Assembly: GCF_008014675.1 (NCBI RefSeq) | Contig: NZ_VOXD01000013.1 | Span: 85,339-149,338, forward strand | Reading direction: 5' to 3' | Origin: Neolewinella aurantiaca | GTDB taxonomy: Bacteria > Bacteroidota > Bacteroidia > Chitinophagales > Saprospiraceae | DNA length: 64,000 nt | Part shown: positions 1 through 64,000 of the stretch, piece by piece | Numbering within the stretch: the stretch's first letter is position 1 | Layout: each line of letters begins with the position of its first letter | Notes under the pieces: generated by a model | What the model saw: only the letters and a program-made list of their open reading frames with translations | What the model was told of the DNA's origin: nothing | Databases searched by the model: none | Position numbers and translations under genes: made by a program

Positions 1-990
1 GCCCGGGGGTTCTATAAGCCCGGACGACGCATCGCCCGGATCGAAGCCTTCGATGATCGTGTCGAAGAAATTGCCCGCAATGCTCATAAATGGAATATCG
101 GCATCATTGTCGGTATCCCGCACTGGGTGCAGATTACCCTTGAGCGTATCCTTGAGATCCATAACATTGAGCACATCTCCGAAATATGGCCAGACCTGGA
201 ACTCTTCGTTAGTGGGGGAGCCGATTACAAAGCCTATGTGAAAAGCTTCGACCGCCTGATCGGTCACCCGATCAAGTACATGAATACCTATCTGGCAAGT
301 GAAGGGATGTTCGCCTTTCAGCGGTCGGCTGATGCGCAGGGGATGCAGCTGTTGCTGGACAACGGCATTTTCTACGAATTCGTCCCTTTCAATGATTTGA
401 ATTTTGACGACGAGGGAAACCTGCGCCCTGGCGCAAGAGCACTCACGCTACGTGAAGTGGAGCGGGATAAAGAGTACGCAATGCTCACGACTTCATGCAG
501 TGGTGCCTGGCGCTATATGGTAGGCGACACGGTCCGTTTTCTCGACGTCGAAAACGCAGTCATCACGATTAGTGGCCGTACGAAGCATTACATCAACCTG
601 GTTACGGAGCACCTCACCGTCGACAACATGAATGCTGGTGTCGTAGCCGTTGAACACGCGCTGAATGTGCGCATTCCCGAGTTCACCATCATCCCGGTGA
701 AAGAAGACCAATACGTGGCACATGAATGGTACCTGGGCAGCAAGGATGAACTCGATGCCGAAACCATCCTGCCGGTTCTTGACGCTGCGCTGGGCGAAGT
801 GAACGATGATTACAAATCGGAGCGGAAGACATTGCTTCAGATAAAGGTCAATACCGTACCGCTCGGCCATTTTTACGAATGGCAGCGCCTTAGTGGTCAG
901 GTAAACGGCCAGAGCAAAATTCCGCGGGTGCTCAAAGGCGCGGCCAAAGACCGCTGGCTGGAACTGGTGAAGGGAGCCAAGAAAAGCTGA
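1..990 (+). CDS. GH3-family acyl-adenylate-forming protein, C-terminal part
   Basis: The frame is open from base 1 and stops with TGA at 988-990, so the start lies outside the window and about 329 C-terminal residues are visible. Stretches typical of the GH3 auxin-responsive family are seen: SGGADYKAYVKSF, NTYLASEGMFAFQ, TTSCSGAWRYMVGDTVRF and ISGRTKHYINLVTEHL. Plant GH3 enzymes adenylate carboxylates such as jasmonate or auxin and join them to amino acids. The substrate of the bacterial members is not known, so the family call is firm and the function is open. The internal ATG at 127 is not the start, because the family sequence continues upstream of it. Confidence 0.85.
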   Translation, partial: ARGFYKPGRRIARIEAFDDRVEEIARNAHKWNIGIIVGIPHWVQITLERILEIHNIEHISEIWPDLELFVSGGADYKAYVKSFDRLIGHPIKYMNTYLASEGMFAFQRSADAQGMQLLLDNGIFYEFVPFNDLNFDDEGNLRPGARALTLREVERDKEYAMLTTSCSGAWRYMVGDTVRFLDVENAVITISGRTKHYINLVTEHLTVDNMNAGVVAVEHALNVRIPEFTIIPVKEDQYVAHEWYLGSKDELDAETILPVLDAALGEVNDDYKSERKTLLQIKVNTVPLGHFYEWQRLSGQVNGQSKIPRVLKGAAKDRWLELVKGAKKS

Positions 991-1012
991 CCGCCGGCAT
1001 AAGTTGTTCTGG

Positions 1013-1834
1013 TTATAACTCAGTAATCCATTCACTCCAGCTGCCGGGGTAGAGCAGCGGCAGCTTTCCATACGCGTGCGTATAGGCCAGAATGTTATGG
1101 CAAGCGGTTACTCCGGAGCCACAATAAAAAACATTGTTTCCGGCATCTGCCCTTAGGCCCGAAAACCGGATCTTCAGCTCATTTTTGCTTTTCAACTTTC
1201 CGTCTTTCAGATTTTCCGGCCAGGGTAGGTTGATGGCGCCTTCGATGTGTCCGGCTACGGGATCGATCGGTTCTTCCTCGCCGCGGTAGCGGGGGGCGGT
1301 ACGCGAGTCGATTACAGTATAACTCTGATCATTGCGCAGTACGTCAATTTGGGCGCGGTCGCGGGTGCAAAGCGGGGAATAAGGAGCGAGGTGAGGAGCA
1401 GCCTTGTCTACTGCTGCGGGCCATTCATTGTTTCCGGCTTCGAGTGGGTAAGCAGCCGCCCAGGCCTGGATGCCTCCATCGAGTACCGCTGTGTTCTTGT
1501 GTCCGATTACCCGGAGCATCCACCAGAGGCGGGCTGCTATCCCGCCACCTTTGTCATCATAACATACCACTTGGGTGTCCTCGCTTAGCCCGAACCGGCT
1601 GACGAAGACCGCAAAGGCGTCCATGTCCGGCAAAGGATGCCTCCCTGTTTCTCCTGAAATGATCGCTCCGGAGAGGTCGTCGTCGAGGTGTAAGAACCAC
1701 GCCCCGGGGATGTGCATGTTTTCATATTTCGTCCTGCCCGCGCCTGTATCGGACAGCTCGTGCCGGCAGTCAAAGAATAGTGCCTCGTCTGATAGGAGAA
1801 AAGCGTTTTCGGCAGAAATGATGGTAGTATGCAT
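1013..1834 (-). CDS. Sulfurtransferase (rhodanese / 3-mercaptopyruvate type)
   Basis: A 273-residue protein with two rhodanese domains. The N-terminal domain has DCRHEL and HIPGAWFLHLDDDLSG. The C-terminal domain has IDSRTAPRYRGEEEPIDPVAGHIEGAINLPW. The catalytic loop near residue 238 is CGSGVTA, the form typical of 3-mercaptopyruvate sulfurtransferases and close relatives; rhodanese proper usually has CRKGVT. It should move sulfane sulfur through the loop cysteine in the cytoplasm. There is no signal peptide. A TACTTTG element lies only a few bases before the ATG, so the leader is very short. A copy of the 19-bp repeat lies about 30 bp upstream. Confidence 0.88.
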   Translation of the reverse strand: MHTTIISAENAFLLSDEALFFDCRHELSDTGAGRTKYENMHIPGAWFLHLDDDLSGAIISGETGRHPLPDMDAFAVFVSRFGLSEDTQVVCYDDKGGGIAARLWWMLRVIGHKNTAVLDGGIQAWAAAYPLEAGNNEWPAAVDKAAPHLAPYSPLCTRDRAQIDVLRNDQSYTVIDSRTAPRYRGEEEPIDPVAGHIEGAINLPWPENLKDGKLKSKNELKIRFSGLRADAGNNVFYCGSGVTACHNILAYTHAYGKLPLLYPGSWSEWITEL

Positions 1835-1865
1835 GATGCAAAGTACGGTTCCTTTACCATTTTTT

Positions 1866-1888
1866 GCACCTGCGCTCCGTCGCCCGCA
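1866..1888 (+). repeat. Dispersed 19-bp repeat, copy 1
   Basis: Begins TGCACCTGCG and ends CGCCCGC, with a changed centre. It lies upstream of the minus-strand sulfurtransferase gene. Confidence 0.6.
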
Positions 1889-1920
1889 TGGGCTGTTGCC
1901 GGGAATTACCGACGGGCATT

Positions 1921-1957
1921 AAAAAAGCCCCGCCCGACGTGAAGTCGAACGGGGCTT
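1921..1957 (-). terminator. Intrinsic terminator after infB
   Basis: Read on the minus strand, AAGCCCCG pairs with CGGGGCTT around a loop that holds a second short pairing (CGAC/GTCG), followed by six T. It begins 26 bp past the infB stop. Confidence 0.85.
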
Positions 1958-1983
1958 GATTCTTTCAAGGCGTGAGACGAAAA

Positions 1984-4845
1984 TTACTTCATCTTCTGAG
2001 CAATCTCGACGATTTCGTAACCTTCGATTACGTCACCCTCTTTGATGTCGTTGAAGCCTTTGATGTTAAGACCACATTCCATACCTGCGCGAACTTCCTT
2101 GACGTCGTCTTTGAAGCGTTTGAGGCTGGCCAGTTCGCCAACGGCGCCTTCCTTGAGCGGGAAGACAACGATACCGTCGCGAATGATACGGATGAGCGTG
2201 TTGCGGGAAATTTTTCCTTCCTCCACGTAACAACCGGCAATGGTACCGATCTTAGAGATCTTAAAGGTCTCACGAACTTCCACCTGGCAGACATTGCGCT
2301 CTTCCTTGGTCGGTTCGAGCATGCCTTCGATGGCGTCGCGAATCTCTTCGATGGCCTGGTAAATGATGGAGTAAGTCTTGATTTCCACTCCTTCGCGCTC
2401 GGCGAGTTTCCGGGCAGAACCACTTGGGCGAACCTGGAAACCAACGATGATGGCGTCGGATGCAGTTGCGAGCAGGATATCGGAATCGATAATCTGACCA
2501 ACAGCCTTGTGAATAACATTCACCTGAACTGTTTCCTGACTCAGCTTGATCAGGGAGTCAGCGAGTGCTTCTACGGAACCATCCACATCACCTTTAACGA
2601 TGAGGTTAAGCTCTTTGAAGTTTCCGAGCGCCAAACGACGTCCGATCTCGTCGAGAGAGATACGCTTGCTGGCACGGTTGGCCTGTTCGCGGGAGATTTG
2701 AGCGCGGCGGCCTGCCAGTTGGCGGGCTTCCTGTTCGCTTGGCATCACCTTAAGCATTTCACCGGCTTGCGGTGCACCGTTGAGGCCGAGAAGGAGAGTC
2801 GGGCTACCGGGTCTCACTTCTTTCACCCGTTGGTTGCGCTCGTTGAACATGGCTTTCACACGTCCGCTGTGCTCACCGGCCACGATGATGTCCTGAATGC
2901 GGAGCGTACCGTGGTTGACGATGATTTTGGTAACGTAACCACGACCGTGCTCCAGAGATGCTTCCACAATGGTCGCTCCTGCCGGGCGGTCAGGGTTGGC
3001 TTTCAGTTCAAGAACTTCTGCCTCGAGCATGATAAGTTCCATAAGGTCTTCGATGCCGATACCTTTGAGAGCTGAAATGTCTGCACTCTGGTACTTACCA
3101 CCGTAAGCCTCGATTGGGTAACCCATCTGGGCAAGTTCTCCTTTGATCTTGTCGGGATTCGCTCCCGGCTTATCAATTTTGTTGATCGCAAAGATCATCG
3201 GTACGCCGGCGGCCTCAGCGTGGCTGATGGCTTCCTTCGTTTGCGGCATGATGTCGTCATCAGCTGCAATAATGATCACGGCGATGTCGGTTACTTTGGC
3301 ACCACGGGCACGCATCGCCGTAAAGGCTTCGTGACCAGGAGTATCCAGGAAGGTAACGCGTTTGCCTTCTTTGGTTTTTACTTCGTAAGCACCAATGTGC
3401 TGTGTGATACCACCTGCTTCGCCTTCGGTTACGGAAGCGTTGCGGATGTAATCGAGCAAGGATGTCTTACCGTGGTCTACGTGACCCATTACAGTAACGA
3501 TAGGCGGACGCTCTTGGAGATCATCCGGCTCATCTACCCACTCGTCTTCTTCTTCGATGTCTTCTTCCGCGGAGATGAATTCTACCTCGTGCTCAAATTC
3601 TTCAGCTACGAGTTCGATGATCTCGGCATCGAGGCGCTGGTTGATGGAAACGATCACTCCTGCATTCATACAGGCCATGATTACGTCACCTACACCTACG
3701 TCCATCATGTTCGCCAATTCCTGGGCGGTGACGAACTCGGTTACCTGAAGCTTATCGGTGGTGCGTTCCGCCTCGATGGCTTCCTGACGTTCACGGATAC
3801 GTTCGCGGTTATCCCGACGTTGACGTTGACGTTTTTTCTTGCCGCCGCCGCCCTGGAGGCGGGCCATGGTGGCTTTGATCTTATCCTCGATTTCCTTGGC
3901 GGAAACTTCGCGGGGCTCGTTGCTGCGGCTATTGCCGCCGGTGCGGCCTCGGCCACCACCGGTGGAGCGACTACGGCCGCCACCACTATTGTTACCTCCG
4001 GTGCTTGGCCCGGTGGTAATCTTTTTGCGTTTACGCTTGCGCCGTTCGCCGTCGCCGGAGTCTTTCTTCTCTGGCTTCTTGATCTCGATTTTGCCCATCA
4101 CCTTCAGTCCTCTCAGGTTGGGTGCATCGGCACGCATCACAGTAGGACGGTTGGAAATGGTTTCGGGAGCTTTGGGCGCAGGAGTGGCCGGGGGAGGCGT
4201 TGGGGCCTTTGCCGCTGCCGGAGGAGGCGTTTGCGCAGCCGGCTTGGGAGCCGGCGCTTTAGCCGCAGGGGCTTGCTTAGCCGCAGGTTTCGGAGCAGGC
4301 TTCTGGTTCGACTTCTTTTTCTTTGGCTTAGCTGCTCGTTTAGCGGCGTCCAAATCAATGGTTCCGATAACCTTAAGGCCCGGGCTCTTACGCTCAATGT
4401 GTGTATCCGACGCTGGCTTAGCAGCAGGCGGGGCAGGCTTGGGCGTTTCCGCCGGTGCTGGCGGAGGAGTCGGTGCCGGAGTCTCCTGTTTAGGAGCAGG
4501 AGGTGCCGCCGGTGTTTCCACTTTAGGGGGAGCTGGCGGAGGTGGTGGTGGCACGGCTCCAACTACAGGTGGTGGCGGTGGCAACGGACGCCCGGCAGCG
4601 GGTGGCGGTGGGGGCGGCGGCGGTGGGGGGACGGCAGTAGGACGCGTATTGAATTCTAACTTGTCCGCTTTCTTCTTGTCTTGCAACGCTTTGGCGAACG
4701 CTTCACGCACTACGTTCTCCATATCCGGCGTCAGTTTTGCCGTGGGTTTGTTTTCCACTTCAAAACCTTTACTGGACAGGTGCTCGACGAGAGTCGAGGT
4801 GGCCACGTTAAGTTCGTTCGCTACTTTAATTAGTCGTTTACTCAT
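1984..4845 (-). CDS. infB: Translation initiation factor IF-2
   Basis: A GTPase of 953 residues that brings initiator tRNA to the 30S subunit and promotes subunit joining. The start is the ATG before [11 protein letters not shown], because the IF2_N domain begins there; an in-frame ATG 21 bp upstream is less likely. Residues about 75-260 form a low-complexity linker rich in Pro, Ala and Lys, with runs of up to ten prolines. A Gly/Arg-rich basic stretch follows. The G domain starts with GHVDHGKTS near residue 451; DTPGHEAF and NKIDK follow, then the C-terminal beta-barrel domains. The linker is unusually proline-rich. infB usually follows nusA directly; here a 447-bp gap with a terminator and a promoter-like site separates them. 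Confidence 0.97.
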
Positions 4846-5232
4846 TCGATCTTTTAAGCACGGCAATATTTAACCGCGGAGTGCTGCCGCGGGGCGATTT
4901 AGAAAAACCCTAAATAGCCGTGATTTTTCCCCTTTTCAACACCGCGTTAAAGGGAAGGGCTTCCCAAACAATTTTCGGAAGCGCTGCAAAGATAAGATAA
5001 ATACTGCTACATAACACACAGCAGTTTCTATCATCAACTTGCTTAAGGTAACAACCTCGCGATTGTTAATGTTTGAAGCCTCCTTGATTACTTAACATCA
5101 CGAATACCGTTTTTGGTTGCATTTCATGCATTTCAACGGAGTTTGACGGGTGATAAGCTGGCTTTGCTTCGCGCCCAGTGGCGGTTCCCTGAGGCTTTTT
5201 CGCTAGTCACTTTAGGGGCAACTAAGATTATA
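4846..5232. other. Non-coding leader between infB and nusA
   Basis: No convincing gene is present. The stretch holds a promoter-like site at 4987-4994, a small palindrome TTTAGaaaaaccCTAAA near 4899-4914, and otherwise unassigned sequence up to the nusA terminator. It is long for this operon and could be an untranslated leader of infB. Confidence 0.5.
4987..4994 (-). promoter_or_regulatory. Candidate -7 box (TATCTTTG) for infB
   Basis: The minus strand reads TATCTTTG, an exact match to the Bacteroidota -7 consensus TAnnTTTG, 142 bp before the infB start. I found no clear TTTG-like -33 element. Confidence 0.5.
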
Positions 5233-5266
5233 AAACCGCACCATGACCTGAATCATGATGCGGTTT
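5233..5266 (-). terminator. Terminator between nusA and infB
   Basis: An AAACCGCA / TGCGGTTT stem extends over a further six positions with one mismatch and a six-base loop, with T runs on both sides. It begins 27 bp past the nusA stop and could also stop transcription from the other direction. Confidence 0.75.
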
Positions 5267-5292
5267 TTTACAAATAGATCGCTGTCTGGCGC

Positions 5293-6747
5293 CTATTCTT
5301 CTTCGGGAGCTGCAGCATCTTCGACAGCATCGACCATGGCTTCTTCAACGGGACTTTCCATCTCGCCTTCCTCGGCGCGGGTTTCCGGTATGGCGGTTTC
5401 GGTTGCTTCCAGATCCCGTACTGTTTCGGGAGCTTCAGCAGCAGGGCCTTCGGATGGCGGAACCTCGGCCGCAGCAGCAGGTGCTGTGGTTGCGGCGGGC
5501 GCGGGGCCTTCCACGTCGTCGAATTCTGCGGCGAGGACGGCAACTACGTTGCGAACGGTCTCTTCCTCGAGGTCAGTACGGCGAACGAGTTCGTCGACAC
5601 TCAGTTCGAGTACTGAGCGGGCGGTGTCGCAACCGATCGACTTGAAGGCATCAAGTACCCACATTTCGATTTCGTCTTTGAACTCTTCGAGGTCTACGTC
5701 GTCGATTTCAACTTCGTTGTTACGGTAAACGTCGATTTCGAACTCTACCAGGCGGCTGGCAAGTTTGATGTTCGTACCACCTTTACCGATAGCAAGGCTG
5801 ACCTGATCGGGCTCGAGGTAAACTTTGGCACGGCGGCCTTCCATATCGAGGTCGATCTGGGAAACGCGCGCCGGCGTAAGGCTACGTTGGATGTAAAGGC
5901 TTGTGTTGTTGGTGTAAGGAATTACGTCGATGTTTTCCTGGTTCAGCTCCCGGACGATACCGTGAATACGTGAACCTTTCATACCTACACACGCGCCAAC
6001 GGGGTCGATGCGGTCGTCGTAGCTTTCCACGGAAACCTTCGCCCGTTCTCCGGGGATGCGAACGATGCCCTTGATGGTAATCAGGCCATCCTCGATTTCG
6101 GGAACTTCCTGCTCCATGAGTTTGGCGAGGAAACGCTCGTCGGTGCGGGATACGATAACAACGGGGTTGTTGTTGTTGCGCATTTCGACCTCCTTGATGA
6201 TGCCACGAACCATGTCTCCTTTACGGAAGTAGTCGCCACGGATAGTCTCAACGCGGGGCATTACGAGTTCGCGGCCATTGGCGTCGTCGATCACGAGAAT
6301 TTCGCGTTTCAGAATCTGCTGAACTTCGCAGAGAACCAGATCGCCTTCGCGCTCAGTGTACTGCTTGTAGAGCTCGTCTTTTTCGAGATCCATGATACGG
6401 CTGATGAGCGTTTGGCGTGCAGCCATGATGGAGCGGCGGCCAAAGTCTTCCAGGAAGAGTTGTTGATAACATTCTTCACCTACTTCGTAGTCGTCATCGA
6501 CAGCCAGGGCCTCTGAGTAAGAAATTTCGGAGAGCTCGTCGGTAACCTCGCCGTCGGGTACGATTTCGCGTACGCGCCAGAGTTCGAGGTCGCCGCGGTT
6601 GGCGTTCACGATGATGTTGAAGTTCTCGTCGGTGGTGAACTTCTTTTTGATCAGGGTGCGGAAAACGTCTTCGAGAACCCGTACCATGGTAGGGCTGTCG
6701 ATTGATTTACCGGAGCTGAAGTCCTTGAATATTTCAACTAAATTCAT
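5293..6747 (-). CDS. nusA: Transcription termination/antitermination factor NusA
   Basis: A 484-residue RNA polymerase partner acting in pausing, termination and antitermination. The N-terminal domain (about 1-130) opens MNLVEIFKDFSSGKSIDS. An S1 domain follows (about 130-200, EREGDLVLCEVQQI). Two KH domains come next; VGACVGMKGSRIHGIVREL and QVSLAIGKGGTNIKLASRL are their GxxG-bearing helices. Residues about 420-484 are an acidic Ala/Glu/Pro tail, common in this phylum. The gene starts two bases after the rimP stop, so the two are probably cotranscribed and translationally coupled. Confidence 0.96.
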   Translation of the reverse strand: MNLVEIFKDFSSGKSIDSPTMVRVLEDVFRTLIKKKFTTDENFNIIVNANRGDLELWRVREIVPDGEVTDELSEISYSEALAVDDDYEVGEECYQQLFLEDFGRRSIMAARQTLISRIMDLEKDELYKQYTEREGDLVLCEVQQILKREILVIDDANGRELVMPRVETIRGDYFRKGDMVRGIIKEVEMRNNNNPVVIVSRTDERFLAKLMEQEVPEIEDGLITIKGIVRIPGERAKVSVESYDDRIDPVGACVGMKGSRIHGIVRELNQENIDVIPYTNNTSLYIQRSLTPARVSQIDLDMEGRRAKVYLEPDQVSLAIGKGGTNIKLASRLVEFEIDVYRNNEVEIDDVDLEEFKDEIEMWVLDAFKSIGCDTARSVLELSVDELVRRTDLEEETVRNVVAVLAAEFDDVEGPAPAATTAPAAAAEVPPSEGPAAEAPETVRDLEATETAIPETRAEEGEMESPVEEAMVDAVEDAAAPEEE

Positions 6748-6749
6748 AG

Positions 6750-7220
6750 CTAGAAACTGATTTTTACTTTTGCTTTTTTAATGTCGGCGTAGGCGATTTC
6801 GGTTTGTTGAACAACCGTTTTTTTGCGTTTGCCTTCCTTGACGCGCACTTTGGCTTCAAGGGTTATTTTCTCGTCGTCGGCAGCGATCATCTGGCCTTCG
6901 TGGTCTTCACCTTCATTGGTGGTCACCTTCATCTTACGGCCGATGTTTTTTACGTATTGGCGCTTGAACTTCAGCGGTCGGTCTACACCGGGGCTGCTGA
7001 CGTTGAGGGTGTATTTTTCGCCGAGAGGCTGCTCCTCGTCGAGGTAGGCTTCCACAAAACGGCTGATCTGCTGACACTTTCGGAAGGTCATGTCGGAGTC
7101 GGCATCGACGAAGATTTCCAGCTTGACGGTCGTCTGCTTTACGTCGACGATGAAACAATCGGTGAAGTCTTCGCTGGTGGCGAACATTTCTTCCAGCATG
7201 TTGGTAACGTGCTCTTCCAT
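6750..7220 (-). CDS. rimP: Ribosome maturation factor RimP
   Basis: A 156-residue protein needed for 30S subunit maturation, of usual family length. The N-terminal alpha/beta domain includes QISRFVEAYLDEEQPLGEKYTLNVSSPGVDRPLK, with the conserved SSPGVDRPL. An SH3-like C-terminal half follows. It is the first gene of the rimP-nusA unit. A candidate promoter lies about 125 bp upstream and a copy of the 19-bp repeat sits in its leader. Confidence 0.95.
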   Translation of the reverse strand: MEEHVTNMLEEMFATSEDFTDCFIVDVKQTTVKLEIFVDADSDMTFRKCQQISRFVEAYLDEEQPLGEKYTLNVSSPGVDRPLKFKRQYVKNIGRKMKVTTNEGEDHEGQMIAADDEKITLEAKVRVKEGKRKKTVVQQTEIAYADIKKAKVKISF

Positions 7221-7246
7221 TGGGACAATGCTTTAAAACCATTCAT

Positions 7247-7264
7247 TGCACCTGCGTCTGCGCC
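7247..7264 (+). repeat. Dispersed 19-bp repeat, copy 2
   Basis: Reads TGCACCTGCGTCTGCGCC. It lies 27 bp upstream of the rimP start, inside its probable leader. Confidence 0.65.
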
Positions 7265-7343
7265 TGAAAATACTTTGGCTATGGACACAAAAAAGAGGGA
7301 ATCTAAACGATTCCCTCCGGGTGCTTTTAACGGCCTTGAGTTG

Positions 7344-7351
7344 CAAAGATA
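7344..7351 (-). promoter_or_regulatory. Candidate -7 box (TATCTTTG) for rimP-nusA
   Basis: The minus strand reads TATCTTTG, matching TAnnTTTG, 124 bp upstream of rimP in the divergent rimP / SDR gap. No clear -33 element is visible. Confidence 0.5.
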
Positions 7352-7390
7352 ACGCATTTAATAGAAATGAGTTCACTGGTGTTTTTTTGG

Positions 7391-7500
7391 TGTGTATCAC
7401 GAGATGCACGGATCCCCCTCTCCCCCGGCCCCTCTCCTCGGGAGAGGGGAGACGTGACAAGCGGCAAGTTCGTGATAGTAGTGCATCTCGTGATACACAC
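7391..7500. mobile_element. Small fold-back element (MITE-like) with 9-bp target duplication
   Basis: A perfect 18-bp inverted repeat (GTGTATCACGAGATGCAC at 7392-7409 and its complement at 7481-7498) bounds a 110-bp segment. The interior is CCTCTCC-rich and itself palindromic. TTTTTTTGG occurs directly on both sides (7382-7390 and 7501-7509), as expected of a transposition target duplication. No transposase is encoded, so mobility in trans is inferred. It fills most of the 355-bp rimP / SDR gap. Confidence 0.7.
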
Positions 7501-7507
7501 TTTTTTT

Positions 7508-7526
7508 GGCGCGGCCGCAGGATGCA
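7508..7526 (-). repeat. Dispersed 19-bp repeat, copy 3
   Basis: The minus strand reads TGCATCCTGCGGCCGCGCC. It abuts the right flank of the fold-back element and lies 50 bp before the SDR gene. Confidence 0.75.
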
Positions 7527-7575
7527 AAGCAGGTTTAAAGCTGTGTTGATTAACTTGCCCCAAAGTCGAACAAAT

Positions 7576-8349
7576 ATGTCTGTTATAAAAGATCGTTTTA
7601 GCCTCGAAGGCCGGGTTGCAATTGTTTCGGGAGCGAGTAAAGGAATCGGTAAGGCGATAGCTCGCGGTTTAGCCGAGCAGGGCGCTTCCGTCATTATCAG
7701 CAGCCGCAAACAGGAGGCGGTGGACGAAGTCGCAGCCGAATTCAAAAAAGAAGGTCTGGAAGCCACCGGCATTGCCTGCCACGTAGGCGACGAGGCCCAA
7801 CTCAAAAACCTTGTTGACCGCACGATCGATGTGTACGGCGGAATCGACATTCTGGTGAACAACGCCGCTACCAACCCCGTCTTCGGTCCGCTCGACCAAA
7901 TGACCGGAGAGGTGTTCGACAAGGTGATGAACGTAAACGTGAAAGCATGCATGCTGCTGGGGAACCTCTGTAAGCCCTCGATGGCGGCCCGGGGCCACGG
8001 TTCGGTGATCAACATCGCTTCGGTGGAGGGCGTGAAGCCCTCACCGATGATGAGCATCTATTCGGTAAGCAAGGCTGCGTTGATTATGCTGACCCAGAGC
8101 CAGGCGCGGGAATGGGGGAGCGAAAACATTCGTGCAAATGCCATCTGCCCGGGCTTAATCCAAACCAAGTTCAGTGCCGCACTGTGGCAAAACGAGCAGG
8201 TGTTGAACCACTTCGTTGATCAGCTGCCCGTGGGCCGGATGGCCCAACCGGAAGAGATGGTGGGCCTGGCCCTCTACCTGGCTTCTGACGCGGCGAGTTA
8301 TTCTACCGGCGGGGTATTTGCCGCCGACGGAGGATATTTGGTGGGATAG
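7576..8349 (+). CDS. SDR-family oxidoreductase
   Basis: A 257-residue short-chain dehydrogenase/reductase. The ATG before SVIKDRFSLEGRVAIV is chosen because the frame upstream is repeat-derived sequence. The nucleotide-binding TGxxxGIG motif appears as SGASKGIG near residues 18-25. NNAATNP follows near residue 95. The catalytic triad is S (VINIASVEG) and YSVSK near residues 160-164. The Arg of SSR after beta-2 suggests NADP(H) preference, but this is weak evidence. The substrate cannot be read from sequence. Confidence 0.9.
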   Translation: MSVIKDRFSLEGRVAIVSGASKGIGKAIARGLAEQGASVIISSRKQEAVDEVAAEFKKEGLEATGIACHVGDEAQLKNLVDRTIDVYGGIDILVNNAATNPVFGPLDQMTGEVFDKVMNVNVKACMLLGNLCKPSMAARGHGSVINIASVEGVKPSPMMSIYSVSKAALIMLTQSQAREWGSENIRANAICPGLIQTKFSAALWQNEQVLNHFVDQLPVGRMAQPEEMVGLALYLASDAASYSTGGVFAADGGYLVG

Positions 8350-8432
8350 CTTGATACGGTTTGGGAGCAGAGTGAACCGAGTGTTTGCTGGCTGCTTTTC
8401 AGGCGCAGGGTATTCTTTTTGACGGGTATTAC

Positions 8433-8578
8433 CATACTACTGGACATTTCGCTTCGCTGCTTCTTCGGGGTTTGGTTTCCTCTCCGCTGAGCCTCAGGCG
8501 AGCACGAAGTACTGCAAAGCAAACCTTGCTGGAGAGGGCGGAGGGTGAGGTGGAAAATCAAAAATGTCCAGTAGTATG
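8433..8578. mobile_element. MITE-like element, CATACTACTGGACATTT termini
   Basis: A 146-bp element with 17-bp perfect terminal inverted repeats, CATACTACTGGACATTT at 8433-8449 and its complement at 8562-8578. The interior has CCTCTCCGCTGAGCC and the partly complementary GGAGAGGGCGGAGGGTGAGG. The flanks are GGGTATTAC on the left and GGGTGTTAC on the right, a 9-bp duplication with one change. It fills the gap between the convergent SDR and rhomboid genes. The same family occurs at 36026-36129 and, diverged, at 19507-19600. Confidence 0.7.
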
Positions 8579-8590
8579 GGGTGTTACCCA

Positions 8591-9373
8591 CTACCGCCGC
8601 AGCCGTTCTTCTTCCTTGATCTTTTCGAGGCGTTTCCAGAAGGCTTCCTGTTTTAGTCGTTCGGCTTCCTCGGCGCGTTCCTTTTTCGTTTTGGTGAAGG
8701 CATCGGGCTCAAGGAAATGTTCCTTTTGGCGGGGCGTACGGCGGGCGAGGTCTTTGTTGCGTTTTTCTATCTCGTGGTCTTCGAGGTTGTTGCGGAAAAG
8801 CCAGCCGCCAAAGGCACCGAAGAGGAAGCCGGTGAGGTGGCCCTCCCAACTGATGCCTTCCTGACCGGGGAGTACACCCGCGGCCATGCCGCCGTAGTAG
8901 AAGAGCACGATGAGGGCCACCACGATGGCCCGGAAATCGCGCCGGAAGATGCCGCTGAAGGCCAGGAAACTGGCCAGGGCGTAGATCAGTCCGCTGGCGC
9001 CAATATGGACTTCGGTCACGCTATTGAGGTCGATAACGGTGTTCAGGAAGCCTCCGGTGAGCCACAGGAGCGCACCGGAGCCGAGCCACAAAGTAGTCAG
9101 TATCCGCGGCCAAAGGCGCGGATAAAAGAAGATGAGCATCGCACTCAGCGAAAGAAATGGGACAGAATTGGCGATGAGGTGCCCCCAGCCTCCGTGCAAA
9201 AAAGGGAAAAAGAGAATCCCTTTCAGGCCAACAATTTCGTTGGGGCGCAGGCCGTACCAGTAGCTGAGTTGCCCCCCCGTGAGGTAGGTGTCAACGATAA
9301 AGACGATCCACATGATCGCCACAAGGGCCAGTGGCCACTTGATTACGTTTTTAAGGTTGCGTTTGCTCAACAT
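8591..9373 (-). CDS. Rhomboid-family intramembrane serine protease
   Basis: A 260-residue membrane protein with about six transmembrane segments in residues 12-195. The HGGWGHLIANS region, the catalytic Ser in GASG (VHIGASGLIYAL) and the catalytic His in WEGHLTGFLFG are all present. A charged cytoplasmic tail (about 197-260) rich in Lys, Arg and Glu is probably a coiled coil. Rhomboids cut transmembrane substrates inside the bilayer; the substrate here is unknown. A heptad-repeat inverted element separates the gene from rbfA upstream. Confidence 0.92.
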   Translation of the reverse strand: MLSKRNLKNVIKWPLALVAIMWIVFIVDTYLTGGQLSYWYGLRPNEIVGLKGILFFPFLHGGWGHLIANSVPFLSLSAMLIFFYPRLWPRILTTLWLGSGALLWLTGGFLNTVIDLNSVTEVHIGASGLIYALASFLAFSGIFRRDFRAIVVALIVLFYYGGMAAGVLPGQEGISWEGHLTGFLFGAFGGWLFRNNLEDHEIEKRNKDLARRTPRQKEHFLEPDAFTKTKKERAEEAERLKQEAFWKRLEKIKEEERLRR

Positions 9374-9390
9374 TTGCTGATGGGTGGAAT

Positions 9391-9538
9391 GTAGTGGGTA
9401 GTGCTACCGCAGATACATAAAGTTATATGCTCGCTTTGCTCTGGACGGCTTCGCCTATGTGAGCTTAGGGATTGCGGGAAAAGAGGGGGGGCTCCACGAG
9501 CAAAGCGAGCATCAACCCGCAGCAGCACTACCCACTAC
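9391..9538. repeat. Inverted-repeat element ending in TAGTGGGTAGTGCT heptads
   Basis: The outer arms are GTAGTGGGTAGTGCT (9391-9405) and its complement (9524-9538). An inner pair, ATGCTCGCTTTGCTC (9428-9442) and its complement (9498-9512), nests inside. The right arm continues into 7-bp units (CTACCCA, CTACTTT, CTATCTA) that contain the rbfA stop codon. Relatives occur near 43400-43457 and 56246-56437. Confidence 0.6.
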
Positions 9539-9545
9539 TTTCTAT

Positions 9546-9917
9546 CTACTCCTTAGGCAACTGCCCTTCTTCTTCGAGCCGGTCGAAGAGTGTTTCGACG
9601 CGGTTCATTTCGTCGAGCGTCTCGTCGATGAAAAAGGAGATAGCGGGAATGCGCCGAATGTGCTTACGGATGCGTTGGGCCAGCGCGTTTTTGAGGCGTT
9701 GGTGCTCTTCGTTCATCTTTATAATCACGTCCTGTTTGTTATCGGTATTCCAGATGGAAACATAGATTTTGCACAAACTGAGGTCGGGGGTAGGGTGCAC
9801 TTCGGTTACGGTTACCAGAGGTTCCGGACCATAAATGTAGGAGCCTTCCTGCTGAAGAACGAGGCTGAAGTTACGTTTGATCTGTTCGGCTACCTGCCGT
9901 TGTCTTTTGGATTCCAT
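9546..9917 (-). CDS. rbfA: Ribosome-binding factor A
   Basis: A 123-residue single-domain KH-like protein that assists late 30S maturation and 16S rRNA 5'-end processing. Typical features are the basic N-terminus (ESKRQRQVAEQIKRNFS), the VTVTEVHPTPDLSLCKIYVS strand and the RIRKHIRRIPAISFFIDETLDEMNRVETLF C-terminal part. It stands away from the nusA/infB cluster. The last coding bases and the TAG stop lie in a 7-bp tandem array. Confidence 0.92.
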   Translation of the reverse strand: MESKRQRQVAEQIKRNFSLVLQQEGSYIYGPEPLVTVTEVHPTPDLSLCKIYVSIWNTDNKQDVIIKMNEEHQRLKNALAQRIRKHIRRIPAISFFIDETLDEMNRVETLFDRLEEEGQLPKE

Positions 9918-10148
9918 AGCTAAGTAACGCTTGTTTTTCCGGCTCGGTTGCTTAAACGCATGCTTTTAGGGCAGGGAACAACGTTTTATCGACGAGTGGC
10001 GGTTTTCGTACCCTGCCTTTTTAAAAGCGATGGAGGCACCTGCAACCGTGCCTGTTTTTCCGGTTTGCTGCCTGTTGTTCCGTAAAATAACTGGGGCAGG
10101 CAGCGCAGAACAAGCTTGCCACAGTATGGTTATGCATAAAAAGATCCA

Positions 10149-10511
10149 ATGGCTAAGAACGTTTTAGGCAAACCACTGATTGGTTGTTGTACCGACCCGA
10201 TGACGGGTTATTTCCGTGACGGTGTGTGCAACACCGGACCTACCGATAGTGGGCGGCACGTGGTGTGCGCTATCATGACCGAAGAGTTTCTGGACTTCAC
10301 CCGGAGCCGGGGCAATGACCTTTCGACCCCAAGACCAGAATACCAGTTTCCTGGTCTGAAACCCGGCGATGGCTGGTGCCTGTGCGCCCTGCGCTGGAAA
10401 GAAGCTTACGATGCCGGAGTGATCGTTCCCGTCAAATTAGAAGCGACGCACGAAAAAGCGCTGGAGTACATCGACTTTTCGATCCTGCTGGACGCCAAAA
10501 TCGTGTCGTGA
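10149..10511 (+). CDS. DUF2237 family protein
   Basis: A 120-residue protein with the family hallmarks: NVLGKPLIGCCTDPMTGYFRDGVC at the start, then HVVCAIMTEEFLDF, then PGLKPGDGWCLCALRWKEAY. Several conserved cysteines are visible (CC, C27, C42 and CLC). Members are usually 115-130 residues and small bacterial cytoplasmic proteins. No biochemical function is known to me. It is convergent with the TauE gene. Confidence 0.88.
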   Translation: MAKNVLGKPLIGCCTDPMTGYFRDGVCNTGPTDSGRHVVCAIMTEEFLDFTRSRGNDLSTPRPEYQFPGLKPGDGWCLCALRWKEAYDAGVIVPVKLEATHEKALEYIDFSILLDAKIVS

Positions 10512-10544
10512 TGACTATTGCGGGGAGCTACCGTTCTTGTGTAG

Positions 10545-11306
10545 TTAAGGCCAGAAAGCCTTGGCGATAGCCGCAAAGACGACCACGATGAGCAGGCGGT
10601 AGGCGTACAATCCTGCCTTAGGGTGTACGGCGGCAAAACGGGCCGTCAGGTAACCACCCAGCATCTGGCCAACGGCCATAAGTAAACCGATGCGCCAATC
10701 GATGAGGTCGCGCCAGGCAAAGATTGCTACCGCAAGGAGCGTGTAGGCAATGATTACAAGTACCTTTACGACGTTGGCCTGGATGATGTCGTAATGTGCT
10801 GCAAGCACCATAACGGCAACGAAGAAGACCCCCATTCCCATCTGGATGAAACCACCATAGATGCCAAGGACAAAGAAGATCGGCACCGTGAGCCATACCG
10901 ACAGTGGTTGCTGATCCTCGGGGACAACGAGCCACCTTTTAGGATTGACCAGGATGACGACGAGCATGAGCACGAGCAGGTAGCGGAAAATTTCTTTATA
11001 AGCTGCGTTGGAAATAATGAGGCTCAAATAAATCCCGAGCATGGCCCCAATGGTCGTAATGATGGTAATCTGCCACATTTGGCGGTTCATTGCTGCAGTT
11101 TGTTTAAACCTGCCGGCTTTATTGAACGCATACCCTGCCCCCACACTGTTGGCGAGAATACCGACGCGGTTGGTGCCGTTGGCGACGTCGGCCGGGAGGC
11201 CGATCAGTTCCATGAGAATCGTTAGCGTAATGGCGGAGCCATTGCCGGAGAGCGTATTGATGCCGCCGGCGAGGAGAGCGCCGAGGAAGGCGATTAAATA
11301 GGTCAT
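10545..11306 (-). CDS. TauE/SafE-family membrane transporter
   Basis: A 253-residue protein with seven to eight hydrophobic segments. It shows the family pattern MTYLIAFLGALLAGGINTLSGNGSAI at the N-terminus and a repeated half with GIYGGFIQMGMGVFFVAVMVL. TauE/SafE proteins export sulfite, sulfoacetate or related anions; the substrate here is not inferable. The ATG at 11306 is preferred over an in-frame GTG 27 bp upstream, since it places the first membrane helix at the N-terminus. Confidence 0.88.
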   Translation of the reverse strand: MTYLIAFLGALLAGGINTLSGNGSAITLTILMELIGLPADVANGTNRVGILANSVGAGYAFNKAGRFKQTAAMNRQMWQITIITTIGAMLGIYLSLIISNAAYKEIFRYLLVLMLVVILVNPKRWLVVPEDQQPLSVWLTVPIFFVLGIYGGFIQMGMGVFFVAVMVLAAHYDIIQANVVKVLVIIAYTLLAVAIFAWRDLIDWRIGLLMAVGQMLGGYLTARFAAVHPKAGLYAYRLLIVVVFAAIAKAFWP

Positions 11307-11416
11307 AGATTGAGTTGATGGGGCTGGATTCACTGCCGCAGGTACCCTTAGCGGCGTTAAGCTTGCTCACCCAAAAGAGAGTGGTCAGTGCGGCATCAGA
11401 CCCTCCGGCTTCAAAC

Positions 11417-12151
11417 TTACCGGGTAAGTACGATAAAATCAAGCAACACCTTATCCAGGAATTTTTCCGGGGTGTACTTTACTTCTTTTTTGTCCAGCTC
11501 CAGTTCATCCGCAATGCGGATGGCAAGTTTGCGGACGGCCTGTTTGTGAGCGGGGTTGCCGTATTGCCGGCTTCGTTGTAGGGTGCGCTTGACGACCATC
11601 ATGTCGTGGTTCGTGAAGCGCTGTACGCCGGGAAACTCGGGCTCATGGTCTTCCCTGCGGGTAATTCCCATTATCTCTTCGAGAGTAAAGGTATTGGAAA
11701 TAGCGGTTTGGATCACCACCGTGCCGGCCACCATGTCTCCGAGGCGCTGGTTGTGCCGACCACTACTGATGAGTAACATGGCGGGAATGCCCGAAGAGAG
11801 GATTACATCGGGAAGAAGGAAGATAGAGCGGGTAAGAAAGTCTGCCGGTGTGGGGTCCCGCCCATCGAGCCGGATGACCCGCAGGCCGACAACTTTTTTG
11901 CCAAGCGTTTGGCCCCGGTTGAACAGCTCCAGCAGGAAGTAATAACCAAGAAAGCTGAAAACACTTCCGAAAGCGATGATAGCGAAATCATCCAGGCTGT
12001 CCATAAAGTTTATGAGCAGCATAGACAGAATCCAGTAAGCAATCGTGAAGACGATTGCGTCGATAAAAAACGCCCCCATCCGCGATCCGGCCTTGGCCAG
12101 TTCGTAGTCGATACGTACATTTTGGGTTGTTTGAATCGTTACTGATTCCAT
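11417..12151 (-). CDS. RDD-family membrane protein
   Basis: A 244-residue protein with an RDD domain in residues about 15-150. The region KAGSRMGAFFIDAIVF corresponds to the RxxAxxxD start. RGQTLGKKVVGLRVIRLDG and GRHNQRLGDMVAGTVVI are typical of the later segments. Three or four membrane helices lie in this part. The C-terminal 90 residues are soluble and charged. RDD proteins are often linked to ion or solute transport, but the role is unproven. It is divergent from the histidine kinase gene. Confidence 0.88.
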   Translation of the reverse strand: MESVTIQTTQNVRIDYELAKAGSRMGAFFIDAIVFTIAYWILSMLLINFMDSLDDFAIIAFGSVFSFLGYYFLLELFNRGQTLGKKVVGLRVIRLDGRDPTPADFLTRSIFLLPDVILSSGIPAMLLISSGRHNQRLGDMVAGTVVIQTAISNTFTLEEIMGITRREDHEPEFPGVQRFTNHDMMVVKRTLQRSRQYGNPAHKQAVRKLAIRIADELELDKKEVKYTPEKFLDKVLLDFIVLTR

Positions 12152-12304
12152 AGCGCCAAGGTACGGACCTCGTTACCATACCTTTAAATAACTGCGCAGA
12201 AATATGAACTTTTGTATCAGGTAGCGTAGTATTACGGTTGCCGGTTCGTAGCAAAGGACAGTTCTGTGCTTCCCAACGGTCAACCGGCCCCTAATAACTC
12301 CCCA

Positions 12305-13723
12305 ATGAGTAAAAGAACCATCTACCTGATTGTAGGTCTTATTATTTCGGCGATCGTCGGTGTCATCTGGTTACAACTGGAGATGATCCAGACCGCTATG
12401 GAAGTAAACGCACAGCGCTACGACGAGGCCGTGCAGGATGCCCTGAAGTTTGCTGCAAACGAACAGGAAGTGTATGAGACGGCCCTGGTAAACAATCAGA
12501 TAAATGGTTACACTGAGCGCCTTGGCCGGCTATCCGGTAAGTTGCCAACCACTGGTATTCTGGATCGCAAGCTTGGGTCTGGCCTTTCTTCCGGTTGGGA
12601 GTCCAACGCTCCTCAGTTGGCCGTCAATAATCGCATCAAAAATCAGGACCTGGAAGAGCGTGTCAACCGTGATATGTTGCACAAAGACCTTACTACGCAA
12701 TTCATCAACGCCAACCTTGACAGGAACCTCGCTTACGGTGTCTTTGATGTTCGAAAGCAAGAGTTTATTATTCGAAACGGCCGGCCGTTGTCTAAAATCG
12801 GTGCCGATACCGCCCGCCATTCGGATCTGATGAACAGTTCTTACCGGGTTTCGCTGTTTGACGATAAAGATGGCCAGCCCCGGGGATACATCATCGCCTA
12901 CAGCCCGGAGAAAGACGATGTCATCTTCGATTCAATCTGGTACAACCTGGCCCTGAGCTTCCTGTTCGTCAGTATAATACTTGGTTGTTTTATTTATACG
13001 ATCTATGTCATCCTGTTCCAAAAGAAGCTCTCCGAGATGAAGACGGACTTCATCAACAACATGACCCACGAGTTCAAAACGCCGATAGCAACCATCAGCC
13101 TGGCTACGGACAGCATCGTGAGCCCTAAGGTCTCGTCTGACCCCGACAAGGTTCAGCGCTTTGCCCGTATCATTAAGCAGGAGAACAAACGCATGAACGA
13201 CCAGGTGGAAAAAGTCCTCCAGATGGCTAAACTGGACAAGAACAAACTCAAGCTCAACATCAGCGAAGTCGACCTTAACGATGTGGTTACCGACGCCGCC
13301 GTTTACATTGGTCTTCAGGTAGAACCCCGGGGCGGGACGGTGGAAACAGACCTGCAGGCAGAGCCTGCAATCGTGCAGGGAGACCTGACTCATATATCGA
13401 GCCTGATCAACAATTTACTGGACAACGCGAACAAATATTCACCAGAATCGCCAAAAATCCTTGTATCCACACGCAATGTATCGAAGGGTGTAGAGGTTAC
13501 TGTTAAGGACCATGGCCTCGGAATGACCCGCGAGGCGCGAAAAAACATCTTTGATCGTTTTTACCGGGTCCATACGGGCGATCGACACGACGTGAAAGGG
13601 TTTGGCCTCGGCCTCTCTTACGTTAAAACAATTACCGAGGTGCACAATGGCACCATCAACGTAAAAAGTGAAATAGGAAAAGGAAGCAGCTTTATTGTCA
13701 CCTTTCCTTACCTGCAGGATTAA
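12305..13723 (+). CDS. Sensor histidine kinase
   Basis: A 472-residue inner-membrane kinase. One membrane helix lies at residues about 5-25, a periplasmic sensor region at about 26-215, and a second helix near 218-242 (LALSFLFVSIILGCFIYTIYVILF). The HisKA motif MTHEFKTPIATISL places the phosphorylated His near residue 254. The HATPase domain has NNLLDNANKYS, DHGLGM and GFGLGLSYV boxes. The ATG before SKRTIYLIVG is chosen over a CTG 39 bp upstream because it opens directly into the first helix. The response regulator follows after 33 bp, so they form one unit. The stimulus is unknown. Confidence 0.93.
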   Translation: MSKRTIYLIVGLIISAIVGVIWLQLEMIQTAMEVNAQRYDEAVQDALKFAANEQEVYETALVNNQINGYTERLGRLSGKLPTTGILDRKLGSGLSSGWESNAPQLAVNNRIKNQDLEERVNRDMLHKDLTTQFINANLDRNLAYGVFDVRKQEFIIRNGRPLSKIGADTARHSDLMNSSYRVSLFDDKDGQPRGYIIAYSPEKDDVIFDSIWYNLALSFLFVSIILGCFIYTIYVILFQKKLSEMKTDFINNMTHEFKTPIATISLATDSIVSPKVSSDPDKVQRFARIIKQENKRMNDQVEKVLQMAKLDKNKLKLNISEVDLNDVVTDAAVYIGLQVEPRGGTVETDLQAEPAIVQGDLTHISSLINNLLDNANKYSPESPKILVSTRNVSKGVEVTVKDHGLGMTREARKNIFDRFYRVHTGDRHDVKGFGLGLSYVKTITEVHNGTINVKSEIGKGSSFIVTFPYLQD

Positions 13724-13756
13724 CAAATCATAACCCATTTTAAAACTGAACCTGAC

Positions 13757-14500
13757 ATGAGTGATGCTACCCAAGCCATAGCCCCCAAAATCTTATTAGT
13801 GGAAGACGACCGGAATTTCGGCGACGTCCTCCGCTCTTTCCTTGAAGTACACGATTACGACGTAACGCTTGCGACCGATGGTCTGGCGGGGTTCGAGGCT
13901 TATCGTAAAGGGAAGTGGGACGTTTGCATTTTTGATGTGATGATGCCGCGCCTCAGTGGATTTGAGTTGGCTAAAAAAGTGCGCGAAAGCGACAAAGACA
14001 CGCCCATCATCTTTTTGACCGCCAAAGCGATGAAAGAAGATATTCTGAATGGTTTTGAGATCGGAGCTGACGATTACATTACCAAGCCTTTCAACAGCGA
14101 AGAGCTGCTGGCGCGTATGAACGTCATCCTTCGCCGGAGCGCCGCGCCTCCGGATCCAAAGGAGGAGCAGACTGAATTCGAGTTCGGTCAGTTCCATTTC
14201 AACTTTCCGCTGCGCATCCTTACCCACACGGATGCGGAGGGCGAAAAGAACAAAGAAAAACTCAGCCCCAAAGAAGCGCAGTTGCTGCGCCTCTTCGCCA
14301 TCAACAAGAACGATATTCTGAGCCGTAATGAGGCCCTGACGAAAATATGGGGCGAAGACAACTATTTCACCGCTCGCTCAATGGATGTGTTCGTTACCAA
14401 GCTGCGCAAGTACGTTAAGCCCGACGAAAACATCGAGATCGTAAACATTCATGGCAACGGTTTTCAGCTCCTTATTCGTGGCGAAGGGAGCGAAGCATAG
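13757..14500 (+). CDS. OmpR-family response regulator
   Basis: A 247-residue regulator. The receiver domain (about 11-125) has the acidic pair EDD, the phospho-acceptor Asp near residue 58 in CIFDVMMPR, the conserved Thr in IIFLTAKA and Lys in YITKPFN. The C-terminal half is a winged-helix DNA-binding domain (SPKEAQLLRLFA, RNEALTKIWGEDNYFTARSMDVFVTKLRKYV). It is the partner of the kinase just upstream. Target genes cannot be read; the cell-wall genes downstream follow a terminator. Confidence 0.95.
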   Translation: MSDATQAIAPKILLVEDDRNFGDVLRSFLEVHDYDVTLATDGLAGFEAYRKGKWDVCIFDVMMPRLSGFELAKKVRESDKDTPIIFLTAKAMKEDILNGFEIGADDYITKPFNSEELLARMNVILRRSAAPPDPKEEQTEFEFGQFHFNFPLRILTHTDAEGEKNKEKLSPKEAQLLRLFAINKNDILSRNEALTKIWGEDNYFTARSMDVFVTKLRKYVKPDENIEIVNIHGNGFQLLIRGEGSEA

Positions 14501-14636
14501 TCAAATTACTGTACTTACACGAGAAATATGCCTCCCAAGGCTGGCCTATCGTGAAGAAATTTCTACATTTGGTCCTGCCTAACAGTATGGTGTCCGCCAC
14601 GACACCACGATTTTAGTTTTTGGGATTATGATTTAT

Positions 14637-14679
14637 GGGCCGTCCTGGTGATTCCGGGGCGGCTCCTTTTGTTTTTTTA
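14637..14679 (+). terminator. Terminator after the two-component operon
   Basis: GCCGTCC pairs with GGGGCGGC (one G-T pair) around an 11-base loop, followed by TTTTGTTTTTTT. It separates the response regulator from dacB. Confidence 0.8.
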
Positions 14680-14718
14680 AACGCAGGTTGCACCCTGCCA
14701 AAGTAACTTTCCCAACCG

Positions 14719-16098
14719 ATGAAAAAGACACACCAGTTTCAGCTAGCCTTTCGCTTTTTCTACCTGTTTTCTGCTTTCTTTATTGCGGGGACGCAGGTGC
14801 AGGGACAGTTGGATTTAAACGGCAGGGACAACCGCCAACTTCAGGAACTGACGGAATTCAACGAAGTCTTCGAAGGAGGGCAAACGGGCTTTGTCCTCTA
14901 CGATCTCGATTACCAAACGAACCTGTACGGCCTCAACGCTGACCGACGCTTCGTGCCCGCAAGTAATGTGAAACTGCTTACGTTTTACCTCGCGAATAAG
15001 ATTCTCGGACATCGCGCTCCGGGGCTCTTTTACCAGGAGTACGATGATCATTACGAAGTGTGGGGCTCCGGGTATCCGCTGCTTTTGCATCCCGCATTTA
15101 CGGGCTTCGATGAAGCCGGTACCTGGTTGGCCAATAGAGAAAAACCGATGGTTTTTAATTTTCCGATCGGGCCGGGACAAAGCGTATCGCGCTACGGCCC
15201 CGGCTGGAGTTGGGACGACTATAACGACAGCTACGTCTACGAACGATCCTCGTTGCCACTATTCGGTAACCGGCTTTACCTCAACCTCTCGCCGGTGGAC
15301 GCCGAAGGCAGGCAGGTACTACTGGGGGCTCCGGTTTCCATTGCGGGAGAACTGCGCGAACTGCCCGGGCAGGCCGCCAGGATCCGTCGTTCTGAATTCG
15401 GGAATGATTTTACCGTAAGTCCCGATTTTATCGATCGGGGCAGCTTCCCGCTGGAGCGGCCCCTGCACCTGTCTGACCAGCTGGTGGGCAATGAACTTTC
15501 AGCGACCTTCCCCCAGCAACAAATTTCGGTCAACCAGGCTCCCTACCCGCCTGCCGAAGCGATGACGGCCCTTGAGGTGTCAATGCCGGATACCGTTTTC
15601 AGGAAGTTGCTTCAGAACAGCGACAACTTTCTGGCCGAACAACTCGTAATTCAGGCCGCCGCCCGGCGTTATCGCCGGCCCGACGCAAACGCTGTCCTCA
15701 AGTACGCAAAAGACACTTTACTGCCCGCGATCGGGGTCGAAGACATCCGCTGGGTAGACGGCTCGGGCCTGAGCCGGTACAACCTGCTGAGCCCCCGCCA
15801 AATGGTGAGGGTGGTGATGGCCCTCGATCAGGAAATTGGCCGCGACCGCTTATTGGCTCTTTTACCGCAGGGAGGCACCTCCGGAACATTGGAGTCGCGG
15901 TTCGCCGACAAGCCGAAACCCTACGTTTGGGCAAAAACTGGGTCGCTTAGCGGGGTTCTATGCCTTAGCGGCCTGTTGCAGACCAAGCGGGGAAAATGGC
16001 TTGCTTTCAGTTTTATGCACAACAACTTTACCGGTCAGAGTTCTGCTTATTATAAAGAAATGGAAAAGACGTTGGGGTGGTGTTACGAAAACCTTTAA
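14719..16098 (+). CDS. dacB: D-alanyl-D-alanine carboxypeptidase/endopeptidase, PBP4 (S13) family
   Basis: A 459-residue exported serine peptidase that trims or cleaves peptide cross-bridges in peptidoglycan. A signal peptide occupies residues 1-about 32. The S13 motifs are SNVK near residue 82 (SxxK with the acyl-enzyme Ser), SGLSRYN in the middle and KTGSLSG near residue 405. The family's extra domain sits between the first two motifs. The end of the signal peptide (AGTQVQG) is encoded by a copy of the 19-bp repeat. A class A PBP gene follows in the same direction after 184 bp. Confidence 0.9.
   Translation: MKKTHQFQLAFRFFYLFSAFFIAGTQVQGQLDLNGRDNRQLQELTEFNEVFEGGQTGFVLYDLDYQTNLYGLNADRRFVPASNVKLLTFYLANKILGHRAPGLFYQEYDDHYEVWGSGYPLLLHPAFTGFDEAGTWLANREKPMVFNFPIGPGQSVSRYGPGWSWDDYNDSYVYERSSLPLFGNRLYLNLSPVDAEGRQVLLGAPVSIAGELRELPGQAARIRRSEFGNDFTVSPDFIDRGSFPLERPLHLSDQLVGNELSATFPQQQISVNQAPYPPAEAMTALEVSMPDTVFRKLLQNSDNFLAEQLVIQAAARRYRRPDANAVLKYAKDTLLPAIGVEDIRWVDGSGLSRYNLLSPRQMVRVVMALDQEIGRDRLLALLPQGGTSGTLESRFADKPKPYVWAKTGSLSGVLCLSGLLQTKRGKWLAFSFMHNNFTGQSSAYYKEMEKTLGWCYENL
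14785..14801 (-). repeat. Dispersed 19-bp repeat, copy 4 (inside dacB)
   Basis: The minus strand reads TGCACCTGCGTCCCCGC. On the coding strand it encodes AGTQVQ at the end of the DacB signal peptide. Confidence 0.65.
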
Positions 16099-16210
16099 CC
16101 GGAAGATGCTCACTCCGTCAACGAGCGTAGTGAGTACTCTCCGGGTGCAATAATCTGCGCGCAGCCGGAGGCTGCGTTGCTTTGGGCGGCCCCTGCCTTC
16201 AACTTCCCTC

Positions 16211-16230
16211 TGTACCTGCGGCCGCGCCCG
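16211..16230 (+). repeat. Dispersed 19-bp repeat, copy 5
   Basis: Reads TGTACCTGCGGCCGCGCCCG. It lies in the dacB / PBP1A gap, about 55 bp before the PBP start. Confidence 0.75.
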
Positions 16231-16282
16231 GAAACACAAAACCGGAAATAAAGCGTTCAATAATGGAAAGTATGTAAACCGA

Positions 16283-18793
16283 ATGGATAAACACTTCTTT
16301 TATAACCTGCAGTCCCGTGCCAGGCAGTTGGGGCTGAATGTCTGGGCGTGGGTTCGCCGTCAGCCACCACTGAAGCTTGCATTTGCTGTCATTGCCCTGC
16401 TGGTACTGGTAACAACGGTGCTTTTTCTTACCCTTTTCATCAGAACACTGGGAGGCAACTATGGCCATATGCCCGAGCACGCAGAGTTGGCCCTGATCGA
16501 AAACTCGGAAGCCAGCTCGGTTATCAGCGAAGATGGTAAGTTGCTGGGTAAATACTTCAGGGAAAACCGGGTGAGTGTTGAACTGGATGAAATCTCGCCC
16601 TACGTGATCCAGGCCCTGATCGCGACCGAAGACAGTCGGTTTTTCGAGCACCAGGGCATCGACCTTAGGGCTTTAGCCCGGGTGGCCTGGCGTTCTATCA
16701 TCCTTGGTGACCGGAGTGGCGGTGGAGGTTCCACCATTAGCCAGCAGTTGGCCAAGCAACTGTATCCCCGCCACAACAGCGGTAAATTCGGGATGATCAA
16801 GATCAAGATGCGGGAGATGATTATCGCCAGCCGTTTGGAAGAAGTGTACGACAAGCAGGAACTGCTTGCACTGTACCTGAACACTGTTCCCTTCGGCGAA
16901 AACGCTTACGGCATCGAAGTTGCTGCGGGGCGTTTCTTTAGCAAATCCGCCGCAGATTTGAAGGCAGAAGAAGCGGCTGTACTCGTCGGCCTGCTCAAGG
17001 CAAATACCAGCTATAACCCGCGTGCCCACCCTGAGCGGAGCCGCGAACGCCGGGACCTTGTACTGGCCCTGATGGCCCAGAACGGATCGCTCGAGAAAAC
17101 GGTGACCGACAGTCTGGCTGCTCTGCCACTCGTGATCGACTACCAACGCCAGAACGACCGCGTAGGCAGCGCGACTTACTTCCGCCACATGCTCCGCGCC
17201 GAAGCAGAGAAAGCCCTGGCGGGCAAGAAACGGCCGGACAGCCGGCCGTGGGACATCGACCGCGACGGGCTCCTGATCCACGTTAGCGTCAACTCCGTTA
17301 TGCAACGGCTGGCCGAGGAAGCCGTGCTGGAGCAGCTGCCCCGCATCCAGCAGAACCTGGCCATCGACTGGAAATCCGCCAAGCGTGCGCCCTGGGAAGA
17401 TGCCTTTATGAAAACCGTGAAGCGCAGTCCCCGCTATAAAAACCTGGAAGCGGCCGGAAAGAATGAGGACGAGATCATGGAAGTCCTGCGCCAGCCCCGA
17501 CCGATGACGATCTACGACTGGAAAACTGCCGATGCCGTTGATACGATGATGCGGCCAATAGACAGTTTACGCCACTACTTCACCTTGCTGAACGCAGGTT
17601 TGCTGGCCACCGAGCCAGAAAACGGGGTGGTTCGTGCGTGGGTAGGCGGCGTGGATTACCGCTTTGTACAGTACGACCACGTGACGGCCCGCCGGCAGGT
17701 GGGATCCACCATAAAGCCCGTCATTTACGCCACTGCTTTGCAGCGTGGGATGCTGCCTTGCGAATACACCCCGGCGCAGCAGTTCACGATCGAGGACTTC
17801 CAGAACTACAATCCGCGTAACCCCGGCGGCAATTACGAAGGAGCGTACTCAATGCGGGGTGGCCTGGCCAAGTCGGTGAATACCGTTGCCGTAAACCTCG
17901 CCGTCCGCAGCGGGCTCCAGAACGTCGTCGATGAAATCCACGAGTTGGGCATCACCGGTAAGGTGGAGGCTATCCCCAGCGTCGCCCTCGGCACGGTAGA
18001 GGCTACGCTGCCGGAGATGAATACCGTCTTCAGTGCCTTCGCTAACGGCGGCCGGAGGCCGACGGGTGGCATTCATTTCCTCGATAAGATTACGACGGCA
18101 GACGGAGAGACGATCGTCAGCTTTGTCCGGCCGAAGAAAACCATGCGCGTGATGAGCGATACCGTCGCCAACATCACGACCTTCCTGATGACCGGTGTGG
18201 TCAACAACGGTACGGGTGCCCGGCTGCGCAGCACCTACGGCGTCAGCGGCGCCCTGGCCGGAAAAACAGGAACTACGCAGGACCAGTCAGACGGCTGGTT
18301 TGTGGGGTACAACCCGAAGCTTGTGGTAAGCACATGGGTGGGGGCGGAGTACCCCGCTGTTCACTTCCGCACGCTGCGGCGCGGCTCGGCGACTGCTACG
18401 GCCCTGCCCGTGTGGGGAACGTTCATGCGCAAGGTGCAACGGACCCGTGGACTCGGCCGCTACCACGGCGGTAGTTTCCCCCGCCTCGATGAAATGACCG
18501 TCGCTCTGCTGGAATGCCCCGACTACCTCGAAGAATTGCCCGTCTACGCCGAATACGGTGCTCCTGATCCGGAGGACATCATGTCTGTGAACGAAATCAG
18601 GGCCCGGTTGGCTGAGTTCCCCGCCCAGGACGTAGAGCAAATGATGGCCCGCAAGCGCCGCCGCAACAACGAAAGCACGCTTGCTTACACCCGGCGAATC
18701 ATCGGATTGCTGGAAAGAGATAACCGGAGAGATGAACGGAAGGCTAAGCGGAAAGAGTTTTGGGCGAAGACCTTGTTTGGGAAGAAGGATTAG
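16283..18793 (+). CDS. Class A penicillin-binding protein (transglycosylase/transpeptidase)
   Basis: An 836-residue bifunctional peptidoglycan synthase of the PBP1A type. A single membrane anchor lies near residues 33-56. The glycosyltransferase 51 domain carries EDSRFFEHQGID (catalytic Glu near 115) and GGSTISQQLAKQLY. The transpeptidase domain carries STIK near residue 474 (SxxK), KSVN near 530 and KTGTT near 660. The C-terminus is strongly basic. The length is usual for Bacteroidota. The gene converges on the tRNA cluster. Confidence 0.94.
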   Translation: MDKHFFYNLQSRARQLGLNVWAWVRRQPPLKLAFAVIALLVLVTTVLFLTLFIRTLGGNYGHMPEHAELALIENSEASSVISEDGKLLGKYFRENRVSVELDEISPYVIQALIATEDSRFFEHQGIDLRALARVAWRSIILGDRSGGGGSTISQQLAKQLYPRHNSGKFGMIKIKMREMIIASRLEEVYDKQELLALYLNTVPFGENAYGIEVAAGRFFSKSAADLKAEEAAVLVGLLKANTSYNPRAHPERSRERRDLVLALMAQNGSLEKTVTDSLAALPLVIDYQRQNDRVGSATYFRHMLRAEAEKALAGKKRPDSRPWDIDRDGLLIHVSVNSVMQRLAEEAVLEQLPRIQQNLAIDWKSAKRAPWEDAFMKTVKRSPRYKNLEAAGKNEDEIMEVLRQPRPMTIYDWKTADAVDTMMRPIDSLRHYFTLLNAGLLATEPENGVVRAWVGGVDYRFVQYDHVTARRQVGSTIKPVIYATALQRGMLPCEYTPAQQFTIEDFQNYNPRNPGGNYEGAYSMRGGLAKSVNTVAVNLAVRSGLQNVVDEIHELGITGKVEAIPSVALGTVEATLPEMNTVFSAFANGGRRPTGGIHFLDKITTADGETIVSFVRPKKTMRVMSDTVANITTFLMTGVVNNGTGARLRSTYGVSGALAGKTGTTQDQSDGWFVGYNPKLVVSTWVGAEYPAVHFRTLRRGSATATALPVWGTFMRKVQRTRGLGRYHGGSFPRLDEMTVALLECPDYLEELPVYAEYGAPDPEDIMSVNEIRARLAEFPAQDVEQMMARKRRRNNESTLAYTRRIIGLLERDNRRDERKAKRKEFWAKTLFGKKD

Positions 18794-18867
18794 AGACGGC
18801 AGCCGGAATCGAACCGGCATCTCAGGGGTTGCAATCCTGCCCCATTGCCAACATCGGGCATACCGTT
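18794..18867 (-). tRNA. tRNA-Cys (GCA)
   Basis: The anticodon loop is TTGCAAC with anticodon GCA, and the discriminator base is U, as expected for Cys. The T-arm is GCCGG/CCGGC with loop TTCGATT. The acceptor AACGGTA pairs with TGCCGTC except for an A-C mismatch at position 1-72; the anticodon stem has one A-C mismatch next to the loop. CCA is not encoded. Confidence 0.8.
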
Positions 18868-18880
18868 TTGACAGCGTGTG

Positions 18881-18965
18881 CGGTAGGTGAGGGACTCGAA
18901 CCCCCGAATGGTTTCCCACGTCTCTCCTTAGCAAGGAGGCCCGTTACCAGCTCCGGCAACCTACC
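18881..18965 (-). tRNA. tRNA-Ser (GCT)
   Basis: Acceptor GGTAGGT/ACCTACC is perfect, discriminator G, anticodon loop CTTGCTAAG with GCT. A long variable arm marks class II, and the T-arm has the normal loop TTCGAGT. It is 85 nt, without the T-loop insertion seen in the other Ser gene of this cluster. Confidence 0.92.
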
Positions 18966-18978
18966 GTGTTAAAACTTG

Positions 18979-19052
18979 CACCTCCCATAGGAATCGAACC
19001 CATGACGCAACGGAGTTGGAATCCGTCGGCAACACCCACTTGCTGGGGAGGC
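18979..19052 (-). tRNA. tRNA-Trp-like (CCA), unusual D-arm
   Basis: The anticodon stem ACGGA/TCCGT is perfect with loop TTCCAAC (anticodon CCA), the acceptor is GCCTCCC/GGGAGGT, and the discriminator G suits Trp. The D-arm is odd (stem GCAA/TTGC, short loop GTGGGTG), positions 8-9 read CA, and one extra base lies before the anticodon stem. It could be a divergent but active gene or a degenerate copy. Bacteroidota normally have another tRNA-Trp near tuf-secE. Confidence 0.65.
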
Positions 19053-19057
19053 GGTTT

Positions 19058-19085
19058 TTAGAAGCTAGGAATTAGGAGCTAGAAA
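19058..19085. repeat. Heptad tandem array upstream of tRNA-Trp-like gene
   Basis: Four 7-bp units in a row: TTAGAAG, CTAGGAA, TTAGGAG, CTAGAAA. The array lies just before the 5' end of the minus-strand tRNA. Confidence 0.6.
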
Positions 19086-19090
19086 CTTGT

Positions 19091-19250
19091 GGCCTGTCAA
19101 GATCAGATTTTCAGGTAGCCTGCGATGCTTTTTTGCGCCTGACGTCGTTGACCAAACACTTCCGTAGCTACGGCAATGCAAGTATTTGGTCGCCTGGTCA
19201 GCCACAAAAAATCATCAGCATCCAACCCGAAAATTGAACCTTGACAAACC
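19091..19250. repeat. Large imperfect fold-back element in the tRNA cluster
   Basis: The left arm (about 19091-19145) and right arm (about 19195-19250) are imperfect inverted copies, matching at GTCAAG, ATTTTC and GATGC-TTTTTTG blocks. An inner palindrome pairs GACCAAA with TTTGGTC and CCGTAGC with GCTACGG. No coding capacity; origin unknown. Confidence 0.5.
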
Positions 19251-19308
19251 AATAGAGTATTAAGTCATCTCCTCGTAACAATTCACTAATTCCTATCTTC
19301 TAAAATTG

Positions 19309-19382
19309 TGGTGCCGGAAGGATTTGAACCTCCGACCTTCTGTGCTTCAAACAGACGCTGCTACCAACTGAGCTACGACACC
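19309..19382 (-). tRNA. tRNA-Phe (GAA)
   Basis: Acceptor GGTGTCG/CGGCACC, normal D-arm (GCTC/GAGC-like with GGTAG), anticodon stem TCTGT/ACAGA with loop TTGAAGC (GAA), T-loop TTCAAAT and discriminator A. A standard 74-nt cloverleaf. Confidence 0.95.
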
Positions 19383-19393
19383 GGAATAACTTG

Positions 19394-19500
19394 CGGAAAC
19401 TGAAGGAGTCGATCTCCGAAGGAAGCAGCGTAGCTAACCTTCGACCTTTCAGTCGGGCTGGTTTTCAAGACCAGTTGCACGCCACCGCGCCCCAGCTTCC
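19394..19500 (-). tRNA. tRNA-Ser (TGA) with a 24-nt insertion in the T-loop
   Basis: The acceptor GGAAGCT/AGTTTCC pairs fully (one G-T), with discriminator G. The anticodon stem CTGGT/ACCAG holds loop CTTGAAA (anticodon TGA), and a class II variable arm is present. The T-stem GAAGG/CCTTC is perfect, but its loop is split: T54 is followed by 24 extra bases (19413-19436) before TCGACT. Without the insert the gene is a normal 83-nt tRNA. The insert can fold as AGC-TAC-GCT followed by a CTTCC / GGAGA hairpin with a TTC loop. Whether it is removed from the transcript is unknown. Confidence 0.8.
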
Positions 19501-19506
19501 ATATCC

Positions 19507-19600
19507 GTTAACAAACATTCCGGTTTTCCACCTCTCCCCCCGCCCTTTCCTACAGGCTTCGCCCAAGGCTCAGCGGAGAGGGAGCCAAAATGTCTGTTAC
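19507..19600. mobile_element. Diverged MITE-like element
   Basis: Imperfect termini GTTAACAAACATTCCGG and CCAAAATGTCTGTTAC enclose an interior (CCACCTCTCCCCCCGCCC ... GGCTCAGCGGAGAGG). In inverted orientation the interior resembles the element at 8433-8578. No clear flanking duplication remains. It lies between tRNA-Ser and tRNA-Pro. Confidence 0.5.
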
Positions 19601-19622
19601 TTAGCGGTCAATGAATTAATCG

Positions 19623-19697
19623 TACGGGTAGTCCGACTCGAACGGACATCTCCTGCGCTCCAAACGCAACTCTTTCGGCCAATTAAGATACACCCGT
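19623..19697 (-). tRNA. tRNA-Pro (TGG), A1-U72 type
   Basis: The full cloverleaf fits: acceptor ACGGGTG/TACCCGT, D-stem TCTT/AAGA, anticodon stem TTGCG/CGCAG with loop TTTGGAG (anticodon TGG), T-arm GTCCG/CGGAC with loop TTCGAGT, discriminator A. Bacterial tRNA-Pro normally starts with C1-G72; the A1-U72 pair here is unusual. Confidence 0.85.
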
Positions 19698-19703
19698 AAA
19701 AGA

Positions 19704-19740
19704 GAAGGCCCGCCGGTGAACTTGTCACCAACGGGCCTTC
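19704..19740 (-). terminator. Hairpin between the CAT tRNA and tRNA-Pro
   Basis: GAAGGCCCG pairs with CGGGCCTTC, and the stem extends through GGTGA/TCACC. On the minus strand it is followed by TCTCTTTT, giving a plausible intrinsic terminator that splits the tRNA cluster into two units. Confidence 0.65.
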
Positions 19741-19862
19741 CAAAACGCATGCTTTACGCACACTGGTCAGCTACCGTCAGGACGGGGGAGAAGGGATAAA
19801 ACAACTCGGTGACCAGAATAGAAACATGATGATTGAATTTTTTAGCTTTGAATTTTTCTTTG

Positions 19863-19958
19863 ATGCGGGAAGAGGGTTCGACCGCCGAAGGCAGCAGCGC
19901 AGCTAACCCACGATCACTGGCTTATGAGACCGGTATGCTACCACTGCACTACCCCGCA
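19863..19958 (-). tRNA. tRNA with CAT anticodon and a 24-nt T-loop insertion
   Basis: The cloverleaf adds up to 72 nt once 24 bases (19882-19905) are removed from the T-loop. Acceptor TGCGGGG/TCCCGCA, D-stem GTGC/GCAT, anticodon stem CCGGT/GCCAG with loop CTCATAA (anticodon CAT), T-stem GTGGG/CCTCT. The insert sits after T54, the same place as in the Ser gene, and 20 of 24 bases agree. The anticodon stem has one mismatch and the T-stem has one mismatch plus two G-T pairs, so a decaying copy is possible. It could serve Met or, if modified, Ile; lack of the GGG/CCC anticodon stem argues against an initiator. Confidence 0.6.
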
Positions 19959-20173
19959 TCGTTGTAAGGTCATGGAGGAAGTGATAAGTTGCAGGCAGCC
20001 CAATAATGTAAACGAGAACTCGCCAGTCGAATTCTTTTTTGCTCCGGCATTTAAGGAGATACAAGTCTGGTGAAGATGATCCGGCTATTGAAGACAGAGA
20101 TATGAAAGGGGGGGCAAAAAAGTTCGCCTGTCGAGTTCGGTTATGCCCGACCCGACTCCTCAAAACCTCACCC

Positions 20174-20192
20174 TGCATCCCGCGTCCGCGCC
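20174..20192 (+). repeat. Dispersed 19-bp repeat, copy 6
   Basis: Reads TGCATCCCGCGTCCGCGCC. It directly follows the T-run of the thrS terminator. Confidence 0.65.
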
Positions 20193-20231
20193 AAAAAAAA
20201 AGCGCCTCCCTACCGAAATAGAGAGGCGCTT
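20193..20231 (-). terminator. Intrinsic terminator after thrS
   Basis: On the minus strand AAGCGCCTC pairs with GAGGCGCTT, with further pairing toward a short loop, followed by nine T. It lies about 90 bp past the thrS stop. Confidence 0.85.
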
Positions 20232-20320
20232 AAGTTTTGAAGAGTCGAATGGCGCAGTCGGCGGACGAGTCAGAGCTAACGCTCGCCTCGGCCGACGACC
20301 TGAAGTTTCCCCTGTGGGGC

Positions 20321-22258
20321 CTAGTACGTCAACTGCTCCTTAAAGAAAGCGATAAATTCTTCGACGGACATCGTGCCCTTATCGCCTTCGCCCTGCACGC
20401 GCACGGCAACGCCGCCGGCCTCGACTTCCTTCTCGCCTACGATGAGCATGAAGGGGATGCGGTTGGTTTCGTTGTCGCGAATCTTGCGGCCGATGGTCTC
20501 GTTGCGGTCGTCCACCAAGCCACGGATATCGTGGGCGGCGAGCTGCTGGGAGACCTCGTGGCAGTAGTCGTTGTACTTTTCGCTGATGGGGAGGATGGCA
20601 AACTGATCGGGCGTTAGCCAGAGCGGGAACTTGCCGCCGGTGTGCTCGATGAGGATGGAGGTGAAGCGCTCCAGCGATCCGAAGGGTGCGCGGTGGATCA
20701 TCACCGGGCGGTGGGGCTGGTTGTCGGAGCCAATGTACTCCAGCTCGAAACGTTCGGGCAGGTTGTAGTCTACCTGTACGGTGCCGAGCTGCCAGCTGCG
20801 GCCAATAGCGTCGCGAACCATGAAGTCGAGCTTGGGACCGTAGAAAGCGGCTTCGCCGTACTCGGTTACGGTCTTAATATCGATCTCCTTACAGGCATCG
20901 ATGATGGCCTGCTCGGCGGTCTCCCAGTTTTCTTCGGAGCCGATGTACTTTTCGGGCTTGTCCGGGTCGCGTAGCGAGATCTGGGCGGTCACGTCGTCGA
21001 AGCCGATGAGGTTAAGGACGTCCTTCACGATGTCTACCACGGCGATGAATTCGTCCTTCACCTGGTTGGGCATACAGAAGATGTGAGCATCGTCCTGCGT
21101 GAAGCCGCGTACGCGGCTCAGGCCGTGCAGCTCACCGGTTTGCTCGTAACGGTAAACGGTGCCGAACTCGGCGAGGCGCAGCGGGAGCTCTTTGTAAGAG
21201 CGCGGGCGGAATTTGTACATCTCGCAGTGGTGCGGGCAGTTCATGGGCTTAAGCATGAACTCCTCGTCTACCCGTGGGGTCTTTATGGGCTGGAAGCTGT
21301 CTTCTCCGTATTTGTCCCAGTGACCGGAGGTCACGTACAGGTCTTTCTTGCCGATGTGCGGCGTGGTTACCTGCTGGTAGCCGGCGTTTTCCTGCTTTAC
21401 TTTCAGGAAATTCACGAGGCGTTCGCGGAGCTGGGTGCCTTTTGGCAGCCACATCGGGAGGCCGGCGCCAACTTTGTCGGAGAACATGAAAAGTTCGAGT
21501 TCCTTACCTAGTTTGCGGTGGTCGCGCTTCTTGGCTTCTTCCAGCATTTCGAGGTATTCCTTCAGCTCTTTGGCCTTGGGGAAGGAGATGCCGGAGATGC
21601 GGGTGAGCTGTTTGTTGTTTTCGTCGCCGCGCCAGAAGGCACCGCCGACTTTCATCAGCTTGATCGCCTTGATGGCACCCGTGTTGGGGATGTGTGGGCC
21701 ACGGCAGAGATCGGTGAACTCACCCTGGGTGTAGAAGGTGATGGTGCCGTCTTCGAGGGCGTCCAGCAGTTCCAGTTTGTACTCGTCGCCTTTTTCGGTG
21801 AAATAAGCGATAGCATCGGCCTTGCTTACTTCCTTACGGGTGAATTTGTTTTTCTGGCGGGCCAGTTCCAGCATCTTAGCTTCGATCTTCGGGAAGTCGT
21901 CGGTACTGATCACGGTTCCTTCGGGGGGCTCTACGTCGTAGAAGAACCCCTTTTCACTGGCGGGGCCGTAGCCGAACTTGATGCCGGGGTAGAGGGCTTC
22001 CAACGCTTCGGCCATCAGGTGGGCCGTAGAGTGCCAGAAGGTTTCCTTGCCCTGCTGGTCGTTCCAGGTATGAAGGGCGAGGGTGGCGTCTTTTGTGAGT
22101 GGGAGGTCGCGGTCGGTCAGTTGGCCGTTTACGGTAGCTGATACGACGTTGCGGGCAAGGCCGCTGGAAATACTTTCGGCAATCTGAAAAGCAGAGGTGC
22201 CGGACTCGTACTGACGGACGTTGCCGTCCGGAAAAGTGATGTTGATCATCAGGGTCAT
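20321..22258 (-). CDS. thrS: Threonyl-tRNA synthetase
   Basis: A 645-residue class II synthetase that charges tRNA-Thr. It has an N-terminal TGS domain ([15 protein letters not shown]), an editing domain with [11 protein letters not shown] near residue 76, and the catalytic core with [46 protein letters not shown] and the motif 3 region [11 protein letters not shown]. The anticodon-binding domain is at the C-terminus. An AGGAAGG sequence 7 bases before the ATG at 22258 supports that start over the ATG nine bases downstream. Octad repeats and a TAACTTTG box lie upstream. Confidence 0.97.
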
Positions 22259-22295
22259 TTAGTGCCTTCCTACAAACGAAGGCGGGTTCAGGGCG

Positions 22296-22329
22296 CAAAG
22301 TTAATTCTTAGTCCGTTAGCCTGTTAGTT
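22296..22329 (-). promoter_or_regulatory. TAACTTTG box with octad repeats upstream of thrS
   Basis: On the minus strand the units AACTAACA, GGCTAACG and GACTAAGA run in 8-bp register into ATTAACTTTGC. TAACTTTG (22296-22303) fits the -7 consensus 38 bp before the thrS start. The same octad-plus-box layout precedes purQ and gatA. Confidence 0.5.
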
Positions 22330-22378
22330 CAACGCTTCTTAAGTGAAATGGTCTGGCAGGTAGCGGCTGTAATTTTCT

Positions 22379-22396
22379 GGCGGGGTCGCAGGTGCA
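22379..22396 (-). repeat. Dispersed 19-bp repeat, copy 7
   Basis: The minus strand reads TGCACCTGCGACCCCGCC. It lies about 120 bp upstream of thrS. Confidence 0.65.
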
Positions 22397-22455
22397 AAGC
22401 GGAGTTTCCTGTGCTGAGTTACTCCGGGAGACTATTTTCTTTATTTCGTGGGGGC

Positions 22456-22514
22456 AAAAAAAAGCACTCAGCACTCAGCCCCGGGCATTGCCGGGAAACT
22501 GAACACTGAGTGCT
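22456..22514 (-). terminator. Terminator after the YceI gene
   Basis: On the minus strand AGCACTCAG pairs with CTGAGTGCT around GCCCGGG/CCCGGC inner pairings, followed by eight T. It lies about 77 bp past the YceI stop. Confidence 0.75.
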
Positions 22515-22591
22515 GGGTAGTCGGTAAGTCCTTGCGTTTAGCTGATAAGGAACCAGGCCGACTACAGGCTCGAAACAAATCGGGCGACAGG

Positions 22592-23245
22592 CTATTTGTT
22601 GGCAACCAACATGATCTCGAGACCGATGTTGTCGTTGATCATCTTGTCCTGTACGGTACCAATTGCTCCGCTGCCGTACTCCATACCCCACTGGGTACGA
22701 TCGATGGTGAACTTAGGAGTACTTGCTTTCAGCATTCCTCCCTCCATAGAAACGGTGGCAGGAATGGTGATGCTGCGGCTTTCGCCGTGCAGGGTAAGGT
22801 TACCGGTGATGTCGTGTGTGCGGCCGTCTTCGTTAGAAGCTTCCTGTACCTGAGTGATGACGAAGTTGGCCATCGGGTAAGTCTCTACGTCGAAGAAGTC
22901 TGCGCTCTGGAGGTGAGAGATCAGCTTGGTTGCTTTTTCGCCTTCCAGGTCGGTGCTTTCCATCTCACGCAGGTCGATCGCAAACTTCCCTCCAACGATT
23001 GCATCGTTGGCAACGATCAGCTGACCGTCGGTAACGCGAACCGTGCCGGTGTGTCCGTAAGCGATCTTTGATCCTTCCCAGTTAATGACGCTGGCCGCAG
23101 GGTCAACGTTGTACTGTGTCGAAGAAACCATTTCGGTCTTGGTTGTTTCGTCTTCGGCTTCGGAGGATTCCACAGCCTGGCCTTCGGGGCCACCGCATGC
23201 GGTGAAGAAAGCAGCGAGGGTAAGTAAGAAAAAGAAATTTTTCAT
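22592..23245 (-). CDS. YceI-family lipoprotein
   Basis: A protein of 217 residues from the ATG before KNFFFLLTLAAFF; a longer upstream frame is not needed. The N-terminus is a lipoprotein signal with the cleavage site FTAC near residue 16, followed by an acidic linker. The YceI lipocalin-like domain is recognised by YNVDPAASVINWEGSKIAYGHTGTVRV, LISHLQSADFFDVETYPMANFVIT and ITGNLTLHGESRSITIPATV. YceI proteins bind isoprenoid or amphiphilic ligands in the periplasm; the ligand here is not known. Confidence 0.93.
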   Translation of the reverse strand: MKNFFFLLTLAAFFTACGGPEGQAVESSEAEDETTKTEMVSSTQYNVDPAASVINWEGSKIAYGHTGTVRVTDGQLIVANDAIVGGKFAIDLREMESTDLEGEKATKLISHLQSADFFDVETYPMANFVITQVQEASNEDGRTHDITGNLTLHGESRSITIPATVSMEGGMLKASTPKFTIDRTQWGMEYGSGAIGTVQDKMINDNIGLEIMLVANK

Positions 23246-23423
23246 TGCTAAGTTGTTGTTGATTCTAGTAGAGGCAAATAGGTTTGAGGCCATTTACAAT
23301 GGTTGGTTACGACGCTTATAACAGCCAACTAACGGATATGTTAGTTGCTCATGGAAATTAGTGTATGTACACCAGAGAGGTGTCCGTAAGCAGGATGTCC
23401 GGTATTTTCGTTGGCTCTTCCAA

Positions 23424-23479
23424 CAAAAAAGCATTCAGCCTGCAGGCTACCGTGCGTGGTAACCTGCAAGTTGAATGCT
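23424..23479 (-). terminator. Intrinsic terminator after gnd
   Basis: AGCATTCA at 23430 pairs with TGAATGCT at 23472-23479, with inner GCAGG/CCTGC and TACC/GGTA pairs. On the minus strand six T follow. It is about 93 bp past the gnd stop. Confidence 0.8.
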
Positions 23480-23571
23480 GTGTGTTGGAGCGAAGATCGA
23501 ATCCTGATATGTTCAAAACTGATCTCCTTGCCTTTGCGGATTGAGGATGCTCCGCACTTATACCGTTGTAA

Positions 23572-24987
<1,416 letters not shown>

Positions 24988-25139
24988 TTGCTGGATATAT
25001 TTTGGTTCGGGAGTTTACTTCCCTTATCTGTAAAGGTATGTATTTGGCGGAGGTTCACTTGCGGCAATTATTGTGTTGTTTTCCGACGTTTCAGGGGCTT
25101 ACGCCACGATAAACGTTCGGTATGCTGCCGGTTTGAAGC

Positions 25140-25159
25140 GGCGCTGATGCAGGTGCAGG
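25140..25159 (-). repeat. Dispersed 19-bp repeat, copy 8
   Basis: The minus strand reads TGCACCTGCATCAGCGCC, a diverged copy, about 150 bp upstream of gnd. It faces copy 9 in inverted orientation. Confidence 0.5.
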
Positions 25160-25199
25160 CACGGTTTATTGGAGGGTAATCTCTTTGTCGTTAAACCTT

Positions 25200-25284
25200 A
25201 CCTTGCACCTGCGGCCCCGCCCAGAGCTGCCTGGCAGAAGAAAGATGTTACTCTTCCAGCGCTGCTACCTTGCCATCCGCCGGA
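25200..25284 (-). pseudogene. Duplicated remnant of the rpiB 3' end
   Basis: This stretch repeats, in the same orientation, the last codons and downstream flank of rpiB (29915-30001). The first 23 bp are identical and CAGAAGAAAGATGTTAC is shared. The coding part reads KVAALEE-stop here against KVAELEK-stop in rpiB, with one base lost upstream. Only the last dozen codons are present, so it cannot be functional. It marks the gnd-proximal edge of the accessory segment. Confidence 0.75.
25204..25222 (+). repeat. Dispersed 19-bp repeat, copy 9
   Basis: Reads TGCACCTGCGGCCCCGCCC. It is part of the duplicated rpiB tail and identical to copy 11. Confidence 0.75.
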
Positions 25285-25472
25285 TTTTTGTGCCACAACA
25301 AAGCGCTGAATCCGGAGTTTAGCCATCGCTAAATGAGGATTTCGGCAACGAAGTCACGGTGCGAAAAGACAAGGAATAACGGCCAGGTAATCATAAACTC
25401 AGCCAGTAGTCAAACGTTTGAGATAGGCTTGCTTTAGGCCGCTGAATGGTAAAGAACTGGGTGAAGCACACC

Positions 25473-25560
25473 GGGCGCAAACCAGATTGTTGCTCCCCCC
25501 CCCTGCCTCCCCACTTCGCAACGCTGGGGAGGAGCAACCGGGACAATCGGGTTTGCGCGC
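25473..25560. repeat. Fold-back element with GCGCAAACC termini
   Basis: GGGCGCAAACC and GATTGT on the left are mirrored by ACAATC and GGTTTGCGC on the right. The interior forms a CCTCCCCA / TGGGGAGG stem and contains a run of nine C. No flanking duplication was recognised. Confidence 0.55.
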
Positions 25561-25809
25561 AAACACACCTGACATAATCATCGTCCCCAAAAAACAATCT
25601 GGTCTATACTCAACAACACTTCTCTTTTATTAGAAATGACGACACATGTATAGCTTGCACCATGTGTTAATATTCGTTTTTTTTTGATTGTTGTTGTTGT
25701 TAATATTGTATTATTGATAACCGCGAGTGAAAAGTTAGTCATTTCCTTTTACTTTCTGTTTTGAAGGAGGCGGGGATTTTAATCTTATATACTCTCATAA
25801 ACCTTTTTT

Positions 25810-26112
25810 ATGAAATTAATTCTATTGAGTATGTTGATATCTCTTGGGCTATCAACAACAAATACCAATTCGATAGCCACAGATAGCAGCGATGAGAATT
25901 TATATCTGGATGGGTATAACTCAACTACTTCAGCTGTTTCCATGGAAGAGACAGACCCTTGCTTGTCCGGTTGTATTGAAACAACCGTAAGAACCTACTG
26001 TGGAATAATTATAAAGTTTCAGGCGTGTCCGTGTCCATGGTTCCCTCCTTTTCAAATCCAACGGGCCAGGCTTATTAGGCAAGCATGTGGCGTCGGTGGT
26101 GTAGATCCGTAA
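25810..26112 (+). CDS. Small secreted cysteine-containing protein, unknown
   Basis: A 100-residue protein with a signal peptide (MKLILLSMLISLGLSTT). The mature part has six cysteines: CLSGC, a single Cys in RTYCG, CPC, and one near the end. The even number and close spacing suggest disulfides. I recognise no family. The region is AT-richer than its neighbours. A 14-bp perfect hairpin follows about 44 bp past the stop. A GLPGLI gene and an outer-membrane receptor gene follow in the same direction, so it may be part of an exported set, but its job is unknown. Confidence 0.6.
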   Translation: MKLILLSMLISLGLSTTNTNSIATDSSDENLYLDGYNSTTSAVSMEETDPCLSGCIETTVRTYCGIIIKFQACPCPWFPPFQIQRARLIRQACGVGGVDP

Positions 26113-26155
26113 GAAATTAGTTTAAGCAAATAAATGACCTGATAATTTTGTTTAC

Positions 26156-26187
26156 GTGGGGAAGTAGCGCTTTCGCTACTTCCCCAC
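26156..26187 (+). terminator. Hairpin after the small secreted protein gene
   Basis: A perfect 14-bp stem (GTGGGGAAGTAGCG and its complement) with a CTTT loop, followed by GCTATTTTATTTC. It probably ends the upstream transcript and overlaps the region before the GLPGLI start. Confidence 0.75.
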
Positions 26188-26207
26188 GCTATTTTATTTC
26201 AACTATT

Positions 26208-27062
26208 ATGACTAGATGGATTTCCTTAGCTATCACCTGTGTATTCGGAAACGTTTGCTACGCGCAGTTGACTAAAACAGTGGACTATGCTCTAATTTAT
26301 GACCTTTCATATATAAGGGATACCTCTGCAAATGAGTACCACAGTGGTTACGAGTGCATTGCCATGCGGGTAGGTGACGAAGGGCGCTTTCAGGATTTCA
26401 ATGAATACTTCAACGATTCTATATTAATTTCATTTGGAGAGCGATACCCGGGTTTAAATACCGCATCGCTTCCAAAGGAACAACTTGACGCAGTACTGGA
26501 AGAAATCGATGCGACGATGGCAAAATGGCAAAAACCAAGCACTGATAAATATAGAATAGTAAAAGATTTCAGCAGTAATCGTTCTAAATTGGTATCAATC
26601 TACAGCATGACTCCTCAGCACCTTGAGCAACCATTAGCTCAAGACTGGCAGCTCACCACTATTCAAGATACCATTGCTGGAATGCGTTGTTATCAAGCAA
26701 CAACATGCTACGGTGGCCGGAATTACGTGGCTTGGTACAATCCTGATATTCCGATTTCCGATGGGCCTTACGTTTTCGCGGGCTTGCCCGGTTTAATCGT
26801 AAAAATAAGCGACGATAAAAATTGGTACAGCTTCACGCTAAAGCGATTGAATTTGAAGCCGCATGAGCGATTTTGGAATGAATACCTTATACTTCCCGCC
26901 AGTACGCCCGTCAGTCGGGAAATATTTGTTCGAACCATGAAAGAACGAAAAGAGAATCCTAAAATGATGGGCCTGATTGGAAAGGAGCCGGAAGAAGTTC
27001 GTCTCCAAAGGAAAAAAGGATTTAATAAACGCTTCGATCTGCTGCTGGAACAAAATCATTAG
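26208..27062 (+). CDS. GLPGLI family protein
   Basis: A 284-residue exported protein. The signal peptide is MTRWISLAITCVFGNVCYAQ; the ATG at 26208 is chosen because the frame upstream encodes part of the terminator hairpin. The family motif appears as FAGLPGLIVKISD near residue 210, preceded by AWYNPDIPISDGPYVF, which is diagnostic. GLPGLI genes are typically followed by TonB-receptor-like genes, as here, and are thought to act at the cell envelope; the biochemical role is unknown. The gene is AT-richer than the window average. The next gene begins three bases after its stop. Confidence 0.9.
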   Translation: MTRWISLAITCVFGNVCYAQLTKTVDYALIYDLSYIRDTSANEYHSGYECIAMRVGDEGRFQDFNEYFNDSILISFGERYPGLNTASLPKEQLDAVLEEIDATMAKWQKPSTDKYRIVKDFSSNRSKLVSIYSMTPQHLEQPLAQDWQLTTIQDTIAGMRCYQATTCYGGRNYVAWYNPDIPISDGPYVFAGLPGLIVKISDDKNWYSFTLKRLNLKPHERFWNEYLILPASTPVSREIFVRTMKERKENPKMMGLIGKEPEEVRLQRKKGFNKRFDLLLEQNH

Positions 27063-27065
27063 TAA

Positions 27066-29693
27066 TTGCTAAACCACCTCGTTCTTTTACTGATTTGCCT
27101 TTTGCCCTGCTTCATGAGTAATCTTCAGGCGCAAGAAAAACAACTGTCGGGCACGGTAACCGACGAAAACAGCCAACCGCTTCCCGGGGCAAATTTCCTG
27201 GCTAAAGACGCACCGGAAGGCAACATCCTGAAATTCGCCATCACCGACGGAAAAGGCCACTACCAATTGAGCCTTCCACCCGGTAAGGATTCGCTATGGA
27301 TCGAAGTAACCCACCTCACCCAAAACCCCCAGGGGCGCTGGCTCGCCAACGAAACGCGGGAACTCGACTGGCAACTTCAGCCCCGCACCTACGAACTCCC
27401 CGTCATGGAAGTCACTCAGGAAGCAGTGACCCGGCGTGGTGATACGCTAATCTTTGACGTAGCACAGCTGCGGGAAAAGAGTGACCAGAACATCGAGCAG
27501 TTGCTAAGGCGCATTCCCGGCATCACCGTTAGCCCCGACGGGCAAATCAGCTATCAGGACCTGCCGATTTCCAAGTTCTATATCGAAGGACTGGACCTCC
27601 TTGAAGGACGCTACGCCATCGCCACCCGCAACCTGAATGTAGATGCAATTCGCGATGTCGAAATCCTGGAACGGCACCAGCCCATTCGCGCGCTAGACTC
27701 CATCATCGTACCGCCGAACGCAGCGATCAATCTCCGCCTGAAATCCGGCATCTCTTTTGCGGGAACGGTGGAGGGTGGTCTCGGGCTTTCTCCCGCCCTC
27801 TACGATGTTCAAGGCACAGGCTTCGGCTTCACCCGCAAGCAGCAATTCAACGCGCTCGGTTCGGTCAACAATGTCGGAAAGCAGCGGGCCAGTGATTATC
27901 AAGATTTTTACCAAGGTACGGACTTCACTCGCCCGTTACTTTCCCCCACGCTCGCCACCGCTCCTTTCGGCCTGCCGACCGAAGCTTACCTCGACAACCA
28001 AGAATACACCGGCAGCCTCAGCTTTCTACGGAAGATCAGTAAACGGCAACAACTCAAATTAAGCAGCCTCGTCGTTGCTGACGCAGTACACTACCAGGGG
28101 CGAAACAACTCCATCTTTCGTGACGGTAACAACGCAGTGACGTTCAACGAGCGCCTGTCAGCCGAGCAGCGGATTAACCGTTTCAATACTCGCCTGCTCT
28201 ACGAAATCAACCGGAAACGTTTTTACCTCAACAGTACAATAGAGGTAGATGTCGACAAAGACGAGACGCACGCAGACAACGTTGTAAACGAAGCCCCTGT
28301 ACCAGAGCGGTTCGGGCGGGAAGTGCTGTCCGTAGACGGAGATTTTCAGGCAATCGTACGCCACAAACAAAAAGCATTCCAACTCTCAGGAACACTCGAC
28401 TACCGGGAGCGGGACGTGGTGCTGTCCGTTACCCCCTTACAAGTTTCGGTTCCGGATTTCCCGCTGCTCTTGCTGGATTCCGTCGCGCAATCAGCACGGC
28501 TCTCTTCTCTGAACGGAGATGTGTACACCAGTATGGCAAGCAAAAAGGGGTACTGGCGAATTAGCAGGCGCATTGGTCTGGGGTTTGAACGCGAGACCAT
28601 GAGTTCTACCCTGCAGGAAAGACAAGGCGGAACGGAACTACTGCCCGCCGACCTCTTTCAGAACGCTACCCGCCAAAGCATTGTCCGGCCCTATCTTTTC
28701 CAGGAACTAAAGCGGGAAACCGACCGGCATTACTGGGTAATCAAATTACCGCTTTCTTTCGACCTGTTCACTTACGAAGATCAACTTCGGCCAACGACCG
28801 GAACCCTGCGGCAAAACATATTTATAGCAAAACCCGATCTGGGCTACAGTTACCGTTTTCCGAAGGGGCAGTTTTTGTCGTTCGGGTACGGCTTTGCGCT
28901 GGACTACGCCCGCGAGAAACAACTGTTTCAGGGTTACATCCTGCGCCGTAACCGTTTCTTCGACCGTACGTCAACTGATGTCAATCGTTCCCGGGAGCAC
29001 AATTTCAGCGCCAGCCTGAGGGGAAACAACCCGACCCTGACTTTTCGCTACCAAACCTCTTTGAGCGCCAACCTTGCAACCATTGACCTACTTGCAGAAA
29101 CGAGCTTCGATGCTGCTGGCGAAAGCCAAACCCTCGTGCAAAAACGGAACACCAGAAGGCGCTACACCTGGGATGGTAAGCTGATATGGATCGCTGGTTC
29201 TGATACCGAATTACGGTTGACTACGGATTACACCAGGGCGAACTACCCCGTTTTACTCAACGACCGGGTAAGCCGTCAGTTTTACGATCAGGGCAGCCTG
29301 AAAGTGGAAGTAGAACAGGTCTTCTCCAACGCGGTTTTCAGAGCATCCCCCGGGGTGATTCGTACTTTCAACGATTTGGTTAATCTGGTGCAGTGGCAGG
29401 AAAAACTGGAGGTCAGCTACTATCAGGAATTACCCCGTGATTGGGGCGCTGCCCGGCTACAGTACACTTACCAGGGTTTTCGCAACGATGCTCGGGTGAC
29501 AACTACAAACCTGCTTGGCCTGAGTTACGAGCGCAAGGTGTTTAATGACAATTGGGAATTGCGCCTCATGGGGCGTAACCTGCTCGGAACAGAAACATAC
29601 CAGTGGTCAGGTATTGATGTATATACCGTTTCAAGTTCCTCATTTTTGCTCCGCCCCCGACAGTTGTTTGTGAGTCTTAAGCGCTCGATTTAA
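27066..29693 (+). CDS. Outer-membrane TonB-receptor-like protein with carboxypeptidase-like N-domain
   Basis: An 875-residue outer-membrane protein. The signal peptide is LNHLVLLLICLLPCFMSNLQAQ. A carboxypeptidase-like regulatory domain follows (about 25-110, LSGTVTDENSQPLPGANFLAKD). A plug-like region comes next (about 125-230, with ILERHQPIRALDSIIVPPNAAINLRLKSG). The rest has alternating strands of a beta-barrel and ends LFVSLKRSI. In-frame TAG and TAA stand directly before codon 1, so the start must be the TTG at 27066 or later; the first ATG would delete most of the signal peptide. It is coupled to the GLPGLI gene. The ligand is unknown. Confidence 0.88.
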   Translation: MLNHLVLLLICLLPCFMSNLQAQEKQLSGTVTDENSQPLPGANFLAKDAPEGNILKFAITDGKGHYQLSLPPGKDSLWIEVTHLTQNPQGRWLANETRELDWQLQPRTYELPVMEVTQEAVTRRGDTLIFDVAQLREKSDQNIEQLLRRIPGITVSPDGQISYQDLPISKFYIEGLDLLEGRYAIATRNLNVDAIRDVEILERHQPIRALDSIIVPPNAAINLRLKSGISFAGTVEGGLGLSPALYDVQGTGFGFTRKQQFNALGSVNNVGKQRASDYQDFYQGTDFTRPLLSPTLATAPFGLPTEAYLDNQEYTGSLSFLRKISKRQQLKLSSLVVADAVHYQGRNNSIFRDGNNAVTFNERLSAEQRINRFNTRLLYEINRKRFYLNSTIEVDVDKDETHADNVVNEAPVPERFGREVLSVDGDFQAIVRHKQKAFQLSGTLDYRERDVVLSVTPLQVSVPDFPLLLLDSVAQSARLSSLNGDVYTSMASKKGYWRISRRIGLGFERETMSSTLQERQGGTELLPADLFQNATRQSIVRPYLFQELKRETDRHYWVIKLPLSFDLFTYEDQLRPTTGTLRQNIFIAKPDLGYSYRFPKGQFLSFGYGFALDYAREKQLFQGYILRRNRFFDRTSTDVNRSREHNFSASLRGNNPTLTFRYQTSLSANLATIDLLAETSFDAAGESQTLVQKRNTRRRYTWDGKLIWIAGSDTELRLTTDYTRANYPVLLNDRVSRQFYDQGSLKVEVEQVFSNAVFRASPGVIRTFNDLVNLVQWQEKLEVSYYQELPRDWGAARLQYTYQGFRNDARVTTTNLLGLSYERKVFNDNWELRLMGRNLLGTETYQWSGIDVYTVSSSSFLLRPRQLFVSLKRSI

Positions 29694-29842
29694 GCAACAG
29701 GAAGGTTTGCTGGAACGCCCGGTTTCGACGATGATGGTTATATAATTAAGCAAAAAACAGTTTTCTAAAGAAGTTCTATCTATTGGTAATAGAACATGGC
29801 GCTTGGTGAGTATTCGTTGTCCGTTTTTGTAATGTTGTTTCT

Positions 29843-29860
29843 GCGCGGCCGCAGGATGCA
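29843..29860 (-). repeat. Dispersed 19-bp repeat, copy 10
   Basis: The minus strand reads TGCATCCTGCGGCCGCGC. It lies 150 bp past the receptor gene and faces copy 11 in inverted orientation. Confidence 0.7.
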
Positions 29861-29918
29861 GGGTTCGCTTTTGAGGTCCGCTCAATGCCACGTCGGTTAT
29901 TTTGAGCAAACCCCACCT

Positions 29919-29939
29919 TGCACCTGCGGCCCCGCCCGG
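29919..29939 (+). repeat. Dispersed 19-bp repeat, copy 11
   Basis: Reads TGCACCTGCGGCCCCGCCC. It lies just past the rpiB stop and forms part of the 85-bp direct duplication with 25200-25284. Confidence 0.75.
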
Positions 29940-29963
29940 AAACTGCTTACCAGAAGAAAGATG

Positions 29964-30407
29964 TTACTTCTCCAGTTCCGCTACCTTGCCCATCCGCCGG
30001 AGCTGGCGTGGGAGTGCGGCGTACTTCGCACCCAGAAATGCGTCGACGAGCGTTTGCGCCAGGGCGATGCCGATGACGCGGCCACCGAGGCAAATCATGT
30101 TCATATCGTCGTGTTCCACGCCCTGAGCGGCAGAATAGGCTTCGTTGATCAGGCAGGCGCGGACGTTTTTGATCTTGTTCGCCGCAATGCTCGCTCCCAC
30201 TCCGGAGCCACAACAAGCGATACCACGGTCCACTTCACCCGCGCCAACGGCGCGCGCCAGGGGGATTACGAAGTCGGGAAAATCGTCTTTGGCGTCGTAC
30301 TCAAATGCACCAAAGTCCTTTACCGAAAAGCCCTCTTTTTCAAGGTATTCCTGCAATTGACGCTTGAGTTCAATGCCGCCGTGATCTGTTGCAATTCCAA
30401 TAGTCAT
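29964..30407 (-). CDS. rpiB: Ribose 5-phosphate isomerase B
   Basis: A 147-residue cytoplasmic isomerase that interconverts ribose 5-phosphate and ribulose 5-phosphate. Characteristic stretches are IGIATDHGGIELKRQL at the N-terminus, RGIACCGSGVGASIAANK (GSG loop with the catalytic Cys) and the HDDMNMICLGGRVIG segment. The length is typical. It reads toward the accessory segment and away from zwf. A truncated copy of its 3' end lies 4.7 kb away next to gnd, which suggests gnd and rpiB were once adjacent. Confidence 0.95.
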   Translation of the reverse strand: MTIGIATDHGGIELKRQLQEYLEKEGFSVKDFGAFEYDAKDDFPDFVIPLARAVGAGEVDRGIACCGSGVGASIAANKIKNVRACLINEAYSAAQGVEHDDMNMICLGGRVIGIALAQTLVDAFLGAKYAALPRQLRRMGKVAELEK

Positions 30408-30524
30408 TGTAAATTATTTATGGTTTGGGCTAAAATTACTTCACAAGAGCCGTAAACCTTACGAAAGATGAGCACCTTTGATAGATAATAATTAACCGGA
30501 ACTTCTCCGAATAACTTCTTTACT

Positions 30525-32057
30525 ATGCCCAGCAGTGTAGATTCCCACGTCCTCGTCATCTTCGGTGCCTCCGGAGATTTGGCCCAGCGAAAGCTGATCC
30601 CGGCAGTCTTTGACCTCTTTCGTGGCGGCTATTTGCCCGAAAAATTCGCCCTTCTCGGTGCCTCCCGCACGGATTTCACGGATGAGGATTTTCGTAAAAA
30701 AGTCGTTTTTGATAATGAGCATTTCGAACAGAAGGATGCTTCCGACGATGATGTGAAGACCTTCTCCGAAAAACTTTTCTACCAGGACCTTGCTTCTTAC
30801 GACGGAGAAAAGGACATCGAAGCGCTCGCTGCCCGACTGATCAAGCTGGACGAAGAATACGGTGTTGGAAAGAACTATATTTTTTACCTCTCGACGCCAC
30901 CTAAACTGTACAGCACCATACCCGGAGCACTGGCTAAAGCTGGCCTGAACGAGAGTGAGGAAGGCTGGTCGCGTCTGATTGTGGAAAAACCTTTCGGCTA
31001 CGACGAAGAGTCGGCAGTAAAATTGAACAAAGACATTCAGTCTTACTTCCGGGAGAATACGATCTACCGGATCGACCATTACCTGGGTAAAGAGACGGTA
31101 CAAAACCTGCTGGTAACCCGGTTTGCCAACGGCTTCTTTGAGCCGCTCTGGAACCGAAACTATGTACAATCCGTACAAATCACAGCGGCAGAAACCGTTG
31201 GGGTGGGTAGCCGTGGCGGCTACTACGACGAGAGCGGCGCTATGCGCGACATGGTGCAGAATCACCTGTTACAGGTACTGGCGCACGTAGCGATGGAGCC
31301 ACCCATTCGTGCCGATGCACCCAGCATCCGGGACGAAAAACTGAAGCTGTTCAAATCGCTCCGGCCAATCACCAAGAAGGACGTCAAAAACCAGGTCGTC
31401 CGCGCGCAGTACACCGAGGGCCGCACCAAGAGCGGCGACGTTGTTTCTTACCGCGACGCCGAAGGCGTGCCGAGCGAAAGTAAGACGGAGACTTACGTTG
31501 GGATGAAGTTCTTCATCGACAACTGGCGCTGGGCTGGCGTCCCCTTCTTTGTCCGGACCGGAAAGTGCCTTCCTCTCAAGCTCACCGAGGTCGTGATTAC
31601 CTTCAAGAACCCGCCCCAGGCGTTGTTCTCTGAGTACGACGATTACGCCATGAGCTGCGACAATCAGCTGATCATCCGTATCCAGCCAGACGAAGGAATG
31701 GCCCTCGAATTCGGGATGAAAGTTCCCGGCGAAGGCTTCCGCGTCAAGAATGTAGACATGGATTTCTTCTACCGCGACCTGACCAAAAACGACGTGCCTG
31801 CTGCCTACACGCGCCTGTTGCTTGATTGTATGAAAGGAGAGCCTACGCTCTACGCCCGCGGAGACAGTGTCGAGGCCGCATGGGCTTTCATCGATCCTAT
31901 CCTGAAAGCATGGGAAGCGGACGAGGTACCGCTCTACAGTTACACTGCCGGTTCCTGGGGGCCGCTCCAGGCCGATGCCCTCTGGAAAGGAGAAGGCTCC
32001 GGCTGGCGGAACCCTTCCGATTCCCTTACCGAAAAGAAGCACTACACTAAGTTGTAA
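30525..32057 (+). CDS. zwf: Glucose-6-phosphate 1-dehydrogenase
   Basis: A 510-residue cytoplasmic enzyme that makes 6-phosphogluconolactone and NADPH, the first step of the oxidative pentose phosphate branch. The nucleotide-binding motif GASGDLAQRK lies at residues about 14-23. The substrate motif RIDHYLGKE with its catalytic His is near residue 185, and FVRTGKCLPLK is further on. It is divergent from rpiB. No 6-phosphogluconolactonase gene lies beside it, although zwf-pgl-gnd order is common in the phylum. Confidence 0.97.
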   Translation: MPSSVDSHVLVIFGASGDLAQRKLIPAVFDLFRGGYLPEKFALLGASRTDFTDEDFRKKVVFDNEHFEQKDASDDDVKTFSEKLFYQDLASYDGEKDIEALAARLIKLDEEYGVGKNYIFYLSTPPKLYSTIPGALAKAGLNESEEGWSRLIVEKPFGYDEESAVKLNKDIQSYFRENTIYRIDHYLGKETVQNLLVTRFANGFFEPLWNRNYVQSVQITAAETVGVGSRGGYYDESGAMRDMVQNHLLQVLAHVAMEPPIRADAPSIRDEKLKLFKSLRPITKKDVKNQVVRAQYTEGRTKSGDVVSYRDAEGVPSESKTETYVGMKFFIDNWRWAGVPFFVRTGKCLPLKLTEVVITFKNPPQALFSEYDDYAMSCDNQLIIRIQPDEGMALEFGMKVPGEGFRVKNVDMDFFYRDLTKNDVPAAYTRLLLDCMKGEPTLYARGDSVEAAWAFIDPILKAWEADEVPLYSYTAGSWGPLQADALWKGEGSGWRNPSDSLTEKKHYTKL

Positions 32058-32083
32058 TTCGCCGTCCCGGATAAAAGCAAATC

Positions 32084-32111
32084 AGCCCGTCAATCATGCG
32101 ATTGACGGGCT
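32084..32111. terminator. Bidirectional terminator between zwf and the GNAT-like gene
   Basis: A perfect 12-bp stem AGCCCGTCAATC / GATTGACGGGCT with an ATGC loop, placed between two convergent genes. The flanking T content is modest on both sides. Confidence 0.7.
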
Positions 32112-32164
32112 GGTCTGTTTAGAGGAGCGGATTTCCTGAGGAATTGGCTTCAGTTAAGGTGAGA

Positions 32165-33376
32165 CTATTCTTTCTTTCCGTAGACTCCGGTTTCCATTTC
32201 GCTCAGGTCTACCATGGCGAAGGGCTCCCAACTGGCTGTTTTGGTGAGTGCTTTCCTGTAGGCAATGTGCTCACGGTGGATGTCGGTGTTCATCTTCTGG
32301 CAGGTCTTGATCATCACCTCGTTGTGGCCACGGATGGTCGCCATGTCTACGTATTTGTAGGTTCTCGAGGTGTGTCGGTTGCCGCTTTGGAACATCGCGT
32401 CTACCATCAGGGGGTATACGCCCATGCGCTGGTATTCGCTAACGATGCCAAAGGCGATGCCTTTGCAATTGCGTGGTTTCTTCTGGAACTTCAGGCGGTA
32501 AAGGAAGCGCGGCAGGCCTTTCCAGTCCAGCTTGCCGTTTACGTCTTTCATGAAGCAGTTGATGTCTGGTATCAGTCCGGCCAGACCAATTGGCCGGTCG
32601 TCTTTATTGTAAGCCAGGCAGGTGAGGTGGGGGTCCATGATGGGCTTCATCTCCTTGAACGTAGGAAGCACATCTTCGCCAGACATCGGCTTGAAGTAAG
32701 GCCAGTGATTGAAGGCAGCGTTGTAGGCTTCGGCGAAATCGTTGGCGGCTGTTGGCAGGTCGTTCTTATCGATTTGCTTGGTGTATAGCCCGTACTTCTC
32801 ACGTACCCGGCCGGCGAGGCCGGCCAGTCTGTCTCCCGGAAATTCGGAAACGATGCCGCGCATCGTAAGGCATTGTTCGTGGGGGACGTAATTGCGGTCC
32901 TCAAACATCCGCTGGTAATAAGGCGGATTATAGGTTTCCTGGTACAACGGGCGGTACCAGCCTTTGGTGAGCAGACCCCAGAATTTGTCGCGTTCACCGA
33001 AATTGATCGGTCCGTCTACGGCTTGCATACCTTCTTCTCTGAGCCATTTTTCTGCAGCATCGAAAAGGAGTTCGGCAACGGTATCGTTTTCTATGCTTTC
33101 GAAGAAGCCGAGCCCACCTACGGGCAAATCGAGTTCCTCGTTTCGCTGCCGATCAATAAATGCGGCTACCCGGCCAACGGGGCGTTTGCCTTCTTCCAGC
33201 ACTACCCACAGTTTGAGGTTGGTGCCATCGTAAGCTTTGTTTTTGTCTGAAAGGATGCTCTCGATATCTCCCTGCAGCGGAAAAACATACTGCTTGTTAC
33301 CGCGGTAAACTTCTTTGAGGACGGCGTGGAATTGGCCGAAATCCGATGTCTCTTTTAGTTGGTAGCTCTTACTCAT
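32165..33376 (-). CDS. GNAT-like (YghO-type) protein
   Basis: A 403-residue cytoplasmic protein. The N-terminal region (FHAVLKEVYRGNKQYVFPL, KLWVVLEEGKRPVGRVAAFID) and the C-terminal acyltransferase-like fold (GIAFGIVSEYQRMGVYPLMVDAMF) resemble the large GNAT-related proteins of the E. coli YghO type, common in Bacteroidota. FWGLLTKGWYRPLYQETYNPPYYQRMFEDRNY in the middle is typical of this group. I assign only the family; no substrate is known. A TATCTTTG box lies 5 bases before the ATG, suggesting a leaderless or nearly leaderless message. Confidence 0.7.
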   Translation of the reverse strand: MSKSYQLKETSDFGQFHAVLKEVYRGNKQYVFPLQGDIESILSDKNKAYDGTNLKLWVVLEEGKRPVGRVAAFIDRQRNEELDLPVGGLGFFESIENDTVAELLFDAAEKWLREEGMQAVDGPINFGERDKFWGLLTKGWYRPLYQETYNPPYYQRMFEDRNYVPHEQCLTMRGIVSEFPGDRLAGLAGRVREKYGLYTKQIDKNDLPTAANDFAEAYNAAFNHWPYFKPMSGEDVLPTFKEMKPIMDPHLTCLAYNKDDRPIGLAGLIPDINCFMKDVNGKLDWKGLPRFLYRLKFQKKPRNCKGIAFGIVSEYQRMGVYPLMVDAMFQSGNRHTSRTYKYVDMATIRGHNEVMIKTCQKMNTDIHREHIAYRKALTKTASWEPFAMVDLSEMETGVYGKKE

Positions 33377-33381
33377 TGGGG

Positions 33382-33389
33382 CAAAGATA
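33382..33389 (-). promoter_or_regulatory. -7 box (TATCTTTG) abutting the GNAT-like start codon
   Basis: The minus strand reads TATCTTTG, then GCCCC, then ATG. With the usual distance from the -7 box, transcription would begin at or within a few bases of the start codon. Confidence 0.55.
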
Positions 33390-33543
33390 ACGATGTGCTT
33401 TATTGATGCTCTCTCCCAAGGTGCTTTTAACCGGCCCGTGACAGGAGGAAGGGTAAATCAGGCTCGGTTGTTCCGGCTCCGAAGGAGCGCAACCTTACTC
33501 CCCCCTCGAAGCGTTAACTACTCGTACAAAAACCACCAATCAC

Positions 33544-33990
33544 ATGACGCTAGAAGAGCGCATCACCACCGACATGAAGACGGCCATGAAGGCCAAAGAT
33601 AAAGTCACCCTGCGGGGCATCAGGGCCGTAAAAAGTGCCATCATGCTCCAGAAAACTGATGGTTCCGGAAAAGAACTGGATGCTGAAGGAGAGATTGCTC
33701 TGCTGCAGAAACTGGTAAAGAGCCGCCAGGACAGCCTCGATATCTACATGAAGCAGGACCGCGAAGACCTCGCCGTTACCGAACGCGAAGAAATCGAAGT
33801 GATCAGCAAATACCTCCCCGAGCAACTCTCTGAAGACGAGCTGGGCGCGCTCATCGATGGAATCATCGCCAAAACGGGCGCTACCTCTATGCGCGATATG
33901 GGCAAAGTGATGGGTATGGCCAATAAAGAAGCCGCCGGCCGGGCCGATGGTAAAACCATCGCCTCGCTTGTAAAGGCCAAACTCGGTTAA
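33544..33990 (+). CDS. GatB/YqeY domain protein
   Basis: A 148-residue cytoplasmic protein of the YqeY family. It shows TLEERITTDMKTAMKAKDKVTLRGIRAVKSAI at the start, SLDIYMKQDREDLAVTEREEIEVISKYLPEQLS in the middle and the C-terminal domain AKTGATSMRDMGKVMGMANKEAAGRADGKTIASLVK. The C-terminal part is related to the tRNA-binding tail of GatB, but stand-alone YqeY has no settled function. Confidence 0.92.
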   Translation: MTLEERITTDMKTAMKAKDKVTLRGIRAVKSAIMLQKTDGSGKELDAEGEIALLQKLVKSRQDSLDIYMKQDREDLAVTEREEIEVISKYLPEQLSEDELGALIDGIIAKTGATSMRDMGKVMGMANKEAAGRADGKTIASLVKAKLG

Positions 33991-34000
33991 CATTTGCAAT

Positions 34001-34037
34001 GGGTAGTGCCGTGTCATATGTCTGACGGGCACTGCCC
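34001..34037. terminator. Hairpin between convergent genes
   Basis: GGGTAGTGCC and GGCACTGCCC pair with one mismatch around a 17-base loop, between the YqeY and ABC ATPase genes. GGGTAGTGC resembles the heptad-repeat elements, so it may derive from one. Confidence 0.5.
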
Positions 34038-34041
34038 ACTG

Positions 34042-34785
34042 CTATTTTACCAGCGACCCTGCCTGATGCAACAGTGCCAGTTGGCCACCAAAGGCTTTTT
34101 TAAGCTCTTCGGGGGTAAATACTTCTTCCGTCGTACCGTACGAAATGAGGCGCTGATTGAGCAGAATAACGTGGTCGAAATATTCGGGTACAGCCTGGAG
34201 GTCGTGGTGGACCACCATCAGCGTTTTTCCTTCGGACGAGAGCTTACGCAAAACCGCAATTATTTTCTCTTCGGTCGGGATGTCGACCCCGACGAAAGGC
34301 TCATCCAACAACAAAATATCGGCCTGCTGGGCCAGGGCGCGGGCCAGGAATGTCCGTTGTTGCTGCCCGCCGGAGAGCTCCCCGATCTGCCGGGTCTGAA
34401 GGTCCGCAATGCCCAACTCGTTCAGGGCTTCGTCGGCAATCCGGTGGTCGTCTTTGTTCAGCCGTTGAAAAACCCGTTTGTGCGGGTACCTTCCCATCAG
34501 TACCACATCCCGGACGGTAGCCGGAAAAGTAAAGTCTATTTCGCTGCGCTGCGGCACATAAACGACTTGTTTGCGTACATCTTTCACTTCCTGCCCCAGC
34601 ACTTTCACCGTTCCGGTATAGTCCTCGATCAGGCCAAGCATTGCTTTCAGCAATGTCGATTTCCCCGAACCGTTAGGGCCGAGAATACCGTACCGGTGGC
34701 CTTCTTCGATCTCCAGGAAAATGTTGGACAATACGCGCTTCCGGTCGTAGGCTACGGACAGGTCTTTCACTGAAATGGCAGACAT
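34042..34785 (-). CDS. Metal ABC transporter ATP-binding protein
   Basis: A 247-residue ATPase of the Zn/Mn (ZnuC/MntB) importer class. The Walker A motif is GPNGSGKST near residue 37, with Q-loop VYVPQRSEIDFTFPATV, signature LSGGQQQR near residue 138, Walker B ILLLDEP and the switch His in VVHHD. QRSEIDxxFPxTVxDVV is typical of manganese/zinc ATPases. The solute-binding protein gene lies 56 bp upstream in the same direction. No permease gene follows; the next gene downstream is convergent. Confidence 0.92.
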   Translation of the reverse strand: MSAISVKDLSVAYDRKRVLSNIFLEIEEGHRYGILGPNGSGKSTLLKAMLGLIEDYTGTVKVLGQEVKDVRKQVVYVPQRSEIDFTFPATVRDVVLMGRYPHKRVFQRLNKDDHRIADEALNELGIADLQTRQIGELSGGQQQRTFLARALAQQADILLLDEPFVGVDIPTEEKIIAVLRKLSSEGKTLMVVHHDLQAVPEYFDHVILLNQRLISYGTTEEVFTPEELKKAFGGQLALLHQAGSLVK

Positions 34786-34841
34786 GGTGGCTGGTGTTTT
34801 AAGATGAATGAATTGATGAGGAGGTATTGCCTCTCCGTTGT

Positions 34842-35855
34842 TCAGGCAACTCCTCTGTTGATCCGGTTGACCATGAAGAAAAAGGCGCCGGCCATGACGG
34901 ACAGAATAATCACCAACAGGATCGCCTGTTGGTTTCCGCTGGGCCCCATCCCGATGCCGGCGTCTTCGGCCTGGCCCTTCAGAGCAGCAACAATGGTGGA
35001 GGTGTTGAAGGTAAGCATACCCAGGTAGGTGCCACCTTCTTTGCCCGGCTCGTCGAGCGAGTCGGCAAGCAGTTCTCCTCCGATGATTACCTTATTGTCA
35101 GTAGCAAGCTGGCGGATGAGTTTGGGGTTGATCGTACTTTCTACAAAGATGGCCGGAACGCCGGATTCCCGGATTATTTTAGTTAGTCGGTTCACATCGT
35201 CGGTCTGTACCTGGGCGTCGGTGCTGGTCCCCAGGGCCGCTTCTACCCGGATGCCGTAGTGACGACCGTAGTACCGGAATGCGTCGTGGCTGGTGATAAG
35301 CACCCTGCGCTGTTCCGGGATCGATTCGATCTGTTCAAAAATCGCTTTGTCCAAATCTTCGAGCTGTTGCAGGTAAATACCGGCGTTAAATTCATAAACC
35401 TCCTTATTGGCGGGGTCGAGCCTACTGAGTGCGTCCCGGATATTACGAACATAAATCATTCCGTTGCGGGCGGTCATCCAGGCGTGAGGGTCACTCGAGT
35501 TGGCGTATTGATCGCTTGAGATGGCCCCGATACCGGCGGTTATGGTTACCGTTTCGGCGACAGTCCCACTGTTCTCGATAAGTTCGTTCACCCAACCTTC
35601 AAACGTAAGGCCGTTGACGAGTACAAGGTCAGCGCGGGACACCAGCTGAACGTTGCTCGGTGTCGGTTCGTAAATATGCGGATCACCTCCGATGGGAACG
35701 ATTGACTCAACGTCCACCAGATCTCCTGAAATAACCCGCGTCATATCGGCAAAAATAGAAGCGGACGTAACGACAAGAAACCTCCTTTCCGTGTCCTGGG
35801 CGCGGCCGCAGGTGCACAGGGAAGTTATGAGAAGCAAAGTAAGTAGTAAGCGCAT
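34842..35855 (-). CDS. Metal ABC transporter solute-binding protein, membrane-anchored
   Basis: A 337-residue protein of the ZnuA/MntA family that captures Zn, Mn or Fe outside the inner membrane. The N-terminal signal ends ITSLCTCGRAQD; Cys14 or Cys16 could be a lipidation site. Metal-site regions are GGDPHIYEPTPSNVQ, SSDPHAWMTARNG and the VESTINPKL segment. The last 30 residues form a membrane helix (AILLVIILSVMAGAFFFMV), unusual for this family. The CTCGRAQ stretch is encoded by the 19-bp repeat. A possible DtxR/MntR-type operator lies 25 bp upstream. Confidence 0.9.
   Translation of the reverse strand: MRLLLTLLLITSLCTCGRAQDTERRFLVVTSASIFADMTRVISGDLVDVESIVPIGGDPHIYEPTPSNVQLVSRADLVLVNGLTFEGWVNELIENSGTVAETVTITAGIGAISSDQYANSSDPHAWMTARNGMIYVRNIRDALSRLDPANKEVYEFNAGIYLQQLEDLDKAIFEQIESIPEQRRVLITSHDAFRYYGRHYGIRVEAALGTSTDAQVQTDDVNRLTKIIRESGVPAIFVESTINPKLIRQLATDNKVIIGGELLADSLDEPGKEGGTYLGMLTFNTSTIVAALKGQAEDAGIGMGPSGNQQAILLVIILSVMAGAFFFMVNRINRGVA
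35798..35816 (-). repeat. Dispersed 19-bp repeat, copy 12 (inside the metal-binding protein gene)
   Basis: The minus strand reads TGCACCTGCGGCCGCGCCC, the full consensus, and encodes CTCGRAQ at the end of the signal peptide. Confidence 0.8.
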
Positions 35856-35879
35856 GCTTAAGAATACACTTTTTTTATT

Positions 35880-35895
35880 GTTAGGTTTATCTAAC
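35880..35895. promoter_or_regulatory. Possible DtxR/MntR-type operator
   Basis: GTTAGGTTTATCTAAC is a 5-bp inverted repeat with a 6-bp centre. It resembles the TTAGGTTAGCCTAACCTAA sites of the iron/manganese DtxR family and lies 25 bp before the metal-binding protein gene. The half-sites are imperfect and no regulator gene is in the window. Confidence 0.4.
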
Positions 35896-36025
35896 TTTCG
35901 TGAAATTGGCTAATCCGACAGCAATTAGAGTTCCTGCCCTCCTTCTGATGCTGAGTCTCCCGGCGATCTGCCGACCATACTGATCTGTTGCAGACACTCA
36001 AGAGAACTGATGTAATGGCCGAGAC

Positions 36026-36129
36026 CACACTACTGGACATTTTCAGGTGCCCTCTCCGCTGAGCCTTAGGCGAAGCTTGCCGGAGAGTGCAGAGGGTGAG
36101 GTTGGAAATTAAAAATGTCCATTAGTGTG
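36026..36129. mobile_element. MITE-like element with 9-bp target duplication
   Basis: A 104-bp element with termini CACACTACTGGACATTTT and AAAATGTCCATTAGTGTG (one mismatch). The interior is CCTCTCCGCTGAGCC ... GGAGAGTGCAGAGGGTGAGG. GGCCGAGAC stands directly on both sides (36017-36025 and 36130-36138), a clear 9-bp duplication. It occupies part of the 378-bp gap before the lipoprotein gene and is the same family as 8433-8578. Confidence 0.75.
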
Positions 36130-36233
36130 GGCCGAGACAAAAAAGATCGCTGCTACGGCGGAGTGAATTCCTGTGCCTCACCGAAGAGGCCTTACCTTTA
36201 TGGCGCTTTGCCGCCCCACAAAAACCAACCCAA

Positions 36234-37787
36234 ATGAAGTTATTTATCACATTCTTCACCGGAATTTGCCTGTTGTGGGTTTTGGTCGGGTGTACCGAAT
36301 CCATCGAAGATTTCTCGAGGGTGGATGAAACCCGCTACGATGCAGCCTACGCGGTTCCTCTTATCGACAGCGAAGTAACACTGAATGAACTGATCGGAGA
36401 CGTAAGCGAAGAAATATCCCTGACCGTAGATCCCGATGGTCTTCTCCGCTTTCGCTACTCGGGCGAAGTTCCGGCGGTTGGCAGCGATATCGTCTTTGCG
36501 CGCCTGGAGTCCATCGCTCAGGGAGTGTTCGTTCCCATTACCCGCTCACCGCAGGCCGCCCCCTTCGGTGGCGGGGCAGATATCGACATCGACGAAGTAC
36601 GCATCAAAGGAGGCTTACTCAACTACAGCCTGCCTAATGGCTACGACCGGCCGGTAACGGTTACCCTGAGCATCCCCGATGCCCGCCTGGATGGCGTTCC
36701 TTTTTCCGTTTCCGCTGATCTGCCAGCCTACTCCGGTGAGGGTACTCCTCCTACTTTTCAAAACCGGGATACTCCCGTAAACCTGTCCGGTTACGTCCTC
36801 ACCATTCCCAACGACTCCCTTTACTTCGAGTACAGTATTGTGGGGGAGAACGGTGAAGACCTCGCCCCCAGCGCACAAACGGTGGTATCCTTCACCAATC
36901 TGCGCTTCAGTTATGTTGAGGGATACCTCGGGCAGGAGCTCTACCCGGGCCTGCGGGATACTGTAGAAGTCGATTTTTTTGACCGCTACCTCGAAGGAGA
37001 AGTCTTCTTCGAAGACCCGACGATCACGATGACCCTCACGAATACTTTTGGGCTGCCGGCACTCGCTCAGGTCAGTGTCCTCAATGTTGTTGATGTGAAT
37101 GGCAACGTGATTCCGATTACGGGAACCGCCGTAGAAGAAGGCTTCTACTTCAACTTTCCCACAATTCCCGGAGACACAGCCATCACAACTTTCGTTTTCG
37201 ATAATTCAAACTCAAACATCTCCGAGGTGCTGAGTGCACGCCCGGTAGCCCTCGATTATGAGGTCAATGCTCTGATAAATCCCGACGGGGATACGGACAT
37301 CATCGGGTTCCTGACCGATACTGCCGCTTATTCAGCACGGGTAGACGTAGAACTGCCGCTTTACGGACAGGCAAGTGGCTTCGTACTGCGCGATACCTTC
37401 CCCATCGACCTCATGGACCGCTTCGGTGAGGTGGTTGGAGTAGACTTCCGGCTTACCACCCGCAACGGAATTCCCCTGAGCGTTAGCGTAGAAGGTACGT
37501 TCCTGGACGAGAACGATAATGCACTGGCTGACCTGACCGACGGCCGCATCCAACTTCTCGACGCTGCTCCGATCGGTGCCGCAGGCAACGTACTCAACGG
37601 GGGAGAACCACTGATCAACGATGTAACCTTCGAAGACGACCGGCTGGACGCCATTCGTTCTGCCGACCGGCTGGTTGTTGCGCTGAACTTCTCTACTACC
37701 GGGCAGGGCGACGTCTCCGTACGGGTAACCAACGAGCAAAAACTCCAGGTGCTACTGGGGGCCATTGTCCGGGTAGAAAACCGCTGA
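36234..37787 (+). CDS. Large lipoprotein, unknown function
   Basis: A 517-residue protein with a lipoprotein signal (MKLFITFFTGICLLWVLVGC, Cys20). The mature part is rich in short beta-strand-like stretches and Asp/Thr/Val and lacks catalytic motifs I can name. Repeated patterns such as VTVTLSIPDARLDG and ITMTLTNTFGLPA suggest tandem beta-sandwich domains. The next gene, a DUF5723 protein, starts 74 bp downstream in the same direction; such lipoprotein/DUF5723 pairs recur in Bacteroidota, so a shared outer-membrane or surface role is inferred. Confidence 0.75.
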   Translation: MKLFITFFTGICLLWVLVGCTESIEDFSRVDETRYDAAYAVPLIDSEVTLNELIGDVSEEISLTVDPDGLLRFRYSGEVPAVGSDIVFARLESIAQGVFVPITRSPQAAPFGGGADIDIDEVRIKGGLLNYSLPNGYDRPVTVTLSIPDARLDGVPFSVSADLPAYSGEGTPPTFQNRDTPVNLSGYVLTIPNDSLYFEYSIVGENGEDLAPSAQTVVSFTNLRFSYVEGYLGQELYPGLRDTVEVDFFDRYLEGEVFFEDPTITMTLTNTFGLPALAQVSVLNVVDVNGNVIPITGTAVEEGFYFNFPTIPGDTAITTFVFDNSNSNISEVLSARPVALDYEVNALINPDGDTDIIGFLTDTAAYSARVDVELPLYGQASGFVLRDTFPIDLMDRFGEVVGVDFRLTTRNGIPLSVSVEGTFLDENDNALADLTDGRIQLLDAAPIGAAGNVLNGGEPLINDVTFEDDRLDAIRSADRLVVALNFSTTGQGDVSVRVTNEQKLQVLLGAIVRVENR

Positions 37788-37861
37788 TTCGCTCCAAGGG
37801 GAGATAATCATAGGCCCGGGGTGCTTCCATGCTCCGCAGTTTTTTAAATGCCAACCGCTAA

Positions 37862-39247
37862 ATGTCAATAACTTTGCCCTGCTCCTTTAACATCCACCGC
37901 ACCTGCGTCCTCGCCCTGATGCTCTTTTGCGGAACACTCAGCGCCCAGGACCTGACCGTTCCGCTGTTCTCCGACAGCTGGCAGGCCACGTTCAGTAACC
38001 CCGCCCTGTACGGGCAGGCGAAAGGACGGCTTACCGTAGGTTTGCCCGGCGTGAGCAACGACCTGTACGCCGAAAACGTGACGTACAACGAACTGCTGGA
38101 AACCGAAGACGGAACGCGGGTACTTGATCTCAATCAGCTCCCCGGCCTGCTCGGGCAACGTAACGAACTACGCGACGACTTCAGCCTCGAAACCCTTGGT
38201 GTGGGCCTGAGGGGAGACCGCTTCAGCCTGGGACTTTACCACCGCCTGCGCGCCGGTGGCCAGGCCGATTACCCCAAAACCCTGGCTCAACTGGTCGTTC
38301 AGGGCAATGCTCAGTTCATTGGCCAAACCGTGGAAATCGCTCCGCTGATCGCGGGGAGCAGCTACCATGAAGTTGGTTTGGGAGGAAGTATGGCGGTTAC
38401 CGAAAATATCCACTTCGGTGCCCGGATCAAATACCTGAGCGGAATCGCCGACGCCCGTACCGGCACTTCCGGATCACTGCTCCTGACCACCGGAGAAGAA
38501 AACTACGCCCTTACTCTGGAGCAGGACCTTACCCTGAATACTGCCGGGACCGTAGATTACAACGGACTGGATGATGTAGGCATCAACTACGATTTCAACC
38601 GGATAAAAACCGATAACATCTTCAGCGAAAACAACGGTGTTGCGTTCGATCTGGGCCTGTTCGCCTCCTTCGGGAAAGTGCGTTTGCAAGCGGCCGCCAA
38701 CGACCTGGGGGGCAAAATCAACTGGACGAACGACGTAACCAGTTTCCGCCTCGCAGGAACAGATGAATTCAGCGGGCTGGATATCCTTGCTCAGGTTCTC
38801 GAAGATTCCCTCTCCTTCGTCGATGCGTTGGACAGCCTGCAGTTGACTTTCGAACCCACCGAGGACAATTCTCCGTACGACAGCAAACTGTCGGCCACCT
38901 ACCTCGTGGGGGGAGAGTATGACTTCACGGACCGGCTGACCGGCGGTTTACTGTTGGTACATTATCGCCGTCCGCTGAACAGCGAAACCGCTTTTGCGCT
39001 CAGCGCCCGTTACCGTATCGTCGATGAACTTACGGTAGGCCTCAACTATAATGCACGCAAAGATGCCACGGCCAACTTCGGTGCCCACGTATACGCTCAC
39101 CTCGGTCCTGTTAATCTCATTGCGAGTACGGACAATCTGTTGACGGTTTTCCGTCAAAAAGACAGTTCCCGGGCCGGGCTCCGGCTAGGCGCTTCGCTTA
39201 GTATTGGCGTAGAAAAGGAAGAGAAAGTGCCGGAAACGGTGAATTAA
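37862..39247 (+). CDS. DUF5723 family outer-membrane protein
   Basis: A 461-residue protein with a signal peptide ending GTLSAQD, then SWQATFSNPALYGQAKGRLTVGLPGVSNDLYA, typical of DUF5723. Alternating beta-strands fill the rest (GGSMAVTENIHFGARIKYLSGIA, GGLLLVHYRRP, AFALSARYRIVDELTVGLNYNA), consistent with an outer-membrane barrel of the PorV/FadL-like kind. Function unknown. Part of the signal peptide (HRTCVLA) is encoded by the 19-bp repeat. The stop is five bases from the stop of the convergent GMC gene. Confidence 0.8.
   Translation: MSITLPCSFNIHRTCVLALMLFCGTLSAQDLTVPLFSDSWQATFSNPALYGQAKGRLTVGLPGVSNDLYAENVTYNELLETEDGTRVLDLNQLPGLLGQRNELRDDFSLETLGVGLRGDRFSLGLYHRLRAGGQADYPKTLAQLVVQGNAQFIGQTVEIAPLIAGSSYHEVGLGGSMAVTENIHFGARIKYLSGIADARTGTSGSLLLTTGEENYALTLEQDLTLNTAGTVDYNGLDDVGINYDFNRIKTDNIFSENNGVAFDLGLFASFGKVRLQAAANDLGGKINWTNDVTSFRLAGTDEFSGLDILAQVLEDSLSFVDALDSLQLTFEPTEDNSPYDSKLSATYLVGGEYDFTDRLTGGLLLVHYRRPLNSETAFALSARYRIVDELTVGLNYNARKDATANFGAHVYAHLGPVNLIASTDNLLTVFRQKDSSRAGLRLGASLSIGVEKEEKVPETVN
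37898..37916 (+). repeat. Dispersed 19-bp repeat, copy 13 (inside the DUF5723 gene)
   Basis: Reads CGCACCTGCGTCCTCGCCC and encodes RTCVLA within the signal peptide. Confidence 0.6.
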
Positions 39248-39252
39248 TAGTC

Positions 39253-40974
39253 TTAGCCTCCCAGCTCCCGTCGGTTCAGTTCTTTCACGGCATGGTCTAC
39301 CGCCCGGGCGGTCATCGCCATGTAGGTGAGTGAAGGGTTGACGCAGCCGGCGCTGGTCATTGCGGAGCCATCGGTAACGTAGAGATTTTTACAGTTCCAG
39401 ATCTGATTGTGTTTATTGAGTACTGAGGTTTCAGGGTCCCGGCCCATTCGGGCGGAGCCCATTTCATGAATGCTGAAGCCGGGGTGCGCTTCCTGCTCGT
39501 ACATACTGACGTTCTTCGCGCCGGCGGCTTCGAGCATTTCGGCGGCGTAGACCTTCATTTCTTTACGCATCAGGCGTTCGTTTTCACCGAAGGCGCAGTC
39601 CATCGTCAGGGTAGGGAGGCCGTCTTTATCTACGACGTCGTAGTTGAGGGTGATGCGGTTGTTCTCATTGGGGAGGGATTCACCGAAGGCATTGAAACCT
39701 ATACTCCAACCACCAGGTTGGGTGAGGGCTGCTTTCAGGTCGGGGCCGGGGGCCACGCTTAGTTCTTTTACCACATGGTGCCAACTGCCACGGTGGCCAC
39801 CCCCCTGATACCCGAAGCCGCGCAGATAATCGCGCTTGCTGTCTTTACCGAGGTTTACGAAACGGGGGATGTAAAGGCCACTCGGGTTGCGCCCTTTAAC
39901 GGCTTTGTCTTCGAACCCCTCAATGCTGCCGCGGGCACCGGTGCGGTGGTGGTGGTCCATGATATTGCGGCCCACCATATCGCTGTCGTTACCCAGCCCG
40001 TTGGGCTGGGCGTCGGACTTGCTGGCAAGTAATATCGCTGCGGAGTTGAGGGTGGAAGCATTGAGGAATACAACACCACGACTGAAGAACTCAACATCGT
40101 CTCCGGTGTCGCTCAGGCGGACCCGGACGCCGGCTGCCTGTTTTTTATCAGCATCGTAGATCACCTCCCGGACAGCGGCGTTGTGGATCAGCGTCATGTT
40201 TCCCGTTTCTTCCGCTACGGGGATGGTGCTGGAGACACTGCTGAAATAGCCGCCGAAAGGACAGCCCCTGATGCACCTGTTGCGGTACTGGCACGCGCCG
40301 CGGGTACCCAGGTGAACTTTGGGGTCGTAAGCAGTTAGGTGGGCTACCCGCCCAACGGTTACCCGCCGTGCGGGGAATTTTTTGTGTACTGCATCCCGGA
40401 ACTGTTCTTCCACGCAGTTCATCGGAACCCCGGGCAGAAAAGGGCCGTCGGGCAGGTGAGCGAGGTTTTCTTTCTGCCCGGCTATGCCGACAAAACGGGA
40501 GACATAATCGTACCACGGCGCAAGGTCGGCGTAGCGGATGGGCCAGTCGATGCCGACGCCTTCTTTTGCGTTGGCCTCAAAATCGAGGTCGCTGAGGCGG
40601 TAGCAATGCCGGCCCCACATAACACTGCGGCCGCCCGTGTGGTAGCCGCGAATCCAGTCGAATTTGCGCTTTTCGGTGTAGGGGTATTCGTCGTCTTTAC
40701 AGAAATGGTGAACGCTGCTTTGCCGCATGATATAGTCTTTGCGGCTGAGTTTGGGATAGTGCTTCTCGATGGTCTCGCGGGGCAGGCGGTTGTTGTAGGG
40801 TAGCTCCCAGGTGTCGAGGTTGGCGGTGGGGTAGTCACCGTGTTTTAGCTCGGGTCCGCGTTCAAGGACGAGGGTCTTTAGGCCTTTGCGGCACAATTCC
40901 ATGGCGGCCCAGCCGCCGCTTATTCCGGTTCCGACTACAATAGCGTCGTAGGTGTTTTGCTCTTTACCTTTCAT
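39253..40974 (-). CDS. GMC-family FAD oxidoreductase
   Basis: A 573-residue flavoprotein from the ATG before KGKEQNTYDAIVVG. The frame extends upstream through the 19-bp repeat, but the FAD-binding motif VVGTGISGG sits at residues about 10-18 of the chosen start. DYIMRQSSVHHF, RCIRGCPFGGYFSS and the C-terminal HEMGSARMGRDP ... LYVTDGSAMTSAGCVNPSLT with its conserved His and Asn are typical of GMC oxidoreductases. CRNRCIRGCPFG-like Cys residues recall the gluconate dehydrogenase branch. The alcohol or sugar substrate is unknown. There is no signal peptide. Confidence 0.9.
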   Translation of the reverse strand: MKGKEQNTYDAIVVGTGISGGWAAMELCRKGLKTLVLERGPELKHGDYPTANLDTWELPYNNRLPRETIEKHYPKLSRKDYIMRQSSVHHFCKDDEYPYTEKRKFDWIRGYHTGGRSVMWGRHCYRLSDLDFEANAKEGVGIDWPIRYADLAPWYDYVSRFVGIAGQKENLAHLPDGPFLPGVPMNCVEEQFRDAVHKKFPARRVTVGRVAHLTAYDPKVHLGTRGACQYRNRCIRGCPFGGYFSSVSSTIPVAEETGNMTLIHNAAVREVIYDADKKQAAGVRVRLSDTGDDVEFFSRGVVFLNASTLNSAAILLASKSDAQPNGLGNDSDMVGRNIMDHHHRTGARGSIEGFEDKAVKGRNPSGLYIPRFVNLGKDSKRDYLRGFGYQGGGHRGSWHHVVKELSVAPGPDLKAALTQPGGWSIGFNAFGESLPNENNRITLNYDVVDKDGLPTLTMDCAFGENERLMRKEMKVYAAEMLEAAGAKNVSMYEQEAHPGFSIHEMGSARMGRDPETSVLNKHNQIWNCKNLYVTDGSAMTSAGCVNPSLTYMAMTARAVDHAVKELNRRELGG

Positions 40975-41065
40975 CGTGGCAAGGTAAGGATTGGGGCAGA
41001 GGAATTTCACCACATGGCAAACCACCATGCGCAACAAAAAAGTCTTCTTAACTGAACTTGCTTTC

Positions 41066-41084
41066 GGGCGCGGCCGCAGGTGCA
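41066..41084 (-). repeat. Dispersed 19-bp repeat, copy 14
   Basis: The minus strand reads TGCACCTGCGGCCGCGCCC, the full consensus. It lies about 92 bp upstream of the GMC gene, between it and purQ. Confidence 0.8.
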
Positions 41085-41119
41085 AGAGACCGGTTGAGGG
41101 GCAGGCTTTTGCGGCCTTG

Positions 41120-41839
41120 TTACGCCGTCACCGCAGCACTTTCGATTGCCTTGATCATTCCGGCGAAGATGGCCCGGCCATCGGTATTCCCGATGGTGGA
41201 TTCGCTGGCCCGCTCGGGGTGAGGCATCATCCCGAATACGTTGCGTTCGGCGTTGCAGATACCAGCGATGTTCTGGGTTGATCCGTTGATGTTCGCCTCC
41301 GGAGTAACTTCTCCGGAACCATCGCTGTAGCGGAAGAGTACCTGATCGTTGGCAATCAAATCAGCGATTACGTCGTCGGAAGCATAGAAGCGCCCCTCAG
41401 CGTGCGCGATGGGAATATTCAGGACCTGGCCAACCTCCAGTGCTGAAGTGACCGCACTGTTGGCGGTTTCGGTACGGAGGTAGCAGTTTTTAGCGATGAA
41501 CTTCTGGTCGCGGTTCCGCAGCAACGCCCCGGGCAGCAGGTGAGCTTCGCAGAGAATCTGGAAGCCGTTGCAGATGCCGAAGACATAACCGCCACGTTTG
41601 GCGAAATCGATTACCGACTCCATGATGGGGCTGAAGCGGGCGACGGCACCGGCACGAACGTAATCGCCGTAGCTGAAGCCTCCCGGTACGATTACGCAAT
41701 CTCCGGTGGTGAAATCTTTCAGTGCATCCTTGTCTTTATGCCACAGCTTTACCGTTTCACGACCCATCACGGTGCCGAGTACGTGTACCATGTCGTCGTC
41801 GCAGTTGCTGCCGGGGAAAAGGATTACGCCGAATTTCAT
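41120..41839 (-). CDS. purQ: Phosphoribosylformylglycinamidine synthase subunit PurQ
   Basis: A 239-residue glutaminase subunit that feeds ammonia to PurL in the fourth step of purine synthesis. The start is the ATG before KFGVILFPGSNCDDDM, the conserved N-terminus. The class I amidotransferase nucleophile is Cys in FGICNGFQIL, and the His and Glu of the triad are in MMPHPERAS near the C-terminus. The form is the small separate subunit; purL and purS are not in the window. Octad repeats and a TACCTTTG box precede the gene. Confidence 0.95.
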   Translation of the reverse strand: MKFGVILFPGSNCDDDMVHVLGTVMGRETVKLWHKDKDALKDFTTGDCVIVPGGFSYGDYVRAGAVARFSPIMESVIDFAKRGGYVFGICNGFQILCEAHLLPGALLRNRDQKFIAKNCYLRTETANSAVTSALEVGQVLNIPIAHAEGRFYASDDVIADLIANDQVLFRYSDGSGEVTPEANINGSTQNIAGICNAERNVFGMMPHPERASESTIGNTDGRAIFAGMIKAIESAAVTA

Positions 41840-41862
41840 CGTTACTTGTTTTTTGTAAGATG

Positions 41863-41897
41863 CAAAGGTAATTCGTTCAGCCGTTAGTTCTTTAGTC
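41863..41897 (-). promoter_or_regulatory. TACCTTTG box with octad repeats upstream of purQ
   Basis: On the minus strand, GACTAAAG, AACTAACG and GCTGAACG (41874-41897) run in 8-bp register into AATTACCTTTGC. TACCTTTG at 41863-41870 fits TAnnTTTG, 24 bp before the ATG. Confidence 0.55.
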
Positions 41898-42054
41898 TTT
41901 TCGGAGGAAAGGCGGAGCAATTGCAAGAAAGTGTCAATAAACTGCCGGAAGAATCGGTCTCAAACTGCGTGAATATCGCGTTGAGGTGTAATCGGGCTCC
42001 GCCGACCATCGTGCTTTATCCGGGGTCTCTACCATTTTGGTGCCCGCCTTATAA

Positions 42055-43215
42055 CTATTGCTGCACCTGCGCCCGCGCCCGCCGCACGAAAAACCAACCG
42101 CTGACCAAACCCGCCAGCATGAAGCAAATGGCAATGATCTGCGCCTGGCTCAGTTCTGCGCCCAGTACGTTGTATTTATCGTTAATGCGCGCAAACTCGA
42201 TAAAAAAGCGCTCTACGCCGTTGAAGAAAAGATAGATGGAAAACAGAAGACCGGGCAAACTGGTGAGTCGTTTGCGCAGCCCCCAGAGAATGGCACCGAT
42301 GGCGAAGGCCATCACCATTTCGTAGATCGAGGTGGGGTGTACAGCTTCTGCAAGCTGTGTACAGTATTCTACGTCGCAACCGGGGATGGCCTCTCCTCGC
42401 CCGAGTACGTTGTGCGGGAAGCGGAAACTCCAGACCCAGTCGGGCAAAAACCACCAGTCAGGTTGGGCTCCTGCGGCTTTGCCCCAGTCACCGTCTCCGC
42501 TGAGCTGACAGCCCGTACGGCCTACGCCGTACGCAATGATGAGGGCTGGTGCTACGGCATCCATGACCGGGACGGGTTTGATGCCATGCTTGCGGAGGTA
42601 AAGAAAGACAAATAAAGCTCCGCCGATCAGTCCGCCGTAAATGGCCAGGCCATCTCCGCTAAGCAGCACGCCCAGGGGGTCGGCCAGGAAGCGATCCATA
42701 TACTCGATTATGGCAAAAAACTTGGCCCCGAGCAGGCCGCCAACGGCGGCCATCATCGTGATGGGGCCTACCCGTTCGCTGGGGTAAACATCTTTTTCGT
42801 AGGGTTCTCCTTCTACCGGTTTACGGGCCAGGTAAACGTAGTAGGCCACAAAGGCTGCTGCTGTCAGCAGGCCGGTAATCCACCATCCGTCGGTAGAAAG
42901 CAACACGCTCCCGGCGTCCTGCTTCCAGGCTTCCACGTTAGCGATGGCGTAGGGGACTTTGTAGCCGAGGACAAAACCAAAGAGTCCGTTGAAGATGTAA
43001 TCCCAGATTGTAACTCCGCTGCCCGGCACCACAATTACCCGCTCGGGGGTGAACTGTCCTAGCTTTTCCCGTCGTTGTAGCTCCCACTTGAGTAAACTGG
43101 CGGCAACGATGAAAGCCAGCAACAGGAAAAACCCGAAAGTTTTGAAGAGACTGAGCCAGTTGTCGCGGTCGGTGCCAATGAGGTCGTGAAAGAGATAGGA
43201 AAGGTCTGGGTACAT
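42055..43215 (-). CDS. lgt: Prolipoprotein diacylglyceryl transferase
   Basis: A 386-residue inner-membrane enzyme that adds diacylglycerol from phosphatidylglycerol to the lipobox Cys of prolipoproteins. It has seven or more membrane helices. The Lgt signature appears as YGVGRTGCQLSGDGDWG with its essential Arg; HPTSIYEM and the C-terminal FSIYLFFNGVERFFIEFAR are further family features. Two internal segments (about 75-150) make it longer than E. coli Lgt, as usual for the phylum. The C-terminus RARAQVQQ is encoded by the 19-bp repeat. Confidence 0.95.
   Translation of the reverse strand: MYPDLSYLFHDLIGTDRDNWLSLFKTFGFFLLLAFIVAASLLKWELQRREKLGQFTPERVIVVPGSGVTIWDYIFNGLFGFVLGYKVPYAIANVEAWKQDAGSVLLSTDGWWITGLLTAAAFVAYYVYLARKPVEGEPYEKDVYPSERVGPITMMAAVGGLLGAKFFAIIEYMDRFLADPLGVLLSGDGLAIYGGLIGGALFVFLYLRKHGIKPVPVMDAVAPALIIAYGVGRTGCQLSGDGDWGKAAGAQPDWWFLPDWVWSFRFPHNVLGRGEAIPGCDVEYCTQLAEAVHPTSIYEMVMAFAIGAILWGLRKRLTSLPGLLFSIYLFFNGVERFFIEFARINDKYNVLGAELSQAQIIAICFMLAGLVSGWFFVRRARAQVQQ
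42062..42083 (+). repeat. Dispersed 19-bp repeat, copy 15 (in the lgt C-terminus)
   Basis: Reads TGCACCTGCGCCCGCGCCC. It is antisense to lgt, encodes RARAQVQ and ends three codons before the stop region. Confidence 0.75.
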
Positions 43216-43422
43216 AGTAGGCAGTTGGTAGAATCTGGTGGGTTAGTGGTTCCTCGCGTTGCAGGCTTTACGTTACCACCGTATTTTGGAAGTGCTTCAT
43301 TATTGCCACCGACTGAAAACACTACAAAAATGCATCGTTTATCTTCTGGTGTGAGTTTTGATGCGCGGGCAAGTTACTAAAGATGAGTAAGCGAAGCGCG
43401 GCGCACGGTGCTTGCGGCAGCA

Positions 43423-43457
43423 CTACCCACTACTTACTACCTACTACTTGCTATTCT
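43423..43457. repeat. Heptad array at the stop of the thioredoxin-like gene
   Basis: Five 7-bp units: CTACCCA, CTACTTA, CTACCTA, CTACTTG, CTATTCT. The TAG stop of the minus-strand thioredoxin gene lies within the array. GCGGCAG just before it matches the elements at 9391 and 56246. Confidence 0.65.
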
Positions 43458-44631
43458 GAATTTTCTGAATCAGGCTGTCCACCGCACGACCGTAGTTTGC
43501 TTTTCCTTCGGGCATCAGGTCTTTTGCCATTCTTGCGTAAGTGAGGGCTTGCTCGGTCCGGTCCTGACTAAGGAGGAAAGCAGCAAGACGGTAGTACTTC
43601 TCGAAGCCGCCATCCTGTTCTGCGGCAGCAGAGGCTGCTGCTGCTTCAATGGCCATATCGAGCACTTTGTCGCTTCCGATGAATTTGGAATTCGCGGCAA
43701 CCTGGTAAACATCCTGCAGGCGGACGGCATCTCCGTTTACCCCTTTTTTGAGGTAGTTCTTCATGGCTTTTAGGAAGTCCTTTTCGTCGGTCCCTTTGGC
43801 TGCAAGTTCAAATTCGCCTTCCAGTTTCAGTTGTTTTCCCGCGGCAGGGTCTACAGCCGAAAGTTTTTTAACTGCGGTTTCGAGCAGCGAAGCGTCTTTA
43901 AACTCGAGGGAGCGGGCCTTGGTTGCGTTCACGGCGCGCTTTACGGTGGCGTCGAACTCATCCTGTCCGTTGAGGGCTACAAGGGCTGCTTTGTTTTTCA
44001 TCAGGAGGTCGAAAATGCGACTGTCGGCGTTGGTGGTTGCGACCTGAATGATGTTGAGGTTGTCCGGGGTAGTGAGGTCTTTCTGATCACGGAGGTAGTC
44101 GTTGGCTACTTTCAGGTGAGACTCACCCCGGCGCACGAGAGCGCGGATATAGGTGAAGGCGAGTTTGGAGCTGCGGTCTCCGGCTTCCCATTCGGCGGCG
44201 AGGGCTTCGATATCGTCTTGCTTGGAGATTGCTTCTTTAGCGGCAGCGATGAGGGTATTTACCTGCTTGCCACCCACGCTGGTGTGTACGGCTTCGTCTT
44301 TACCGTTGATCCAGAACAGGGTAGGGTAGGCGCGTACGGGATGGACTTTGCGGAAGGAAACAGACTCCGCTTTCTCCATGTCGAGTTTTACGTTGATGAA
44401 GTTTGCATTGAAAACATCCCCGACTTCTGCTACCGGAAACACGTTGGCGCTCATCCTTTTGCAGGGGCCACACCAGGTGGTGTAAGCGTCTACGAAGATC
44501 AGTTTGCCTTCGGTCTCCGCCTTTACGAGTGCTTCTTCCCAGGTGCCGTGAAAAAACTCGATCCCCTGAGCAAAAGAACTGAGACTGAGGGTGAAGAGAA
44601 AGGCTAGAAGTGAAAGTTTGCGTAGCAACAT
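43444..44631 (-). CDS. Exported thioredoxin-fold protein with helical C-domain
   Basis: A 395-residue protein with a signal peptide (MLLRKLSLLAFLFTLSLSSFAQG). A thioredoxin domain spans residues about 23-140, with active site TTWCGPCKRM near residue 53 and the cis-Pro in VRAYPTLFWING. The remaining 250 residues are Ala/Lys-rich helices that look TPR-like. It should act as a periplasmic disulfide reductase or thiol carrier; the partner is unknown. Its last codon and stop lie in a heptad array. Confidence 0.88.
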   Translation of the reverse strand: MLLRKLSLLAFLFTLSLSSFAQGIEFFHGTWEEALVKAETEGKLIFVDAYTTWCGPCKRMSANVFPVAEVGDVFNANFINVKLDMEKAESVSFRKVHPVRAYPTLFWINGKDEAVHTSVGGKQVNTLIAAAKEAISKQDDIEALAAEWEAGDRSSKLAFTYIRALVRRGESHLKVANDYLRDQKDLTTPDNLNIIQVATTNADSRIFDLLMKNKAALVALNGQDEFDATVKRAVNATKARSLEFKDASLLETAVKKLSAVDPAAGKQLKLEGEFELAAKGTDEKDFLKAMKNYLKKGVNGDAVRLQDVYQVAANSKFIGSDKVLDMAIEAAAASAAAEQDGGFEKYYRLAAFLLSQDRTEQALTYARMAKDLMPEGKANYGRAVDSLIQKIQNSK

Positions 44632-44695
44632 GAAGCTTGTTTTTTGGAATGGCTAAGGTACGGGATTTGCAAGACAGATTTTCGGCCAGCGTGTT

Positions 44696-44953
44696 TTAGT
44701 GGCTCTTCCCGGTTTCCTTTAATTCGTGTTTAGGATTTTTGGGCACGGGGTCGGGGCCGAAACGCCCCCACGGATGACAACTGCAAATTCGTTTGGTCGC
44801 CAGCCAGCTTCCCTTCAGCGGGCCCCACTCCTGAATCGCCTCGATGGCGTAAGCTGAGCACGTAGGCTGAAACCGGCACTTATTAGGACCGAGCAACGGC
44901 GAAAGCGTCACGCGGTAAATACGGATGGGAAGGATGAGTAGCCACTTTAACAT
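44696..44953 (-). CDS. yidD: Membrane protein insertion efficiency factor YidD
   Basis: An 85-residue protein from the ATG before [39 protein letters not shown]; this is the conserved YidD N-terminus, so the longer frame upstream is not used. Three conserved cysteines (CRFQPTC, CSCHPWG) and the HPWG motif are present. YidD assists YidC in inner-membrane protein insertion. It is divergent from the small gene at 45110. Confidence 0.93.
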
Positions 44954-45003
44954 GTGATGGAAACGGTACAAACTGATTGTCGGTTGATTGGTGTGACTGG
45001 TTT

Positions 45004-45022
45004 GGGCGCCGACGCAGGTGCA
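45004..45022 (-). repeat. Dispersed 19-bp repeat, copy 16
   Basis: The minus strand reads TGCACCTGCGTCGGCGCCC, 50 bp upstream of yidD. Confidence 0.7.
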
Positions 45023-45109
45023 GTGAGAAGGTTTCTGGTCCGCTCTCCGACCAGGGGAAATGACGAAACTAAAAAATGAAGCAAAAATGTTTACGACCCA
45101 AACAACGCA

Positions 45110-45367
45110 ATGAACGCATACCTGCAACTATTCCGGAGGCTCAACGGCAAGCAAATACCGATTGGAGAGTTTGAAAAAGGATTTGCCGAAAAATGGAGGC
45201 GCGATCGGGATGAAAAGACATCTTATGATCCCCGGTTTCACAGGCTTATCGATAGGGTGTTTACCAGCCTTGATGTTTGTGATGATCCCGAAATCGACCC
45301 TGCTTTTGATGAAGACAGGCTCAGAGAGGAGGTGGCTCTATTGACACATGTCTGGTTTGGAGAATGA
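45110..45367 (+). CDS. Small protein, possibly colicin-immunity-like
   Basis: An 85-residue acidic cytoplasmic protein. The pattern [14 protein letters not shown] ... [36 protein letters not shown] resembles bacteriocin self-immunity proteins of the colicin D immunity type, where an ID.VF..lD..c.dPe core precedes an acidic DEd.L...V segment. The resemblance is from memory and no toxin gene is adjacent. Its stop overlaps the next start (ATGA), so it is coupled to the DUF5691-like gene. Confidence 0.55.
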
Positions 45368-46875
45368 TGTGTTACTTTGCAACCATGCCCACTCCACTCC
45401 GGCAACCGGACCTGTTAAGTAACCTTACCCTCGGCACCGCCCGTCAGGTGCCCGGCCCCGTTGTTGCAGAATGGCTGGAGGCCAAAGCCGCCGTAGACCC
45501 TACGGCCGATTCCGCGGAGCAGCTACTTGCGGCCTACGCCATCAGCGAGCGCTTGCACCGGCTCAGCCCGGGGACGAAAGGCAGCATCCCGTCTAACACC
45601 GCTCCGCAGGAAGAAAGAGAAGCCACCACGGCCCGGCTCAGCCGGGCCCTGGAGTTGATTCTGCGTGGCACCTATCCCCACGTATTGCCGGAGGCAATTA
45701 CGGTACTCAATGAGCGTAAACTGCTGATGCCTCCTCATCTTTTACCCGAGCTGCTCGACGAGGCGGTGAGCAAAATACCCTCTGCTCCCGCTTACGCGGA
45801 GCAACTACTGGCAGCCGGAGGTAACCGTGCGAATTGGTTAGCGGGGCAGAATCCGGAATGGAAAGAATTGTCTCCTGGTTATAACCTTACCGAAGCTTTA
45901 GCCAAAGAAGCTACACCAGGGCGGCGAGTGGTCCTGCTGCAGCGCCTTCGTGCAAAAGACCCTGCTGCGGCTCGTGAAGCCCTGGCAACAATTTGGAGCA
46001 AACAATCGCCTAAGAACCAGGAAAGCCTGCTGGCTCCGCTGGAGACGAACATCGGATCGGAAGATGTTCCCTGGCTCAGGGAACGGCTTGGCCCCAAACG
46101 CAAAGGTGTACGCCGGGCCATCCTGAGGTTGTTGCTGCTGGCCGGAGATCCGGTTGCGCTCGATGATATGCTCCGGCTGGCTGGCGAAGCTTTTGATGGG
46201 GACGGTAAGATTGTTTCTATTCTCCGCGGTGCCGAAGGCATCGAGCTGCTCGAAGCTTACGGTGGCCTGAAAAAACAGGAAACGGTCGGTGCGTTTTTTC
46301 TCTCCAACCTCCCGCCGCACGTTTTGCCCGAACTGACCGATCGTACGCTACCCGAATTCTGGAATACACTCAATAAGGATCAGTTGAAAGCCGCGGCCAT
46401 TGCCGTCCAATCTTTCCCTGCTCCTGGCGTCCGCGCCGAATTTGTCCGTTATGCCCTGAGGGGAAATCCCGCGCAGTTACCCGTTAAGGAAGCTGCGGCC
46501 ATAACTGCCGCTCTTGATCAAGAGACTTTCCTGGAAATTTTTCATGAACTACTCACCACCGAAAAAAACGTTTTCCACTATGGTGGCCTGGCCAGAATAC
46601 TGGCCCTGAGCCGTAACGAACCATGGTCTGAACGAATCAGTAAAGCCTTCGTTCTGCAGCTGGTTTCCACGCTGCGGGAAGTGAGCACCCTGCCCTGGAA
46701 ACTGCAAAACGACCTCAAAAGTCACTGGGAGCTGAGCCTCCCTTTACTGGACTCGGCCATTTTCGGGTGGGCAAGAACACACCTGCACAGCATGACTGAG
46801 CGTGGGGATGTGTTCGGGAAACTTGCAACCGATGCACTGCAAACACTCGCTTTTCGGCGGGTGTTGAGGGAGTAA
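45364..46875 (+). CDS. DUF5691-like protein
   Basis: Up to 503 residues; alternative starts are 45367 and 45385. A TTACTTTG element ends five bases before the ATG at 45385, so that start could be used by a short-leader message. The protein is largely alpha-helical with HEAT-like texture (LLPELLDEAVSKIPSAPAYAEQLLAAGGNRANWLAGQNPEWKEL; KGVRRAILRLLLLAGDPVALDDML). The RANWLAGQNPEW segment is reminiscent of DUF5691, whose genes usually sit with SWIM, AAA+ and VWA genes; none of those is here. Function unknown. Confidence 0.65.
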   Translation: MMCYFATMPTPLRQPDLLSNLTLGTARQVPGPVVAEWLEAKAAVDPTADSAEQLLAAYAISERLHRLSPGTKGSIPSNTAPQEEREATTARLSRALELILRGTYPHVLPEAITVLNERKLLMPPHLLPELLDEAVSKIPSAPAYAEQLLAAGGNRANWLAGQNPEWKELSPGYNLTEALAKEATPGRRVVLLQRLRAKDPAAAREALATIWSKQSPKNQESLLAPLETNIGSEDVPWLRERLGPKRKGVRRAILRLLLLAGDPVALDDMLRLAGEAFDGDGKIVSILRGAEGIELLEAYGGLKKQETVGAFFLSNLPPHVLPELTDRTLPEFWNTLNKDQLKAAAIAVQSFPAPGVRAEFVRYALRGNPAQLPVKEAAAITAALDQETFLEIFHELLTTEKNVFHYGGLARILALSRNEPWSERISKAFVLQLVSTLREVSTLPWKLQNDLKSHWELSLPLLDSAIFGWARTHLHSMTERGDVFGKLATDALQTLAFRRVLRE

Positions 46876-46882
46876 TCGTTGC

Positions 46883-48103
46883 TTAGCTTTTCAGTATGCC
46901 ACTCAATATTTCGACAGCACGGTCCACTTCTTCCATCGTTGCGTACAGAGGAGCCGGTGCCAGCCGGAGAACGCCTCCGTCGCCGCCCAGCAGGTTGTCT
47001 TGCCGGTAATCGACAATCAGGCCGGCTTCGGAGAGCTGGTGCTCCAGCTCGGGTCGGTCACCTGGTACGTACACGGATATCTGAGCGCCCCGCTGGGCTT
47101 CGTCCATTGGTGTTATAATGGTAAGCTCCGGAAGGTCATTGAGGAGTTCGTGGAGTCGTCCGGTAAGTTTCAGGCTGCGGGTGCGCAGGGCTTTCATCCC
47201 TCCGGCTTCGTCGAACAACGGCAAAGAGGCGAGCAGGGGCGCCAGGCCCAACACCGGAGCAGTAGAAATTTGCCAACCCGAAGCATTCGGCTCGGGACGA
47301 AACTCCCGCCGCATCATGAAACGATCGCTTTCGCGGTGTCCCCACCAGCCGGCGAAGCGGGGCAGGTCTTCGTTGTTGTGGTGACGCTCATGGACGAAGA
47401 GTCCGCCGGGGGCGCCCGGCCCGCCGTTCAGGTATTTGTAGGAGCACCAGACGGCGAAGTCGCAGCCCCAGTCGTGCAAAGATAGCGGGACGTTGCCCAC
47501 GGCGTGGGCGAGATCGAAACCGACCGCAGCACCTACCGATTTTCCGGCTTTTGCGATGGCTTCCAGTTCGAAAAACTGGCCGGTGTAGTAATGGATTCCG
47601 CTCCAGAGAACAAGGGCCAGCTCATCGCCCGCATCATGGATCGCTTTGGTGATGTCTTCGGTCTGGATGCTGAACTCGCCCTGGCGCGGACCGATTTCAA
47701 TCAGGTCGGTTGCAGGGTCAAGACCGTGAAATTTGAGCTGACTGATGATAGCGTGCTGATCTGACGGAAAGGCTCCTGCCTCCATTATTACTTTGCGCCG
47801 CCGGCCTTCGGGGCGGAAGAAAGAAACCAGCATGAGGTGCAGGTTGACCGTGAGGGCATTGGCGATGGTGACTTCGGCGGCACGGGCACCGACGATGCGG
47901 CCGAGCGTTTCCTCTACGCGGCGGTGGTATCCGAGCCAGCCTCCTTCAGAACTTTCCCCGTTCCACCAACCTTCTACGGCGCGGACTTTCCAACTCTTCA
48001 TCTCGGCGGCGAGTTGCTCCGCCGCAGCCACCGGCTGCGGACCGAGAGAGTTGCCGCAAAGGTAAATTTTGTCTTTAGGGAGGTGGAAGCGGTCGCGTAA
48101 CAT
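46883..48103 (-). CDS. kynU: Kynureninase
   Basis: A PLP-dependent cytoplasmic enzyme that cleaves kynurenine (or 3-hydroxykynurenine) to anthranilate (or 3-hydroxyanthranilate) and alanine. From the ATG at 48103 it has 406 residues; a GTG 84 bp upstream would add 28 that do not resemble the family. Landmarks are FHLPKDKIYLCGNSLGPQP, GFDLAHAVGNVPL and the PLP lysine in CSYKYLNGGPGAPGG. The usual N-terminal helix before RDRFHLP is nearly absent, so the start is uncertain. No other tryptophan-degradation gene is near. Confidence 0.9.
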   Translation of the reverse strand: MLRDRFHLPKDKIYLCGNSLGPQPVAAAEQLAAEMKSWKVRAVEGWWNGESSEGGWLGYHRRVEETLGRIVGARAAEVTIANALTVNLHLMLVSFFRPEGRRRKVIMEAGAFPSDQHAIISQLKFHGLDPATDLIEIGPRQGEFSIQTEDITKAIHDAGDELALVLWSGIHYYTGQFFELEAIAKAGKSVGAAVGFDLAHAVGNVPLSLHDWGCDFAVWCSYKYLNGGPGAPGGLFVHERHHNNEDLPRFAGWWGHRESDRFMMRREFRPEPNASGWQISTAPVLGLAPLLASLPLFDEAGGMKALRTRSLKLTGRLHELLNDLPELTIITPMDEAQRGAQISVYVPGDRPELEHQLSEAGLIVDYRQDNLLGGDGGVLRLAPAPLYATMEEVDRAVEILSGILKS

Positions 48104-48187
48104 CTGTGGTGGGTTGGTTGAGGAAAGGGAAGAAGCGGTGCGCAAGGTAACGGATTGAGCGCAATGAAAGCGCTTTAAAACCGGCAC

Positions 48188-48216
48188 AAAAAAAGCCCGC
48201 TCCGGCAGGGCGGCTT
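48188..48216 (-). terminator. Terminator after the small lipoprotein gene
   Basis: On the minus strand AAGCC pairs with GGCTT, with inner GC pairs, followed by seven T. It is about 95 bp past the lipoprotein stop. Confidence 0.65.
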
Positions 48217-48310
48217 CATTTTTCAGGAGAGATATTATCTACCCTTTTGAAACGAAGCCACGCTGGTGAAGCGGGCGCAGGCATAGCCAGGTTGGGCTAC
48301 AGTGTATTAT

Positions 48311-48907
48311 TTACTCTTCGGCGAGGAAGCCACGGATGTTCCAGTGAATTTGCTCCGTGCCGGTGATTTCGTTGAAACTCGTCCAGGTATTTCCGGTTGG
48401 GGGCAGGAAGCGGTCTCCGTTGGGGTTGTAGTTGGCTCCGTTGTCGCAGCCCATGGCCTGGAACTGGTTGGTGGGCAGGTCGGTTTCGACGGCGATCCAG
48501 AGGCCTTCGTTCTCCCGGATGTCGATGACATCGTCGGTGATAGTGTGTTCGTACCAGCCGGTGTTACGGATGCGCTGGGTGAGGTCAAAGCGGTAGCGTT
48601 CGGCGCCGGGGGAGCGCTCATCGGAACCTTCGGCATACACGTAAACCACGGTAGAAGTAGGAATTGACTGGAGGTAGAAGCTTATTTTTTCCAACCGCCG
48701 GCCGGTGTAGGGCTGAGTTTCCTGGGTGGGGAAATAAGCCGCAAACGTATTATATCCTTCGCCGTTGAAAGGGGCGGAAGCCTGCTCGCCGTCGTAGCGG
48801 AGACTGTCGGCAGTGAAGTTGCCGGAACCGTCATCGTCTCCACAGCCGGAATAAGTAACTACGGAGAGCAAAAGCAGCATCAGAAAAGGAAGGCTAAAGG
48901 TTTTCAT
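48311..48907 (-). CDS. Lipoprotein, unknown function
   Basis: A 198-residue protein with a lipoprotein signal (LLLLSVVTYSGC, Cys about 22) and an acidic DDDGSG start to the mature part. The rest looks like a single beta-sandwich domain (RLEKISFYLQSIPTSTVVYVYAEGS, YEHTITDDVIDIRENEGLWIAVETDL, HWNIRGFL). I do not recognise a named family. It stands alone between kynU and a divergent MATE gene. Confidence 0.75.
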   Translation of the reverse strand: MKTFSLPFLMLLLLSVVTYSGCGDDDGSGNFTADSLRYDGEQASAPFNGEGYNTFAAYFPTQETQPYTGRRLEKISFYLQSIPTSTVVYVYAEGSDERSPGAERYRFDLTQRIRNTGWYEHTITDDVIDIRENEGLWIAVETDLPTNQFQAMGCDNGANYNPNGDRFLPPTGNTWTSFNEITGTEQIHWNIRGFLAEE

Positions 48908-49037
48908 TGGTTTCTATTTTAGAACAAATTTCGGGGGTTGATGAGATATAGACCAAAAAAGGGCCGATAAGGTTGTCTTAAATGTTTATGAGGCCCGGAT
49001 GGGCAAGACATCGCATACCGCTTTCAGCGGACCGTCT

Positions 49038-49045
49038 TAACTTTG
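49038..49045 (+). promoter_or_regulatory. Candidate -7 box (TAACTTTG) for the MATE gene
   Basis: TAACTTTG matches TAnnTTTG, 57 bp before the chosen ATG. A start inside the upstream open frame would conflict with this site. Confidence 0.45.
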
Positions 49046-49101
49046 CCTGGCAACCTTCAGGTTGCCATCCTTCACTGCTAAAAGCCGGGCAACCGGCCAT
49101 T

Positions 49102-50499
49102 ATGAACAAAGAGATCCTCCGCCTTGCCATTCCCAACATCCTGAGTAACATCTCGGTGCCACTCATCACCAGCTTCGATACCGTACTCATGGGCGGTTTG
49201 AGCGGCAACCACATCGCGGCGGTGGGCCTGGGAGGGATGGCCTTCAATTTCGTGTACTGGAACTTTGGCTTCCTCCGGATGAGCACCACCGGCCTTACGG
49301 CCCGCGCCTTTGGCGCGGAAGACAAAGCTGCACAGATGGCCACGCTCGCCCGCGCTGCGCTGCTGGCAGCAGCGATCTCCGTTTTGCTGATTCTGCTGCA
49401 GTACCCCTTTGCCGAACTGACCCATCTGCTCTTGAACCTGCGGGAGGAACAGGTAGGTATGGTAGACGACTACTTCTACATCCGGATTCTGGCGGCGCCT
49501 GCAGCCCTGTTGCAGATGGTGCTGTTCGGCTGGTTTTTCGGGCGGCAGAACTCGGTTTTTCCACTCATCCTTACGTTGATCGTGAACGCAGGGAACATGG
49601 CCCTGAGCTGGTATCTGGTTAAAAGCCAGGGGTGGGGGATCGGGGGAGTTGCCTGGGGAACGGTAGCAGCGCAGTACATGGGCCTGGGTTTCGGGCTCGT
49701 ACTCTGGTGGTGGGAATGCCGCCGTGGCGGACTTCGTTTCGAAAAACTGTCCCTGAACCTGCGTCAGCGCCTGAAAAAAGGAAGCACAAGGGATTTTGCA
49801 GAGAACTCAACACAAGAAAATAACACGCCGGCGCTTCGCGAATTTCTATCCGTTAACCGCGATATTTTCCTCAGAACCCTCTTCCTGACGCTGAGCTTCG
49901 CCTTTTTCTACAACCGGGCTAACGCCCTCGATGTCGGAACAGCAGTGGTGGCCGCCAACGTGATTTTACTTCAACTCGTCAATTGGTTGAGTTACGGCAT
50001 CGATGGGTTTGCGTTTGCCGCCGAAAGCCTGGTAGGTAAGTACTCCGGAGCGAATAAACCAAAGGAATTGAACCGGGTAATCTGGCTCATATTTGTTTGG
50101 GGTATGGCCTTTGCGGGGCTCTATGCGGTTGTCTATGCTGTGGGCAATATCAATATTTTACGGCTTTTCGCACCGGAAAATACTGCACCGGAAACCCTGG
50201 AAGCTGCTGTCTATTATCTCCCTATCGTGGTTGCTTTTTGCGTTGCTGCTGCTCCCTGCTACCTCGTTGATGGGATTTACATCGGCCTTACCGCCGCCCG
50301 TGCTATGCGGCAAACGATGTTGCTTGCGTTTGCCGGCTACCTGCTGAGTTATTACCTCGTTGGCCGCCATTACGAAAACTGGGGACTGTGGGGCAGCCTG
50401 CTGGCGTTTATGGTATTGCGCGCTCTGATACAATACTGGTGGTTATACACCGGACGCGTTGGACTAACGGCTCAAAAGACTAACAGACTAAAAGACTAA
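49102..50499 (+). CDS. MATE-family efflux transporter
   Basis: A 465-residue inner-membrane transporter with about 12 helices. NKEILRLAIPNILSNISVPLITSFDTVLMGGLSG at the N-terminus and YGIDGFAFAAESLVGKYSGANK in the second half are typical of the DinF-like MATE branch. A charged loop (about 225-255) joins the two halves. MATE proteins expel cationic drugs or organic compounds using H+ or Na+. The frame upstream of 49102 is not family-like. The C-terminal residues (LTAQKTNRLKD) and stop are encoded by an octad array. Confidence 0.9.
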   Translation: MNKEILRLAIPNILSNISVPLITSFDTVLMGGLSGNHIAAVGLGGMAFNFVYWNFGFLRMSTTGLTARAFGAEDKAAQMATLARAALLAAAISVLLILLQYPFAELTHLLLNLREEQVGMVDDYFYIRILAAPAALLQMVLFGWFFGRQNSVFPLILTLIVNAGNMALSWYLVKSQGWGIGGVAWGTVAAQYMGLGFGLVLWWWECRRGGLRFEKLSLNLRQRLKKGSTRDFAENSTQENNTPALREFLSVNRDIFLRTLFLTLSFAFFYNRANALDVGTAVVAANVILLQLVNWLSYGIDGFAFAAESLVGKYSGANKPKELNRVIWLIFVWGMAFAGLYAVVYAVGNINILRLFAPENTAPETLEAAVYYLPIVVAFCVAAAPCYLVDGIYIGLTAARAMRQTMLLAFAGYLLSYYLVGRHYENWGLWGSLLAFMVLRALIQYWWLYTGRVGLTAQKTNRLKD

Positions 50500-50512
50500 C
50501 GAATTACCTTCG
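50462..50512 (+). promoter_or_regulatory. Octad array and TACCTTCG box before gatA
   Basis: Units in exact 8-bp register: GACTAACG, GCTCAAAA, GACTAACA, GACTAAAA, GACTAACG, then AATTACCTTCGC. TACCTTCG (50505-50512) is one base from TAnnTTTG and ends four bases before the gatA ATG, so the message may be leaderless. The array also encodes the MATE C-terminus. Confidence 0.5.
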
Positions 50513-50516
50513 CACT

Positions 50517-51926
50517 ATGGCCTACAACTCCATCAAAGCAACGCAACGGGCTTTAGCCAAAGGCGACGTTAAAACCACCGACCTCGTGAACGGCTACCTT
50601 GCCGCCATCAATGAGCACGCCCACCTGAACATTTACGTAGAGGTATTTGCCGAAGAAGCAATGCAACTCGCGAAAAAGCAGGACGAGGCGCGGGCGCAGG
50701 GTGCAAGGTTGGGTAAACTGGCCGGGGTAGTACTCAGCATCAAGGACGTAATTTGCTACGACGGACATGCAGTAAGCGCCGGATCGAAGATTCTCGACGG
50801 CTTCGTGTCTCCGTACACCGCCACGGCTTTGCAGCGATTGCTCGACGAAGACGTGATCGTGATTGGCCGGACCAACTGCGACGAGTTCGCGATGGGCTCC
50901 GGAAACGAAAATAGTTTCTACGGCCCTACCCGCAACGCAGCCGATGTCACCCGTGTCCCCGGCGGAAGCTCCGGTGGAGCGGCGGTATCGGTACAGGCAG
51001 GAACCTGCCTGGTTGCGATGGGGTCCAGCACGGGCGGATCGGTCCGGCAACCCGCCTCCTTTTGCGGCATCTACGGTTTTAAGCCTACTTACGGACGCAT
51101 CAGCCGCCACGGCCTGATCGCCTACGGCTCGAGCTTCGATCAGATCGGTTACCTCGCCCATAATCCTGATGATATCGCTCTGGTACTGGAACTGAGCGCG
51201 GGGGCGGATATGTACGACGCCACGGCCCCCAATAAACTTTTGCCCACCTACAGTAAGCAAGACGTCGATACACAACCGCAAAGCATCGCCTACTTCGCCG
51301 ATCTCATGGAAAGCGAAGCCATCGCTCCGGAAATCCGGACAGCCATGAAGCAGACGGTGAAGAGATTTGAGGCCGCCGGCCACACGCTGGTTCCCGTGAA
51401 GTTCTCTTACTTCGACTACGTGGTGCCAGCCTATTACGTACTCACCACCGCCGAAGCGAGTTCTAACCTGAGTCGGTTCGACGGGATGCGTTACGGCCAC
51501 CGCTCGGCCGAAGCACATGACCTCAACGAGACGTACACCCGGTCGCGAACCGAAGGCTTCGGCACCGAGGTGCAACGACGGATACTGCTCGGCACCTTCG
51601 TGCTCAGTAGTGGGTACTACGATGCTTACTACGGCAAAGCACAGAAGGTTCGTCGCCTCATCCGGGATCAGTTGCAGGGTATCCTGGATGCGCATGATTT
51701 CATCCTGATGCCGGTCACCCCGTCTGTCGCATGGCCGATCGGTGAACAGACCGACGATCCGGTAGCCAATTACCTCGCTGATATCTACACCGTGCTGGCC
51801 AACCTGGCAGGATTACCAGCGGTGGCCATCCCCGTCGAGACCGACAGCGCTCTGCCCGTAGGCTATCAGCTCATGGCGGACCAGTGGGAAGAAGGGAAGC
51901 TGCTGAGCTTTATCCGCGGACTTTGA
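50517..51926 (+). CDS. gatA: Asp-tRNA(Asn)/Glu-tRNA(Gln) amidotransferase subunit A
   Basis: A 469-residue amidase subunit that releases ammonia from glutamine for transamidation of mischarged tRNA. The amidase-signature triad is visible: the Lys in VLSIKDV near residue 77, the cis-Ser in PGGSSGGAAVSV and the nucleophile Ser in GSSTGGSVRQPASFCG. RTNCDEFAMGSGNENSFYGPTRN is specific to GatA. gatB and gatC are not adjacent, which is common. The stretch EARAQGARLG near residue 60 is encoded by a copy of the 19-bp repeat. Confidence 0.94.
   Translation: MAYNSIKATQRALAKGDVKTTDLVNGYLAAINEHAHLNIYVEVFAEEAMQLAKKQDEARAQGARLGKLAGVVLSIKDVICYDGHAVSAGSKILDGFVSPYTATALQRLLDEDVIVIGRTNCDEFAMGSGNENSFYGPTRNAADVTRVPGGSSGGAAVSVQAGTCLVAMGSSTGGSVRQPASFCGIYGFKPTYGRISRHGLIAYGSSFDQIGYLAHNPDDIALVLELSAGADMYDATAPNKLLPTYSKQDVDTQPQSIAYFADLMESEAIAPEIRTAMKQTVKRFEAAGHTLVPVKFSYFDYVVPAYYVLTTAEASSNLSRFDGMRYGHRSAEAHDLNETYTRSRTEGFGTEVQRRILLGTFVLSSGYYDAYYGKAQKVRRLIRDQLQGILDAHDFILMPVTPSVAWPIGEQTDDPVANYLADIYTVLANLAGLPAVAIPVETDSALPVGYQLMADQWEEGKLLSFIRGL
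50687..50705 (-). repeat. Dispersed 19-bp repeat, copy 17 (inside gatA)
   Basis: The minus strand reads TGCACCCTGCGCCCGCGCC, with one inserted base. It encodes ARAQGA in GatA. Confidence 0.6.
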
Positions 51927-52108
51927 GGGTAAGGAAGTGCGGAAGTCGTGGCGCTGAAGGATGAGCGTCTGCCATTTTCTTAAAAGCTGCTGTAATTCTC
52001 TTCTCCGCCTGAAGGGCTGTTGCAGCCGGGATCTACTCGGAAATCGAGGCAGAACTGTGCCTGAGTCAATGAGTAGTTAATGCACGAAGCAGAAGAGTGC
52101 AGCTTACT

Positions 52109-52116
52109 TATCTTTG
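52109..52116 (+). promoter_or_regulatory. -7 box (TATCTTTG) before the lipoprotein gene
   Basis: TATCTTTG is an exact TAnnTTTG match 24 bp before the ATG at 52140, leaving a leader of about 17 bases. Confidence 0.55.
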
Positions 52117-52139
52117 CATCCGTATTAATCCCACGAATA

Positions 52140-52781
52140 ATGAAAAACCTTTTGTTTCTCTTCGCCCTGTGTCTTTGTGTGGTTTCCTGCGGAGACCCGA
52201 AGCCCAACGATGGCACCACTCCCATCGACGAGCTGGAGTCTACCAAAGACTTTGTTGCAAGCCCGGACCAGGACACCGCCCGCCACATTCCTTTGTATAT
52301 CCACAAAATCCCGGCGGAGTCCGAGATCGACAACCAGGTAACAGCTTTGGGTGCCTTTGGCCAGCTCATTGAACCGCCGATGGAGCGCCTCGAAGCTCAG
52401 GCCCTGTGCAAAAGTTACTGGGTGGTGGAAGGCTACGCCGACAGCCGCGCGAGCCGCCCGCAAAAGGTTGCTGCTACGGGCCAGTGGATTCAGTGTTTCC
52501 CTAACGGAACCTTCCGCGGCGGACACTGGGACCGGCAGACCCACGCCGGCGCGTGGTACCTCACGTATAATGAAAAGTTCCCGCTTCTTCAATTAGACAG
52601 TAACGTTGACCGTATGGATGCCATCTGGGAAATTCAGGGTTTCTCCGGAGACCAGGCCAGCATGGCGGTGGTACGTCGTAACACCTTCGGCCCGCACCAT
52701 AATGCGATCTCTGCCAAATGGATAGAACTGTACGACCGGCCTACCCGCGAGCAGTTCAAGAATGTACACCAGGGGCTGTAG
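52140..52781 (+). CDS. Lipoprotein, unknown function
   Basis: A 213-residue protein with a lipoprotein signal (MKNLLFLFALCLCVVSC). The ATG at 52140 gives a proper signal peptide; the 20 residues of open frame upstream lie before the promoter-like site. The mature part has QALCKSYWVVEGYADSR, FPNGTFRGGHWDRQTHAGAWYL and FGPHHNAISAKWIELYDR. These suggest a compact beta-rich fold with conserved aromatic residues, but I recognise no family. Confidence 0.75.
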   Translation: MKNLLFLFALCLCVVSCGDPKPNDGTTPIDELESTKDFVASPDQDTARHIPLYIHKIPAESEIDNQVTALGAFGQLIEPPMERLEAQALCKSYWVVEGYADSRASRPQKVAATGQWIQCFPNGTFRGGHWDRQTHAGAWYLTYNEKFPLLQLDSNVDRMDAIWEIQGFSGDQASMAVVRRNTFGPHHNAISAKWIELYDRPTREQFKNVHQGL

Positions 52782-52936
52782 CCCGTAATGGGGAACCGGT
52801 AGAGATACGGTAAGGAGTGCAAGCATCGCTTGTTTGGCTCATCCTCTTTAAGTGGAGTGAACACTTCCGCCGCAACGCGCAACTTTCCGGGTAAGCGACT
52901 GCATTACTACCGCATCACGTTACTGCACGGCCAAAA

Positions 52937-54727
52937 ATGTCTAACCTCCGCACACTGATTACCGATAATCCCTACCAGCGGCTGCTGAGCATCGCGTGGG
53001 GATACGCCGAGGGGATGCGGGGTAAATACATCCTGATTTACCTCATGTTCACCGGGGTTAACCTGCTGATCAGTTTACAACCGGTTATTTTCGGGCTTTT
53101 CATTAACCACCTGCAGAAGGGCGAGGGTAATCTCTTGCAGGGAACCTGGATCTACCTGGCCCTGCATATGGCGATCATCTTCGCTTTTTGGTCGTTGCAG
53201 TGGCCCGCCCGGTTGCTCGAACGAAGGATGGCCTTCGATATCAGTAAGCGGCTGCTGATGGAGGTCTATGATAAGATTATACATTTACCTCTGTCCTGGC
53301 ACCGCGAGCACCACAGCGGTGATACCATCAACCGTGCACGGAAGGCCTACGAGGCACTCAAGAACTTCTTCGACAACGGCTTCGCTTACTTCCAGACGAT
53401 CGCACGGATGGCGATCGCGCTGATCGCCCTGCTGTGGTTCAGTCCGGTATTCGGGATGGTGGCGGTGGTGGCCGCTGTAATCATCTTCGCGGTGGTTTTG
53501 GCTTTCGATAAACCAATGATCGAAGCGATCACGGCCACGAACGATAAGGAGAACGAACTGATGGCGGGCTTCTCGGATAAACTGACCAACATCATCACCG
53601 TAACGACCCTGCGGCTGGGCAAACGGACGGCTGCGGACATCAACGGCCGCATCGATAAAATCTGGCCACCTTTTTTGCGGGGAACGCGAATCAATGAACA
53701 GAAGTGGTTCTCGATCTCGGTCCTTACCGGACTGATGTACATCGCGATGGTAGGCGGCTATGTGTACGAGAATTATGTGCCGGGCGAGGTGTTTCTGGTG
53801 GGCGGGTTGGTAACCCTGATTGGGTACGTGAACCAGTTCGCAAATATGTTGAGCAGTTTCACGATGCAGTACGGACAGATTGTCCGCTACCGTTCCGACC
53901 TCGCGGCGATCGACCCGATTGAGGAGGCGTACGCCGAGCTATCAGTCCCTTCGGCCGAAGGCGCGGTAGACCGCGCCTGGCAAAAACTCCGCGTCGAGGG
54001 CCTCAACTTCCGCTACGATGAAAACGGTGCCGGGGTTTTTGACGTCAGCCTTAACCTCGACCGGGGGCGGCGGATTGCGATCATCGGACCCAGCGGGTCC
54101 GGTAAAACAACGACGCTTTATGCCCTGCGGGGGCTTTACCCTCCGGAGCAAATGACTTTGCTTTTCAACGAGCCCGCATCGCATCCTGCGGCCGCGCCCG
54201 CCCAGCTATTCGAACAAACCACCCTCATCCCCCAGTCTCCGGAAATTTTTGAGGACACCCTGCGCAACAACCTGACGATGGGGCTGGATCGCTCTGCCGA
54301 AGAACTTACCCGCGCTATCCGAACAGCCGTACTCGACGATGTGGTAGAACAGGCCGATGAAGGACTCGAGACGTTCCTCTCCGAGGGAGGTGCTAACCTG
54401 AGCGGTGGTCAGCGCCAACGCCTCAGCATCGCCCGCGGACTGCTCGCCGCAGATACTTCAACCCTGCTGTTGCTAGATGAGCCCACCAGTAGCCTCGATC
54501 CTAAAACAGAGATCCTTGCTTACGAGCGCATCTTCGCGGCCTTCCCGGATAAAACCGTTGTAAGCACCCTGCACCGGTTGCACCTTCTTCGCTTTTTCGA
54601 CTACATCTACTATATGGAAAACGGCCGCGTTGCGGCCGAGGGGACACTGGAGGAATTGCTGGAAACCAGCGAAGGTTTCCGGGCAATGTACGCGGAACAG
54701 GTAAGTGCCGGTAACGAAACGGGCTAA
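52937..54727 (+). CDS. ABC exporter (fused membrane and ATPase domains)
   Basis: A 596-residue half-transporter, probably working as a dimer. Six membrane helices lie in residues about 25-310. The ATPase domain has Walker A GPSGSGKTT near residue 384, signature LSGGQRQRLSIARG near residue 488, Walker B LLLLDEPTSSLD and switch His in STLHRLH. The loop after Walker A (ASHPAAAPAQLFEQ) is encoded by a copy of the 19-bp repeat and replaces the usual spacing before the Q-loop (TLIPQSPEIF). The substrate is unknown; the closest class is the lipid/multidrug exporters. Confidence 0.92.
   Translation: MSNLRTLITDNPYQRLLSIAWGYAEGMRGKYILIYLMFTGVNLLISLQPVIFGLFINHLQKGEGNLLQGTWIYLALHMAIIFAFWSLQWPARLLERRMAFDISKRLLMEVYDKIIHLPLSWHREHHSGDTINRARKAYEALKNFFDNGFAYFQTIARMAIALIALLWFSPVFGMVAVVAAVIIFAVVLAFDKPMIEAITATNDKENELMAGFSDKLTNIITVTTLRLGKRTAADINGRIDKIWPPFLRGTRINEQKWFSISVLTGLMYIAMVGGYVYENYVPGEVFLVGGLVTLIGYVNQFANMLSSFTMQYGQIVRYRSDLAAIDPIEEAYAELSVPSAEGAVDRAWQKLRVEGLNFRYDENGAGVFDVSLNLDRGRRIAIIGPSGSGKTTTLYALRGLYPPEQMTLLFNEPASHPAAAPAQLFEQTTLIPQSPEIFEDTLRNNLTMGLDRSAEELTRAIRTAVLDDVVEQADEGLETFLSEGGANLSGGQRQRLSIARGLLAADTSTLLLLDEPTSSLDPKTEILAYERIFAAFPDKTVVSTLHRLHLLRFFDYIYYMENGRVAAEGTLEELLETSEGFRAMYAEQVSAGNETG
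54181..54202 (+). repeat. Dispersed 19-bp repeat, copy 18 (inside the ABC exporter)
   Basis: Reads GCATCCTGCGGCCGCGCCC and encodes HPAAAPA between Walker A and the Q-loop. Confidence 0.75.
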
Positions 54728-54910
54728 AACCAATTTCCTCTTCGACAAGCGTATTGTCGACATTTCGTTCCGGTTTCAGGAGTGGCTGGTCAACGTCGCA
54801 ATTGCGCTGAAAGCGCTCCATACCGCACGATCTGTTCAATTGTTCTTCCCGTTCAGCCAACCTTCCTACCCGCCGGCCGTATAGTTATGGATGCACGGCA
54901 GGATGATGGT

Positions 54911-54920
54911 CCCCCCCCCC
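54911..54920. repeat. Ten-base poly-C tract
   Basis: A run of ten C lies 80 bp before the YdjM-like gene, within a 273-bp gap. Such tracts are prone to slippage; an effect on expression is only a possibility. Confidence 0.6.
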
Positions 54921-54956
54921 GGACAACCGATTAGCTTCACCGCCACCTCCGACGGT

Positions 54957-54997
54957 GACTATTTGACTGCCTGACTACCTGATTGTTTTGACTACAC
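54957..54997 (+). repeat. Octad array before the YdjM-like gene
   Basis: Units GACTATTT, GACTGCCT, GACTACCT, GATTGTTTT (nine bases) and GACTACAC run up to three bases before the ATG at 55001. Confidence 0.6.
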
Positions 54998-55000
54998 CCC

Positions 55001-56248
55001 ATGGATTCATTAACGCAAATAGTATTAGGCGCCGCAGTAGGCGAAGCCGTCCTTGGCCGGAAGGCCGGTAACCGGGCAATGCTCTGGGGCGGAATTTGCG
55101 GGACGCTGCCCGATCTGGATGTACTCGCCAACGCGGTGAGCGACCCGATGAGTGCCCTGGCCTATCACCGGGCGTTTACCCACAGTCTGCCGTTTGCAAT
55201 CCTGGCGGCCCCGTTGGTCGGCCTGGCTCTGCACCGTTTCTACGGCGGCCGGGAGGGGCCGGTGAAAGGGTGGTTGGTGTGGCCGGTGCTCCTGACTGCA
55301 TTCTACCTTTTGCTTACGGGTGGAAGTTACCTGATGCCGATCGAGGTGTACGGAATTCCAAAAATAACGTTAGCCATCACGCTGGCTTTTGCTGCTTTTT
55401 TTGTGGTGATTGGCGGGCTTCGTTGGCTGCGGGGTTTTCCCGACAAGGTCAAAAATACAGGGTGGAAGGGATGGACATTATTGGCCTTCGGCGCTATTGT
55501 TACCCATCCGTTGCTTGATTGCTTCACGGCCTACGGTACTCAGTTTTTTCAGCCCGTTGCGGACAGCCGTTTGGCCTGGAATACCATTTCGGTTGCCGAT
55601 CCGATCTACACTTTGCCGTTTCTGATTTTACTCGTTTGGGCGCGGACGCAGGTGCAGGGAACCAGTTGGAGGGCAAAGTTGAATAAGGCCGGGCTCGTGT
55701 TGTCTTCGGTCTACCTCGCCCTGACGGTGGTGAACCACTTCAATGTAGACAGTGTGATGGAAGCCACCCTGACACAGGAAGGGATTGTTGCCGAAAAACA
55801 CGTTGTCTCTCCGTCTATTCTCAACAACATACTCTGGTCCGGCACAGCGAAGGATGCTAAGATAGATCTCTTTTATTTCAGCCAGTACAGCCTCTTCGAC
55901 GAAGAGCGTCGCTTTCAACCCTTCACGGAAATACCCGGTAACCACGACTGGCTTGCGCCCTACGCCGATGACCGCGATGTACGAATCATCCGCTGGTTCA
56001 CAAAAGAGTATTACGGCGTGATGCCCGGCCGGAACGAAGGTGGCCTGCAGGTAAACGACCTCCGTTACGGTCTGCTCGATACCGATAATCCGGAAGCACG
56101 CAGCAGCTACATATTCAGCTGGGAGGTGGACACTACCGTCCATCCGGTACAGGTACGGCAGGAGAACGCAGGCCCCTCGGAAGATGTGGATATGGGCGGA
56201 ATGTTCTCACGGCTATGGGAGCGGCTTAAAGGGGTTTCCAGTAAGTAG
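55001..56248 (+). CDS. YdjM-like membrane-bound metal-dependent hydrolase
   Basis: A 415-residue protein of the YdjM / LexA-regulated membrane-bound hydrolase family. The N-terminal half holds MDSLTQIVLGAAVGEAVLG, the metal-binding-like GTLPDLDVL, HRAFTHSLPF and IVTHPLLDCFTAYGTQFF, with four or five membrane helices. The C-terminal 200 residues are soluble. The family name rests on conserved His/Asp; activity is not established. WARTQVQG near residue 215 is encoded by the 19-bp repeat. The TAG stop is the first unit of a heptad array. Confidence 0.85.
   Translation: MDSLTQIVLGAAVGEAVLGRKAGNRAMLWGGICGTLPDLDVLANAVSDPMSALAYHRAFTHSLPFAILAAPLVGLALHRFYGGREGPVKGWLVWPVLLTAFYLLLTGGSYLMPIEVYGIPKITLAITLAFAAFFVVIGGLRWLRGFPDKVKNTGWKGWTLLAFGAIVTHPLLDCFTAYGTQFFQPVADSRLAWNTISVADPIYTLPFLILLVWARTQVQGTSWRAKLNKAGLVLSSVYLALTVVNHFNVDSVMEATLTQEGIVAEKHVVSPSILNNILWSGTAKDAKIDLFYFSQYSLFDEERRFQPFTEIPGNHDWLAPYADDRDVRIIRWFTKEYYGVMPGRNEGGLQVNDLRYGLLDTDNPEARSSYIFSWEVDTTVHPVQVRQENAGPSEDVDMGGMFSRLWERLKGVSSK
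55638..55656 (-). repeat. Dispersed 19-bp repeat, copy 19 (inside the YdjM-like gene)
   Basis: The minus strand reads TGCACCTGCGTCCGCGCCC and encodes ARTQVQ in a loop after a membrane helix. Confidence 0.8.
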
Positions 56249-56437
56249 TTGGTAGAGTGTAGTAGGTAGTGCGTAGTTGGTAGAATGTAGTAGGTAGTGC
56301 TGCCGCGCGTTGTAGTGGATAGTTGGCAAAATGTAGTGGAGGAGACTGTTCACTGCGCCCGGGCGAACAAGCGAAGCGCAGAGAGTGGAAAAAGCGGCAG
56401 CACTACATTCTACCCACTACCCACTACCTACTCCTCC
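56246..56437. repeat. Inverted heptad arrays between convergent genes
   Basis: The left array (56246-56294) has seven units in register: TAGTTGG, TAGAGTG, TAGTAGG, TAGTGCG, TAGTTGG, TAGAATG, TAGTAGG. The right array (56403-56437) is CTACATT, CTACCCA, CTACCCA, CTACCTA, CTCCTCC. Together with TAGTGCTGCC / GGCAGCACTA they form an inverted repeat. The stop codons of both flanking genes lie within the arrays. Confidence 0.7.
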
Positions 56438-57192
56438 TCCGTTCGTCCGGCTTCCAGCCAGAAGTTATTCACTCCTTCGCCGGGGATGAGGCGTACCTCA
56501 CGGGCATTGAGTAATTCGAGGAGACCGAGAAAAGTAACGATGGCGTGAATACGGGTTTTGCAGACACTAAAGATGTCGTTGAAACTTGGCCGGGACTTTC
56601 CGAACTGTACGGCTCCGATCAAGTTCATGATCCTCACTTGCTGGTCTTCCACGGTGTAGTCGAACTGAGCAATTTCGTGGATCAGTGGCTTGTCGTCCCG
56701 TTCCTCCATTTTGGTGAGGAGGCGCTCGTAGGCTTTCAGGAGTTTGAACAGGGTTACGCTTTCGAGTTCGACATCGACGAGTGCGCGGGTGGCAATCTGG
56801 GCAAGTTCGGTCGTTACGTTGCCACGGTAATTGCGCATGCTTCGGGCGGTTTCCAGAGCGCGCAGTTCCGCCAGGACGGATTTATAACGCTTGTACTCCA
56901 GCAGGCGAGAGACGAGTTCTTCGCGGGGGTCAATCTCATTGCCATCTTCATCGACCGGTTTGCGGGGGATGAGCATTTTTGCTTTGATGCGGCAAAGGGT
57001 GGCGGCTACGAGTACGAACTCGCTGGCCAGGTCGATATCCATCTGTTGCGCCTGGTGCATGTAGGCGAGGAAGTCGTTGGTGACGCTGGAGATGGGGATG
57101 TCGTAAATGTCCAGCTCGTCCCGCTCGATGAAGAAAAGGAGGAGGTCGAACGGGCCTTCGAACTGGGGTAATTTTATGGTGTAACCTGCCAT
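56428..57192 (-). CDS. scpA: Segregation and condensation protein A
   Basis: A 254-residue kleisin subunit of the SMC-ScpAB chromosome condensin. It opens with the conserved YTIKLPQFEGPFDLLLFFIERDELDIYDIPIS and continues DIDLASEFVLVAATLCRIKAKMLIPR. The C-terminal winged helix includes HAIVTFLGLLELLNAREVRLIPGEG. The length is typical. scpB is not adjacent. The stop lies in a heptad array, and a TACCTTCG box 6 bases before the ATG hints at a very short leader. Confidence 0.95.
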   Translation of the reverse strand: MAGYTIKLPQFEGPFDLLLFFIERDELDIYDIPISSVTNDFLAYMHQAQQMDIDLASEFVLVAATLCRIKAKMLIPRKPVDEDGNEIDPREELVSRLLEYKRYKSVLAELRALETARSMRNYRGNVTTELAQIATRALVDVELESVTLFKLLKAYERLLTKMEERDDKPLIHEIAQFDYTVEDQQVRIMNLIGAVQFGKSRPSFNDIFSVCKTRIHAIVTFLGLLELLNAREVRLIPGEGVNNFWLEAGRTEEE

Positions 57193-57198
57193 TGAGCG

Positions 57199-57249
57199 CG
57201 AAGGTAGAAACTAGGGAGCTAGAAATTAGTTTCTAGGAGCTAGAAACTA
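57199..57249 (-). promoter_or_regulatory. TACCTTCG box and heptad array before scpA
   Basis: On the minus strand TAGTTTC, TAGCTCC, TAGAAAC and TAATTTC-type 7-bp units run toward TACCTTCG (57199-57206), which ends six bases before the scpA ATG. One unit has eight bases. The array is nearly self-complementary with the stretch at 57259-57281. Confidence 0.45.
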
Positions 57250-57268
57250 AGAACTGGCTTCTAGCTCC

Positions 57269-58024
57269 CTAGTTCCTAACACTAAGCCCTCCGCACAAGA
57301 TCCCTGCAGCAACCGCTGCATTAAGGCTTTCGGCTTCCCGGCCGGGCGCGCGGGGTATCGTTAACCATTTTTGCACCTGCGTGCGCGCCGCCTGACTTAC
57401 CCCTGGCCCCTCCGCACCAATAACGAGCAAGCCGGAGGTGGGCGGGTCGATGCGGTAAATATTTTCACCGGCAAGATCGGCACCAAAGACGGTGAGTTCG
57501 GGGAAGCGGGTGGTTACTTCGGTCAGTACACCTTTCCGAAAATCGATACGGAGAAAAGAACCCATCGTAGCCTGGATGCTTTTGCTGTTGTAAAGATCGG
57601 CTGTTCCCGGTCCTGCAATCACGTGGTGAAAACCGAACCAGTCGGCAATCCGCAGCAAAGCGCCCAGGTTGCTGGGGGATTGCACCCCGTCGAGGTAAAG
57701 CGACCATCCGGTGGCCATTTCGTCGGGCAAATCGGGCGTTTGCTCAGGCAGGTCTACCACCGCGAGTACCTGGTTTGCGGTGTTGAGCTGAGAAATTCTA
57801 CCCAACTCTTTAGGTGTGACTATCGTTAAGGGAACGGACGGAACTTCTGACTGAAGAGCCAACCATTCTTCAAGGGCGTAGACGTGATCGACCTTATAGC
57901 GCGTTTGAGAAAGAAGTTCACCGACGATCCTACCGCCTTCGGCGGTGAATTTGTGGTAATTTTGCCGAAACTTCCGCTGACGAAGGCTGCTTATGAATTT
58001 AATGGTACCGGAACTAAGAGGCAT
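57269..58024 (-). CDS. TrmH-family RNA 2'-O-methyltransferase
   Basis: A 251-residue SpoU/TrmH-class methyltransferase from the ATG before PLSSGTIKFISSLRQRKFRQ. The knot motifs are WSLYLDGVQSPSNLGALLRIADWFG, LLVIGAEGPGV and PGREAESLNAAVAAGI. An N-terminal substrate-binding domain precedes them (GRIVGELL ... VYALEEWL). It should methylate a ribose in rRNA or tRNA; the target is unknown. AARTQVQKW near residue 220 is encoded by the 19-bp repeat. The first 32 bp overlap the start of the divergent tamL-like gene. Confidence 0.9.
   Translation of the reverse strand: MPLSSGTIKFISSLRQRKFRQNYHKFTAEGGRIVGELLSQTRYKVDHVYALEEWLALQSEVPSVPLTIVTPKELGRISQLNTANQVLAVVDLPEQTPDLPDEMATGWSLYLDGVQSPSNLGALLRIADWFGFHHVIAGPGTADLYNSKSIQATMGSFLRIDFRKGVLTEVTTRFPELTVFGADLAGENIYRIDPPTSGLLVIGAEGPGVSQAARTQVQKWLTIPRAPGREAESLNAAVAAGILCGGLSVRN
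57372..57390 (+). repeat. Dispersed 19-bp repeat, copy 20 (inside the TrmH gene)
   Basis: Reads TGCACCTGCGTGCGCGCCG. It is antisense to the gene and encodes AARTQVQ beside the knot region. Confidence 0.7.
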
Positions 58025-60515
58025 ACTGGCGCGGTTTTTTTGTCCGGCGGGACTGGTCCTTTTGGGAACCGTCGCCTTCCTGACGTCCTGCAATACTACC
58101 AAATATCTTGCGGACAACGAGGAACTACTCGTCAAGAATACCATCCGGCTGGTTGATCCAAAGTCGATCGACAACCGGGGAGACGTTGCGTACCAGCTCT
58201 CTACGCTCTCCCGCCAGCAACCCAACGATAACTTTCTTTTCCTTTTTCCCCGCGAGTACTTTTATTTAGATAACAGCAAGCCGAGAGACACTACCCGGAT
58301 CGACCGCTTTTTGCGCAATACGCTCGGGCAGGAACCCGCAATATATAAAGACAGCCTGAGTCGGGTATCCACTGATGATATGGCCTCTTACCTGCGGCGA
58401 CTCGGCTATTTCAAAGCAACGGCCTACCACGAGGCCGACCGTAACCGCCGCAGGAAAGTAAAGCTGATTTACCACGTAGAAGCTGGTCACCGTTTTTTGA
58501 TCGACTCCGTTCGGTTTTCCAGCCCGGAGCCAATTCTCGATAGTTTGCTCCAACTGACCCTGGAAGACAGTGAACTGAAAACCGGTACGCCGCTCGATCT
58601 CAATAAATTCGACCGTGAAAAATCACGCATCAGCCGTTTTCTGCGCAACCGTGGTTTCGCTTATTTCAGCGGAGCGTACTTCGATGAGCTGGAAATCGAC
58701 ACTTTCCGGAGGAGTGGCTACGCTGATGTTTTTCTGAGCATCCTCCCGCCGCAGAGGGAAAACGCCTACCAGCGCTTCCGGGTGGGGGAAATAACGGTGT
58801 ACACAGACTTCTCCCCAATCGCCCCCGGAGGTTCCTACCTGCTCGACACAACGATCAACAACGTTCGCTTTTTGTCTAACGAGCCCGGTTTCCGGGTGCG
58901 GCCTGAGCTACTGCGCAAGAGCATCTTCATGGAACAGGGAGAATACCACAACCGGGATGACCTTGAAAAGACCAACCTTTCGCTCAATGGCCTTGGGATC
59001 TACCGCTTTGTCAGGATTAATCAGAAAATCGACACATTAAAGCCGGATGTGATCAATTACCAGATTCAACTTACGCCGAGCGATAAGATGTCTTTGGGCG
59101 CAGACCTGGATTTCAACTACACGAACCGGAACGGAGGTATCGGGGCAAACAACCTGCTCGGTCTCAGCGTATCGCCGAGTTTCCAAAACCGGAACGTTTT
59201 CGGAGGGGCTGAACTCCTGGTGACCAGCCTGAGGGCTGGTACGGAGATCAATCCGCAGGTTCGCCGCCGGCGAAGCGGCGGAAACCTGTTCTTCAACACG
59301 GTCGACCTCTCCGCAAACGTCAGTTTGTACCTGCCTCGTTTTCGGGACTTCGGCCTTTACGGTTTCTTCAATAAAATTCCTTCTCCGTTTGGTAAGCGGG
59401 TGGTTTCCGATAATTTCCTAAGCCAGTTGCAGGAGAGGGCGAGCACGCGGTACAGCATCGGCTACGAGTACCTGCTGATCAGAGATTTCTACGCTTACAC
59501 CTTGTTCAACGCCCGGCTCGGTTACGATTTCAACCGTTCGCAAACAACCAATTACCGGATCAACCACTTTGCGATTGATGTGCTGGAGCCGGTGATAGAA
59601 CCTGCTTTTCAGACGATTCTGGAGGACAGCGAGTTTCTGCGAAACAGCATCGGAGAACAGTACTTTTTCTCTCTGCTTTTCCGTAACCTGGAGTACACCC
59701 GCAACGGACGGTCTGACGTCCGGGGGCGCTCGCTGTCGTTCAACGGAAACTTTGAGATTGCCGGAGCAGAACTTAGCCTTATCAACGATCTTTTCAACGC
59801 ATTCAGTGAAATCGACGAAACGTTTACCCCGAAAGACGGGGCTACTTTTGCAAAATATGCTCTGGCTTCAGCGGACCTCCGTTATCTGAAAAAGTATACG
59901 CCGCTGACCTCTTTTGCCGCGCGGTTTCTGGTATCGGCCGGCAGGCCGTTTGGGGGCTCTGAGGCAGTGCCCTACGTAAAGCAGTTTTTCTCGGGTGGAG
60001 CAAACTCAATGCGGGCCTGGCAACCCCGGGCCTTGGGGCCGGGTGGTTACGTCGACCCGCTCAGTCTGGACACCGACAACAACCTCCGGTTGTTCCAAAC
60101 GGGTGACCTCCGGATGGAACTCAACCTGGAGTACCGCTTCCCAATCGCGGGTTTCTTTAAAGGTGCCCTGTTTGCCGATATCGGTAACATCTGGACGCTT
60201 GATTCATTAGCAGACCGGCCGGGGTCGCAGTTTCTGCTGTCTAAGCGGGCCGCGCCAGACGGCTCTTTTGTGCACCAGCCGTTTTACCGCCAGCTTGCGG
60301 TAGGGGCGGGGAGTGGCCTCCGCATCGATCTGAGTTATTTCATCTTCCGGCTCGACGTCGCCTTACCGCTCCGCTATAATTACCCCCAGGATGGCGACGG
60401 CGAACCACTTGTACGGGATGGAAGCGATATCCCCGAAAGTGCCTACTGGCGAAGGTTCAATAGCTTCGGCTTCAGCGATCTGACTTTCCAGTTAGGGTTG
60501 GGGTATCCGTTTTAA
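57993..60515 (+). CDS. TamL-like BamA-family outer-membrane lipoprotein
   Basis: An 840-residue Omp85-family protein. A lipoprotein signal ends VAFLTSC with Cys near residue 33, the hallmark that separates Bacteroidota TamL from BamA. POTRA-like repeats fill residues about 40-370 (VSTDDMASYLRRLGYFKATAYHEADRNRRRKVKLIYHVEAG). The C-terminal barrel ends with a strand and aromatic residue (LTFQLGLGYPF); FSGGANSMRAWQPRALGPGGY matches the Omp85 VRGF/Y-like loop region. Its partner tamB is not next to it. The start (57993 or 58002) lies inside the 5' end of the divergent TrmH gene. Confidence 0.85.
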   Translation: MNLMVPELRGILARFFCPAGLVLLGTVAFLTSCNTTKYLADNEELLVKNTIRLVDPKSIDNRGDVAYQLSTLSRQQPNDNFLFLFPREYFYLDNSKPRDTTRIDRFLRNTLGQEPAIYKDSLSRVSTDDMASYLRRLGYFKATAYHEADRNRRRKVKLIYHVEAGHRFLIDSVRFSSPEPILDSLLQLTLEDSELKTGTPLDLNKFDREKSRISRFLRNRGFAYFSGAYFDELEIDTFRRSGYADVFLSILPPQRENAYQRFRVGEITVYTDFSPIAPGGSYLLDTTINNVRFLSNEPGFRVRPELLRKSIFMEQGEYHNRDDLEKTNLSLNGLGIYRFVRINQKIDTLKPDVINYQIQLTPSDKMSLGADLDFNYTNRNGGIGANNLLGLSVSPSFQNRNVFGGAELLVTSLRAGTEINPQVRRRRSGGNLFFNTVDLSANVSLYLPRFRDFGLYGFFNKIPSPFGKRVVSDNFLSQLQERASTRYSIGYEYLLIRDFYAYTLFNARLGYDFNRSQTTNYRINHFAIDVLEPVIEPAFQTILEDSEFLRNSIGEQYFFSLLFRNLEYTRNGRSDVRGRSLSFNGNFEIAGAELSLINDLFNAFSEIDETFTPKDGATFAKYALASADLRYLKKYTPLTSFAARFLVSAGRPFGGSEAVPYVKQFFSGGANSMRAWQPRALGPGGYVDPLSLDTDNNLRLFQTGDLRMELNLEYRFPIAGFFKGALFADIGNIWTLDSLADRPGSQFLLSKRAAPDGSFVHQPFYRQLAVGAGSGLRIDLSYFIFRLDVALPLRYNYPQDGDGEPLVRDGSDIPESAYWRRFNSFGFSDLTFQLGLGYPF

Positions 60516-60523
60516 TGATTGTC

Positions 60524-60542
60524 GGGCGCGGCCGCGGGTGCA
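60524..60542 (-). repeat. Dispersed 19-bp repeat, copy 21
   Basis: The minus strand reads TGCACCCGCGGCCGCGCCC, nine bases past the tamL-like stop. Confidence 0.75.
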
Positions 60543-60668
60543 GGGGGAGTTTTTAGAATTCCTTCGGGTAGCGGAGGCTTTAGCCGCCATGCTTTTGTGA
60601 TCTGAAAAGGACTCTAAGTCAGCGGCTGAAGCCGCGACTACTGTAGTACGGCCTGAAGGCAGGGCATC

Positions 60669-61703
60669 CTACCCCTCGAAATGATTCCAACCCTGCGCCG
60701 TAATCTCATGGATGTTGCCTCCCGTAGTGTGTAGCTTGATGCCGTCTTCGGCGGCAACGATTTCTCCGGATATATAAAGGTCTGGCAGGAACCGGATCTT
60801 TTCGACATCCTTAGGGTCGATGGTGAAAAGAAGTTCGTAGTCTTCGCCGCCGGAGAGGGCACAGGTGATGGGGTCCATGCCAAAATCAATGGCCTGTACC
60901 TGGGCTTCCTGCTTAATCGGTACGTTGCCTTCCTCGATGATGGCTCCAACGCCGCTGGCCTTGCAGATGTGAATGATCTCGCTGGCCAGACCATCCGAAA
61001 TGTCGATCATGGAAGTAGGAACAATATTGTTTTTGGCAAAAAGGTCTACCATGTCCGTCCGTGCCTCGGGGCGGAGGATGGCCGCGTAGAGGTCTTTATG
61101 CTCCGGCTTCATCTCTGGCTGCATGTTGGGGTTGGCGAGGAAAACCTGTTTTTCCCGCTCGAGGAGCTGGAGGCCAAGGTAGGCGCTGCCCAGGTGGCCG
61201 GTGATGCAAACCAGATCGCCCACCTTTGCGCCGCTACGGCGGGTGATACGCCCCTTTGGGGCGCGCCCAATGGCGGTAACAGAAATGTAAAGACCCTTAT
61301 TGGAGCTCGTCGTATCTCCCCCCACCAGGTCAACGCCGTAGTTTTCGCAGGCAGCGTAGATGCCGGCGTAGAACTCGTCCAGCGCTTCGACGCTGAAGCG
61401 ATTACTGATGGCTATGCTCACTGTAATCTGCTGCGGGCGGGCGTTCATAGCGCAAATGTCAGAAACGTTTACCGCTACGGCTTTGTAGCCAAGGTGCTTC
61501 AGGGGCGTGTAGGCGAAATCGAAGTGAATGCCCTCTACGAGCATGTCGGTGCTAACGACGATTTGCTCGTTACCTCCGGTTTCAATAATGGCGGCATCGT
61601 CACCAACGCCGAGTACGGTGGTGGGTTGGCGCTTCTTGAAAGTACGGGTAAGGTGCTCGATAAGGCCGAATTCGCCCAGGGTGTTTACATCAGTTCGGGA
61701 CAT
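60669..61703 (-). CDS. thiL: Thiamine-monophosphate kinase
   Basis: A 344-residue cytoplasmic kinase that phosphorylates thiamine monophosphate to the diphosphate cofactor. Family features are the N-terminal GEFGLIEHL, VGDDAAII, VVSTDMLVEGIHFDFAYTP, the Mg-binding AVNVSDICAMNARPQ, LVGGDTTSSNKG and the C-terminal ISDGLASE and SGGEDYELLFT. The length is typical. No other thiamine gene or TPP riboswitch is visible nearby. An octad array reaches to the ATG. Confidence 0.95.
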   Translation of the reverse strand: MSRTDVNTLGEFGLIEHLTRTFKKRQPTTVLGVGDDAAIIETGGNEQIVVSTDMLVEGIHFDFAYTPLKHLGYKAVAVNVSDICAMNARPQQITVSIAISNRFSVEALDEFYAGIYAACENYGVDLVGGDTTSSNKGLYISVTAIGRAPKGRITRRSGAKVGDLVCITGHLGSAYLGLQLLEREKQVFLANPNMQPEMKPEHKDLYAAILRPEARTDMVDLFAKNNIVPTSMIDISDGLASEIIHICKASGVGAIIEEGNVPIKQEAQVQAIDFGMDPITCALSGGEDYELLFTIDPKDVEKIRFLPDLYISGEIVAAEDGIKLHTTGGNIHEITAQGWNHFEG

Positions 61704-61751
61704 GAATAGTCTTTTAATCTGTCGGGCCGTTGGCTCGTTGGTTCATTAGAC
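61704..61751 (-). repeat. Octad array directly upstream of thiL
   Basis: On the minus strand six 8-bp units run into the ATG: GTCTAATG, AACCAACG, AGCCAACG, GCCCGACA, GATTAAAA, GACTATTC. No -7 box intervenes. Confidence 0.6.
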
Positions 61752-61794
61752 AAACCCGTTTGTTGGAGGTAGGTTGCATCGGACGCTTGCTGCT

Positions 61795-62658
61795 TCAACC
61801 TTCTTTTTCGCTCTTATTGATGTATTCCACCACGATTGCGGGCACGAAATCGCCCGTAAGGCTGTGGCCACGCCCCTTTGTGGTTACAATTTCTGCTCCC
61901 TGCCAGTTGGTGTACATCTTCCTTGCGCCATCGATGGGGGCTACGTCATCGTCTTCATCATGAATGATCAGGCCTTTCACCTCTACGTTCTTAACGAACT
62001 CGGTGAAGTTTATGTCGGCAAAGCGGTGGTCCATATGACGGTAAAACTGGTGTTCGATACCGTACTTGACCCGGTCGTTGGCCCCAACGAGCTGACAGAA
62101 CTTATCGATGAAGTTTTCCAGTAAGCCAGGGACGGCCATACTTACAATGCGTTTGGGCGAAGAGCGGAATTCTTCTTTGCAGCAGTAGTAGATCGCGGCC
62201 ATGCCTCCGCCCGAATGGCCCACCCAGTAGTCGGGGGCGAAGCCCAGAGTTTTGAAATATTCGTCTATGACCTGACAGTACATGAAGACGTTGAACTTTT
62301 TGCCTTCGCTGCGGCCGTGGGCCGGCGCGTCGATGGCGTAGATGTCGAATCCGGCTTTCCGCATGGGTTCATACATCGCAAACCAGCGGGCGGAGGAACT
62401 CTCCCAGCCATGTAAGAGCAAAACCGAAGGGCCGTCTCCCGGCCAGTGATAACAGTGAATGTTCTGGTCTTCGAAGGTGAAATCCGATTGTTCGGCATCC
62501 TTAAGGAATTCATTCGTTCCGGGATCGTCTGCCAACCGACGAGGGTTGGTCAGGAAATAGTAGGCCATCTTACCGGCGCCACGCCGGTAAACCCTCGCTG
62601 TGCCGTTGAGCAAGCGCCGGAGGCCGCCCAGCATTAATTTTTCCTTATTCACCGCCAT
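61795..62658 (-). CDS. Alpha/beta hydrolase
   Basis: A 287-residue hydrolase from the ATG before AVNKEKLMLGGLRR. The oxyanion region is VLLLHGWESSSARW, the nucleophile elbow is GHSGGG (Ser near residue 149), the acid is probably Asp in IIHDEDDDVAP and the His is in TKGRGHS. DAPAHGRSEGK is typical of the lipase/esterase-like branch. The substrate is unknown. It is divergent from the MFS gene. Confidence 0.88.
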   Translation of the reverse strand: MAVNKEKLMLGGLRRLLNGTARVYRRGAGKMAYYFLTNPRRLADDPGTNEFLKDAEQSDFTFEDQNIHCYHWPGDGPSVLLLHGWESSSARWFAMYEPMRKAGFDIYAIDAPAHGRSEGKKFNVFMYCQVIDEYFKTLGFAPDYWVGHSGGGMAAIYYCCKEEFRSSPKRIVSMAVPGLLENFIDKFCQLVGANDRVKYGIEHQFYRHMDHRFADINFTEFVKNVEVKGLIIHDEDDDVAPIDGARKMYTNWQGAEIVTTKGRGHSLTGDFVPAIVVEYINKSEKEG

Positions 62659-62747
62659 AGTGTCAATTCGAAAAGTTGGCACAAACTTACGCCGAATGGC
62701 GGAACTTCCCATCGAAGGAGTGGGTTATGTGCTCTCAACACTAAAGA

Positions 62748-63890
62748 ATGAAGAGCTCACTACAAAGATTGCCAGTCAAAATTCTTGACCTCTATAAAAA
62801 GTCTTTTTCCGGCTTGCCCCGTAAAGTCTGGTTGCTTGCCCTGGTTCTTCTGGTTAACCGTAGTGGAGCTATGGTAGTAGCCTTTCTTTCGGTTTACCTG
62901 ATCGACAAGCAGGGCTATGCGCCTACAAAGGCGGGCTACGTAATGGCCGCATTCGGCTTTGGTGGGGTTCTTGGAAACTACCTGGGTGGGCTGATGAACG
63001 ATCGTTTTGGTTCGTGGCACATTCAGTTGTACAGTATGATTGGGGCCGGGGTGTTGAATATTTTGCTGGGTCAGGTCACCGAGTTCTGGCTTTTGTGCTT
63101 GCTGGCGTTCAGTATTTCTTTGTGGGCCGACGCCTTCCGGCCAGCAAACCGGGCGGCGATCGCGATTTATGCCCCGCCGGGCAAGCTTACCCAGGCTTAT
63201 GGTTTGCAGCGTATGGCGGTGAACCTCGGGTTCAGCATTGGCCCTGCCCTTGGGGGGTACCTGATTTACAATTATGGCTTCGAGCTCATGTTCTGGGGCG
63301 ATGGGCTTACTTTCCTGCTGGCAGCGCTCGTTTTTTACCTTGCTCTGCCCGCCGATGAAACTGCGAAACCCCTCGTTGCCCGGACGAAGAGTGAGTCCGC
63401 AGCGGTAATAGCGGAGCCCCTAACCGCCACTGCACCTGCGCCCCGTCGCCCCGGAGCAGATACGGCATCTACCCCCGCGCACAGGCAATTGTGGCTGCTT
63501 GCGTTCGTCTTGGCCAACATGGGCATTATGATGTGCTTTTTTCAGCTCTTTTCCACCTTCCCCGTTTACCTCAAAGAGTCCGGTTTGGATGAGCGGGCGA
63601 TCGGCTGGTTGTTTACGCTCAGTGGCATCGTCATCGTCGGGCTGGAGATGCCGACCCTCTACGCTGTGGAGCGGCGCTTCCGGCCGATCCCGGTTATGCT
63701 TGCCGGCTCGGGGCTCATCATCCTTTCGTACCTTCTTTTGCCAGGTATCGTAACGCTGGGCTTCCTGGCGGTACTGGGAATGATCATGATTCTGACCATC
63801 GGCGAAATCCTGTACATGCCGTTTACGAATACTTACGTCTCCACAATGGTCCGCTACGATTTTAGGCCGCTCGGGCACCAAAGACTTTAA
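62748..63890 (+). CDS. MFS transporter, apparently C-terminally shortened
   Basis: A 380-residue inner-membrane transporter of the drug-H+ antiporter-like class. Helices 1-6 lie in residues about 28-205 and a second bundle starts near 245. The helix 2-3 loop is GGLMNDRFGSW, a variant of the MFS signature. The protein stops after about ten helices: following LGMIMILTIGEILYMPFTNTYVSTM the frame ends VRYDFRPLGHQRL, with no homologue-like last two helices. A frameshift or recombination near 63850 is likely. The central loop (TAPAPRRPGA) is encoded by a copy of the 19-bp repeat. Confidence 0.75.
   Translation: MKSSLQRLPVKILDLYKKSFSGLPRKVWLLALVLLVNRSGAMVVAFLSVYLIDKQGYAPTKAGYVMAAFGFGGVLGNYLGGLMNDRFGSWHIQLYSMIGAGVLNILLGQVTEFWLLCLLAFSISLWADAFRPANRAAIAIYAPPGKLTQAYGLQRMAVNLGFSIGPALGGYLIYNYGFELMFWGDGLTFLLAALVFYLALPADETAKPLVARTKSESAAVIAEPLTATAPAPRRPGADTASTPAHRQLWLLAFVLANMGIMMCFFQLFSTFPVYLKESGLDERAIGWLFTLSGIVIVGLEMPTLYAVERRFRPIPVMLAGSGLIILSYLLLPGIVTLGFLAVLGMIMILTIGEILYMPFTNTYVSTMVRYDFRPLGHQRL
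63431..63454 (+). repeat. Dispersed 19-bp repeat, copy 22 (inside the MFS gene)
   Basis: Reads TGCACCTGCGCCCCGTCGCC, a longer variant, and encodes APAPRRPG in the loop between the two helix bundles. Confidence 0.6.
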
Positions 63891-63999
63891 GCTCTGCAAT
63901 TACCGCTTGCATTTTGGGCGTGTGTGGGTCGACACCACACTTGTCCAAAAGGTGATACGCTATGCGTTCGTTGCGATAGGCCGTCACGATATCAGACAT
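63862..63999 (-). CDS. Open frame at the right edge, unknown
   Basis: A minus-strand frame of at least 45 residues, starting MSDIVTAYRNERIAYHLLDKCGVDP and ending FGARAA-stop. It may continue beyond the window. It overlaps the last 29 bp of the shortened MFS gene in opposite orientation. I recognise no family. Confidence 0.35.
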   Translation of the reverse strand: MSDIVTAYRNERIAYHLLDKCGVDPHTPKMQAVIAELKVFGARAA

Positions 64000-64000
64000 C

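Follow-up and report, generated by a model that had tools for sequence, protein, structure and literature searches.

The window analyzed here, a stretch of 64,000 nucleotides from Neolewinella aurantiaca, carries on its minus strand a cluster of seven tRNA genes (Cys, Ser(GCU), Trp, Phe, Ser(UGA), Pro(UGG), and CAU; 18793..19958). The cluster lies between a penicillin-binding-protein-like (PBP-like) gene on the plus strand (16283..18793), named by inspection of its translation, and thrS on the minus strand (20321..22258), also named by inspection and used as the flanking gene for comparing the locus among relatives. Two of the seven genes are interrupted, both on the minus strand: tRNA-Ser(UGA) (19394..19500, 83 nt plus 24) and tRNA(CAU) (19863..19958, 72 nt plus 24). 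In each of them a 24-nt double-hairpin element sits in the T-loop between T54 and T55, at 19413..19436 (equivalently 19412-19435, minus strand) in the Ser gene and at 19882..19905 (equivalently 19881-19904, minus strand) in the CAU gene.

A preliminary description had singled out these inserts, and the coordinates, length, and T-loop position that it gave are all exact on the minus strand. Its portrayal of the insert as structured, precise, common to both genes, and unusual also holds: the two copies are identical at 20 of the 24 positions, insert positions 14 and 22 change together (T-A in one, G-C in the other), and ARAGORN finds the other five tRNAs of the cluster free of the insert. Its wording of the pair as isoacceptors needs correction, as Ser and Met/Ile tRNAs are not isoacceptors. 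A joint pattern of the two inserts matched twice in the window and not once in 100 shuffles. With the 24 nt left in, ARAGORN calls neither interrupted gene; with the 24 nt deleted by script, it calls a tRNA-Ser(tga) and a tRNA-Met(cat) that span the junction. Removal of 24 nt at random places produced a junction-spanning tRNA call in 2 of 1000 trials, and a second control gave 2 of 1185, where both junctions adjoin real tRNAs. At Rfam gathering scores, the whole window returned tRNA matches only and no intron family.

The question raised earlier, whether the interrupted genes are the only Ser-UGA and CAU genes of the organism, could be answered in the negative. The genome (G000; 5,995,659 bases in 104 contigs, 99.3% complete) gave 50 tRNA-family matches; in the loci retrieved on their account, ARAGORN named 48 tRNAs. 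There is an uninterrupted tRNA-Ser(UGA) at G000:C30:67619-67706, contigs C11, C49, and C8 hold three uninterrupted CAU tRNAs, and each of the seven anticodons of the window cluster is served by a further gene outside it. The earlier description held that intact second copies of both tRNAs, together with silence of the window loci, would mark the interrupted genes as pseudogenes; the part of this that concerns intact copies is what we found. Within the cluster, the tRNA-family scores are 63.5 bits for Phe, then 50, 48.3, 41.3, and 29.9, with 29.8 for the interrupted CAU gene, and the interrupted Ser gene is missing from the 50 matches. The second genes for all seven anticodons and these match scores indicate that the window cluster is an auxiliary tRNA set.

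A similar auxiliary set (Ser-GCU, Cys, Ser-UGA, Trp, CAU, and Arg-CCU), in which every gene was called uninterrupted, is present in the congener G002, and an uninterrupted relative of the window CAU tRNA is found in the congener G005 (L158:5024-5095, minus strand). Compared with this relative, the T-stem of the window CAU gene is weak, its 3′ strand reading CCTCT against CCCAC with the same 5′ strand GTGGG in both. Among 59 relatives searched, ARAGORN found no tRNA in the 29 thrS loci that were fetched, with flanks of up to 1.5 kb. In the close relative G008 (thrS identity 93%), about 430 bp separate thrS from the PBP-like gene, and a CAU tRNA in decay could be made out by eye at this locus; it has no T-loop insert and instead bears a different large insertion after the D-arm. 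The decayed G008 gene and the weak T-stem of the window CAU gene fit a decay of unneeded genes.

A phage origin of the cluster was considered and rejected, since 39 phage records match but the 10 listed each cover at most 7% of the query. The cluster also contains two other dispersed repeats, at window positions 19080-19257 and 19515-19594, for which the genus holds many partial copies, roughly 70-93% identical. At L157:5166-5272 (G015:C44), a gene that looks by eye like a tRNA-Tyr, and part of which ARAGORN calls Gly, has an unusually long variable region resembling another hairpin insertion; it is accompanied by Pro and Trp tRNAs related to those of the window.

The insert is not peculiar to the two tRNA genes. 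A 20-base pattern allowing up to 3 mismatches matched 56 places in the genome of N. aurantiaca versus 12 for its reversed control. A 24-base pattern allowing at most 1 mismatch found 29 copies in this genome and was present in 20 of the 21 genus genomes (0-64 copies per genome), and its reversed control gave 0 matches in each of the 21. With a GGTT-prefixed pattern and at most 2 mismatches, 20 of 21 genus genomes were positive versus a single one among 79 further genomes from the family and order. A scan of the exact form over 84,980 species returned 72 matching stretches, mainly from Neolewinella/Lewinella (41) and Crocinitomicaceae MAGs (11), the remainder coming from Brumimicrobium (4), Fluviicola (4), Sphingobacterium (4), Parapedobacter (3), a Saprospiraceae MAG (3), and single stretches in a Bacteroidetes MAG and a Verrucomicrobia MAG. 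The element is concentrated in the genus Neolewinella and is not confined to it. Carriage by phages was rejected after the viral contigs yielded 0 exact matches.

Copies occur in non-tRNA DNA as well as in truncated tRNA copies, and some of these settings deserve mention. At L279 (4862-4888) and L331 (574-600), the element lies within an ORF that by inspection is group II intron reverse-transcriptase-like, and the flanks at L286, L297, L343, and L275 resemble those of L279 and L331, suggesting the same insertion place. In G006, many copies (L184-L187, L189, L190, and L193-L198) are embedded in stretches where an 8-nt unit of the type CATTCACG is repeated; the SDRs of Nostoc/Anabaena are likewise found in heptamer repeats. 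In N. aurantiaca itself, a larger dispersed repeat (L033, L035-L041, L043, and L049) has the element flanked by a C-rich and a G-rich arm that are complementary to each other.

To describe the element, 237 distinct copies from the fetched loci were grouped by flanking sequence into 89 clusters, and a consensus was built from one copy per cluster: K-N-GC-TNC-GC-N'-GCTGCC-TNC-GGCGG. Hairpin 1 consists of N-GC/GC-N' around a TNC loop, and hairpin 2, in its common variant, of GCC/GGC around a second TNC, that is (T)GCC / TNC / GGC(G); the loop bases 5 and 17 are variable. Positions 1 and 9 pair in 86 of 89 clusters (permuted mean 42, maximum 58) as A-T, C-G, or T-A, in a sample whose search pattern restricted position 1 to A, C, or T and position 9 to T, G, or A; when both positions were left free in an exact-pattern scan, 81 of 82 copies still paired. 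Positions 13 and 21 pair in 88 of 89 clusters as G-C, T-A, or A-T (permuted mean 69, maximum 76). Such covarying stems mean that selection or copying keeps two small hairpins.

Most copies had been found by patterns favoring TT on the left, and the left flank was therefore judged on an unconstrained set of 99 places in 37 flank clusters. Position -2 is T at 86 of these places and in 36 of the clusters, and position -1 is T at 69 places (25 clusters) or G at 27 places (12 clusters), so that the left boundary of the element is not uniform. At the other end, position 24 is T in 86 of 89 clusters, but this position belonged to the search patterns; a shorter pattern gave 21 matches in the genome of N. 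aurantiaca, chance ones among them, and 17 of these have T there. The simplest reading is that the element lies between two Ts (T^T).

Comparison of filled with empty sites gave a difference of exactly 24 in nine comparisons at five tRNA sites, with no target duplication, the set being made up of one between-species pair and several within-genome paralogue pairs. The between-species pair is the window CAU gene against its uninterrupted G005 relative (+24). Against adjoining intact genes, an Arg-CCG copy shows +24 in the anticodon loop and, with a variant of the element, +24 in the T-loop; the Trp copies of G011 and G001 and the three tandem copies of G004 each show +24 in the anticodon loop. 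An Asp fragment has +24 in its T-loop. Two further comparisons gave other values, +25 for an Asn fragment and +22 for a shorter variant in the D-loop of the G001 Trp copy.

Altogether, 16 of the 237 distinct copies lie in tRNA sequence, and 14 of these are in broken copies beside an intact tRNA; every interrupted tRNA copy except the two of the window adjoins an intact gene. Eight are in Trp anticodon loops of five species (one each in G011, G001, and G002, three in tandem in G004, and two in tandem in G006), and the others are in an Arg anticodon loop, an Asp T-loop, four Asn T-loops, and the Ser and CAU T-loops of the window. Only the two window genes, out of the 237 copies, leave a complete tRNA call when the element is removed, so that they could conceivably be in a young, still useful state.

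The arrays themselves are varied. At L272 (G002:C50:93195-96267), an intact tRNA-Asn is followed by about five tandem 80-nt units that are 3′ tRNA-Asn fragments with the element in the T-loop; four of these units are within 2 mismatches of the element, and a similar Asp fragment lies nearby. One to three broken tRNA-Trp genes stand beside an intact tRNA-Trp at L111 (G004:C29), L109 (G001:C11), L122 (G006:C33), L253 (G002:C24), and L234 (G011:C115), and some of these broken copies have, in addition, a shorter element within the D-loop or a different insert within the T-loop.

The 237-copy sample is biased, as one search pattern began with GGTT, and the BLAST rule for a tRNA match is lenient, as 29 of 1263 randomly chosen places in these loci, many of which were fetched for their tRNAs, also passed it. 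In the five fully listed genomes, at no more than 1 mismatch, 6 of the 100 places examined are in tRNA sequence (101 were listed and one was not fetched). By our estimates, tRNA genes make up ~0.065% of the genome, a share that would rise to roughly 0.65% if insertion could occur in just a tenth of the genome; the binomial tails for 6 of 101 are 9e-11 at 0.065% and 6e-5 at 0.65%, and they overstate the evidence because the Trp copies of the several species may have a common origin. In 101 tRNAs, 541 of 755 TT or AA sites are unpaired, so that a T^T target alone can account for the matches being in loops.

Taken together, the insert is a copy of the dispersed 24-nt double-hairpin repeat of the genus. 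We consider it likely that this repeat, acting as a tiny non-autonomous mobile element, transposed into the T^T of the two T-loops and probably left both genes non-functional. Among the options first put forward for these genes (removal of the insert, special tolerance, or dead genes), the last is favored, given the intact copies of both tRNAs elsewhere and the nature of the insert as a dispersed repeat. T-loops would be struck because tRNAs carry the target T54-T55-C56, and the insertions would persist because the struck genes are redundant. The insert would presumably stay in the RNA rather than being removed, and some enzyme acting in trans would move the element.

These observations also bear on three other ways of reading the interrupted genes. 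Known bacterial tRNA introns are mostly group I introns, which are far longer than 24 nt; both the element and group I introns interrupt tRNA genes, but the group I fold and size are absent here. A bacterial T-loop intron, in which the 24 nt would be cut from the precursor and the ends joined to give working tRNAs, could draw on the precise and structured insert and on the complete tRNAs read after its removal. It is nonetheless extremely unlikely, as intact copies of both tRNAs exist, the element also sits in non-tRNA DNA and in truncated tRNA copies, the CAU T-stem is weak compared with its uninterrupted relative, and structure prediction for the interrupted Ser RNA has the 5′ strand of the T-stem paired with the insert. 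The suggestion that the insert is spliced out is thus not supported, and the intact copies and the dispersed repeat led us to reject an intron as the main reading. The cell might instead retain the interrupted genes for altered tRNA-like RNAs, such as decoys or regulators whose loops are extended. The arrays of interrupted copies beside intact tRNA-Trp (in five species) and tRNA-Asn would suit such a role; the truncation of the copies differs by species, several bear further insertions, and no promoter-like site was found in the window region (shuffled mean 0.9, with a consensus that may not fit this phylum), which makes it very unlikely. An element that seeks hairpin tips in general, whether cruciform or single-strand loops, with tRNA loops as one kind of tip, is somewhat easier to entertain, although we still judge it improbable. 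The tRNA insertions are in loops, some other copies lie between the arms of longer stems, and 6 of the first 55 flank clusters had stems of 8 or more versus 3.1% in swapped controls. When the set grew to 89 clusters, the excess became smaller (p 0.046 for the mean and 0.07-0.23 for the counts; p 0.11 for the mean without the tRNA cases), and the loop bias needs no extra cause given the share of unpaired TT or AA sites. A general preference for hairpin tips looked suggestive in 55 clusters but failed to hold up in 89, where any remaining signal is marginal at most.

No mover enzyme was identified among the candidates examined, RAYT (Y1_Tnp) and group II maturase. A REP-like nature of the element, with a RAYT (Y1) transposase acting on single-stranded DNA to move it, is possible, if doubtful. 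Y1_Tnp genes occur in 20 of 21 genus genomes, G018 is both the only genome without a Y1_Tnp match and the only one without a copy at 1 mismatch or less, an insertion without target duplication suits a single-strand mechanism, and in G006 about 3.3 kb separate one copy from a Y1_Tnp match. Against this, no listed copy in the five fully listed genomes is within 6 kb of any of 15 Y1_Tnp matches, the motif is absent within about 1.5 kb in five fetched RAYT loci, the element has no terminal GTAG, and G014 has six Y1_Tnp matches but one copy. Group II introns were rejected as the mover, as the maturase PF08388 is found in 3 of 21 genus genomes and is absent from the other 18, including those richest in copies (none in G000, G002, G005, G006, and G019). 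The double hairpin could also move as RNA, the 24-nt RNA inserting itself or being ligated into U-U steps of tRNA loops and the interrupted tRNAs then being reverse-transcribed and laid down beside their parent genes. Such a route would explain the missing target duplication, the insertions in T-, anticodon, and (for the variant) D-loops, and the broken Trp and Asn copies beside intact ones, and we regard it as a long shot. If true, no retro-mobile element smaller than this one would be known, and tRNAs would serve as its vehicle.

Returning to our best reading, a small mobile element moved in trans, it would resemble the cyanobacterial SDRs and the mitochondrial double-hairpin elements in its working; the likeness is one of features in both cases. 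The SDRs of Nostoc/Anabaena, for which Elhai and colleagues (2008) are the reported source, are said to be ~21-27 nt long, to be structured with compensatory changes, and to occur in many contexts, including tandem short repeats. Size and copy number would be alike (24 nt and 29 copies in the genome of N. aurantiaca), as would a structure backed by compensatory changes, and mobility is indicated here by filled and empty sites. The present element differs in its phylum, its T^T target, and its presence in tRNA loops with empty sites. To our knowledge, no mover is known for SDRs. Rickettsia palindromic elements are palindromes inserted inside genes, larger and mainly in protein genes; both they and the present element are palindromes within genes, here of 24 nt in tRNA loops. 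The element also departs from a MITE of a DDE transposon, as there is no target-site duplication and the net gain is 24 between two Ts already in the empty site.

Passages of PMC4390886, PMC3116915, and PMC2884548 take up the SDRs of Nostoc/Anabaena. For the mitochondrial double-hairpin elements of Allomyces, part of PMC2800124 reports that flanking duplications are missing and that an RNA route is possible. These and the repetitive hairpin-forming elements of sponges, as treated there, share with the present element the form of small hairpins spreading within a genome, but those are in organelle genomes. REP and REPIN sequences, in the portions of PMC3733652 and PMC3116915 that concern them, are like it short, dispersed, non-autonomous palindromes of bacteria, tagged by a terminal GTAG (or CGTC) according to a section of PMC3733652. 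In contrast, our consensus has no GTAG or CGTC tag and consists of two adjacent small hairpins, and the copies are not linked to RAYT genes (five loci; 15 matches), except for the one ~3.3 kb away in G006. A non-exhaustive literature search found no description of this repeat or of such T-loop inserts in Bacteroidota.

Few kinds of mobile DNA are as poorly understood as elements of about 20-30 nt. The interrupted genes of N. aurantiaca carry a caution, as interrupted bacterial tRNA genes can mimic intron-bearing genes, and tRNA loops emerge as a recurrent landing site of the element. For seeking the mover, the family offers precise pairs of filled and empty sites, a target of two bases, and a genus whose type strains are deposited.
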